This document shows positions 1 to 38,452 of a stretch of DNA of 38,452 bases, piece by piece (the stretch's first letter is position 1; each line of letters begins with the position of its first letter). This stretch comes from Elusimicrobiota bacterium. Its GTDB lineage: Bacteria > Elusimicrobiota > Elusimicrobia > Elusimicrobiales > UBA9959. Below the pieces are notes generated by a model. That model was given only the letters and a program-made list of their open reading frames with translations, was not told the DNA's origin and did not search any database. The position numbers and the translations under genes were made by a program. The DNA lies in contig JACRER010000073.1 in the NCBI GenBank assembly GCA_016234365.1, positions 1 to 38,452 on the forward strand, written 5' to 3'.

Positions 1-4
1 CGCT

Positions 5-130
5 GCGTGGCCACGCCTGCGACGACATCTCGCGGATAAGATCCGCCTACCGCTGATTTCACGGCTGATCAGCGGTATTTATAAGTTAACCTCAGGATGC
101 TGCGCAAAGTAGGTTCTAATTTCATCCTGA
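5..130. other. Cluster of four inverted repeats (possible end of a structured RNA or long 3' UTR)
   Basis: Four dyads follow one another: a 12-base palindrome at 5-16, a 6-bp stem 32-37/41-46 with a 3-base loop, a perfect 10-bp stem 48-57/68-77 with a 10-base loop, and a perfect 8-bp stem 92-99/123-130. A terminator follows at 154-180. No reading frame covers the stretch. It could be the 3' part of a non-coding RNA or the 3' UTR of a gene left of the window. I could not match it to tmRNA, RNase P, SRP or 6S RNA by eye. Confidence 0.35.
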
Positions 131-153
131 AAGGACCGCCACTTAATTTAAAG

Positions 154-180
154 ACCAGCCGCTCAACCGGCTGGTTTTTT
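154..180 (+). terminator. Rho-independent terminator
   Basis: An 8-bp stem (154-161 with 168-175), a 6-base loop and a run of six T ending at 180. It closes whatever transcript enters from the left, before the cyclic-nucleotide-binding gene. Confidence 0.85.
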
Positions 181-207
181 ATTGCGGGCTAAAGCCGCGG
201 CGCGATT

Positions 208-216
208 TGCTAGAAT
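208..216 (+). promoter_or_regulatory. Extended -10 promoter for the cNMP-binding gene
   Basis: TGC followed by TAGAAT (211-216) forms an extended -10 element 18 bases before the ATG at 235. A G-rich ribosome-binding site (CAGGGGG) lies between them. There is no good -35 hexamer. Confidence 0.5.
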
Positions 217-234
217 TTACGCGCAGGGGGTAAT

Positions 235-690
235 ATGAACAAACTTCCGCTCACGGACGCAGACACGGTACTCTTCACCAAGATGGTGAAGAAGATAAAT
301 TTTTTCGCGTCCATGAATATGGGCCTGCTGGAGAAGATCCTCAGCCGGATAACCTATTACCAGTTCGACTCCGGAGAGAAGGTCTGCAAGCAGGGCGAAC
401 CCGGCGACACTTTTTATGTGGTGGCGGAAGGCAAGCTGAAGGTGAGCGTGCGCGAGGCGTTCTTGTTCTCCAGGACGCTGGCCACTTTCGGCCCCGGCGA
501 TTGTTTCGGCGAGATGGCGCTCCTGGAGCGCAAGCCGCGCAACGCCACGGTGACCTGCGAAGAAACTTCCAAGATATTCGTCTTAGCCGCGGACCATTTC
601 GACCAGGTGCTGGCCGAAAACCCCTCGTTCAAGCAGGAAATAAAGCGGCTGGCGTCGGACCGCCAGTTCGAGTTGGACCACAAGAAGTAA
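235..690 (+). CDS. Single-domain cyclic-nucleotide-binding protein
   Basis: A 151-residue protein that is essentially one Crp-type cNMP-binding beta-roll (about residues 22-125) with no DNA-binding helix-turn-helix. The phosphate-binding cassette is readable: FGE at 91-93, then PRNAT with Arg102, the residue that contacts the cyclic phosphate in this fold. Ligand binding is therefore plausible. Such stand-alone domains usually act through a partner protein or regulate a neighbouring enzyme; nothing here identifies the partner. The start is supported by a G-rich ribosome-binding site. It ends base-to-base against the convergent msrA gene (stop at 690, msrA stop at 691) with no terminator between. 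Confidence 0.85.
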   Translation: MNKLPLTDADTVLFTKMVKKINFFASMNMGLLEKILSRITYYQFDSGEKVCKQGEPGDTFYVVAEGKLKVSVREAFLFSRTLATFGPGDCFGEMALLERKPRNATVTCEETSKIFVLAADHFDQVLAENPSFKQEIKRLASDRQFELDHKK

Positions 691-1182
691 TTATTCCCTA
701 ATATAGTGACAGGTATAGCCGCCGGGATGTTTCTTCAGGTAATCCTGGTGGTACTCTTCGGCCGGCCAGAATTTTGCCGCCGGGACCACCTGCGTGGTGA
801 TGGGGCGCTTCCAGAGCCCGGAGGCCTGCGCGCGCTTTACCGCGGCCGCGGCCTCCAGCTTCTGGGCGTCAGTGTGAAAAAAGATAGCGGACCGGTACTG
901 GCTGCCCACGTCGTTGCCCTGCCTGTCGGGCGTGGTGGGGTCGTGCATCTTGAAGAACATGTCCAGGATGGCGCCGTATGAAAGTTTGGCGGGGTTAAAA
1001 ACTATTTCAATACTCTCGGCGTGGCCGGTAGTCCCGGTCTTCACTTCCTCGTAGCGGGGGTTGGCGGTCTTGCCCCCCGTATAACCTACGGTAGTCTTCA
1101 CAACTCCGGGCAGGGCGCGCAGGATCTCCTGCATGCCCCAGAAGCAGCCCCCGGCCAGCGTAGCAGTCTCGGTCTTTTCCAT
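691..1182 (-). CDS. msrA: Peptide-methionine (S)-S-oxide reductase MsrA
   Basis: A 163-residue MsrA that reduces methionine-S-sulfoxide in damaged proteins. The catalytic GCFWG motif is at 12-16 (Cys13), and a C-terminal Cys158 in GYTCHY can act as resolving cysteine. The only in-frame ATG is at 1182, behind AAAGGA with a 9-base spacing. However, the frame stays open upstream for at least 34 codons, to 1284. Those codons read as a signal peptide: a basic n-region with Arg and Lys, a hydrophobic Ala/Leu/Cys core and an AYAA-type cleavage site. No ATG, GTG or TTG begins it; the best candidate is an ATT at 1284 shortly after AGAGGA. A secreted isoform is therefore possible. The gene follows the ferric-reductase-like gene in the same direction. 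Confidence 0.93.
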   Translation of the reverse strand: MEKTETATLAGGCFWGMQEILRALPGVVKTTVGYTGGKTANPRYEEVKTGTTGHAESIEIVFNPAKLSYGAILDMFFKMHDPTTPDRQGNDVGSQYRSAIFFHTDAQKLEAAAAVKRAQASGLWKRPITTQVVPAAKFWPAEEYHQDYLKKHPGGYTCHYIRE

Positions 1183-1284
1183 TTTATTTTTTCCTTTGGG
1201 TTTGGGGGCGGCGTAAGCCGCCTGGCACAGGGCCAGGGCAAGGCAACAGGCAGCCAGAGTTTTAAAGCGAGAATTGTTCGTAAT
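1183..1284 (-). other. In-frame N-terminal extension of msrA encoding a signal-peptide-like segment
   Basis: Reading the msrA frame upstream of its ATG gives 34 sense codons with no stop. They contain the core LAACCLALALCQAAYAA after Arg-Phe-Lys-Thr, then a Lys/Pro-rich linker into MsrA. The first 23 bases overlap the 3' end of the upstream reductase gene, which fits translational coupling. The start codon is unresolved: ATT at 1284 (after AGAGGA), an ACG, or a CTG further upstream. The hydrophobic composition is unlikely to be chance, but initiation is inferred. Confidence 0.5.
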
Positions 1285-2593
1285 GTATCCTCTTGGCAGG
1301 CACGCCCAGCCCCAGCAGGGCCGTTCGCAGCGCGCTCATCATAGGCGGCGGGCCGCACAAGAAAGCGTCCCGCTCCGCCACGTCAGGGACCAGCCGCTTT
1401 ATGCAGGCCGCGTCCAGGCGGCCCTTTTCCCCCGGCCACTCCTTATCTTCGGTCAGTACGTGGACTGCGCGCAAGGCGCCGGTCTTCTCCAGCCCGGCCA
1501 GTTCCTCGCGGAAGATGATGTCCCGGGCGGACCGGTTGGAGAACAGCAGCACGGCGTCGCCCTTGGCGGCGCAGATCTTTTCCGCCATGGCGCGCAGCGG
1601 GGTGATGCCAATGCCGCCCGCCAGGAACAGCGCCTTGTCCGCCCGCATTTTCGCCGGAGTGAAGACGCCGTGTGGACCGTCGATCATAACCGGGACGCCC
1701 GGCTTAAGTTCCGCGTGAAGTTTAGCCGTGAAGTCTCCGAGTTTCTTTATACTGAAGCGCAGCTCGCCCCCGCCAGGGGCTTTGGAGAAAGAGAACGGGT
1801 GCGCCTGCAGCTTAAAGCCCGGAGCCCAGAACCGCAGCAGCGCGAACTGGCCAGCCTCGGCCTGGAAATTCTCCAGCCCATTCCCTTTTATATATACGGA
1901 CATGACGTCCGGAGATTCCATGACGGTCCTGTCCACGGCGAAAGCGTGACGCCTGAACAGCCACAGCGGTCGCAGCAGGCGGTACCACAACACGTTAGCC
2001 GCGGTGAAGGCCAGCAGCGCGTACCAGGTCCAGGCGAAATACGGCAGTTCGGCGGACATGTCCCCGCCGAGTTCCAGCTGGTGGCCGATAGAAAGGGCCA
2101 GGCCGAAGTAGGCCCCCAGGTGGACGGTGTGCCACGCCTCGTAACTGAGCCGCCGGCGCGTAAAAGGCAGCGACAGGAAGACGGCAAGCAGGATCAGGAA
2201 CTCCCCGGCGGCGGCCGGCAGGACGTCCTCCCATTTCAGGACGGCCAGGTACTGCGCCAGGAACGTGTTGCCGGTCTGCATCATATGGTGCCACACCACC
2301 AGCGGCGGGTGCGCCAGCAGGGCCAGCGGTATTATGAGCCCTAGCACGTGGTGAAAGCGGGTGAGGCGGTCCAGGCCGAAAGGCGGCTCCAGCCATTTGG
2401 CGCGCGACACCAGCAAGAGCTGCAGCATCACGCCCAGCGCGCCCAGCACGCCGGCCAGCCGGCCGAAGGCCATGGCCAGTCCGAGTTTGTCGGCGAAGAA
2501 ACTGCCAAAGGGGGCCGTGCTGTTATCGAAATACCACAGATACATCGCCGCGCAGGCCAGCGCCGGAAAGACCGCGAGTGAAATTTTCTTCAT
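1262..2593 (-). CDS. Ferric-reductase-like transmembrane flavocytochrome (heme b, FAD, NAD(P)H)
   Basis: A 443-residue protein of the ferric reductase/NADPH-oxidase superfamily. The N-terminal half has about six membrane helices with likely heme-ligand histidines (His81/82, His95, His155/158, His171). The C-terminal half is a ferredoxin-reductase-type module with HPFSFS at 265-270 (FAD) and GGIGITP at 326-332 (NAD(P)H). There is no 2Fe-2S domain. It should pass electrons from cytoplasmic NAD(P)H across the membrane to an outside acceptor. I chose the ATG at 2593 because the protein then begins as a membrane segment (MKKISLAVFPAL); a longer frame to 2680 would overlap the rubrerythrin gene. 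Neighbours encode exported rubrerythrin and MsrA, so it may supply their reductant. That link is inference. Confidence 0.82.
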   Translation of the reverse strand: MKKISLAVFPALACAAMYLWYFDNSTAPFGSFFADKLGLAMAFGRLAGVLGALGVMLQLLLVSRAKWLEPPFGLDRLTRFHHVLGLIIPLALLAHPPLVVWHHMMQTGNTFLAQYLAVLKWEDVLPAAAGEFLILLAVFLSLPFTRRRLSYEAWHTVHLGAYFGLALSIGHQLELGGDMSAELPYFAWTWYALLAFTAANVLWYRLLRPLWLFRRHAFAVDRTVMESPDVMSVYIKGNGLENFQAEAGQFALLRFWAPGFKLQAHPFSFSKAPGGGELRFSIKKLGDFTAKLHAELKPGVPVMIDGPHGVFTPAKMRADKALFLAGGIGITPLRAMAEKICAAKGDAVLLFSNRSARDIIFREELAGLEKTGALRAVHVLTEDKEWPGEKGRLDAACIKRLVPDVAERDAFLCGPPPMMSALRTALLGLGVPAKRIHYEQFSL

Positions 2594-2628
2594 AAAAATG
2601 ACCGGCGCCCCCGCAAAAGGGGCGCCGG
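2594..2628 (-). terminator. Strong hairpin between rubrerythrin and reductase genes (terminator or attenuator)
   Basis: A perfect 10-bp GC-only stem (2602-2611 with 2619-2628) and a 7-base loop. On the minus strand it is followed by TCATTTTT, running straight into the reductase ATG at 2593. It should end most rubrerythrin transcripts and pass a fraction into the reductase gene, and it also sits where the reductase ribosome-binding site should be. Confidence 0.65.
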
Positions 2629-2640
2629 CCCGGACAGCGA

Positions 2641-3264
2641 TTACTGTATCTCGGCGAACTGCTCGCGCGGCGCGGAACATACGGGGCAGACCTTCAGGTT
2701 CAGGTCCATGGTGGTATAGCCGCAGACCTGGCAGACCAGGAATTTCCTGGCGGTTTTCCAGCCGTTGAGGTTCTTGAGCGCCTGGGCGTAATACTGGGCG
2801 TGCATCTTCTCGGCGGCCATCGCGCCCTTGAAGCTGTACAGGGCCTGCGTGTTCTTGTCGGCCTCGGCTTTCTTCAGGAAGGCCGGATACATCTTCTTGG
2901 CCTCGTGGTTCTCGCCGTTAAGCGCCTCTTTCAGGTTCTCTTTGGTGCTTTTCACCACCGGCGCTTTCACGTCGGCCTTGGCCACGCCGCCCAGCGCCTC
3001 TATGGCCTTGGCGTGCTTGGCCGCGTGAATGGCCTCGGACGCGGCGGCGGCCTTGAAGAGGCCCGCGGCGCCGAGGTAGCCCTCGGTCTGCGCCTTGGCG
3101 GCGAAGGCTTCGTAGCGGGCCTTGGCGTTGGACTCGCCGTTAAAGGCGGTCTGCAGGTTCTCAAGCGTGGTAGCCTCCGGCTTCTGCGCGGGCTTGGCCT
3201 CCCCAGCGACGGCGGCACAGGCCAGCATGGCTACGGCGGCGGCTGACATCATTATCTTTTTCAT
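2641..3264 (-). CDS. Exported rubrerythrin with C-terminal rubredoxin-like domain
   Basis: A 207-residue rubrerythrin, a non-heme diiron peroxidase. It carries a clear N-terminal signal peptide (MKKIMMSAAAVAMLACAAVA, cleavage near residue 20), unusual because most rubrerythrins are cytoplasmic. Four-helix-bundle ligands are present: Glu44, Glu77 and His80, Glu118 and Glu121, Glu152 and His155. The rubredoxin-like knuckles are Cys178/Cys181 and Cys193/Cys196. All residues needed for H2O2 reduction are therefore kept. The start is set by AGGAGA 7 bases before the ATG. It has its own -10 (TATAAT at 3313-3308) and lies in a run with OsmC, a membrane flavocytochrome and MsrA, suggesting periplasmic peroxide defence. 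Confidence 0.93.
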   Translation of the reverse strand: MKKIMMSAAAVAMLACAAVAGEAKPAQKPEATTLENLQTAFNGESNAKARYEAFAAKAQTEGYLGAAGLFKAAAASEAIHAAKHAKAIEALGGVAKADVKAPVVKSTKENLKEALNGENHEAKKMYPAFLKKAEADKNTQALYSFKGAMAAEKMHAQYYAQALKNLNGWKTARKFLVCQVCGYTTMDLNLKVCPVCSAPREQFAEIQ

Positions 3265-3271
3265 GTTATTT

Positions 3272-3313
3272 TCTCCTAAATACCCAAATATTCCCTACCC
3301 GAAAACCATTATA
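3272..3313 (-). promoter_or_regulatory. Promoter and ribosome-binding site of the rubrerythrin gene
   Basis: A consensus TATAAT on the minus strand (3313-3308) and AGGAGA (3277-3272) before the ATG at 3264. A possible -35, TTGATG, lies 19 bases upstream inside the end of the OsmC gene. Confidence 0.6.
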
Positions 3314-3334
3314 CAACTTAAGGCCGGAACGGCA

Positions 3335-3736
3335 TCAACGGAACTCGAACTCCAGTTTTATGTCCGGGTGCAGGCTGCGGCTCACGGGGCAGGCCTTCAC
3401 GCAGGCCAGTAGTTTTTCTCGCTGTTTCGGCTCCAGCCCGGCCGGCAAAGTTATCACGCCGGTCAGCCGCGCTATGCGGCGCGGGTTTTCCTGCATGTGC
3501 TTCTCAATCTCAAAAGCGGCGCCGAAAAAATTTATCCCCTCGCGCTCGGCCAGCTTGGCCATGATGGTAAGCACGCAGGACGCCACGGAAGCCGCGGCCA
3601 GGTCGGTAGGGGAAAAGGTCCGCCCTTTGCCGCCGTTGTCGGGCGGCAGGTCCGTGACCAGCTTGCTCCCGCTCAGGGCATGCACCAATTCCACCTGTCC
3701 GTCACCAGAATAGACCGCGTTTATCTTGAACGACAT
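3335..3736 (-). CDS. OsmC/Ohr-family peroxiredoxin-like protein
   Basis: A 133-residue OsmC-fold protein, a family that reduces organic hydroperoxides with two cysteines. Both are present: Cys54 in VASCVLT and Cys116 in ACPVSRSL. The sequence resembles the YhfA/OsmC branch more than classical Ohr, so the substrate is uncertain. I chose the ATG at 3736, preceded by GGGAGGAAAT, over the longer frame to 3760. No signal peptide, so it acts in the cytoplasm. It shares a divergent promoter region with the cyclophilin gene and lies 70 bases upstream of the rubrerythrin gene in the same direction. Confidence 0.85.
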   Translation of the reverse strand: MSFKINAVYSGDGQVELVHALSGSKLVTDLPPDNGGKGRTFSPTDLAAASVASCVLTIMAKLAEREGINFFGAAFEIEKHMQENPRRIARLTGVITLPAGLEPKQREKLLACVKACPVSRSLHPDIKLEFEFR

Positions 3737-3762
3737 TTGATTTCCTCCCGACCGGCACATTT

Positions 3763-3770
3763 ATTATAAT
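3763..3770. promoter_or_regulatory. Self-complementary -10 box shared by divergent osmC-like and cyclophilin genes
   Basis: ATTATAAT is its own reverse complement, so it presents TATAAT to both strands (3765-3770 on plus, 3768-3763 on minus). It sits 27 bases from the OsmC ATG (3736) and 45 bases before the cyclophilin ATG (3815). Two polymerases could not use it at once. Confidence 0.55.
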
Positions 3771-3814
3771 ACTTATCTCTCATCAGTCTCTGCCAGTTCG
3801 CAGGAGGTCCCTAT

Positions 3815-4540
3815 ATGTCAGTTCGTAATTTTGCGCTCGCTTTAGCGGCGGTCTTAGCCGTCTCTTGCGCGCCTAAAACGCAGGAAAATACGCAGCCCGG
3901 CAGCGCCGGGACGCAGGCCGCCGCCCAGCAGGCTCCGGCCGCGCAGAACAAGGAGATAAAACCGGATATGGAAAAACTCAAGAACCCCGCAGCCGCCGCT
4001 GAAACCGCCCCCGCCTCTTTCAAGGTCAAGTTCAAGACCACCAAGGGCGACGTTACCATCTCGGTAACCCGCGACTGGGCCCCCCGCGGCGCCGACCGCT
4101 TCTACAGCCTGGTCAAAGCCGGCTATTTCACGGATATCGCCTTCTTCCGCGTGATCGGCGGCTTCATGGCGCAGTTCGGCATCCACGGCGACCCCGCGGT
4201 CTCCGCCGCCTGGCGCCCCGCCAACATCCAGGACGACCCGGTGAAGCAGTCCAACGGGCGCGGCTACCTCTCCTACGCCATGGCCGGCCCCGGCACGCGC
4301 ACTACCCAGTTCTTCATCAACTTCGGCGACAACTCCCAGCTGGATTCCATGGGCTTCTCGCCTTTCGGCAAGGTGACCGAAGGCATGGACGTGGTGGACA
4401 GCATCTATAACGGCTACGGCGAGGGCGCGCCGCGCGGCGCCGGCCCAGACCAGGGCCGCGTGCAGATGCAGGGCAACGCCTACCTTAAGAAGGACTTCCC
4501 CCGACTGGACTACATCCTGGGCGCGGAACTGCTGAATTAA
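3815..4540 (+). CDS. Cyclophilin-type peptidyl-prolyl isomerase, probable lipoprotein
   Basis: A 241-residue protein that catalyses cis-trans isomerisation of X-Pro bonds outside the cytoplasm. The N-terminus is a hydrophobic signal ending in LAVSC (Cys18), a slightly non-canonical lipobox, followed by an Ala/Gln/Pro linker to about residue 68. The cyclophilin domain runs from about 69 to 235. It keeps the catalytic Arg112 in FFRVI, Gln120 in FMAQFG and the substrate-pocket QFFIN at 165-169. The start is fixed by AGGAGG at 3803. It is followed by a strong terminator, so it is probably monocistronic. Confidence 0.92.
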   Translation: MSVRNFALALAAVLAVSCAPKTQENTQPGSAGTQAAAQQAPAAQNKEIKPDMEKLKNPAAAAETAPASFKVKFKTTKGDVTISVTRDWAPRGADRFYSLVKAGYFTDIAFFRVIGGFMAQFGIHGDPAVSAAWRPANIQDDPVKQSNGRGYLSYAMAGPGTRTTQFFINFGDNSQLDSMGFSPFGKVTEGMDVVDSIYNGYGEGAPRGAGPDQGRVQMQGNAYLKKDFPRLDYILGAELLN

Positions 4541-4555
4541 GTCGTTGCGCCCATG

Positions 4556-4591
4556 GCGCCGTCGCGGGGAACCGCGGCGGCGCTTTATTCT
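4556..4591 (+). terminator. Terminator after the cyclophilin gene
   Basis: A 12-bp GC-rich stem (4556-4567 with 4572-4583, one T-G wobble) closed by a GGAA tetraloop and followed by TTTATTCT. It separates the cyclophilin gene from wecB. Confidence 0.8.
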
Positions 4592-4639
4592 GTAAGCGCG
4601 CCGGACAAAGCAGCTTCAGGAATTAAAGTAAGGAACACT

Positions 4640-5833
4640 ATGCCGAACAAACAGAGAAAGGTCCTGGTGGTAATGGGGACCAGGCCGGAAGTCATAAAGC
4701 TCGCCCCCGTCATAACCGAGCTCAGCCGGCACCCCGCCAGACTGAAGCCCCTAGTCTGCTCCACGGGCCAGCACCGCCATATCCTGGACCAGATGATGAC
4801 CATGTTCAAGCTCAAGGCCGATTTCGACCTGAACCTGATGAAGCCCAACCAGGCCCTCCCGGAATTCCTCCAGCACTCCGTGGGCGAGCTCAATAAGGTA
4901 ATAGCCAAAGTGCGCCCCGACATGACCATAGTGCAGGGCGACACCATAACCGCCACGGCCGCGGCCCTGGCGTCCTATTATGCCCGCGTGCCGGTGGCCC
5001 ACGTGGAGGCCGGCCTGCGCTCGCATGACCGGAACAATCCTTTCCCGGAAGAAGCCAACCGCCTGATAGTGGACCAGATCAGCGACCTGCTGTTCGTGCC
5101 TACCAAGTCCTCCGCCCGCAACCTGGAAAAAGAAGGCTTCCCCCGCTCGCGCGTCCTTATCACGGGAAACACCGTAATAGATTCGCTGCGCCAGTCGCTC
5201 AAGTTCATAGACAAGAAGATGGACTGCTGCAAAATCCCCAAGGGCAAGAAACTGGTGCTGGTCACGCTGCACCGCCGCGAGAGCTTCGGCAAGACCCTGG
5301 AAGGTATCCTGAAAGCCCTCAAGGAAGTGGTGGAGACCAATAAGAAGCTTTTCATGATCTACCCGGTACACCCCAACCCCAACGTGAGGGGACCGGCGTA
5401 CAAACTGCTCAACCACCCCAGGATAAAGCTGATAGACCCGCTGTCCTACCTGCCTTTCCTCTCGCTGATGGCGAAGAGCGACCTTATAGTCACCGACTCT
5501 GGCGGCGTGCAGGAAGAGGCCCCGGCGCTGAACAAGCCGGTGCTGGTGCTGCGCGACAGGACAGAACGCAGCGAAGCCATCTTCGCGGGCTGCGCCAAAC
5601 TGATAGGCACGGATTACGGGGATATAGTCAGGGAAATGAAGTATTCCTCCGAAAGGCTCTGCGAGACCTGCTCCGCCGGGGCCAATATCTACGGGGACGG
5701 GCTCGCCTCGCGCAGGATAACCGAGGCCATACTTCATTATTTCGCCCCTACCAAATACCCGCTGCCCCGCGAGTTCACCAGGGATATCTTCCTCAAAGAC
5801 ATGGCCCCGCCGGCGGAGACCATCTTCTCCTGA
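4640..5833 (+). CDS. wecB: UDP-N-acetylglucosamine 2-epimerase (non-hydrolysing)
   Basis: A 397-residue GT-B-fold enzyme that interconverts UDP-GlcNAc and UDP-ManNAc in the cytoplasm. The family signature is complete: GTRPEVIK near the N-terminus, Asp101 in VQGD, Glu123 in HVEAG, Glu137 in FPEE, His211 in TLHRRESFG, and DSGGVQEEAP at 286-295. These match the catalytic residues known for E. coli WecB. I start at 4640 (MPNKQRK after AAGGAAC); the upstream open frame to 4553 runs through a terminator. It converges on an nfrB/nfrA pair. In E. coli, WecB supplies the ManNAc precursor used by NfrB, so the gene probably belongs to the same glycan pathway. No wecC or O-antigen genes are nearby. Confidence 0.95.
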   Translation: MPNKQRKVLVVMGTRPEVIKLAPVITELSRHPARLKPLVCSTGQHRHILDQMMTMFKLKADFDLNLMKPNQALPEFLQHSVGELNKVIAKVRPDMTIVQGDTITATAAALASYYARVPVAHVEAGLRSHDRNNPFPEEANRLIVDQISDLLFVPTKSSARNLEKEGFPRSRVLITGNTVIDSLRQSLKFIDKKMDCCKIPKGKKLVLVTLHRRESFGKTLEGILKALKEVVETNKKLFMIYPVHPNPNVRGPAYKLLNHPRIKLIDPLSYLPFLSLMAKSDLIVTDSGGVQEEAPALNKPVLVLRDRTERSEAIFAGCAKLIGTDYGDIVREMKYSSERLCETCSAGANIYGDGLASRRITEAILHYFAPTKYPLPREFTRDIFLKDMAPPAETIFS

Positions 5834-5841
5834 AAATGAAA

Positions 5842-5874
5842 AGCCCCGCGGCAGTAACCGCGGGGCTCTTCTTT
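5842..5874. terminator. Bidirectional terminator between wecB and nfrB
   Basis: A 10-bp stem (5842-5851 with 5858-5867) and a 6-base loop. CTTCTTT follows on plus and TTTTCATTTT on minus, so it can end both convergent transcripts. Confidence 0.85.
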
Positions 5875-5890
5875 GGCGGCGGCGACGGGA

Positions 5891-7507
5891 CTACTTGGCG
5901 GCCGCGGCGGATTGCTCCCGGAGCACGCCGTCGAGCTGCTCGCCAGAGATATAGCCGGCCCCCACCAGGACCTCGCCGAGCTTCCGCCCGCCGGAGCTCT
6001 GCTCCCGCAGAGCCTCCTGGAGCTGCGCTATGGTCACCAGCCGCTTGCTCAGCAGCAGGTCCCCGAGCTTGCGCCGGTAGGATTTGAGCTGCGCCTCGTT
6101 GGGGAAGACGTGCGCGGTCTTGGCCCAGACCAGCTTTTTCCCGGTCACCGAACTCCAGACGAACTGATAAGTGGCCCTGAAGATGGCGCCGCAGTTGATG
6201 AGGTTGCCCCAGGCCATGCGCGGGATGGAAAGCAGCGCGTGGGGCAGGCCCGCCACCCGGAACACGGCGTAAGCCCGCTGGAACATCCGGTTAGCGAGCA
6301 GGAGAGCGTCGGCGACTATCAGCTTCCACAGCAGGGTCCCGTGCGCGGCGTTCCAGGTAAGGACGCCCTGCGAGTTCCGGCTGCTGCCCGCGCCGAACAA
6401 CAGCGCTATGAAGACCACGTAGCCCAGCATGTCGAAGAAGTTTATCAGCACGGCCTTGCGGTCGCGCCACAGCATGTAGCGCACGCGCCAGTTCTGCCCC
6501 CATTTCTGGTGCGTCCAGCCGTGAAAGACTATGCCCAGCACCCAGCGGGACTTCTGCCTTATCGCCGAGAAGAAGAAGTTGGGGAACAGTTCCCGCGTGG
6601 CCACCAGTTCGCGCACAACCTTGGTGCGCGGCTGCTTGCGGAAGAAATTCGGGGGATCTATATGAGCCCGCTCGATGAAGAACTGCAGTATGATGGACCG
6701 CGACTGCAGGCCGTGAAGGCGGAAAGCCAGGTCGTAGTCCTCGGTAAAGGTCTCGGTGTTGAACACCTCGTTGTTGTGGTTCTCGGCCAGCTTCTCCAGG
6801 GCGTCGCGTGAAACGGCCGTGCCGACCCCGGCGCCCGGGATCATGCCGCAGAAATGCTCCCGGACCAGCAGGTCCTTTAAGTGGCTCTGCGCGAACTCGT
6901 CCAGATAAGTGCCTGCCGTCAGCTGCCTCAGCGGCACCTTGAACGGGAGCACCGGGATCTGCACCATGGGCACCCGCGGAATAAGGTAGTTGGTAAGACG
7001 GAAGGAAAGCGGGTGGATCAGGTCCTCGGCGTCGTGCAGGATGAAAATATCGAAGCGCACCCCGGCCGCTTTCTCGTGGGCCCGGATGCCGGCGACCACC
7101 CAGTTCAGACAGTCCGACTTATTGGTAGGCCCGTCGTGCGGCAGGACTATCCTGTGCACGCGCGGATTCTCCTGCACTATCCCTTCCACCACCAGGTTGG
7201 TCTCCTCGTCGTTAGGGTAAGTGCCCACGAAAACGTCGAACATATCGTAGTCCGAGGTTTCGAAGGTGTTGCGCAGCATCTGCGCGATGACCGGGGATTC
7301 CTTCCAGGCCGGCAGCATTATGGCTATGCGCTGCTGGGGTTTCTCCTTGAGCTGGGCCTCGCTCAGGGGCTTGTATTTTCCCCGCAGGAAAAAGAACCTG
7401 TAGGTCTGCAGGACATAGTAATAGACGTCTATAAAAAGGTCGTCCAGGCCGTTAAGCAATATAACGACCGCAGTCAGCATCATCAGGAACTTAAAGAGAT
7501 GCTCCAT
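5891..7507 (-). CDS. nfrB: NfrB-like membrane glycosyltransferase with C-terminal MshEN (c-di-GMP-binding) domain
   Basis: A 538-residue inner-membrane GT2 glycosyltransferase. After one N-terminal membrane helix come the processive-synthase motifs: DAED at 159-162, TED (Asp257) and QKSRW at 318-322. More membrane segments lie around 355-440. Residues 478-532 carry two copies of the MshEN pattern (KLGDLL..., QLQEALREQ; KLGEVL..., QLDGVLREQ), the fold that binds cyclic di-GMP in MshE and in E. coli NfrB. By analogy it polymerises a ManNAc-containing surface glycan when c-di-GMP is high. The ATG lies 3 bases after the nfrA stop, so the two are co-translated. The sugar polymer itself is inferred. 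Confidence 0.88.
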   Translation of the reverse strand: MEHLFKFLMMLTAVVILLNGLDDLFIDVYYYVLQTYRFFFLRGKYKPLSEAQLKEKPQQRIAIMLPAWKESPVIAQMLRNTFETSDYDMFDVFVGTYPNDEETNLVVEGIVQENPRVHRIVLPHDGPTNKSDCLNWVVAGIRAHEKAAGVRFDIFILHDAEDLIHPLSFRLTNYLIPRVPMVQIPVLPFKVPLRQLTAGTYLDEFAQSHLKDLLVREHFCGMIPGAGVGTAVSRDALEKLAENHNNEVFNTETFTEDYDLAFRLHGLQSRSIILQFFIERAHIDPPNFFRKQPRTKVVRELVATRELFPNFFFSAIRQKSRWVLGIVFHGWTHQKWGQNWRVRYMLWRDRKAVLINFFDMLGYVVFIALLFGAGSSRNSQGVLTWNAAHGTLLWKLIVADALLLANRMFQRAYAVFRVAGLPHALLSIPRMAWGNLINCGAIFRATYQFVWSSVTGKKLVWAKTAHVFPNEAQLKSYRRKLGDLLLSKRLVTIAQLQEALREQSSGGRKLGEVLVGAGYISGEQLDGVLREQSAAAAK

Positions 7508-7510
7508 GGT

Positions 7511-8737
7511 TTAAAACCTTACCCCGTAGTTGAGCGATAGGCGTGTATCGTGATAGTCCGAACCGTAAGGGTTCTTGTCCAAGCCTTCCCGGCCGTAATA
7601 CCAGCCGAGAACGTAGTCCAGGCGCAGGGTAAGGTTCTGCTTTGCGAAAGGCTTATACTCGACCCCGGGCCCCGTTTCGGCCAGGTTATTGAAGAAGTCC
7701 GCCTTGGTGTCGCCCATGACCATGGAGCGCAGGTAAAGAGACACCCTGCCGTATTCCCCGTCCGCAAGGCGCCAGCCTTCCATGGCCTGTACCTGGCCTA
7801 TCACGTTGTCCCGGTAGCGGCTGTAATAACCGAGGCTGCCGCCCAGGGAAGTATAAAAGCGGTCGTGGCGCGCCTTTCCTGCGGCCAGCAGGCCGGCGGG
7901 GCCACAGAGGCGGCCGGGGAACTCCCAGTAGCCGGCCAGCGTGGCGCGGAAATCCCCCTCGCTGGTGGCGGGGTGGGCCGAAGTCTTTATAAGGTTGTTC
8001 GCGAGGAAGGCCTCGGCGGTAAGGCTTAAGCCGCCACCAGGCTCCAGCCGCGAGCCGAAACCATAGGAGAGGATGTTGTCGTTATACACTTCCGGGGCTA
8101 TGCCGCCTTTGGAGCGGGAATCCTGAACGTAGCGGGCCCCCGCGAAGAAGGAAAGCGGGCTGGCCTTGGAAGCCTTCACGTGGAAGCGGAAGTCGGCGGA
8201 AGCTATGCTGTCGCGGAACCGCGTCATGTGGTAAGGGGAGGCGAAAAATTCCGCGTAATGGGTTATCCCGGTCCGGGCCAGGCGCGTGCCCCCCACTTTC
8301 GCGGGGGGCTGCATGGCGGCCAGGTCCTTCACGGCCTGGGCCTGGTACTCTCCGGGATCTTTAGCTATGGCTTCCAGTTCGAGGCGCGCCGCGGACATGT
8401 CCCCGTTCTTCTGCAGGGCGTAGGCAAGGTCCAGCCTGGTACGGGCGTCGCCGGCGTTAACGGCAATGATCTCCCTGAACCTGGCTATGGCCTGCGCCAG
8501 ATTACCCGAGCGCTCGTCTGCGTAAGCGAGTTCCTTCAGGGCCGCAGTATTGGCCTTGTCCAGCTCATAAGCTTTCAGGAAGTACCCGTAAGCCTTGCCG
8601 GCCTCGCCGGAGGAGGCGGCCGAATAGCCGTCCTGCATGGCTTTCGCCGAAGCCGGATCCACGGCGGCGTCCGCTGCGCAGGAGATGACCGCAAGGAGAC
8701 AACCGGCGAAGAGCGCTGAATATGCGTATTTTTTCAT
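7511..8737 (-). CDS. nfrA: NfrA-like outer-membrane TPR/beta-barrel protein
   Basis: A 408-residue exported protein. The N-terminus is a signal sequence that could be cleaved at ADA or processed at the lipobox-like VISC (Cys20). Residues about 30-145 form TPR-type helical repeats (AYGYFLKAYELDKAN, then ALKELAYADERSGNLAQAI). Residues about 155-408 alternate polar and hydrophobic residues as in a beta-barrel and end in RLSLNYGVRF, the terminal aromatic seen in BAM-assembled proteins. This is the architecture of NfrA, the outer-membrane partner of NfrB and phage N4 receptor in E. coli, but much shorter than the E. coli protein. It is first in an nfrA-nfrB operon and probably exports or anchors the glycan. 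Confidence 0.8.
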   Translation of the reverse strand: MKKYAYSALFAGCLLAVISCAADAAVDPASAKAMQDGYSAASSGEAGKAYGYFLKAYELDKANTAALKELAYADERSGNLAQAIARFREIIAVNAGDARTRLDLAYALQKNGDMSAARLELEAIAKDPGEYQAQAVKDLAAMQPPAKVGGTRLARTGITHYAEFFASPYHMTRFRDSIASADFRFHVKASKASPLSFFAGARYVQDSRSKGGIAPEVYNDNILSYGFGSRLEPGGGLSLTAEAFLANNLIKTSAHPATSEGDFRATLAGYWEFPGRLCGPAGLLAAGKARHDRFYTSLGGSLGYYSRYRDNVIGQVQAMEGWRLADGEYGRVSLYLRSMVMGDTKADFFNNLAETGPGVEYKPFAKQNLTLRLDYVLGWYYGREGLDKNPYGSDYHDTRLSLNYGVRF

Positions 8738-8914
8738 AGTTTTCCGAAACCGAACGTGAATTTATACGACAGACCAAAAGGATTTACGAACAGGCAGTGT
8801 TAGGGGGAGAGAACCGCGGAGCCCTGTTTAAGGCTTACTTGTTATATTTTACCATTTAGCCCGCGCCGGTGGGAAGGCAACTTCAGGGCAGGAAAAACCG
8901 GAGCCGCGCCCCCC
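8738..8914 (-). promoter_or_regulatory. 177-base leader/promoter region of nfrA
   Basis: There is no gene here. On the minus strand there is a possible promoter: TTCGTA, 18 bases, TATAAA, about 25 bases before the nfrA ATG. Farther upstream, 8846-8868 matches a segment at 37025-37048 with one base inserted. That repeat ends in TGGTAAAAT on the minus strand, which reads as an extended -10 element. No Shine-Dalgarno sequence precedes nfrA. Confidence 0.35.
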
Positions 8915-10042
8915 CTACGCCGCGGGCTCAGCCGGGGTCGGGACGCCGGTGCTGAGCGCCGCTATTTCCGGGAAAACTTTCTCGAAGCCCGCCACCACGG
9001 CGGGGTCGAAAGCTTTGCCGCTCTCGGAACGGATAAGATCCAGCGCTTTCTCGGGAGACCAGGCAGGTTTATAGACCCGGTGCATGCACAGCGCGTCAAA
9101 AACGTCGGCCACGGCCATAATGCGCGCGTAAAGCGGGATACGGTCGCCTTTAAGGCCGGACGGATAGCCCGTGCCGTCGAACTTTTCGTGATGGGACTCC
9201 GCTATCTGGCAGGCTATCTCCAGCATGGGGCTCTCGGCCGCCCGGAGCATCTCCCCGCCGTACTCGGTATGCCGCTTCATTTCCTTATATTCTTCGTCGG
9301 TCAGTTTGCCGGGCTTAAGAAGTATGGCGTCCGGAATGGCCACCTTGCCTATGTCGTGCAGGGGGCTGGCGTAACGGATGTTCTCGGTCTCATCGTCCGA
9401 CAGGCCCATCCCCTTGGCTATCAGCGCCGTATACCCGCTTACGTGCTTGAGATGGACCGCGGTATCCTCTTTATCGCGGTACTCGGCCGTGAGGGCCAGG
9501 CGGTAAATGGTCTCCAACTGCGACTTGTAGAGTTTCTCGCAGAGCTGGGCGTTGTCGATGGCCGAAGCAGCGATGGAACCTATAAGCTGCAGCACGGCCG
9601 CGTCATCCCCGCCGAACACCCCGCCGTTCTTGTTGATCACCTGGAATACGCCTATTAGCTCGCCCGAAACATCCTTCAGCGGCACCGCAAGTATGGACTT
9701 GGTCCTGTAGCCGGTGATCTTGTCTATCTCCGGGTTGAAGCGCGGATCGGCATAAGCGTCCGGGATATTCACCGTAGAAGCGGTGGAGGCGGCCTCGCCG
9801 GCTATCCCCTTATCGGCGGGGATGCGGATCTCGGACTTGCCCAGGCCTTGCGCCACCTTCGACCACAGCTCCCGCTTCTTCTTATCCAGGATGAAGACGG
9901 TGCAGCGGTCACAGTCCAGAATCCGCCTCACCTGGGCCGCTATGAGTTCCAGCAGCTTATCCAAGCGGTTCTCCTTGTAGATGACTCCGCCGAACTGCAG
10001 CAGCAGGTCCAGCCGGTTCTGCAGTTCTTCAACTTTGTCCAT
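8915..10042 (-). CDS. GAF-HD-GYP cyclic di-GMP phosphodiesterase
   Basis: A 375-residue cytoplasmic signalling enzyme. A GAF sensor domain (about 10-168) is joined to an HD-GYP domain (about 176-355). The metal and catalytic motifs are intact: HDIGK at 229-233 and HHEKFDGTGYP at 284-294, so it should hydrolyse c-di-GMP. It has no transmembrane segment or receiver domain, so the signal is probably a small molecule or redox state sensed by GAF. It starts 19 bases after the sulfatase-family gene and lies just upstream of nfrA-nfrB, whose product carries a c-di-GMP-binding domain. That gives a direct regulatory logic: it would switch the glycan synthase off. Confidence 0.93.
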   Translation of the reverse strand: MDKVEELQNRLDLLLQFGGVIYKENRLDKLLELIAAQVRRILDCDRCTVFILDKKKRELWSKVAQGLGKSEIRIPADKGIAGEAASTASTVNIPDAYADPRFNPEIDKITGYRTKSILAVPLKDVSGELIGVFQVINKNGGVFGGDDAAVLQLIGSIAASAIDNAQLCEKLYKSQLETIYRLALTAEYRDKEDTAVHLKHVSGYTALIAKGMGLSDDETENIRYASPLHDIGKVAIPDAILLKPGKLTDEEYKEMKRHTEYGGEMLRAAESPMLEIACQIAESHHEKFDGTGYPSGLKGDRIPLYARIMAVADVFDALCMHRVYKPAWSPEKALDLIRSESGKAFDPAVVAGFEKVFPEIAALSTGVPTPAEPAA

Positions 10043-10061
10043 ATTTTATACCAGGCCGCGG

Positions 10062-11993
10062 CTAGCGGACGGCCTGTACGCGGCCCAGGCGGTTCAGGCG
10101 CCGCTTGTAGACGTAGTTGGCGCCCTGGTAGAAAGAGATCGCTTCCTCTTCGAGCGCTTTATCTTCGGGAGCTTCGGAGATACCCTTCCCCGCCTCGTCC
10201 CACCGGTAGGTCTTCACGTACTTCTTCGGGCCCAGCACGGCCAGGCGGCCGTCCTTGAGCAGGCCCATTTTCTGAAAAGTGGAAAGAAACGCGCGGCCTT
10301 CCGGCTTGCCGTCCAGCATATCGCGGCCGAAGAAGCGGCTGTCGTAGGAGGCGTTCATCAGGCCCAGCACCGTGGGCGCCAGGTCGGCCTGCGCGGCCAG
10401 CGTGTCCACGGCGGCCGGCTTCACGTGCGCCGGGGAATAGATCAGCAGCGGGATATGATAATTGCGCACCGGGATCTCCGCCTTGCCGGCGGAGTTGGCG
10501 CAATGGTCGGCGGTTATCACGAAGATGGTATCCTTGAACCACGGCTTTTTGGCGGCGGCTGCGAGGAATTCGCCGATGGCGTAGTCGGAATACTTGAGGG
10601 CCCCTTTGCGGGTCTGGGCGGAAGACGGGATGTCTATCTTGCCGTCCGGATAAGTGAACGGCCTGTGGTTGGAGGTGGTCATCACCATGTAGAAGAACGG
10701 CTTCTTCGCCGCGAAGTCGGCGGCGGCCTCCTTCAGGGTCTTTTGCAGCAGGTCGCCGTCGCAGACGCCCCAGACGTTGGCGAAGGAGATCTCGCTCTTG
10801 GCGAAATTGGCCCGGTCGACTATTGAAAAACCGTTGCCCGAATAGAAGGCGTTCATGTTATCGAAGTAGCCGTACCCGCCGTAGATGAACTTGTTGACGT
10901 AGCCCAGGTCCCGCATGACGGAGCCCCAGGAGAAGAAGCCGCCGTTGTCGGGGCGCTTCACTATGGACGTGCCCGGCAGCGGCGGGATGGACAGCGTTAT
11001 GGCCTCGAGCCCGCGCACGGTGCGGGTCCCGGCGGCGTAGAAGCGTTTGAAGAAAAGAGACCTGGAGGCCAGCGCGTCGAGGTTCGGCAGGGTGCCCGCG
11101 CCCTTGGCGGCCCCGAAAGCTTCCAGATACTCTCCGCTCAGGCTCTCTCCCACTATAACCACGACGTTAAGTTTCTTCAGCGGCCCGCGGCCCTTCACGG
11201 TCCTGACTATATCCAGGCCTTCGTCCCTGAATTTAACGCCAGGCTGGGCCAGGGCGGCGCGCAGCTTTTCAAAAACGTCTGCGGGCGCCTCAGTGGCGTA
11301 GAACTTGTCGTAAGGCAGTTCATTGTTGAGGAAGGCAGAGCCGAAAGAATAGAGGCCGTTCATGGCGACCTCGTTGACGTATTCGTTACCGGACACCTGC
11401 GCGAGGCGCCCGTCCAGGAACAGGAAGCACAGCGCCGGCAGGGCCAGGGCCGGCAGACCCCACGCCAGGCGCCGGCGCCAGGGCAGCGGGGAGGCGAAGC
11501 AGAAAGCCAGCCGCCGGCCGAAGAGCCACAGGGTCCCGCCCGAGAGCGCGGCCACCAGCGGCAGCACCACCGGCAGGTTGTAGGATTCCCGGATATTGCC
11601 CACCACCTCGCTGGTATACACCAGGTAATCCACGGCGATGAAGTTGTAGCGTACCCCGAACTCGTAGAAGAAATAATACTCGGCGGCCAGGTTGAAGGCC
11701 AGCAGGAAAGCCGAGATCAGGAAGAGGGCGTACATCGCGGGCCGGTGCCAGACGTGCTCGTAAATACGCTCCGGCACCGCCAGCAGGTAGAGCGCCAGCG
11801 GCGCGGCGGCGTAGGAGAAGGCGGCGCAGTCGTAGAGCAGGCCGGCCGCGAAGACCTTGGCCAGCAGCCAGGGGCCGGCGTCCAGGTCGGGCCAGGACAT
11901 GACCAGCAGCGTCAGCCTGGTCAGCAGGGAGAACCCCAAAAAAAGCAGGAGGAAATTAAGGAAGAGGCCGCGGCGGTCCCTGTTCATAGCCAT
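10062..11993 (-). CDS. LtaS/MdoB-family membrane phosphoglycerol transferase-like sulfatase
   Basis: A 643-residue protein with five N-terminal membrane segments (to about residue 195) and a periplasmic alkaline-phosphatase-fold domain (about 270-560). Metal and nucleophile residues of the family are visible: Glu283 in VGESLSGEY, Thr323/Thr325 in AGTRTVRG, and Asp496-His497 in TADHC. Relatives transfer phosphoglycerol or phosphoethanolamine to glycans or lipids; the substrate here is unknown. The start is ATG 11993 (11987 also possible). There is no ribosome-binding site, but TATTTT lies 7 bases upstream, fitting a leaderless mRNA. It heads an operon with the HD-GYP gene, so it may decorate the glycan made by the adjacent locus (inference). 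Confidence 0.85.
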   Translation of the reverse strand: MAMNRDRRGLFLNFLLLFLGFSLLTRLTLLVMSWPDLDAGPWLLAKVFAAGLLYDCAAFSYAAAPLALYLLAVPERIYEHVWHRPAMYALFLISAFLLAFNLAAEYYFFYEFGVRYNFIAVDYLVYTSEVVGNIRESYNLPVVLPLVAALSGGTLWLFGRRLAFCFASPLPWRRRLAWGLPALALPALCFLFLDGRLAQVSGNEYVNEVAMNGLYSFGSAFLNNELPYDKFYATEAPADVFEKLRAALAQPGVKFRDEGLDIVRTVKGRGPLKKLNVVVIVGESLSGEYLEAFGAAKGAGTLPNLDALASRSLFFKRFYAAGTRTVRGLEAITLSIPPLPGTSIVKRPDNGGFFSWGSVMRDLGYVNKFIYGGYGYFDNMNAFYSGNGFSIVDRANFAKSEISFANVWGVCDGDLLQKTLKEAAADFAAKKPFFYMVMTTSNHRPFTYPDGKIDIPSSAQTRKGALKYSDYAIGEFLAAAAKKPWFKDTIFVITADHCANSAGKAEIPVRNYHIPLLIYSPAHVKPAAVDTLAAQADLAPTVLGLMNASYDSRFFGRDMLDGKPEGRAFLSTFQKMGLLKDGRLAVLGPKKYVKTYRWDEAGKGISEAPEDKALEEEAISFYQGANYVYKRRLNRLGRVQAVR

Positions 11994-12000
11994 ATTCTAC

Positions 12001-12052
12001 AAAATACGCCCGCGCCTATTATCCGGCGCTGCCGCGCCCAGTTTTATATAAT
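12001..12052. promoter_or_regulatory. Divergent leaderless promoter pair
   Basis: TATAAT at 12047-12052 lies 6 bases before the kinase ATG (12059). TATTTT on the minus strand (12006-12001) lies 7 bases before the sulfatase-family ATG (11993). Transcription from either should begin at or next to the A of ATG. Confidence 0.6.
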
Positions 12053-12058
12053 CATTCC

Positions 12059-13495
12059 ATGGATGGGAAGAAGAACGCCGGCGCCTGCGCGGGGCCGGGG
12101 CCGGCGCCGAAACTTTACCTGGTAATCTTCACCGCGGCGGCGCTGCCGGTTGCCGTATTCGCGGCCTGCCTGTCCCCGTTCGGACTAGGCCCAACGGCCT
12201 CGGCCGCCGCGGCGGCGGGCGCCGCTCTCCTCTCCTCCCTCGCCGCCGGCCGGCTGGTCTCGAAAGGCCTCGCGGACCCGGTCTGCCGGGCCGCGGCCGG
12301 CATACGGGATTTCATAACCGCCGGCTACAAACTGGAGGCGCCGCTGCTGAAGGACGGTTGGCCGGAGTCCGCCGCGCTAGTGTCGGCAGTGAACCGGTTG
12401 ATGCTGGAGCTGGGCGCCTACCGGGCCTTCCAACTCAACCAGGTGGTGGACGAACGCGGTAAGGCCCAGGCGCTCATAGAGACCATCCCGGACGGCGTGC
12501 TGCTCTCCGACGACGCAGGCAAGATAATCTACTGCAACCGCGCCGCGCTGGAACTCCTGGGCATCCCCAAACTCTCCCCCGCAGCCGCGCTGCCGGACTC
12601 GGTCACCAGCCCGGCATTTCTCCCTGCGGTCACGCGCATCATGGCCTCCGCGGAAAAGTTGCTGAAGTTGGAAGTCCCAGTACCCCACCCGTCCGGGGCG
12701 GGCGTCCCACCGCGCACCTTCCTCGCCATCTCCTCGCAGTTCTTGCTCGCCACGCTTAAACGCCCGGGCCGCGTACTGCTGCTGCGCGACATCACCACGG
12801 AAAAGGAGATGGAGAACACCAAACAGACCTTCTTCCAGATGATCACGCACGACATGCGCGCCCCGCTATCGAGCATCCTCGGCTACGCACAGTGCCTGGG
12901 CAAGATGGCGGCTAAAACACCCGCTGGGGACAACTGCCTGGAAACCATAGAGCGCGCCACCCGGCGCCTCAACGGAATGATAGAAGATATCCTCAACATA
13001 ACCAAGATGGAACGCGGCGACATGACGCTGCGCCTGCAGGACATGGACGCGGGCAAACTGATAGAGCGCGTCAGGGAATTCTACGGGCCTGAGGCGGCCA
13101 GGAAGAAGATCTCGCTTTCGGCTCCGGCGCCTTCGGAACGGACGGAGTTCGGCGGCGACCCGGAACTGCTCGAGCGCGTCATCACGAACCTGCTCTCCAA
13201 CGCGCTAAAGTTCACGCCTTCCGGCGGCTCCATAAGCCTTTACTGCGGCTCCGCGCCAGGAGAGGTCCGCTTCACGGTGCAGGATACCGGCCCCGGCATC
13301 CCCGCCGATAAGCTCGCGCTGGTCTTCGAAAAGTACGCGCAGATGGAGGAGCACCGCAGCCTGGGCTTCGGCCTGGGGCTGGCCATGTGCAAGATGGCGG
13401 TGGAACTTCACGAGGGCCGCATCTGGGTGGAATCAGAACCCGGCAAAGGCAGCACATTCATCTTCACCATCCCCAGGACGGGGACGCCGGCGTAG
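12059..13495 (+). CDS. Membrane sensor histidine kinase (PAS, HisKA, HATPase)
   Basis: A 478-residue kinase. Two N-terminal membrane helices (about 19-38 and 43-65) with almost no periplasmic loop suggest sensing in the membrane or cytoplasm. A linker leads to a PAS domain (about 130-245). The H-box is FQMITHDMRAPL with His264. The ATPase domain has NLLSNALKF, DTGPGIP and GFGLGLAMCK. No receiver domain is attached and no response regulator gene adjoins, so it is an orphan kinase. The mRNA appears leaderless: TATAAT sits 6 bases before the ATG and there is no Shine-Dalgarno. Confidence 0.9.
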   Translation: MDGKKNAGACAGPGPAPKLYLVIFTAAALPVAVFAACLSPFGLGPTASAAAAAGAALLSSLAAGRLVSKGLADPVCRAAAGIRDFITAGYKLEAPLLKDGWPESAALVSAVNRLMLELGAYRAFQLNQVVDERGKAQALIETIPDGVLLSDDAGKIIYCNRAALELLGIPKLSPAAALPDSVTSPAFLPAVTRIMASAEKLLKLEVPVPHPSGAGVPPRTFLAISSQFLLATLKRPGRVLLLRDITTEKEMENTKQTFFQMITHDMRAPLSSILGYAQCLGKMAAKTPAGDNCLETIERATRRLNGMIEDILNITKMERGDMTLRLQDMDAGKLIERVREFYGPEAARKKISLSAPAPSERTEFGGDPELLERVITNLLSNALKFTPSGGSISLYCGSAPGEVRFTVQDTGPGIPADKLALVFEKYAQMEEHRSLGFGLGLAMCKMAVELHEGRIWVESEPGKGSTFIFTIPRTGTPA

Positions 13496-13508
13496 GCCGG
13501 CCGCGCCA

Positions 13509-14228
13509 TTATTCAAAAGGCTCAAGGCAATCCGGAGAATCGTTGGAGGGGTCGTTAACCACGTCGGAGACGCGGTAGCCGTGCATCTTCGCGGAGTCGT
13601 AGGCGCGCAGCAACGGCAGCAGCGTCTCGCTGTCGCGGGACTTGGGGTCCAGCCAGAGCGCCTCATGGCGGCTTTCCAGTATGACCGGCATGCGGTGGTG
13701 CACCGTGCGGACCAGCGCGCTGGCCGCGGCCGTGATGATGGCGAAAGTATTGCTCTTCTCCTCGTACACGCCGGCCATGCCGAACAGGGATTTGTCGCGC
13801 ATCTCGAAGCGGTAGGGGGTTTTGGCGCCGGCGGAACTCTGCCATTCGTAAAAGCCGTCGGCCGGGATAAGGCAGCGGCCTCGGTAGAAAGCGGACCGGA
13901 AGGCAGGGCGCGACGCGATGCCTTCCGCGCGCGCGTTTATAAAACCTTCTCGCGCCTGGGGGGCGGCGGTGTCGGGGGCGGTCTCGTCCGAGAATTTCCT
14001 CTCAAGGGTGTTGCCCGCGGAGAACAGCGGCATGGAAGGCCCGGGGCCGGTAGACCAGGCCGGGATAAACCCCCACTTCATAAGGCGCAGGCCGCCCGCG
14101 CAGACCACCGGCACCTGGGCGCCGGGCGGGATATTATAGCTGGGTTTCCAGCTGAACGGCGGCGGTTTCAGGCCGAAACGTTTTACCGCTTCGGCGAGGT
14201 CCAGCGTCTGAGAGTATCGTCCGCACAT
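13509..14228 (-). CDS. SRAP (HMCES/YedK) family protein, abasic-site DNA-protein crosslinker
   Basis: A 239-residue SRAP-domain protein. The essential Cys2 (MCGRY) forms a thiazolidine crosslink with abasic sites in single-stranded DNA in studied members. Other family motifs are present: FINARAEG, the ADGFYEW glutamate and HHRMPVIL. Length is typical for bacteria (YedK is about 220). Its -10 box TATAAT (14260-14255) overlaps the stop codon of the upstream kinase gene. It converges on the kinase at 12059-13495, leaving 13 bases between the stops. It probably protects replication forks; dinB lies a few genes away but is not linked. Confidence 0.92.
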   Translation of the reverse strand: MCGRYSQTLDLAEAVKRFGLKPPPFSWKPSYNIPPGAQVPVVCAGGLRLMKWGFIPAWSTGPGPSMPLFSAGNTLERKFSDETAPDTAAPQAREGFINARAEGIASRPAFRSAFYRGRCLIPADGFYEWQSSAGAKTPYRFEMRDKSLFGMAGVYEEKSNTFAIITAAASALVRTVHHRMPVILESRHEALWLDPKSRDSETLLPLLRAYDSAKMHGYRVSDVVNDPSNDSPDCLEPFE

Positions 14229-14255
14229 AGGTTTGTTCCAGGTCCCCGCTATGGA

Positions 14256-16703
14256 TTATACTTTTTTGCCGGGCAGCAGGAACTTGAACACCGCCCCCTG
14301 CCCCGGCTCCGACTCCACCCAGATGCGGCCGCCGTGCGCTTCTATGGCGAGTTTGCAGAAAGCCAGCCCGAGGCCTTTGCCGGCCCATTTTCGCGGCGCC
14401 GGGTCTTCCATCTGCACGAACTTCTCGAAGATCCTCTCGTGGTACTCGGCCGGTATGCCGGCGCCCTTATTCGAGATATAGAATTCCGCGCCGGCCCCGG
14501 CCGCCGCTACGCCGGCCTCTATGACCGACTTCGGAGCGGCGAACTTAACGGCGTTCATCAGCAGGTTCTCCACCACGCGCCGCAGCATATCTATGTCGCC
14601 GCGCGCCTCCGGCGGGCCGGTCGGAAGGCGCACACGGATCTTTTTCCCCTCGTGGGCCGCGGCGATCTTGACCGCGGCGGCGGCGTCCCGCAGCAATTTC
14701 TCCGGGCGAAAAGGCTCCGCCTTCAGCGGCACGCGCCTCTCTTCCAGCCGGTTGATGTCCAGGATATTGGAGACCATACCGCTCATTTCATGGGCCAGCG
14801 AATTCAGAATAGACAGGCTCTCGCGCTGCATGGAGTTAAGGCGTCCCTTAAGGGTCTCCGCCAGCAGTTCACCGGCCACGATTATGGAGGCCAGCGGATT
14901 CTTAAGGTCATGCACGATGGTGTGCGTAAGGAAGTCCTTCATCGAGGCAAGCCCGGCCTTCTCGGCCGAAGCCAGCGCAAGTGCCGCAAAATCCGCCACC
15001 GCACCCAGCATATTCTGTTCGTCCGGCCCCCACGGGGCGGCCGCCCCGGAGCGCTCCGCGGAAATTACGCCGGCAGTTCCGCGCCCGCCAGGGATGGCGA
15101 CGCAGAGGATGGAGGAGATGCGCTTCTCCCTGATATACCCGTCGCGCAGGTCCCTGAGCCGGAAATCGGAAGGCGCGTCGTCTATCACCAGCATGCGTTC
15201 CCGCTCCAGGAGCCGGAAAAAAGAAGGATAGGCGGCCGCCGTCAGTTTGAGGCCGGACGTATGCGCGTGCGAGGCCCGTTCATACAGGGACGCGCAGACC
15301 AGCTCGCCGTGGTCCTCGCTGAAGAGCCAGATGCCGGCGCGGTCCGCGCCCAGCGCCGCCGCCGCGGTCTCCACGGCCTCGGCGAACGCCGGTTTAAGGT
15401 CGGCGCCGCCGAAGGACCTGGCGCGGGCGAGTTCGGCCAACGCGGCGTTGTGAGTCTGCAGCCGCTCCTTGGTGGCGCGCAGTTCGCTTTCCATGCGCCG
15501 CCGCTCGGTCATATCGCTGAAAGTGATGACGGCCCCGGAGAGTTCTCCTTTGGCGTACATGGGCCTGGCGGAGTAGCGCACGTAAAAGCCCTCGCCGCCT
15601 TTACGCCACAACATCTCGTCGTGGACCGCGCTCTCCTTCTGCTGCGTGTAGGCCGTGAACATGGGGCACTCGGCCAACGGATAAGGCGTACCGTCCGGGC
15701 GCTTGGAATGGATGGTGTAGTGCAGGTTCTTGCCGCGCAGTTCCGCCAGGGTCCAGCCCAGCAGGTTTTCCGCGGCCTCGTTCATGAAAAGTATTTCCCC
15801 GGCATTATCCACCCCGATAATGCCGTCCCCTACGGAACTGATGATCAGCCGGCGGAATTCCTCCGACTTGCGCAGGGACTCCTCCGTTTTCTTCTGCTGG
15901 GTTATATCGTCCAGGCAGATCAACAGCTGTTTTTCGCCCGCGGCCTCTATCAGCGCGGTGGACAACAGGAAGAAGACCCGGCCGCCGGCCGTGGTCATTT
16001 CAGCCTCCAGCCTGGCGGCGCCCTTGCCGGTGCGCAGCGTGGCCAAGACGGCGCGGCGCACAGGACAGGCCCGGCAATATCTGCCTTTGCCGCAGCGGCC
16101 CGCCTTGGCGTTCACGCAGCGGAGCACTTCCCCCACCAGCCCGCCCGCCTGACTCCGGGCGTTGGTCCGTATGACATTGAGGCCGCTGTCCAGCAGGATC
16201 ATCAGCACCGGGGTCTTGTCGAAAACCGCTTTCAGCTCAGCGGTGCGTTCCTCCACCAGCGTTTCCAGCCCGGAACGGTAGTTCTCCAATTCCCCCCGGG
16301 CCTTGACCAGGGCCGTGATGTTGTGAGCGATCCCCTCCACGGAAACCACTTTCCCGGAAGCGTCACGGACCGGGACTTCCAGAACTTCCAGCCAACGGCG
16401 GCCTCCGCCGGAGTGAAGGATCTCCAGGTCGTATGGCGGCTGGCGCTTGCCCTTCAGGCTTTCCCTGGTATGCTTAACGACTTCCTTGTTTACCGGGTGG
16501 TCCGTCAGGTATTTTGTGAAATGTTTAAGGAACTGCGCCGGGGCGTACCCGAGCACGTTCTTTATGGATGGGCTGACATAGGTGAACACCCCGTTCCGAT
16601 CGTGCCGGTAGAAGAAGTATTCACCCTTGAGGCCCTCGATCAGGCGGTCGAGCATCCCTGCTTGCCGGGCCGCCGTGATCTTGTTTTTTCGCATATCCCC
16701 CAC
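14256..16703 (-). CDS. Soluble sensor histidine kinase with PAS, cysteine-rich PAS, PAS and GAF domains
   Basis: An 815-residue cytoplasmic kinase. Domains in order: PAS (about 15-135), PAS with a cysteine cluster (about 155-270), PAS (about 280-400), GAF (about 430-580), HisKA with His598 in HTIVHDLKNPL, and HATPase (NLLMNAVKF, GKGLGLAFCK). The second PAS holds Cys196, Cys204, Cys210 and Cys213, a spacing that could bind a metal or Fe-S cluster. The start is GTG 16703, 11 bases after the htpX stop behind AAGGG; an ATG at 16694 is also possible. It is co-directional with htpX, so an envelope or membrane-protein stress role is conceivable. No cognate regulator is adjacent. Confidence 0.9.
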   Translation of the reverse strand: MGDMRKNKITAARQAGMLDRLIEGLKGEYFFYRHDRNGVFTYVSPSIKNVLGYAPAQFLKHFTKYLTDHPVNKEVVKHTRESLKGKRQPPYDLEILHSGGGRRWLEVLEVPVRDASGKVVSVEGIAHNITALVKARGELENYRSGLETLVEERTAELKAVFDKTPVLMILLDSGLNVIRTNARSQAGGLVGEVLRCVNAKAGRCGKGRYCRACPVRRAVLATLRTGKGAARLEAEMTTAGGRVFFLLSTALIEAAGEKQLLICLDDITQQKKTEESLRKSEEFRRLIISSVGDGIIGVDNAGEILFMNEAAENLLGWTLAELRGKNLHYTIHSKRPDGTPYPLAECPMFTAYTQQKESAVHDEMLWRKGGEGFYVRYSARPMYAKGELSGAVITFSDMTERRRMESELRATKERLQTHNAALAELARARSFGGADLKPAFAEAVETAAAALGADRAGIWLFSEDHGELVCASLYERASHAHTSGLKLTAAAYPSFFRLLERERMLVIDDAPSDFRLRDLRDGYIREKRISSILCVAIPGGRGTAGVISAERSGAAAPWGPDEQNMLGAVADFAALALASAEKAGLASMKDFLTHTIVHDLKNPLASIIVAGELLAETLKGRLNSMQRESLSILNSLAHEMSGMVSNILDINRLEERRVPLKAEPFRPEKLLRDAAAAVKIAAAHEGKKIRVRLPTGPPEARGDIDMLRRVVENLLMNAVKFAAPKSVIEAGVAAAGAGAEFYISNKGAGIPAEYHERIFEKFVQMEDPAPRKWAGKGLGLAFCKLAIEAHGGRIWVESEPGQGAVFKFLLPGKKV

Positions 16704-16714
16704 GGAGAGCGCCC

Positions 16715-17605
16715 TTAAACCGCGGCCTTCAGCCTTTCTATCCGGTCTTCCAGCGGCGGATGCGTGGCGAAAAGAGAGAACCTGCGCCGCCCGGAGATCT
16801 TAAGCGTCGCCAGCGACGCTTTGCCTGTCAGGTCCACGTACTCGGAGGAACGCCTCAGCGCCTCCAGCGCGGCTATCATTTTTTCGCGGCCGGCCAGGCT
16901 GGCGCCGCCTGCGTCGGCGCGGTATTCGCGGTAGCGGGAGAAAGCGGCGACCGCTATCATCCCGAGCGCGCTAAGCGCCATCTCCAGCAGGAAGATCACC
17001 AGGTAATTGGGCGAAACGGAGCTATCCTCGTCCCGGCCGCGGTTGGCTATGAAGAAAGCTATCACCCGCGCCAGGAACATCACAAAGGCGTTTATAACGC
17101 CCTGCACCAGCGTCATGGTAACCATGTCGCCGTTGGCGACGTGGGCTATTTCGTGGCCCAGCACGCCCTCCAGCTGTGCGCGGTCCATGCGCTCCAGCAG
17201 GCCGGCCGAAACGGCCACCAGCGCGCGGCTGCGGGTAGGCCCGGTGGCGAACGCGTTAACCTCGGGACTGGGGTAATAGCCCACCTCGGGCATCTTGGGC
17301 AGGCCGGCGGCGCGCGCCAGCGAGTGCACAGTGTTCACCAGGCCGGAAAGGGCCGGGTCCTGCGTAGCGGGGTCTATCACCACCACACCCATCATCCACT
17401 TGGCCAGCACGCGCGAAAGCGCCAGCGAGATAAAGGCGCCGCCCATGCCCCACACCAGGCAGAAGGCCATAAGGGAGCCGTAGTCTATGCCGCGGGCGGT
17501 GAAGTACGCCCCCACGCCCAGCAGGTTCAGCGTGAACGACAGCGTGACGAGTATAAGCAGGTTTATGGCGAGGAAGATGAAGATACGTTTTGCGAAGCCG
17601 AACAT
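16715..17605 (-). CDS. htpX: Membrane zinc metalloprotease HtpX (M48)
   Basis: A 296-residue membrane protease that degrades damaged membrane proteins. Two N-terminal helices (about 8-30 and 42-64) come before the zinc motif HEIAH at 151-155. Two more helices (about 175-225) follow, with a downstream glutamate region EYRADAGGAS. The start is the ATG at 17605, directly behind GGAGGT; the frame is open to 17683, but that part has no ribosome-binding site and reads as intergenic. It lies just upstream of the multi-PAS kinase in the same direction with an 11-base gap, probably one operon. Confidence 0.93.
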   Translation of the reverse strand: MFGFAKRIFIFLAINLLILVTLSFTLNLLGVGAYFTARGIDYGSLMAFCLVWGMGGAFISLALSRVLAKWMMGVVVIDPATQDPALSGLVNTVHSLARAAGLPKMPEVGYYPSPEVNAFATGPTRSRALVAVSAGLLERMDRAQLEGVLGHEIAHVANGDMVTMTLVQGVINAFVMFLARVIAFFIANRGRDEDSSVSPNYLVIFLLEMALSALGMIAVAAFSRYREYRADAGGASLAGREKMIAALEALRRSSEYVDLTGKASLATLKISGRRRFSLFATHPPLEDRIERLKAAV

Positions 17606-17665
17606 AAGACCTCCGGGGAAATCCTGTCTCAAGGACATTATATATTTTCTGCCCCCGCCGCGGCC

Positions 17666-17699
17666 TTTGGGCCCAAACCGCAACGGGTCCTAGGGCCCT
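17666..17699. repeat. GGGCCC palindromes upstream of the transglycosylase gene
   Basis: A perfect 12-base palindrome at 17666-17677 and an 8-base palindrome at 17692-17699. Similar GGGCCC hairpins occur in two other intergenic regions (25167-25186 and 37084-37140), so they may be a lineage-specific intergenic element or protein-binding sites. Confidence 0.35.
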
Positions 17700-17727
17700 G
17701 ACCGGCCTGGCGCGGCGGGGCTATACT
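17698..17727 (+). promoter_or_regulatory. Leaderless promoter of the transglycosylase gene
   Basis: CTGACC (17698-17703), an 18-base spacer, then TATACT (17722-17727), 6 bases before the ATG at 17734. There is no Shine-Dalgarno sequence. Confidence 0.6.
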
Positions 17728-17733
17728 ATCGGT

Positions 17734-18477
17734 ATGAGGAAAACCACCATCCTTACCCTCTGCCTGGCGGCCCTTACCGGCTCCGCCCGGGCCCAGTCCA
17801 TAGAACAGCTTTTCGGCGCAGAAGGCTATAAAGCCGGGGACGTCCCGGTACCCACCGCGGTCTCGGCCGAAGCGGACCCGCTGCCCTCCGAACCGCCGCC
17901 GGCCGGCTCGCTCTATTTCATCAACACCCCGGCGGAACACGAAGCCGGCGCCGAACTTTTCGACCCGCCTCAGGGTCCTAAGGTCTACACGGACGCGGCC
18001 AAGATCCCCTACCTGATGGCCGCCACCGCCCAGGCCAACGCCCAGGGCGTAGACCTGGACCTGGTGCTGGCCGTCATTCAGCAGGAATCCTCTTTCGACC
18101 CCAAGGCGCACAGCTCAGCCGGCGCCTGCGGCCTGATGCAGCTGCTGCCCGACACGGCCAAATGGCTGGGGCTCAAGGACGCGGCGCAGATCTGGACGCC
18201 CGAGGTCAACATCAGGTACGGGACCAAATATCTGAAATATCTCTGGGGGCAGTTCGGGCAGAACTCCCCGGCCGAGATCCCCAAAGAAGCCATAGACATG
18301 AATTCTTCGCAGATGGTGATAGCGGCGTACAACGCGGGGCCCGGCAACGTGAAGAAGTACAACGGCGTGCCGCCCTTCAAGGAAACCCGCGCCTACGTGG
18401 CCAGGGTGACCTCTAATTTCAAGCACTACACCGACCTGCTGCAGGCCCCGGCCGCGCCGGCGCCCGCGCAACCCTAA
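17734..18477 (+). CDS. Secreted lytic transglycosylase (SLT domain)
   Basis: A 247-residue periplasmic enzyme that cleaves the glycan strands of peptidoglycan. Signal peptide to about residue 20 (SARA|QS), a Pro-rich spacer, then an SLT lysozyme-like domain (about 90-235). The catalytic Glu118 is in QQESSFDP; GLMQL (133-137) and AYNAGPGNV (198-206) line the cleft. It resembles the Slt/MltC C-terminal domain without the superhelical part. Its 3' end overlaps the convergent thioesterase gene by 4 bases. The mRNA looks leaderless. Confidence 0.92.
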   Translation: MRKTTILTLCLAALTGSARAQSIEQLFGAEGYKAGDVPVPTAVSAEADPLPSEPPPAGSLYFINTPAEHEAGAELFDPPQGPKVYTDAAKIPYLMAATAQANAQGVDLDLVLAVIQQESSFDPKAHSSAGACGLMQLLPDTAKWLGLKDAAQIWTPEVNIRYGTKYLKYLWGQFGQNSPAEIPKEAIDMNSSQMVIAAYNAGPGNVKKYNGVPPFKETRAYVARVTSNFKHYTDLLQAPAAPAPAQP

Positions 18478-18935
18478 GGAATGGAGGAGCCCGGGGCGGG
18501 CTCCTGGATCGCGGCTTTCGGCGTCCAGTTCCTGAAATCGTTCACTACCGCTTCCGGTATGCGCGCCGGCCGGCCGGTCCTGTAGCTTATCCACACCCAG
18601 ACACTTTTGCCGCAGCAAACCTTTTTCCCGTCGGAAACCCTGGAGATCTCGTACTGCCTTTCGGACGAGACTTTTTCCGCGGTCTCTATCCAGGTGCGCA
18701 GCTTCACCGTCTCTCCCGGCATTACCGGCAGCAGGTAGTCTATCTCGTGCCGGCGCACCACCCAGCCCTCGCCAAGTTCCAGCATCCGCGCTATGCTCCA
18801 GCCCGCCTCGGCGGAATGGCGCGTAGCGGCGGCCATGAACCAGTCCAGGTAGACCTGGTTGTTCACATGCCCCAGCCCGTCTATCTCGTCGGGCGTGACC
18901 TTATGCTCGTATTCCAGCGCTTTTGAAATAGCCAT
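18474..18935 (-). CDS. Acyl-CoA thioesterase (4HBT, YbgC/FadM-like)
   Basis: A 153-residue hot-dog-fold thioesterase. The active-site motif DGLGHVNNQVYLDWF (residues 19-33) has the catalytic Asp19 and matches the 4-hydroxybenzoyl-CoA thioesterase type. The acyl chain cannot be told from sequence. It follows dinB by 12 bases in the same direction, but TATTAT lies 6 bases before its ATG, immediately after the dinB stop, and there is no Shine-Dalgarno. It may therefore have its own leaderless transcript. Confidence 0.85.
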   Translation of the reverse strand: MAISKALEYEHKVTPDEIDGLGHVNNQVYLDWFMAAATRHSAEAGWSIARMLELGEGWVVRRHEIDYLLPVMPGETVKLRTWIETAEKVSSERQYEISRVSDGKKVCCGKSVWVWISYRTGRPARIPEAVVNDFRNWTPKAAIQEPAPGSSIP

Positions 18936-18947
18936 ACGTAAATAATA

Positions 18948-20117
18948 CTAAATATCCTTTTTGCCGCCGGCGCGGTAGATGGAACCCCGGCCGAACTTCT
19001 CCCTGATGGATTCTATGGCCTTGTGCGCCCTTTCCCGCCTGTCATCGCCCTCTCCCGGAAAAAGGCTCTCCGGCTCGTCCGCCGGCATCAGACCGGAGAC
19101 TTTCACCCCCAGCAGGCGCACCTTTTTACGCCCCTTGTCGAAGGCCGCGTAGAGCGCCAGCGTTTCCTTGGCGATGACGTCCGCGTAATTAGTGGAAAGG
19201 CCCATGGTCCTGGCGCGGGTATAAGTTTCAAAGCCTTCCAGGCGGATCTTCAGCGTTACGGTGCGGCCTTTTAGGCCGCCCTCCCGCAGTCTTGAGGAGA
19301 CTTTGTCCGCCAGCGCCACCAGCGACTCTTTTATCTCCGCCGCGTCGGCCGTATCGCGCTCGAAAGTTATCTCGTTGCTTACCGACTTGGTCTCGCCGTC
19401 CTCGCGCACCTCGCGGGGATCCTCGCCCAGCGCCAGGGCCCTCAATTCCAACCCATGCGCGCCAAGACCGCGCAGTTCGTCCGGCTCGGCGGCGGCCAGT
19501 TCCCCTATGGTATTTATGCCGCGGGCGCGCAGCACTTCCGCCGTCTTCGGCCCCAGCCCGCCTATCTTTGAGATGTCCAGCGGGGACAGGAAATTGCGCA
19601 GGCCGGCCGCCTCCACTACCACCAGCCCGTCCGGTTTCTTAAGGTCAGAAGCTATTTTTGCCGCCAGTTTGGTTGGGGCCAGCCCTACGGAGCAGGTCAA
19701 CCCGGTCAGTTCCTTCACCCGCGCCTTTATGCGGCGGCAGGTCTCCAGCGGCCCGCCAAAGAGGTGCGCGCTGCGCGTGATGTCCAGGAAGGCCTCGTCT
19801 ATGCTCACCTGCTCTATGTCGGGAGTGAATTCCAGGAAGGCGCCGCGTATTTTCCCGGAAGCTTCCTCGTATTTATGAAAATCCGGCGCCAGGTAAACGC
19901 CCTGGGGGCAGCGGCGCCAGGCCTCGGAGATGGGCATGGCCGAGCGCACGCCGAACTTTCGCGCCTCGTAGGAGCAGGTGGAAACCACGCCGCGCCCGCG
20001 GCCGCCCTTGGGGTCGGCCCCTATTATTACGGGTTTCCCTTTCAGCGAGGGGTCGTCGCGCTGTTCTATGGCCGCGAAGAACGCGTCCATATCCACGTGC
20101 ACTATGCGCCGCTCCAT
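18948..20117 (-). CDS. dinB: DNA polymerase IV (Y family)
   Basis: A 389-residue translesion polymerase. Catalytic acidic residues are in HVDMDAFF (Asp9) and SIDEAFLD (Asp107, Glu108); the finger motif YEARKFGVRSAMP and the helix-hairpin-helix IGGLGPKTAEVL are intact. A PESLF segment near residue 365 could be a beta-clamp contact. TAGCAT lies 6 bases before the ATG with no ribosome-binding site, so the mRNA is probably leaderless. No obvious LexA-type dyad was seen in the 73 bases shared with the divergent peptidase. Confidence 0.95.
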   Translation of the reverse strand: MERRIVHVDMDAFFAAIEQRDDPSLKGKPVIIGADPKGGRGRGVVSTCSYEARKFGVRSAMPISEAWRRCPQGVYLAPDFHKYEEASGKIRGAFLEFTPDIEQVSIDEAFLDITRSAHLFGGPLETCRRIKARVKELTGLTCSVGLAPTKLAAKIASDLKKPDGLVVVEAAGLRNFLSPLDISKIGGLGPKTAEVLRARGINTIGELAAAEPDELRGLGAHGLELRALALGEDPREVREDGETKSVSNEITFERDTADAAEIKESLVALADKVSSRLREGGLKGRTVTLKIRLEGFETYTRARTMGLSTNYADVIAKETLALYAAFDKGRKKVRLLGVKVSGLMPADEPESLFPGEGDDRRERAHKAIESIREKFGRGSIYRAGGKKDI

Positions 20118-20123
20118 ATTCAG

Positions 20124-20184
20124 ATGCTATAAAGATATTCCCGGAGTTGGCAACACCGCACGCATAAGCCGTTTTTGCTATCAT
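20124..20184. promoter_or_regulatory. Divergent leaderless promoters for dinB and the M28 peptidase
   Basis: TAGCAT on minus (20129-20124) is 6 bases before the dinB ATG; TATCAT on plus (20179-20184) is 6 bases before the peptidase ATG. No convincing -35 hexamers were seen. Confidence 0.5.
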
Positions 20185-20190
20185 TCCGGA

Positions 20191-21183
20191 ATGGTTTCAG
20201 GGGTAAGGGTAAAGCATCTTCTAATTTTCACTATCGCGGCCTACGCCGTGCTGAAAACCACCACCCTGGGCTGGTACTTCCTCGCTCCCCGCTACCACGG
20301 CCGCAGCGCGGGTAAAACCTCGGATGAAAAACTGCGGGCGGCCGTGACGGCGCTGGCCTCGGACATCGGGCCTCGCGACCTCTTCAACAATAACAAAGCT
20401 CGCCTGCGGCGCAGCGAAGCTTACGTGGCCGGCCGCCTGCGGGCAGCCGGATACAAGGTCAGGTTTCAGGAATATATGGCCGCGGGCGTGAAGGTCCGCA
20501 ACATCATAGCCGCCAAACGCGGGGTCTCGCTGCCTGATGAGAAGATAGTTTTAGGCGCGCACTACGACACCTTCAACAACCCCGGAGCCGACGATAACGC
20601 CAGCGGGGTGGCCGGCCTGCTGGAACTGGCCGACTATGCCGCCGGCAAAAAATTCACCAGGACCGTGGAATTCGCCGCTTTCGTTAACGAGGAACCGCCT
20701 TTTTTCAAAAAAGACACTATGGGCAGCGCGGTCTATACCGCGTCCGCCGCGGCCAGCGGGGAAAGGATAGCGGCCGCGATAGTCCTGGAGATGATCGGTT
20801 TCTATACCGACGCCAGGGCTTCGCAGCGCTACCCGCCGCTGGTGGGACCGTTCTTCCCCAGCCGCGGTAATTTCATAGCGCAGGTGGCCGACCTGCGGTC
20901 GGCCAGGCTGGCCGCGAGGATCTCGGGGGTTTTCGGCAAGGCTTCAACGCTGCCGCTGCGCACAGCGGTGCTGCCGGCCTTTGTGCCGGGGGCGGACTAC
21001 TCCGATCACCGCAGTTTCTGGGCGCACGGCTACCAGGCTGTTATGTTTACGGACACGGCTTTCTACCGCAACGCCAACTATCACAGTGCCTCCGACAAGC
21101 CCGATACGCTCAACTACGAATACATGGCGGCGCTCCTGGACGGCCTTAAAGCCGCCCTGGACGACCTCGCGGGCGCGAAATAA
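20191..21183 (+). CDS. Membrane-anchored M28-family metallopeptidase
   Basis: A 330-residue zinc aminopeptidase-type enzyme with one N-terminal membrane helix (about 8-31) and the rest outside the membrane. The M28 metal set is present: His124 in GAHYD, Asp134 in GADDNASG, Glu167-Glu168 in VNEEP, Glu200 in LEMIG and His298 in NYHSASD. Substrates are probably peptides; the specificity is unknown. The start at 20191 gives a clean membrane anchor. The frame is open far upstream (to 19978), but that part is antisense to dinB. TATCAT 6 bases before the ATG and no Shine-Dalgarno suggest a leaderless mRNA. Confidence 0.88.
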   Translation: MVSGVRVKHLLIFTIAAYAVLKTTTLGWYFLAPRYHGRSAGKTSDEKLRAAVTALASDIGPRDLFNNNKARLRRSEAYVAGRLRAAGYKVRFQEYMAAGVKVRNIIAAKRGVSLPDEKIVLGAHYDTFNNPGADDNASGVAGLLELADYAAGKKFTRTVEFAAFVNEEPPFFKKDTMGSAVYTASAAASGERIAAAIVLEMIGFYTDARASQRYPPLVGPFFPSRGNFIAQVADLRSARLAARISGVFGKASTLPLRTAVLPAFVPGADYSDHRSFWAHGYQAVMFTDTAFYRNANYHSASDKPDTLNYEYMAALLDGLKAALDDLAGAK

Positions 21184-21186
21184 AGC

Positions 21187-21270
21187 CTATTTTTTAAGGA
21201 GCCACAGCGCCAGCAGCGCCAGGCCTAAGACAAGAAAGGCGGCCGCCCTGGCCGCCCTGACAAAATTCAT
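21187..21270 (-). CDS. 27-residue single-helix membrane peptide
   Basis: A very small frame, MNFVRAARAAAFLVLGLALL followed by ALWLLKK and a stop. The first 9 residues carry two Arg, then an uninterrupted hydrophobic helix and a Lys-Lys tail, as in bitopic membrane microproteins. Its ATG overlaps the stop of the upstream glyoxalase remnant as ATGA, a hallmark of translational coupling. The function is unknown. It could be a decayed gene end, but the clean hydrophobic profile argues for a real peptide. Confidence 0.5.
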   Translation of the reverse strand: MNFVRAARAAAFLVLGLALLALWLLKK

Positions 21271-21407
21271 CCGCGCTTCCCCGGCAGGATCTCCAGCCAG
21301 TAGCCGTCCGGGTCCTCGATGAAATAGATCCCCATCGCCTCATAAAACTTCAGGCTTTTAGCCAGGTCCAGCACGTTCAGGTTATTGTGGGAGAAAGTGA
21401 ATTTCAT
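21267..21407 (-). pseudogene. Glyoxalase I (VOC) gene with an internal in-frame deletion
   Basis: The 46-residue frame begins like lactoylglutathione lyase (MKFTFSHNNLNVLDL, SLKFYEA) and then jumps straight to the C-terminal end of the same family (MGIYFIEDPDGYWLEILPG). From my memory of the family, about 75-80 middle residues are missing, including most metal ligands and the dimer interface. The join falls at GCGATGGG, where both parental sites could have encoded Ala/Glu-Met-Gly, suggesting recombination between short repeats. The frame is kept, the start has a TAATAT box 6 bases upstream, and the stop overlaps the next ATG. It cannot be a working glyoxalase. Confidence 0.75.
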
Positions 21408-21515
21408 ACCTAAATATTACCAAAATCGGGGGAGCGGCCGGCCATATCCACCGCGATGGCCGCGCCTCTCGCTTTTACGGCGTTAATTTTATATCTTGCT
21501 TACTAGAGGTCCCTT

Positions 21516-21923
21516 ATGAAAAATCTGCTGATAGCCGCCCTGTTCTTCTCCCCCTTGCTGCTTGGCGCCGAGCCGCCGGCCCCGCCCAAGGAAACGCCGG
21601 AAGTCCGCGAACAGCTCAAGCAGGAGGCCGCCCGCCTTGAAAAACTGGCGCAGGCCTCCCCGGCCGACGCCGACCTGCAGGTAAAACTGGGGTTCACCTA
21701 CGCGCGCCTGGACCAGGCCGACGACGCGCAGAGGGCTTTCGAAAGCGCGGTACGCCTGGACGCGAAGCGGGCCGTGGCCTGGTACATGCTCGGGCTGATC
21801 TATGAAAAAAAGGGTTTGAAGGATAAGGCGTTGGCCGCCTGGAAGACCTGCCTTGAAACCGCGCAGGAACCGCGCATGAAGGATACCGCCGCGCGCCACA
21901 TCCACCACCTCTCCCAGCCCTGA
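21516..21923 (+). CDS. Small secreted TPR protein
   Basis: A 135-residue protein with a signal peptide (MKNLLIAALFFSPLLLGAEP) and about two TPR units (residues 45-115; ADLQVKLGFTYARLDQADDA, then AVAWYMLGLIYEKKGLKDKA). It should be a periplasmic protein-protein adaptor. AGAGG precedes the start. The CsgG-like lipoprotein gene begins 4 bases after its stop, so the two form an operon and may work together at the outer membrane. Specific role unknown. Confidence 0.75.
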   Translation: MKNLLIAALFFSPLLLGAEPPAPPKETPEVREQLKQEAARLEKLAQASPADADLQVKLGFTYARLDQADDAQRAFESAVRLDAKRAVAWYMLGLIYEKKGLKDKALAAWKTCLETAQEPRMKDTAARHIHHLSQP

Positions 21924-21927
21924 CGCC

Positions 21928-22551
21928 ATGAAAAAACTCCTGCTGCTGCTCCCCTTACTGGCCGCCTGCGCAACGCCCAAAGTGGCCTTCAATCCCCGCG
22001 CCGACTTCTCCGCCATAAAGCGCGTAGCCGTGCTGTCCTTCGCCGGCCCCAAAGGCGAACTCGCCGCCGACGTGATGACGCAGAGCCTGCTGGAACACGG
22101 CGCCGACGTAGTGGAGCGCCAGCGGCTGGACTCGGTGCTGCGCGAGCAGTCCCTCACGGCCTCGTCCGCCTTCGACCCGGCCACCGCGCGGCAGCTGGGC
22201 AAGCTGCTGGGCGTGGACGCGCTGTTCGTGGGTACCGTGGCGGAAAGCACGCCGCAGAGCACCTACATAGTCAGCCAGTCGGCCAACCCGCAGGCCAACG
22301 TCACGCAGGTTAACGGCAACACGGTCTACTCCGAAGGGTCGGTAGCCGGCCTGCCCAACGCACAACTGCTGACCACCACCGCCAACGTCTCGCTCTTGTC
22401 GCGCATGGTGGACGTGCAGACCGGCTCGGTGCTCTGGTCCGCCTCCATGGCCTACGAAGGCTTCGACATCGCCTCGGCCATGAGCGGCATCACGGACGCC
22501 TTCATCCGCTCGCTCATCCCGATCTGGCCGTCGCTCTACTCCTCGAAATAG
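21928..22551 (+). CDS. CsgG-like outer-membrane lipoprotein
   Basis: A 207-residue lipoprotein with a textbook lipobox LAAC (Cys14). The body matches the CsgG/curli-secretion type fold by pattern: KRVAVLSFAG, then a helix ending VVERQRLDSVLREQ, ARQLGKLLGVDALFVGTV, and LLSRMVDVQTGSVLWSAS. CsgG proper forms a secretion pore, while many relatives are periplasmic assembly proteins, so the function here is open. No curlin (CsgA) genes are nearby. It is followed by a terminator shared with the convergent PAS gene. Confidence 0.75.
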   Translation: MKKLLLLLPLLAACATPKVAFNPRADFSAIKRVAVLSFAGPKGELAADVMTQSLLEHGADVVERQRLDSVLREQSLTASSAFDPATARQLGKLLGVDALFVGTVAESTPQSTYIVSQSANPQANVTQVNGNTVYSEGSVAGLPNAQLLTTTANVSLLSRMVDVQTGSVLWSASMAYEGFDIASAMSGITDAFIRSLIPIWPSLYSSK

Positions 22552-22565
22552 GCGTGGCGGCATAA

Positions 22566-22595
22566 AAAAAGCCGGGCGCGTGCCCGGCTTTTTCT
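22566..22595. terminator. Bidirectional terminator after the CsgG-like gene
   Basis: A 7-bp GC stem (22571-22577 with 22582-22588) and a 4-base loop, flanked by A and T runs so that it works for both convergent genes. Confidence 0.85.
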
Positions 22596-22609
22596 TTGCC
22601 CCGCGGCGG

Positions 22610-23017
22610 TCAATCCATCAGCCGCTTCTGTCCCTGCAGTTCGCGCATGCGCTGCACGTCCTGCGTGAACTCCAGGCAACCGAGGTATTTCCCCTTCTCG
22701 TCGCGAAGCGCGCAGAACTCTATGAACATCTTGTGCTTCGGCTTGCCTTTTTCGACTTCCAGGTCTATCCAGAAAGTGGCCGTATCGCGCTTGCCGGCCT
22801 TCATCTCGCCCACCAGGCGCTCCACCAGCTCCAGGCTGTGCTGGGGGTGGCATTGCCGGAAATTCATACCCATGGCCGTCATCGGCCGCTTGAAAATACG
22901 GGTCTCGTGCCTGTTCCAGCCCACCACCTCGTCGTTGGCGTCTATCACCGTAAGTTCCGCCGGCAGGGCCTCTATCATGGCCTTCACCAGCGCCGCGTCC
23001 ATTTTATCGAAAAGCAT
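22610..23017 (-). CDS. Stand-alone PAS-domain protein (DUF438 C-terminal type)
   Basis: A 135-residue cytoplasmic protein that is almost one PAS domain (about residues 12-125). Patterns such as ELTVIDANDEVVGWNRHETR, NFRQCHPQHSLELVERLVGEM and LEFTQDVQRMRELQGQKRL resemble the PAS part of DUF438 proteins, where a hemerythrin-like domain often precedes it. That domain is absent here. The RQCHP segment is the likely cofactor or ligand region, but no ligand can be assigned. GGAGGG precedes the start and TATAAT (23047-23042) gives it its own promoter. Confidence 0.75.
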   Translation of the reverse strand: MLFDKMDAALVKAMIEALPAELTVIDANDEVVGWNRHETRIFKRPMTAMGMNFRQCHPQHSLELVERLVGEMKAGKRDTATFWIDLEVEKGKPKHKMFIEFCALRDEKGKYLGCLEFTQDVQRMRELQGQKRLMD

Positions 23018-23054
23018 ATTTCCCTCCGTGACCGTTACCTCATTATAGAAAAAA

Positions 23055-23080
23055 GCCCCGCCGGGAAGCGGGGCCTTTTC
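23055..23080 (-). terminator. Terminator between the secreted-protein pair and the PAS gene
   Basis: A 7-bp GC stem (23055-23061 with 23068-23074). On minus it is followed by a T run and then by the TATAAT of the PAS gene. It ends the transcript of the two paralogous secreted proteins. Confidence 0.75.
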
Positions 23081-23096
23081 TTTTCTACGAGCGCGT

Positions 23097-23834
23097 TTAT
23101 TGCGGGGTCTGGATCTTAAGCGTTATGCCGTTGTCGCCCACGGTAAAGCCGGTAAGGTGCAGCTCGCCCACCAGGCCGGGCGGCACGAACTGGTTGATGA
23201 TCTTGGAAGAGAGCGTAGCGCGCAGCGTCCACGCGGTCTTGTCGTAGCTCATCTTTATAACTTCTTCGGCCTTCATCGGGATCTGCTTCTTTTTGAGGAA
23301 ATCGTTCACGGCGGAGTAGACGCCCTTTATGGCCACGTCCATCACCTGCACCATCACCTCTTCCTGGTTGATGGGGCCAACCGGCATTGCCTTCACGTCC
23401 GGCTCCATGGCCGCGTGCAGCTGGACGCGCTGTATGCGCAGGGCCAGCTTATCGGTGGCTTCCAGGTAGGGCTTCAGCGTAAGCGTAGGCTGCACTATGA
23501 TGCCGCCCTGGTTCACCCGGATGTTGGTGACGCGCAGGAACTCGCCCGATTTGGACATCACCGGGGCGTCCTGGTCTATCACCGTCAGCCGCTTGTCGGA
23601 AGCCGCCGCCATGAGCACGGCCTTTTTGAGAGTCTTATAAGGTATCCGGATGCCCAAGTCCACCCCAACCATGTCGTCGGCGGAGGGCGCCGGAACCGGC
23701 GCTTTAAGCCCGGCCTGGACCGCGCGGACGTCGTCGGCGCTTACCGAGGCCAGGTCGAAATCGGAAGCCATCGCGCGGCCGCAGAGCAGCAGGGCCGTTG
23801 CCGCCAGGATCGTTTTAAGGTTCAGGTTTTTCAT
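23097..23834 (-). CDS. Secreted protein, shorter paralogue of the adjacent gene
   Basis: A 245-residue exported protein with a signal peptide cleaved near AMA-SDF. I do not recognise a named family. It matches the first half of the next protein along its whole length (DFDLASVSADDVRA against EFDLNSVSAGDIKA; YDKTAWTLRAT against YDRKSWTLRAT). The pattern of long amphipathic beta strands and one hydrophobic helix recalls lipid-binding LmeA/TULIP-type folds, but this is only an impression. The start is the ATG at 23834 behind AGGGAGA. It lies 23 bases after the longer paralogue, in one operon. Confidence 0.7.
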   Translation of the reverse strand: MKNLNLKTILAATALLLCGRAMASDFDLASVSADDVRAVQAGLKAPVPAPSADDMVGVDLGIRIPYKTLKKAVLMAAASDKRLTVIDQDAPVMSKSGEFLRVTNIRVNQGGIIVQPTLTLKPYLEATDKLALRIQRVQLHAAMEPDVKAMPVGPINQEEVMVQVMDVAIKGVYSAVNDFLKKKQIPMKAEEVIKMSYDKTAWTLRATLSSKIINQFVPPGLVGELHLTGFTVGDNGITLKIQTPQ

Positions 23835-23857
23835 AAATTTTCTCCCTATATCCGCGA

Positions 23858-25123
23858 TCACAGTTCGAACCCGAGGTACAGCAGGCCGTTGGCTATCTTG
23901 AGGTTGTTGATCACGGCGCCCTTGGCGAAGGAGGGCATGAAAGCGCTGTTCTTAAGGACTATCTTTACGCTCTTATCGTCGAGCTTGGTGGCGGTCATCA
24001 CCTTCACCAGTTGCGGGTTGGTGGTCAGGGTGCTTATAACGGAGGCGTTGATCTTGCCCTGGATCCAGTTGTTGATGAAGCCGGGGATGCCTATGCCGTA
24101 GGCCTGGTCCACTTCCACGCGCTCCACGGTGACCTTCAGCGTGTTGGGGCCGAGGTAGGAGGGAAGGATGATGGCCTTGAAGTAGACGTTGGGCTTGCCT
24201 ATAACGGTGCGGGCGTAGATCTTGCCGGCCACTTCCAGGCGGCCGTCGGCGCGGAACTTAAGCCCGCCCTCGTGGCCCTGGGGATGGAACTCGAAATCTC
24301 CCTGCTTGGTGAACTGGGCTATGAAATTGTCCAGCAGGCCGTCGGAGATGGTAAGGTTATAGCCGGCCAGCTGCGCGGCGTTAACGGAACCGGTCTTAAC
24401 GCTGAGGGCGAAGCCTGACTCGTCGAAGGTGAAGTTGGAGAGGGAGACGTTGCTTATGAGCCCCGGCATCAGCGGCGCTATGAAATTGGGGTTGACCGTG
24501 GCGCGCAGCGTCCAGCTCTTGCGGTCGTAGGCGAAGACCAGTACGTCCTTGGCGCGGAGCGCCACCTTGTTCTTGGTGAACGCCTCGTCCATGGACTGCA
24601 GCATCGAGGTGGTGAGGTTGGTCATCACCATCTCCATCAGGCCGTCCTTATCCAGCTGCTGGGCGTTGATGGCCTTGGGGCCGAACGCTATGTCGGCCTC
24701 CACCTTCTCTACCTTTATGGAAAGTTTATTGGCCCCTTCGAAAGCGGGGCGGAGCAGCACGGTGGGCTCCACTTCGATGCCGTTGTAGTTAACAGTAACG
24801 TTGGTGAAAGCTATATGGTCGGCCTGTTTAAAAAGTACCGGGGCCGCCTTGTCTATGGGCTGCATCTTTATCCCGGGCAGTTCGCCCAGGCGGGAGCTCA
24901 GGGACTTGAACGGCAGTTTAACGGTCAGGTCCAGTAAAGCGTTAGGCTGGTTGGGGGATTTGTCCAGGTTCACTATCTCCTCGGGCATCGGGACGTCCAG
25001 TTCCATCGCTTCCCTGGAGGCCTTGATATCGCCGGCGCTTACGGAGTTAAGGTCGAACTCACCGGCAAAACCAGCCGCCGAGAAGTTCGCCGCAGCTATG
25101 ACCGCAAGGATTAGCTTTTTCAT
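23858..25123 (-). CDS. Secreted protein with internal duplication, longer paralogue
   Basis: A 421-residue exported protein (signal peptide about 1-20). Residues 22-245 are homologous to the neighbouring 245-residue protein. The second half repeats part of the first: segment 122-146 (TVLLRPAFEGANKLSIKVEK...) aligns with 317-341 (FKAIILPSYLGPNTLKVTVE...). So a beta-rich unit has been duplicated in the gene and copied again beside it. No catalytic motif is visible. A soluble periplasmic lipid- or polymer-binding role is possible but unproven. TAGACT lies 6 bases before the ATG without a Shine-Dalgarno, suggesting a leaderless mRNA. Confidence 0.7.
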   Translation of the reverse strand: MKKLILAVIAAANFSAAGFAGEFDLNSVSAGDIKASREAMELDVPMPEEIVNLDKSPNQPNALLDLTVKLPFKSLSSRLGELPGIKMQPIDKAAPVLFKQADHIAFTNVTVNYNGIEVEPTVLLRPAFEGANKLSIKVEKVEADIAFGPKAINAQQLDKDGLMEMVMTNLTTSMLQSMDEAFTKNKVALRAKDVLVFAYDRKSWTLRATVNPNFIAPLMPGLISNVSLSNFTFDESGFALSVKTGSVNAAQLAGYNLTISDGLLDNFIAQFTKQGDFEFHPQGHEGGLKFRADGRLEVAGKIYARTVIGKPNVYFKAIILPSYLGPNTLKVTVERVEVDQAYGIGIPGFINNWIQGKINASVISTLTTNPQLVKVMTATKLDDKSVKIVLKNSAFMPSFAKGAVINNLKIANGLLYLGFEL

Positions 25124-25124
25124 A

Positions 25125-25163
25125 CTAATAGTCTAACAGGCACCCCTTGAAACCGTAAGTGTC
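25125..25163 (+). repeat. Possible diverged third copy of the 38-base repeat
   Basis: Similar to the repeats at 32918-32955 and 38284-38321 in its first half (AATAG, CTA, CAGGC) and in the GTA..GTGTC end, with several mismatches and small insertions. It overlaps the promoter of the adjacent secreted-protein gene. Confidence 0.3.
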
Positions 25164-25166
25164 AAA

Positions 25167-25224
25167 GGGCCCAGCGCCCTGGGCCCATTAGGCCCCCCCC
25201 GGCAAAGGGCCCCGCGGCCCCCCC
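25167..25224 (-). other. G-rich tract with quadruplex-forming potential
   Basis: Six runs of three to eight G on the minus strand (at 25224-25218, 25213-25210, 25200-25193, 25186-25184, 25179-25177 and 25172-25170). The last four are separated by loops of 4-6 bases. The segment 25167-25186 also forms a perfect 8-bp hairpin. It lies just past the tex terminator. Confidence 0.5.
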
Positions 25225-25254
25225 AAAAAAAAGAGCCCCGGGAACGCCCGGGGC
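25225..25254 (-). terminator. Terminator after tex
   Basis: An 8-bp GC stem (25235-25242 with 25247-25254), loop AACG, followed on the minus strand by CTC and eight T. It ends tex transcription. Confidence 0.85.
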
Positions 25255-25281
25255 CCTTTATCTTCCCGAAGTATAAGCGCG

Positions 25282-27579
<2,298 letters not shown>

Positions 27580-27661
27580 TTACGTCCTCCGGAAAAAATT
27601 ACCCGTATAGGATATAAAATAGCCGGCCCGCCGGGCCACTTCCCCGTCGGGAAGAAATAAA

Positions 27662-27697
27662 AAACCCCCCGGCTTTTACGGCCGGGGGGTTTCTTTA
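27662..27697 (-). terminator. Terminator between the protease gene and tex
   Basis: A perfect 12-bp stem (27662-27673 with 27681-27692) with a 7-base loop and flanking A and T runs. It ends the trypsin-like protease transcript upstream of tex. Confidence 0.85.
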
Positions 27698-27708
27698 AAC
27701 CGGGCGGA

Positions 27709-28668
27709 CTAGTTGGCTTCCAAAACCAACTGCCTGAGCAGCGCGAAGGCCGGGGAGGCTTTGCCTATCCCCACCCGCTCGGGCGCGGGGCCCATGGCGG
27801 CCTTGGTGAAAGGCGAAGTTACGGAGGACAGCTTGGTCACGTCCTCGCCGCGGCAGCCCTCGGAAGGGCAGACGTTGGAGACGCGGCAGCCGTTCTTGTA
27901 GACATAGTCGTTCTCGCCGCGCACCAGGATGCCCTCTATGTCGCCGGTCCGGGCGTTGAACACCGCGGAACCGGAGTTGCCGCCGTAGGTGTCGAGGTTG
28001 GCCACGAAATAGCCCTTGGGGGTGATATCGCGCACGGTGGCGCCGCCCGCCACCTTGGTGGGCAGGCCGGCCGGGTGGCCTATCACCACCAGGCTGTCGC
28101 CGTTCTTAAGCGTGTCCTGGGTGTTGTACTTGAGGGGCTTGTGGTTGGCCACCTTGCGGTCCAGGCGGATAAGGGCCCAGTCGGCGCCGGTGCCCACCTG
28201 CTCGCGGCCTATGAGCTGCGCGCAGCCGTACACTTCGCCGGCGGGCACGGAGACCGGCATTACGCCGGCGGCCTTTACGCCAAAGCCGAACACGAACCGG
28301 GTGGTCTTGCAGGCGTCGGCGCTCTTTACGCAATGGCCGGCGGTCATGATGATGTCGGGGGCTACCAGAGAGCCGGAGCAGAAGGCGCCGGTGACCTGGT
28401 CGTAAAAAGGCTCTTCCTTGCAGAGGCCGTAGCCCTGCGCGTAGGATTCGGTGGTCAGGTCTGCCTTGTCGCCGTTAACGGCCACGTCGGAACCCTGGAA
28501 CAGGCCCACGGTGGAATCCGCGAGCGCCAGCAGGCGGGCGTCCGAGACCTGGTAGAGGTCCAGGCGGTCGTCCGCGCCGTAGATAACTTTGCCGGCATCG
28601 CCGGCGGCGAAAACCCGGCCGGACGCGAGGAGCGCGAGGGCGGCGGCCGCAAGGATCAGCTTCTTCAT
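27709..28668 (-). CDS. Secreted trypsin-like serine protease
   Basis: A 319-residue S1-fold protease with a signal peptide (cleavage near VFA-AGD). The catalytic triad is intact: His112 in TAGHC, Asp163 in GADWALIRL, and Ser232 in GGNSGSAVF, which is the V8/glutamyl-endopeptidase-like form of GDSGG. There are many cysteines (including a CRVSNVCPSEGCRG stretch), suggesting disulfides. A segment of about 70 residues lies between the signal and the catalytic domain and may be a propeptide. GGAGGT precedes the ATG. The target is unknown. Confidence 0.9.
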   Translation of the reverse strand: MKKLILAAAALALLASGRVFAAGDAGKVIYGADDRLDLYQVSDARLLALADSTVGLFQGSDVAVNGDKADLTTESYAQGYGLCKEEPFYDQVTGAFCSGSLVAPDIIMTAGHCVKSADACKTTRFVFGFGVKAAGVMPVSVPAGEVYGCAQLIGREQVGTGADWALIRLDRKVANHKPLKYNTQDTLKNGDSLVVIGHPAGLPTKVAGGATVRDITPKGYFVANLDTYGGNSGSAVFNARTGDIEGILVRGENDYVYKNGCRVSNVCPSEGCRGEDVTKLSSVTSPFTKAAMGPAPERVGIGKASPAFALLRQLVLEAN

Positions 28669-28765
28669 CAGTCAGTACCTCCGAACAATAATAGAACCAA
28701 GGTCAGGTTATCTTTTTGTGCGTCCCAAATCAATTGAAAATACCGGCATTTCCGGCCAAGCCCGC

Positions 28766-29143
28766 CTAGTCGCGGCCGCCGGCGGCCCGCAGCGCCAGGG
28801 CGCGCCTCACCTGGTCCAGCACGTCTTCCCGCTCCAGGGGCTTTATCATGTATGAAAACACGCCCTGCGCCATGGCCTTGGAGACCGTCTCGGAAGAACC
28901 ATCCCCGGTGATCATTATCACCAGCGGCCGGCGACGCATGGCTGCGAGTTTTTTGAGCACCTCGAGGCCGTTCATGCCCGGCATATCCACGTCCAGCAGC
29001 ACCAGGTCCGGGTTTTCGGAACCGGCCATTTCCAGCGCGGTATTGCCGTCGCTGGCGCAGAACACGTCGTACCCCGCCAGTATCCTGGAAAGCGACCCCA
29101 GGGACTGCTCGTCGTCGTCGGCTATAAGTATTTTTCCTTCCAT
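28766..29143 (-). CDS. Single-domain response regulator (CheY-like)
   Basis: A 125-residue receiver domain without output domain. The acidic pocket is Asp9-Asp10-Asp11, the phosphoacceptor Asp51 lies in LLDVDMPGMNG, with Thr79 and Lys101 (IKP) as conserved switch residues. It follows the hybrid kinase by 23 bases in the same direction, behind AAGGGGTT, and is the likely end point or shuttle of that phosphorelay with the HPt protein encoded divergently. Confidence 0.92.
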   Translation of the reverse strand: MEGKILIADDDEQSLGSLSRILAGYDVFCASDGNTALEMAGSENPDLVLLDVDMPGMNGLEVLKKLAAMRRRPLVIMITGDGSSETVSKAMAQGVFSYMIKPLEREDVLDQVRRALALRAAGGRD

Positions 29144-29166
29144 AATTCAACCCCTTTTAAGCGGCG

Positions 29167-31782
29167 TCAGCCGCGCTTGGCGGCGAAATTTACCAGGTAA
29201 GAATAGAACGTGCCCTTGCGGATGGGCTTGCTGAGGTAGTCGTCGCAGCCCGCCTGGAGCGTTTTATCCGCGTCCTCGCGGGTGGCCATGGCCGTAAGCG
29301 CCACCACCCGGGTTCTTTTCCGGTTTTCCTTTTTTTCCAATTCGCGTATCTTTACCGTAGTCTCGTAGCCGTCAATCCCCGGCATCTGCATATCCATAAA
29401 GACTATGTCGTAAACGTTCTCGGTGAATTTAGCCAGCGCCTCAAAGCCGTCCACCGCCAGTTCAAGTTTAACCCTGGAACCTTTCAACATGGCGTTCATC
29501 AGTATGCGGTTATCCTGCGCGTCGTCCACTATCAGCACGGAGAGCTCCGGCAGGTCTTCTTTGGCGGACCCGGCCGGCTTCGGCGCCGCGTCCACTGCCG
29601 GGCGGACGGAAGCGGAGAGCATGGTGAGCGCGCCTTCCAGCAGCGCCTGCTTCCTCACCGGTTTCATGATGTGCGTGTTAACCCCTATGGCCCGGAAATC
29701 CTCCCGTTTAAGGCGCACCGTGTCGGAGGTGACAAGGGCGACCGCCGGCTTGGGCGTTATTTCGGCGTCGGCCATCAGCCGCCGGCAGAACTCGTAGCCG
29801 TCCATGCCCGGCATATTGAAGTCCACGAAGACGCCGTGGAAAGGCACCCCCCGCGTCTGCTCCTCCAGCAGTTTCGCCAGGCCGGCCTCGCCCCCGGATA
29901 CCCCTTCGCAGGAAGCGCCCCAGCTCTGCGCCACCTCCCTGGTTATGATGCGGTTCACCAGGTTATCGTCCACCACCAAAAAGCGCTTTCCCTTCAGTTC
30001 CGCCACGTCTATCTTCGGCAGATAGACCTCGCGCCTGTCCTTCTGCGGGCAAACCTTGACCGTAAAATAAAAGATCGTGCCCACCCCGGGTTCGCTCTCC
30101 AGCCAGATCTTGCCGCCCATCAGTTCGATGAGCATTTTGGAGATAGGCAGCCCCAGCCCCGTCCCGCCGTATTTGCGGGTAGTGGACGAATCAGCCTGGG
30201 TGAATTTCTCGAACACCGAAGCGAGTTTCTCGCCCGGTATGCCTATGCCGGTATCCTTTACCGAGACCAGCAACTGCAGGCAGTCGCCGGACTCAGCCTG
30301 CTTGCGCACGCTAAGGGAAACCCAGCCTTTCTCCACGAATTTAACCGCGTTGCCCATCAGGTTAAGCAGCACCTGCTTGAGGCGGGTGGCGTCGCCCTCC
30401 ACAAAAACGGGGACATCCGCCTCCAGCTTGCAATTTACCTCTACGCCTTTTTTGCCGGCACGCACCGAGACTATTTCAGAAACCTGTGAAACCAGCTCCT
30501 CCAGGTTGAAGGGCGCTTTTTCCACCTCTATCTTGCCGGCTTCGATCTTGGAGATATCCAGCACGTCGTTGATGATGGACAACAGCGTATCGCTGGCGTT
30601 GCGCATGATGGCCAGGTACTGCGCGTGCTCCTTGCTCAGCGCGGCCTCGTCTATAAGTTCCGACATGCCCACTATGGCGTTGAGCGGCGTACGGATCTCG
30701 TGGCTCATGGCGGCCAGAAAATCGCTCTTGGCCTGGTTGGCCTGTTCCGCCTCGTGCTTGGCCTGCATAACCTCGGCCATAAGCTGCTTCTCCAGGGTGA
30801 TGTCCTTATGCAGGGCCATAAAGTGGGTCAGCGCACCCTCTCCGTTGCGGATGGGAGAGATATTGGCCTTTATCCAGATCAGCGCGCCTGACTTGGTCTT
30901 ATTGCGCAGCTCTCCGCTCCAGGAACGTCCGCCCAGCAGGGCGCGCCAGAGGCTTTGGTAAAGTTCCTGCGGCATCTCTCCTGACTTGAGCAGCCGCGGG
31001 TTCTTTCCCACGGCTTCGGCCACGGAATAACCGTGCATACCGGTGAAAGCCGGGTTGACGTACTCTATCTTCCCGGAAGTGTCGGTCACCACCACGCCCA
31101 GCGAAGATTCTTCTATGCCTTTCTTCAGGACCAGGATCTCTTCGTGCTGCTCGCTGACCGCCTTGTTAAAATTCTTTAGCGAATACACTACCCAGAACAT
31201 CAGCAGGAGTATCCCGGTGGCTATGGATGAGCTGGAGACGACCAGTTCCGTCACCACCTTCTTGGCCGCTTCGGCCAACCCGGCGTTCAATTCCAGCCTT
31301 GCCCGGGACTGCGCGGAGAGTTTTTTCCTCAATGCCGACGCCGTCTCGTAGAACCGTGAGAACTCCGCCTGGGCCGACGCTTTATCCGCAGCGGCCATGG
31401 CCGGAGCGGAGCAGCTGCCCCTATGCCGGGCCAGCGCCACGCGAAGGGCAGCGAGATCGCTTTCGGAAAATTCCGGGGAAACGGACCCGGCCTCGCCTAC
31501 CGCGGCGGCGGCGTCGTCGGCTTCTTTCAGGGCTTTACAGTAGGCCGCACGGCGCTCCCCGGACGGCTGGATGGAGCATACGCGGATGGATCCCTCGGCG
31601 AACCGTACCGCATCGGTCAGGCTGAGTGTGCGGGTAAGTTTCATGTGCTCGCGCGAAACGGTCAGGTCCATCTCCTGGAGGTGGCGCATAAGGTACAGGG
31701 CGCGTCCTATCATCAGCACATGCAATGCTACCGCCAGCAGCAGAAATCCCCAGGTAAGTCGGTACTGTTTATTGGTTTTCAT
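29167..31782 (-). CDS. Hybrid sensor histidine kinase with two receiver domains
   Basis: An 871-residue membrane kinase. Membrane helices at about 11-30 and 182-203 enclose a periplasmic helical sensor of about 150 residues containing Cys69, Cys82 and Cys124. Then come PAS (about 218-332), HisKA with His361 in MSHEIRTPL, HATPase (about 460-580), receiver 1 with Asp654 (VDFNMPGMDG) and receiver 2 with Asp797 (MDMQMPGIDG). It has a good promoter (TTGATA, 18 bases, TATACT). A stand-alone receiver follows and an HPt gene is divergent, so the module can run a His-Asp-His-Asp relay. There is no HPt domain inside the kinase, which explains the separate gene. Confidence 0.94.
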   Translation of the reverse strand: MKTNKQYRLTWGFLLLAVALHVLMIGRALYLMRHLQEMDLTVSREHMKLTRTLSLTDAVRFAEGSIRVCSIQPSGERRAAYCKALKEADDAAAAVGEAGSVSPEFSESDLAALRVALARHRGSCSAPAMAAADKASAQAEFSRFYETASALRKKLSAQSRARLELNAGLAEAAKKVVTELVVSSSSIATGILLLMFWVVYSLKNFNKAVSEQHEEILVLKKGIEESSLGVVVTDTSGKIEYVNPAFTGMHGYSVAEAVGKNPRLLKSGEMPQELYQSLWRALLGGRSWSGELRNKTKSGALIWIKANISPIRNGEGALTHFMALHKDITLEKQLMAEVMQAKHEAEQANQAKSDFLAAMSHEIRTPLNAIVGMSELIDEAALSKEHAQYLAIMRNASDTLLSIINDVLDISKIEAGKIEVEKAPFNLEELVSQVSEIVSVRAGKKGVEVNCKLEADVPVFVEGDATRLKQVLLNLMGNAVKFVEKGWVSLSVRKQAESGDCLQLLVSVKDTGIGIPGEKLASVFEKFTQADSSTTRKYGGTGLGLPISKMLIELMGGKIWLESEPGVGTIFYFTVKVCPQKDRREVYLPKIDVAELKGKRFLVVDDNLVNRIITREVAQSWGASCEGVSGGEAGLAKLLEEQTRGVPFHGVFVDFNMPGMDGYEFCRRLMADAEITPKPAVALVTSDTVRLKREDFRAIGVNTHIMKPVRKQALLEGALTMLSASVRPAVDAAPKPAGSAKEDLPELSVLIVDDAQDNRILMNAMLKGSRVKLELAVDGFEALAKFTENVYDIVFMDMQMPGIDGYETTVKIRELEKKENRKRTRVVALTAMATREDADKTLQAGCDDYLSKPIRKGTFYSYLVNFAAKRG

Positions 31783-31828
31783 AAAAATCCGCGGTCCCGC
31801 CCGGCGGACGGTTCCCCCTATCCGTGGT

Positions 31829-31882
31829 AGTATAGCGAGAATGGAGGAAAGATATCAACGTTCCCGTGTTTTAATGTAAGAT
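31829..31882. promoter_or_regulatory. Divergent promoters of the hybrid kinase and HPt genes
   Basis: Minus strand: TTGATA (31858-31853), 18-base spacer, TATACT (31834-31829). Plus strand: TAAGAT (31877-31882), 7 bases before the HPt ATG. Both lie within about 55 bases, so the two genes may be co-regulated. Confidence 0.6.
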
Positions 31883-31889
31883 TTGTCCC

Positions 31890-32198
31890 ATGGCGAAACA
31901 AATAATAAAAGTGGACGAGGACCTGAAGGACCTGGTCCCCCTGTACCTGCAGAACTGGACCGGCCAGCTGGACGTTATCTCCGCCCTGCTGGAAAAGAAC
32001 GATTTCAAGGAACTTAAAGCCATCGGCCACAAACTGCACGGTTCCGGCGGCGGCTTCGGTTTTGATTTCCTGACCGAACTGGGAAAACGCATGGAACTTT
32101 CCGCGCTGGCCTGCGACAAGGCGGCGCTGACCGCCCAGGCCGGGGAACTGAAAGATTACCTCGGGGCCATAGAAGTTGAATACGTGCCGATGGGCTAA
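31890..32198 (+). CDS. Histidine phosphotransfer (HPt) protein
   Basis: A 102-residue all-helical HPt domain. The phosphorylatable histidine is His47 in AIGHKLHGSGGGFG; the usual Lys three residues later is replaced by His50. It should carry phosphate between the hybrid kinase receivers and a final regulator such as the adjacent CheY-like protein. There is no Shine-Dalgarno; TAAGAT lies 7 bases upstream, so the mRNA is probably leaderless. Confidence 0.9.
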   Translation: MAKQIIKVDEDLKDLVPLYLQNWTGQLDVISALLEKNDFKELKAIGHKLHGSGGGFGFDFLTELGKRMELSALACDKAALTAQAGELKDYLGAIEVEYVPMG

Positions 32199-32217
32199 AA
32201 ACCTCCGGTCCACCCGC

Positions 32218-32892
32218 CTACAACAGTCCTTTCTGCTTGAAGCTCATAAAACCCTCCCGCGTCACTATCACGTGGTCCAGCAGTTCTATGCCCAGGAGTT
32301 TGCCCGCCTGCGCCAGCCGCTTGGTAAGGCTCAGGTCCTCGTCCGACGGCTCCAGGCAGCCCGACGGGTGATTGTGGGCCACTATCACGCTGGCGGCCAG
32401 GTTCTTCACCGCCGGTTCGAACACCTCGCGCGGGTGCACCAGGTTGTAGTTGAGCGTGCCTATGGAGACGATGTCGCGCTTGATCTCCTGGTTGCGCGTG
32501 TCCAGGAAGAATACTACGAAGTGCTCCTTCTTTTCCCCGCGCACGTCGCGCAGTTCCTCCCAGATGTCGCGCGGTTTGAGGTAGATGCCGGCCTTTTTGC
32601 CGTTGAGGTAGCGCCGCCCCAGTTCGAAAGCGGCCAGTATCTCGCAGCTGCGCACAGGGCCCAGCCCCGGGAAAGCGCGCAACTCGGCGAAGCCGGCCTT
32701 GGCCAGGTCCGCACGGCCGAAACGGCGCAGCAGGTCCCCCGCCAGGTCCAGCACGCCGCACCCGCGCGCACCGGTGCGCAGCAGCACCGCCAGCAACTCC
32801 TCGTCGGCCAGCTTCTCCGGCCCGTAACGCATAAGTTTCTCCCGCGGGCGCTCCACCCGCGGCATGTCCTGTATGGTCCCCGCTCCTTTCAT
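32218..32892 (-). CDS. radC: RadC/MPN-domain JAMM protein
   Basis: A 224-residue RadC-family protein. An N-terminal helix-hairpin-helix region (FPGLGPV near 74) precedes the MPN/JAMM domain, with the zinc motif HNHPSG at 173-178 and the downstream Asp in PSDED. The family's role is unsettled despite the name (DNA repair was proposed, then disputed). GGGAGGC precedes the ATG. Its upstream region carries one copy of the 38-base repeat. Confidence 0.92.
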   Translation of the reverse strand: MKGAGTIQDMPRVERPREKLMRYGPEKLADEELLAVLLRTGARGCGVLDLAGDLLRRFGRADLAKAGFAELRAFPGLGPVRSCEILAAFELGRRYLNGKKAGIYLKPRDIWEELRDVRGEKKEHFVVFFLDTRNQEIKRDIVSIGTLNYNLVHPREVFEPAVKNLAASVIVAHNHPSGCLEPSDEDLSLTKRLAQAGKLLGIELLDHVIVTREGFMSFKQKGLL

Positions 32893-32917
32893 AACGCCTC
32901 CCTTTCCCGACTCCCCG

Positions 32918-32955
32918 CCAATAGCCTAGCAGGCCAACCCGACAGCGTAGTGTCG
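32918..32955 (+). repeat. 38-base dispersed repeat, copy 1
   Basis: 35 of 38 bases match the copy at 38284-38321. The unit starts CCAATAGCCTAGCAG and ends in a dyad CGACA-(6)-TGTCG. It lies between radC and the 32993 gene. On the minus strand it is 26-63 bases upstream of radC and could contain promoter or operator sequence. Confidence 0.7.
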
Positions 32956-32992
32956 GGGAATTTTTGTATCATTTGCGCATAGGGTGGAACCG

Positions 32993-33685
32993 ATGGACCA
33001 GAAAACTTTCGAGATCTACGCGCCTGTGCGCAACACCATCAACAAGGCGCTCGGAGTGGTGGTGAAAGTGGCCAGCGAGAACGTGACCGTGCAGCCGCTC
33101 ACCGGCGACCGGCTCACCTTCCGCGCGCAGTACCTGGCCCCCGCCACGGAGGCGGAGGCCGCGGCGCTGCAGGACCTTGTAACGCGCCTCAAGATAGACG
33201 AGGAGAACCGCAACAAGGCCAAGGTAATGAAGGCGGACCCCGCGCTGGTCCGCGAGGAATTCGAGAAGTTCGTGAAGCACATCGCCGCGCGCTACCCCAA
33301 ATCCGCCGAGACCTTCCGCGAATTCTGGGCCGAGCTGATGGCCGCCGCCGGCGACCTGCCGGGCCAGACCTGGGAGATGCGCCCCAACACCGCCAAGACG
33401 CCGGGCCCGGTGCTCAAGATCTTCAACCCCGCCACGCAGAAGTGGGTATACTGCCTGTCGCTGCTGGCCGGGTGGGGCCTGCGCATGGAGATAAAGAAGG
33501 AATTCCTGCCGGCCGGCACCGAGGCCCTTTTCCCCATAGACCACGCCATGTTCGGTTCCGGCCGCGCCGTGGAACTTATCTACCGGGATTTCACCCCGGA
33601 AAAGCGCAAGCCGTACGCGGACTGCGTGCGGGCCATTTACGCCCGGGCCGCGCAGGACGCGGCCAAGGGGCCCCCCGGCCCTTGA
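32993..33685 (+). CDS. Hypothetical cytoplasmic protein
   Basis: A 230-residue protein I do not recognise. No signal peptide or membrane helix. Residues about 1-80 are mixed alpha/beta with a charged helix (LQDLVTRLKIDEENRNKAKVM); a conserved-looking core, PVLKIFNPATQKWVYCLSLL, lies around 140-160; the C-terminus is Ala/Pro-rich. The start is ATG 32993 with AGGGTGG just upstream; a GTG at 32984 falls inside that ribosome-binding site. It ends just before a strong promoter for the next gene. Confidence 0.65.
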   Translation: MDQKTFEIYAPVRNTINKALGVVVKVASENVTVQPLTGDRLTFRAQYLAPATEAEAAALQDLVTRLKIDEENRNKAKVMKADPALVREEFEKFVKHIAARYPKSAETFREFWAELMAAAGDLPGQTWEMRPNTAKTPGPVLKIFNPATQKWVYCLSLLAGWGLRMEIKKEFLPAGTEALFPIDHAMFGSGRAVELIYRDFTPEKRKPYADCVRAIYARAAQDAAKGPPGP

Positions 33686-33709
33686 CAAAAAGCCCTCATG
33701 GGCTAAACT
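33682..33709 (+). promoter_or_regulatory. Consensus-like sigma-70 promoter for the DUF4347-like gene
   Basis: A perfect -35 TTGACA (33682-33687), a 16-base spacer and TAAACT (33704-33709). The spacer holds a dyad AGCCC-TCAT-GGGCT that could be an operator. The -35 overlaps the stop of the upstream gene. Confidence 0.7.
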
Positions 33710-33770
33710 ATACCTACGCGCCGGCGCGGTCCTTTTTTTCGGCAAATTGCGGCGCGCGGACGGGAACGAT

Positions 33771-35138
33771 ATGAGACGAACATTACTTTCCTTAATGCTG
33801 CTGGCCTTCGCGGCCGGAGCCGCCAGGGCGGCTGAAGGCATAGAGTGGGACGACAACCGCCCCGAATTCAAACTCTTCCTGGAAAAGAAGCATTACACCC
33901 GCGATACCTGGGCGGAACTGGCCCCGGCCGACCAGAACGACGCGCTGAAGACCGTGGAAAAGACCGCGCTGCAGCGCCAGAAGGACGTGGAGGCGCTGTA
34001 CGCGCAGGCCGCGGCCGGCAAGTGGGACGCCCCGCAGGCCAAGTATTTCACGGACCGCTACGACGGCGCCGAACTAAAGGCCGTATACATCTGGATAGGC
34101 GGGACTGAAGGCCACGCGCTGATGAACAAGGTCTCCGCGGTGCGCGAGGCCATTTCCAAGGCCGCGGCCGGCATAGACGAAGCCGAAGCCGTCCGCCTGC
34201 AGCCCTACCTGCAGCCCAAAACCATAAGCGACCTGCGCTCGGCCAAGTTCGTGGCGGAACAGATGAAGCAGAAGGCGGCGGCCAAACCAAAGCCCACCGT
34301 AAGCCAGTCAGGAGACAAATTGGGCAAGTTGGGCCCCAAGCTGGACGAAGCCAAACTGGGCGGCCTGTATGACAATTCCAAAGGCGGCAAGGGCGGCGCG
34401 GACTCCGGCGCCGTCGCGGCCGACCTCAGCGGGCTAAAGAACGGCAAGGTGCCGCTGAGCACCACTCAGAACGCCACCGCGGCCAAAACCATCAAGGCCG
34501 CAGCTCCCGCCGCCATAGATACCGGAGACAAGAAATCCAAGGCCTGGACCTCGGACGCCTACGGCATAACCATAGAGACGCCGCAGGGCAAGCAGAGTTT
34601 CCGTGACTCCAAGGCCGCCGAGGCCGCCATCAAGGCCATGCCGCCAGGTTCCATAAACAAGATCACGCTGTACGGCCACGGCTCCCCCGGCATGCAGACC
34701 GTGGGTCCAGCCACTTACGAGGCCGAAGACACGGCGCTGCTCCTTAAAGGCAAGATGGCCAAGAACGGCGTCGTGCAGTTCTCAGGCTGCAATACTTCCT
34801 CCATTGGCGACTCCACGCTCAACCCCGCGGTGGGCCTGTCCATGGTGGCGCGCCGCCTGCTTTACTTCAGCCTGCCTTACTTTCAGGACCGCGCCGACGG
34901 CATACCGGCGGCCCAGGCCAAACAGCAGTGGGATAAGGGTTGGAACGCGGACCTGGCCAGGGATACCAGCGCGGGAATAAAGGGCGCCATAGTGTGCGGC
35001 TACCGCACCTTTGGCCTGGTGCCAGGGCGCCTGCCCGGCCTCACCAAGCTGATGGGCAACCAGGAAGCCACCGAGCCCGGCGTAGTTGCCGGCAAAAAAG
35101 CTTGTTATCAGGACGGCAAAGAGGTACCTGTACCATGA
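33771..35138 (+). CDS. Secreted protein with DUF4347-like (caspase-fold) C-terminal domain
   Basis: A 455-residue exported protein (signal peptide to about residue 20, ARA-AEG). The N-terminal part (25-170) is helical and charged; 170-260 is a low-complexity Lys/Gly/Ala linker. The C-terminal part has LYGHGSPG (His303) and, 37 residues on, VVQFSGCNTSS (Cys340). That arrangement of HG and a Cys after a hydrophobic strand matches DUF4347 and clan CD (caspase/gingipain-like) peptidases. Whether it is a protease is not shown. The start is 33771, giving the clean signal peptide; the frame is open to 33747. It is coupled by ATGA to a small membrane protein. Confidence 0.7.
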   Translation: MRRTLLSLMLLAFAAGAARAAEGIEWDDNRPEFKLFLEKKHYTRDTWAELAPADQNDALKTVEKTALQRQKDVEALYAQAAAGKWDAPQAKYFTDRYDGAELKAVYIWIGGTEGHALMNKVSAVREAISKAAAGIDEAEAVRLQPYLQPKTISDLRSAKFVAEQMKQKAAAKPKPTVSQSGDKLGKLGPKLDEAKLGGLYDNSKGGKGGADSGAVAADLSGLKNGKVPLSTTQNATAAKTIKAAAPAAIDTGDKKSKAWTSDAYGITIETPQGKQSFRDSKAAEAAIKAMPPGSINKITLYGHGSPGMQTVGPATYEAEDTALLLKGKMAKNGVVQFSGCNTSSIGDSTLNPAVGLSMVARRLLYFSLPYFQDRADGIPAAQAKQQWDKGWNADLARDTSAGIKGAIVCGYRTFGLVPGRLPGLTKLMGNQEATEPGVVAGKKACYQDGKEVPVP

Positions 35139-35365
35139 CCGACTTCACTTATATACTGGAAACCATACTGCTGCTGGCCGCGCCTTTTGTGCCGGTGGCC
35201 ATAGGCGCGCTGCTGCGCAAGAAATTCCCGGCGGCGGCTCCCGAACCGCTCCCCGCGGCGCATAAGCTGGGCCGGCTGGCCGGCAACCTCCTGTTCTGGG
35301 GCGGCCTCGCCGGCATCCTGTTCATGGTGGTGGTAGTCCTTAACTTCAAGGGCAAGTTCCTCTAA
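35135..35365 (+). CDS. Small two-helix membrane protein
   Basis: A 76-residue protein with two membrane helices (about 7-26 and 48-69) joined by a short Lys/Pro-rich loop. Its ATG overlaps the stop of the DUF4347-like gene (ATGA), so it is translationally coupled and probably works with it as an anchor, inhibitor or export partner. No family recognised. Confidence 0.75.
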   Translation: MTDFTYILETILLLAAPFVPVAIGALLRKKFPAAAPEPLPAAHKLGRLAGNLLFWGGLAGILFMVVVVLNFKGKFL

Positions 35366-35382
35366 ACCGTGCCAGGCAAATA

Positions 35383-35410
35383 AAAAAAGCGCGGCATGCC
35401 GCGCTTTTTT
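35383..35410. terminator. Bidirectional terminator, perfect 28-base palindrome
   Basis: Six A, an 8-bp stem with no unpaired loop bases (35389-35404) and six T. It serves the small membrane protein gene and the convergent helicase gene. Confidence 0.9.
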
Positions 35411-35425
35411 ATTTCAGCCTTCGGG

Positions 35426-37009
35426 TTATTCCCCGGTGTCGCCGCCGCCCCCAGGCACGGCCTTCAGCTCCAGAATGCGGTCCACGCGGAAGGTGCGCCG
35501 CTCGCCCCGGCGCAGGCAGTCCGCTACCAGGCCCTTGAACTTGAATTCCTTGAACTGGCAGTCGCCAACGCTTACCGGCCGCACCACGCGCCGGCTGCGC
35601 TCGTCCGTGGCCTTAAGGTAGGTCAGCTCCAGGTTGCGGCCATCGGCGATGGCGGCCGTGATCAAGCCTATCTTGCTGGCCAGCGGCATGGCGGCCTCGC
35701 TGGCGCCGTACTGGTGGCCGGTAACATAGCGCACTATGCGCCAGTCCGTGCGTACATCCTCCGGGCGCACCGGCCGCGCCAGCGACACACCCTCCAGCGC
35801 GGTGCAGCGGGAGAGCGCCACGTAGGTCTGCCCGGCCGCAAACACCCTCTTGCCCAGGTCTATTATGGCGCGCTCGAAGGTTTTGCCCTGGCTCTTGTGT
35901 ATGGTAACGCCCCACGCCAGTTTAAGCGGGTACTGCCTGAACGTACCGGCGGTCTCGGCCTTTATTTTCTTCTCTTCTTCGTCGTAGGTAAAGTGGAAAA
36001 GTTCCCAGGCGTGGCGCTCCACCGGCTCTACGGAGCCGTCGGCCAGCTTCACATGTATCACGTCGTCCTCGCCGGGCGGGCCCTTCATGATGTCCTGCAC
36101 GCAGGCCATGGTGCCGTTTACCCAGCGGCCGTCGGAGTCGTTGTTGAGCAGCATCACCTGCGCGCCGGCCTTCAGGTGCAGCTCGTCGTCGGCCGGGTAG
36201 GAATCGCGCGAGAACTGGCCGCCTATCTCGGCCTTGTAGACGTGCGAGCGGCCGTCTATGGCGCGCAGCCGCTCGTTATTTATTTCCGCCGCGTCCGCGT
36301 TGGTGGTAAGCAGGCGCACCACCGTGCCGCGGCCGCGGCTTTCCACGTCCGCGCCCACGCGCTGATTGAGCGCCGCCAGCTGGGCCGGGCTCACGCGGTT
36401 GTTGCGGATGGCGTTAAGGATATTTATAAAGCCCTGGTCTTTCTGCCGGTAGATCTTCTCCAGCTCTATGTATTCCAGCCCCGTCTTCTCCAGGGCCTTG
36501 GCGTTAAAGAAATAGGGCCCTGCGTAATAGGAAGAGAACACGTGCCGTTCCGGAGCGGTCACCACCGGCGGCAGCTGGTAAAGGTCCCCGAACAGTGCCA
36601 GCTGGGCGCCGCCAAAGGGCTTCCCCGGCTCGCGTCCGTTGAGGCGCATAAAGGCTTCCACGCAGTCCAGCAGGTCGGCGCGCAGCATGGACGCCTCGTC
36701 TATAACAATGGCTTCCAGCGCGCGGTAGGTTTCCGCGTCGGCCTTGCGCGCGCGGCGCACCTTGTCGGGCGTGGTGCCCGGCTTGAACCGGAAAAAGGAA
36801 TGGATGGTTTCTCCCCCCACGTTAAGCGCGGCCACGCCCGTAGGTGCCAGCACCACCATTTTCTTGGAGGTATGCGCGCGGAAGTACCGCAGCAGCGTGC
36901 TTTTGCCCGTGCCGGCCTTGCCGGTAACAAATACGTTGCGCGTGCCGTGCTGCAGCAGGTGCAGGGCCTTGGCGAATTGCTCGTTGAACTCTATTTCCGC
37001 GTTTTCCAT
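35426..37009 (-). CDS. PIF1-family DNA helicase with C-terminal WYL domain
   Basis: A 527-residue superfamily 1B helicase. Walker A GKAGTGKST (30-38), the PIF1 signature LAPTGVAALNVGGETIHSFF (54-73), Walker B IDEAS (103-107), GDLYQLPPV (141-149), and the C-terminal motif GVTIHKSQGKTFE. The last 80 residues (from about 450) form a WYL-type module (AIADGRNLELTYLKA; RTFRVDRILEL), seen in some bacterial PIF1 enzymes as a single-strand DNA-binding accessory. It may resolve G-quadruplexes or R-loops, as PIF1 relatives do. GGAAGG precedes the ATG and an extended -10 lies about 16 bases further. Confidence 0.9.
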   Translation of the reverse strand: MENAEIEFNEQFAKALHLLQHGTRNVFVTGKAGTGKSTLLRYFRAHTSKKMVVLAPTGVAALNVGGETIHSFFRFKPGTTPDKVRRARKADAETYRALEAIVIDEASMLRADLLDCVEAFMRLNGREPGKPFGGAQLALFGDLYQLPPVVTAPERHVFSSYYAGPYFFNAKALEKTGLEYIELEKIYRQKDQGFINILNAIRNNRVSPAQLAALNQRVGADVESRGRGTVVRLLTTNADAAEINNERLRAIDGRSHVYKAEIGGQFSRDSYPADDELHLKAGAQVMLLNNDSDGRWVNGTMACVQDIMKGPPGEDDVIHVKLADGSVEPVERHAWELFHFTYDEEEKKIKAETAGTFRQYPLKLAWGVTIHKSQGKTFERAIIDLGKRVFAAGQTYVALSRCTALEGVSLARPVRPEDVRTDWRIVRYVTGHQYGASEAAMPLASKIGLITAAIADGRNLELTYLKATDERSRRVVRPVSVGDCQFKEFKFKGLVADCLRRGERRTFRVDRILELKAVPGGGGDTGE

Positions 37010-37083
37010 GTGAGACCTTCCGTAATTTTACCATGTTAGCCCGCGCCGCGCTCGGGCGCGCACCGCCCGTCGGGCCGGCGTCG

Positions 37084-37140
37084 GGGCCAAAAGGGCGATA
37101 TAGGCCTAAAGACCTAAATGAGCATAGGCCCTTTGGCCCT
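37084..37140. repeat. Long inverted repeat upstream of the metallo-hydrolase promoter
   Basis: A GGCC..AAAGGGC-type arm (about 37084-37096) pairs with GCCCTTTGGCCC (about 37128-37139), leaving one bulged base and a loop of about 30 bases. It lies immediately before the -35 box. It could be a terminator-like barrier or binding site; no gene is present in this 264-base gap. Confidence 0.45.
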
Positions 37141-37168
37141 TGAGCGATATCAATATCGGGGCTAGAGT
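37140..37168 (+). promoter_or_regulatory. Promoter of the ComEC-like metallo-hydrolase gene
   Basis: TTGAGC (37140-37145), a 17-base spacer, TAGAGT (37163-37168). The spacer contains the dyad GATAT-CA-ATATC, a possible operator. Confidence 0.6.
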
Positions 37169-37187
37169 ATGGGAGTAGTCGTGTAAT

Positions 37188-37273
37188 CCCCGGGATTGGC
37201 CGGGGAGCATCCACCTCCGGACCTTAATCCGGATTCACCACGGCGACGAAGTACGCAATACGCGGAGGTGGAT
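37188..37273 (+). promoter_or_regulatory. Structured 5' leader that hides the ribosome-binding site
   Basis: A first hairpin pairs 37188-37193 with 37200-37205. Then ATCCACCTCCG (37209-37219) is a perfect 11-base complement of CGGAGGTGGAT (37263-37273), which contains the Shine-Dalgarno and touches the ATG at 37274. A competing stem, CCGGA (37217-37221) with TCCGG (37228-37232), shares three bases with the first arm. The layout is that of a translational switch. I could not match the intervening 43 bases to a known riboswitch. Confidence 0.6.
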
Positions 37274-38269
37274 ATGCATCACGTGACCAGGACCTCTCCA
37301 GCACCCGTAAAGCTCAAGGCCGTTCTCGCGGCTTTATTGCTTTCGCTAGCCGTATTCCATTTTGCCCCCGCCCCGCTGGGCGCGCAGGCGTTCCCCCAAC
37401 TTACGGCCGCCGCCCCTGCGGTAGAACTGCAGGTCCCCTACGCCCCCGCCCCGGCCAACGCCACCCTCTACACCCCCGCCCCCGGTCTCAATGTCTATTT
37501 CCTTAACGTGGGCCAGGGCGATTCCATCTACATAGAACTGCCCGGCGGCCATAACGCGCTGATAGACGGCGGCCCCTCCGCCTCCGCCACCGGCGGGCTG
37601 GCCTCCTTCCTCACCGCCAAGAATATCACCCACATAGACAACGTAGTGCTCACCCACCCCCATAGCGACCACTACACCGGCCTCAAGTACGTATTCTCCA
37701 ATCTTACCGTGGACAACTTTTACGACACCCGCCTGGACAACAGCGGCGCCACCGCCGACGACGCCATCCGCGCCCAGGTCAGCGGCATCGGTATCAATAC
37801 CATCTACCCCGCGGCCGGCGACACGCTGAACTGGAGCACCCCGGCCGAAGTGAAGGTCTTCAACGCCTGCTCCGAGCCACAGTCCAGTTCCAAGAGCGAA
37901 GTGGCCAACAACTGCTCCATAGTGCTGCGCCTGGCCTACAGCGGCTCCTCCATCCTCTTTATGGGCGATGTGCAGAACGGCGCCGAAGCCGCGCTGGTGG
38001 CCAGGTATGGCGACGCCCTCAGGTCCGACGTCCTTAAAGTGGGGCACCACGGCAGCAAGTACTCCTCCACGGACGCCTTTTTGGCCGCCGTAAAGCCCGC
38101 CAAGGCCTACATAGAGGTGGGCAAGAACAACTACGGCCACCCCACGCAGGATGCGCTGAGCCGCCTTGTGGCCGCAGGCGCCAGCATCTACCGCTCCGAC
38201 CTTAACGACACCCAGGAATACTCCGTGGGCGGCTCCGCGGAGCCGGTGGTGCTGCGCCAGGCCGATTGA
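37274..38269 (+). CDS. Secreted ComEC/Rec2-type metallo-beta-lactamase-fold hydrolase
   Basis: A 331-residue protein. A signal peptide (about 13-38, LGAQA) is followed by a Pro/Ala-rich spacer and the MBL domain (about 70-325). It has all the marks of the ComEC C-terminal domain: FLNVGQGDS (77-84), THPHSDHYTG with the zinc ligands His128, His130, Asp132 and His133, NCSIVLRL, LFMGDV, and LKVGHHGSKYS with His258/His259. It lacks the ComEC membrane channel, so it is a free periplasmic or secreted hydrolase, probably a phosphodiesterase or nuclease. The start is ATG 37274 behind GGAGGTGG; the frame opens upstream to 37196 through the leader hairpin. Confidence 0.88.
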   Translation: MHHVTRTSPAPVKLKAVLAALLLSLAVFHFAPAPLGAQAFPQLTAAAPAVELQVPYAPAPANATLYTPAPGLNVYFLNVGQGDSIYIELPGGHNALIDGGPSASATGGLASFLTAKNITHIDNVVLTHPHSDHYTGLKYVFSNLTVDNFYDTRLDNSGATADDAIRAQVSGIGINTIYPAAGDTLNWSTPAEVKVFNACSEPQSSSKSEVANNCSIVLRLAYSGSSILFMGDVQNGAEAALVARYGDALRSDVLKVGHHGSKYSSTDAFLAAVKPAKAYIEVGKNNYGHPTQDALSRLVAAGASIYRSDLNDTQEYSVGGSAEPVVLRQAD

Positions 38270-38283
38270 TCCCTTTCCCATAC

Positions 38284-38321
38284 CCAATAGCCTAGCAGAG
38301 CAACCCGACACCGTAGTGTCG
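38284..38321 (+). repeat. 38-base dispersed repeat, copy 2
   Basis: 35 of 38 bases match copy 1 (32918-32955). Here the dyad is better, CGACAC-(4)-GTGTCG. It starts 15 bases after the metallo-hydrolase stop. The flanking AACCC and GGGTT can also pair around it, and a T run follows at 38336, so it may act as a terminator for this gene. Confidence 0.7.
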
Positions 38322-38452
38322 CTCATTAGAGGGTTATTTTTCAAAAAAAAAGGCCCCTTCCACAGTTTTGTGGCATGTTTTCGTCTAAAATCCGCTACGA
38401 TATCCCTCCGTTCAAGGCTTCTACGCTACCGGGTTCTCTCTTATTTGACGTC
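38322..38452. other. Gene-free right edge
   Basis: The last 131 bases hold an A run, a small hairpin CCACA-GTTT-TGTGG near 38360, and a lower-GC stretch containing TAAAAT that could be a promoter for a gene beyond the window. No coding frame is supported. Confidence 0.4.

Follow-up and report, generated by a model that had tools for sequence, protein, structure and literature searches.

The msrA gene in the window, the 38,452-nucleotide stretch of Elusimicrobiota DNA analysed here, raises the question of how a signal peptide that reads so clearly in front of the enzyme could be translated when no standard codon starts it. The window belongs to a single MAG (2.72 Mb in 100 contigs, high completeness), and the named relatives of its msrA gene are Elusimicrobia MAGs as well.

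A signal peptide without a standard start precedes MsrA

The msrA frame consists of two parts:

691..1182, minus strand: msrA from ATG 1182, 163 aa, without the signal peptide (cytosolic form); PF01625.
1183..1266, minus strand: signal-peptide segment (FKTLAACCLALALCQAAYA-APKPKGKNK) with no usable standard start; identified from its translation and from homologous signal peptides in relatives.

The downstream part is a PMSR-domain protein, which matches Pfam PF01625 with an E-value of 1e-64. The match covers residues 40-191 of a 197-residue query, and the GGCFWG motif is present (AGGCFWG in the query). Reading the minus strand, we found that ATT 1284-1282 shares the frame of ATG 1182 and that no stop intervenes, and the frame is open for 34 codons (ITNNSRFKTLAACCLALALCQAAYAAPKPKGKNK) upstream of its sole ATG, as an earlier note on this DNA had stated. 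Signal peptides were assessed by sequence features, without a dedicated predictor, and by these the extension shows a basic n-region, a hydrophobic core and an AYA-A site. A frame scan of the window found no ATG, GTG or TTG in the open msrA frame before 1182, in agreement with the earlier reading. Thus, the window MsrA has the peptide features of a Sec-exported protein but no in-frame standard start.

The extension is not a product of chance: it was itself aligned by tblastn against genomes of the same genus, and most relatives encode a homologous signal peptide in the same position before the MsrA domain; in many cases it includes a lipobox (LCACG, LASCG). The msrA gene occurs in 27 of 32 genomes of the genus that were compared, the window's own included, and the signal-peptide state changes four times on the MsrA tree. 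The signal peptide must accordingly have been gained or lost more than once, and export switched repeatedly. In one MsrA (L012) the signal peptide is frameshifted, and two others (L017, L023) lack it; all three keep an ATG near the domain boundary.

The normal start has probably been lost at the junction with the upstream gene

The msrA extension overlaps its upstream neighbour:

1262..2592, minus strand: NOX/ferric-reductase-like membrane flavoprotein, overlapping the msrA frame; PF01794, PF08022 and PF00175; same neighbour in several relatives.
1262..1264, minus strand: TAA stop of the flavoprotein gene, TGA there in relatives; from the nucleotide alignment of the junction.
1263..1265, minus strand: TTA where relatives carry the ATG or GTG start of the signal peptide, adjoining a one-base frame change; from the same alignment.

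The flavoprotein gene stops inside the msrA extension. In six relatives that share this neighbour (L002, L003, L005, L008, L021 and L022) the signal peptide starts with an ATG or GTG that overlaps the flavoprotein stop (ATGA or GTGA), and the junction reads CTATGA or CTGTGA, whereas the window has CTTTAA (within 1255-1290, TTTAAAAC). The C-terminal end of the flavoprotein is kept in the window (IHYEQFSL*), and the change of its stop from TGA to TAA removes the G needed for the overlapping ATG or GTG. Furthermore, just downstream of the junction one base is missing in the window compared with the relatives' frame. An intact upstream start for an exported form is thus present in the relatives and absent from the window, and because the nearest flavoprotein-sharing relatives have an ATG or GTG exactly where the window has TTTAA, the alignment indicates that the normal start of the msrA signal peptide was probably lost in the window species, and recently. 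The earlier note had proposed looking in relatives for a standard start at or before 1284; one does exist, but about 19 bases downstream of that position. The flavoprotein lies in an apparent oxidative-stress cluster (1262-3739, minus strand) of OsmC, a signal-peptide rubrerythrin, the NOX-like membrane flavoprotein and MsrA, whose order is the same in several relatives, while in others OsmC directly precedes MsrA.

We favour, with a probability of roughly 0.58, a model in which msrA is a two-start gene in this clade and the window species has lost the first start, leaving the peptide as a relic and only cytosolic MsrA being made. The first start, an ATG or GTG that in many cases overlaps the stop of the preceding gene, would give a Sec-exported or lipoprotein MsrA, and the second, with its own Shine-Dalgarno (SD) site within the linker, a cytosolic MsrA. 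In the window species the xTGA overlap would have become TTTAA, retaining the flavoprotein stop as TAA and destroying the msrA start, with the one-base frame change beside the junction accompanying the loss; the 34 codons would then be a recent signal-peptide relic, and ATG 1182 would yield only the cytosolic enzyme. Translation from either start, the localisation of the products and the order of the mutations are what we infer here from sequence comparison.

The age of such a loss can be gauged from the state of the peptide. At fourfold sites, near relatives lie at a distance of about 0.65 (range 0.64-0.97), which places the window branch at roughly 0.3 changes per neutral site. In a rough simulation, counted over three of its five starting sequences, an unused signal peptide stayed intact in about 2% of cases at a distance of about 0.3 and in 20-35% at 0.1. 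The window signal peptide is otherwise intact, which speaks against its being an old relic: the low expected survival means that the loss was recent, that the peptide is still made and some export persists, or that the assembly is wrong.

The last of these, a normal start hidden by an assembly or consensus error or by a minority strain variant, we regard as unlikely. An error of this kind would fit the otherwise intact peptide, the T/A runs at the site and the derivation of the sequence from a single MAG contig. However, at least two lesions relative to the relatives' pattern would have to be explained (xTGA to TTTAA, plus the one base), and a single-base change giving TTG would abolish the flavoprotein stop, which occupies the same position in 9 of 9 aligned relatives.

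Codons of the overlapping flavoprotein gene account for ATT 1284

The persistence of some export could be accounted for by a rare start codon. Upstream of the junction, two elements are relevant:

1282..1284, minus strand: ATT proposed earlier as a start; codes for His-Tyr (CAT TAC) in the flavoprotein gene; relatives keep the ATT, out of the msrA frame.
1288..1293, minus strand: AGAGGA before the ATT, Lys-Arg codons of the flavoprotein gene; duplex energy -5.8.

The earlier note correctly described ATT 1284 as following AGAGGA (1293-1288) and as overlapping the end of the upstream gene, the TAA of which lies at 1264-1262. The codons CAT TAC belong to the conserved ..IHYE.FSL* end of the flavoprotein, and in five signal-peptide-bearing relatives (L002, L003, L005, L021 and L022) the homologous ATTACG is one base out of the msrA frame. 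Judged from this alignment, the window ATT is therefore in the msrA frame only through the one-base change, that is, by accident. As the main reading, ATT as the start was consequently rejected, and of the two options offered in the earlier note it is the lost normal start that agrees with the relatives' ATG or GTG and the window's TTA, while the rare-start ATT gives way to the coding constraint of the flavoprotein.

As a rival, a working rare start at ATT 1284 (or CTG 1257) that yields a little exported MsrA after the frame change is doubtful. The gene for IF3 in Escherichia coli, infC, starts with ATT and provides a precedent for the non-standard start of the earlier model; unlike in infC, the ATT here is explained by the codons of an overlapping gene and is not conserved in frame as a start among orthologues. 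The infC of the same genome appears, from translations read by eye, to start with TTG after GGAGG, so that infC gives no hint of ATT starts in this genome. The ATT does have an SD-like site, and the signal peptide is intact despite the neutral decay expected of an unused one, but the AGAGGA ends only 3 bases ahead of the ATT, both are accounted for by the flavoprotein's conserved end, and no relative uses the codon as a start. The duplex energy of the AGAGGA site ranges from -0.9 to -6.6 in relatives with the out-of-frame ATT. Rare start codons do occur in redox regulation (PMC5472188). Together, these observations make ATT 1284 a possible weak start without comparative support.

A frameshift from the flavoprotein gene at the slippery sequence TTTAAAA was also considered and rejected: the heptamer, read as T TTA AAA, does not match the flavoprotein frame, and the frame that it does fit has no standard start nearby.

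ATG 1182 corresponds to a conserved, probable second start

The two-start model depends on ATG 1182 and on one further element before it:

1192..1197, minus strand: AAAGGA, SD-like site before ATG 1182; anti-SD duplex energy -5.6.

A Met homologous to ATG 1182 was found in 26 of 26 signal-peptide-bearing MsrAs compared, and it is the sole invariant column at the linker-domain boundary, within a linker that changes fast. The DNA before this Met reads AAGGGG, AGGAG, GGGAGG and similar in relatives, so that all 26 carry a conserved internal ATG with an SD site at the domain boundary. The mean anti-SD duplex energy at the boundary ATG is -7.7 in these MsrAs versus -3.9 for synonymous codons; the site is stronger than its own synonymous-codon expectation in every one of them and reaches -7 or lower in 21. 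By comparison, 64 other in-frame ATGs within the same domains have a mean of -3.5, and only 5 of them reach -7. The corresponding Wilcoxon p of 3e-8 is indicative only, its certainty being overstated by the non-independence of related sequences. The window's own site is weak (-5.6). First starts have weaker SD sites than second starts, as expected if they are coupled to the upstream stop. Thus, the earlier idea of two isoforms is well supported for the relatives, with ATG 1182 as the conserved second start, and is not supported for ATT as the start of a secreted form.

That the internal Met and the purine-rich linker are kept for reasons of the protein, as a Lys-rich spacer rather than as a second start, seems very improbable. 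Linkers are often rich in Lys and Arg and would be encoded by AAG and AGG codons in any case; however, the residues beneath the SD site vary (KG, RS, GR, EE, GG) while the site stays, and neither the 26 of 26 excess over synonymous codon choice nor the invariance of the Met alone would follow from a need for basic residues. Among the very few exported MsrAs from outside Elusimicrobia in the fetched loci, no internal SD-ATG was seen.

MsrB shares the proposed two-start arrangement

The msrB gene of the same genome (L130, 1467-1954) parallels msrA. It encodes a lipoprotein, its GTG start overlaps the upstream TGA (GTGA), and its product begins MKRVFFCLAAALAACAPAKEAP and continues through AAGGAGGCCCCCATG into the domain, with a perfect AAGGAGG before the internal ATG. 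A boundary Met is present in 25 of the 27 lipoprotein MsrBs fetched, mostly with GGAGG or similar (counted by eye). In a survey of 348 kb of stretches from the genome, the window included, 4 of 77 signal-peptide-like genes sampled had an internal ATG with an SD site of -7 or lower at codons 20-75; MsrB was the strongest of these four, and a neighbouring peptidyl-prolyl isomerase was another.

The isomerase, a cyclophilin-type lipoprotein (window 3815-4540, plus strand), has its internal ATG at 3968 after AAGGAG (KEIKPDM), and every relative checked retains both this Met and the SD-like site. The Lys-Glu residues, however, are themselves mostly conserved, and the SD spacing is long, at 12 nt. 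This gene may also be a two-start gene.

Tentatively, and with slightly less than even confidence, we propose a clade-wide two-start system of Msr repair that comprises MsrA, MsrB and perhaps the cyclophilin isomerase, and in which the envelope form of MsrA would be switched off by loss of the first start. With a second start conserved in MsrA as well as in MsrB, changes of start codon would by themselves suffice to double or switch the localisation of oxidative-repair enzymes, and where genes overlap, conversion of the first gene's stop from TGA to TAA could abolish export of the next protein. Since gene finders choose one start per gene, such proteins would be called secreted or cytosolic, not both; the genes described here form a concrete, testable set for internal initiation beyond model bacteria.

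A search of the literature on Elusimicrobia Msr and on bacterial dual localisation via alternative starts found nothing direct, but related systems offer a comparison. In Neisseria, one gene yields periplasmic PilB (MsrAB) and cytosolic PilB-AB, the latter by internal reinitiation at the AUG of Met195 (PMC6210582), although the short form was not observed in gonococci in subsequent work (PMC6372556). Like PilB, the arrangement proposed here has a single msr gene, a long exported and a short cytosolic form, and an AUG in the linker before the MSR domain. Unlike PilB, MsrA and MsrB are here stand-alone proteins of separate genes, with a short signal or lipoprotein linker and no N-terminal TlpA-like domain; moreover, the PilB forms have been reported, whereas the dual forms proposed here are suggested by evolutionary evidence. 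Similarly, Ribo-RET in Salmonella revealed pairs of N-terminal proteoforms, for example OmpX and PagC with or without a signal peptide (PMC11005335). Those alternative in-frame starts are likewise predicted to change localisation, but they concern other genes and were measured, while ours are read from sequence.

In two loci (L135 and L142, in G025 and G076) MsrA and MsrB domains are joined in a single open frame, and there the internal ATG is absent at the MsrB boundary.
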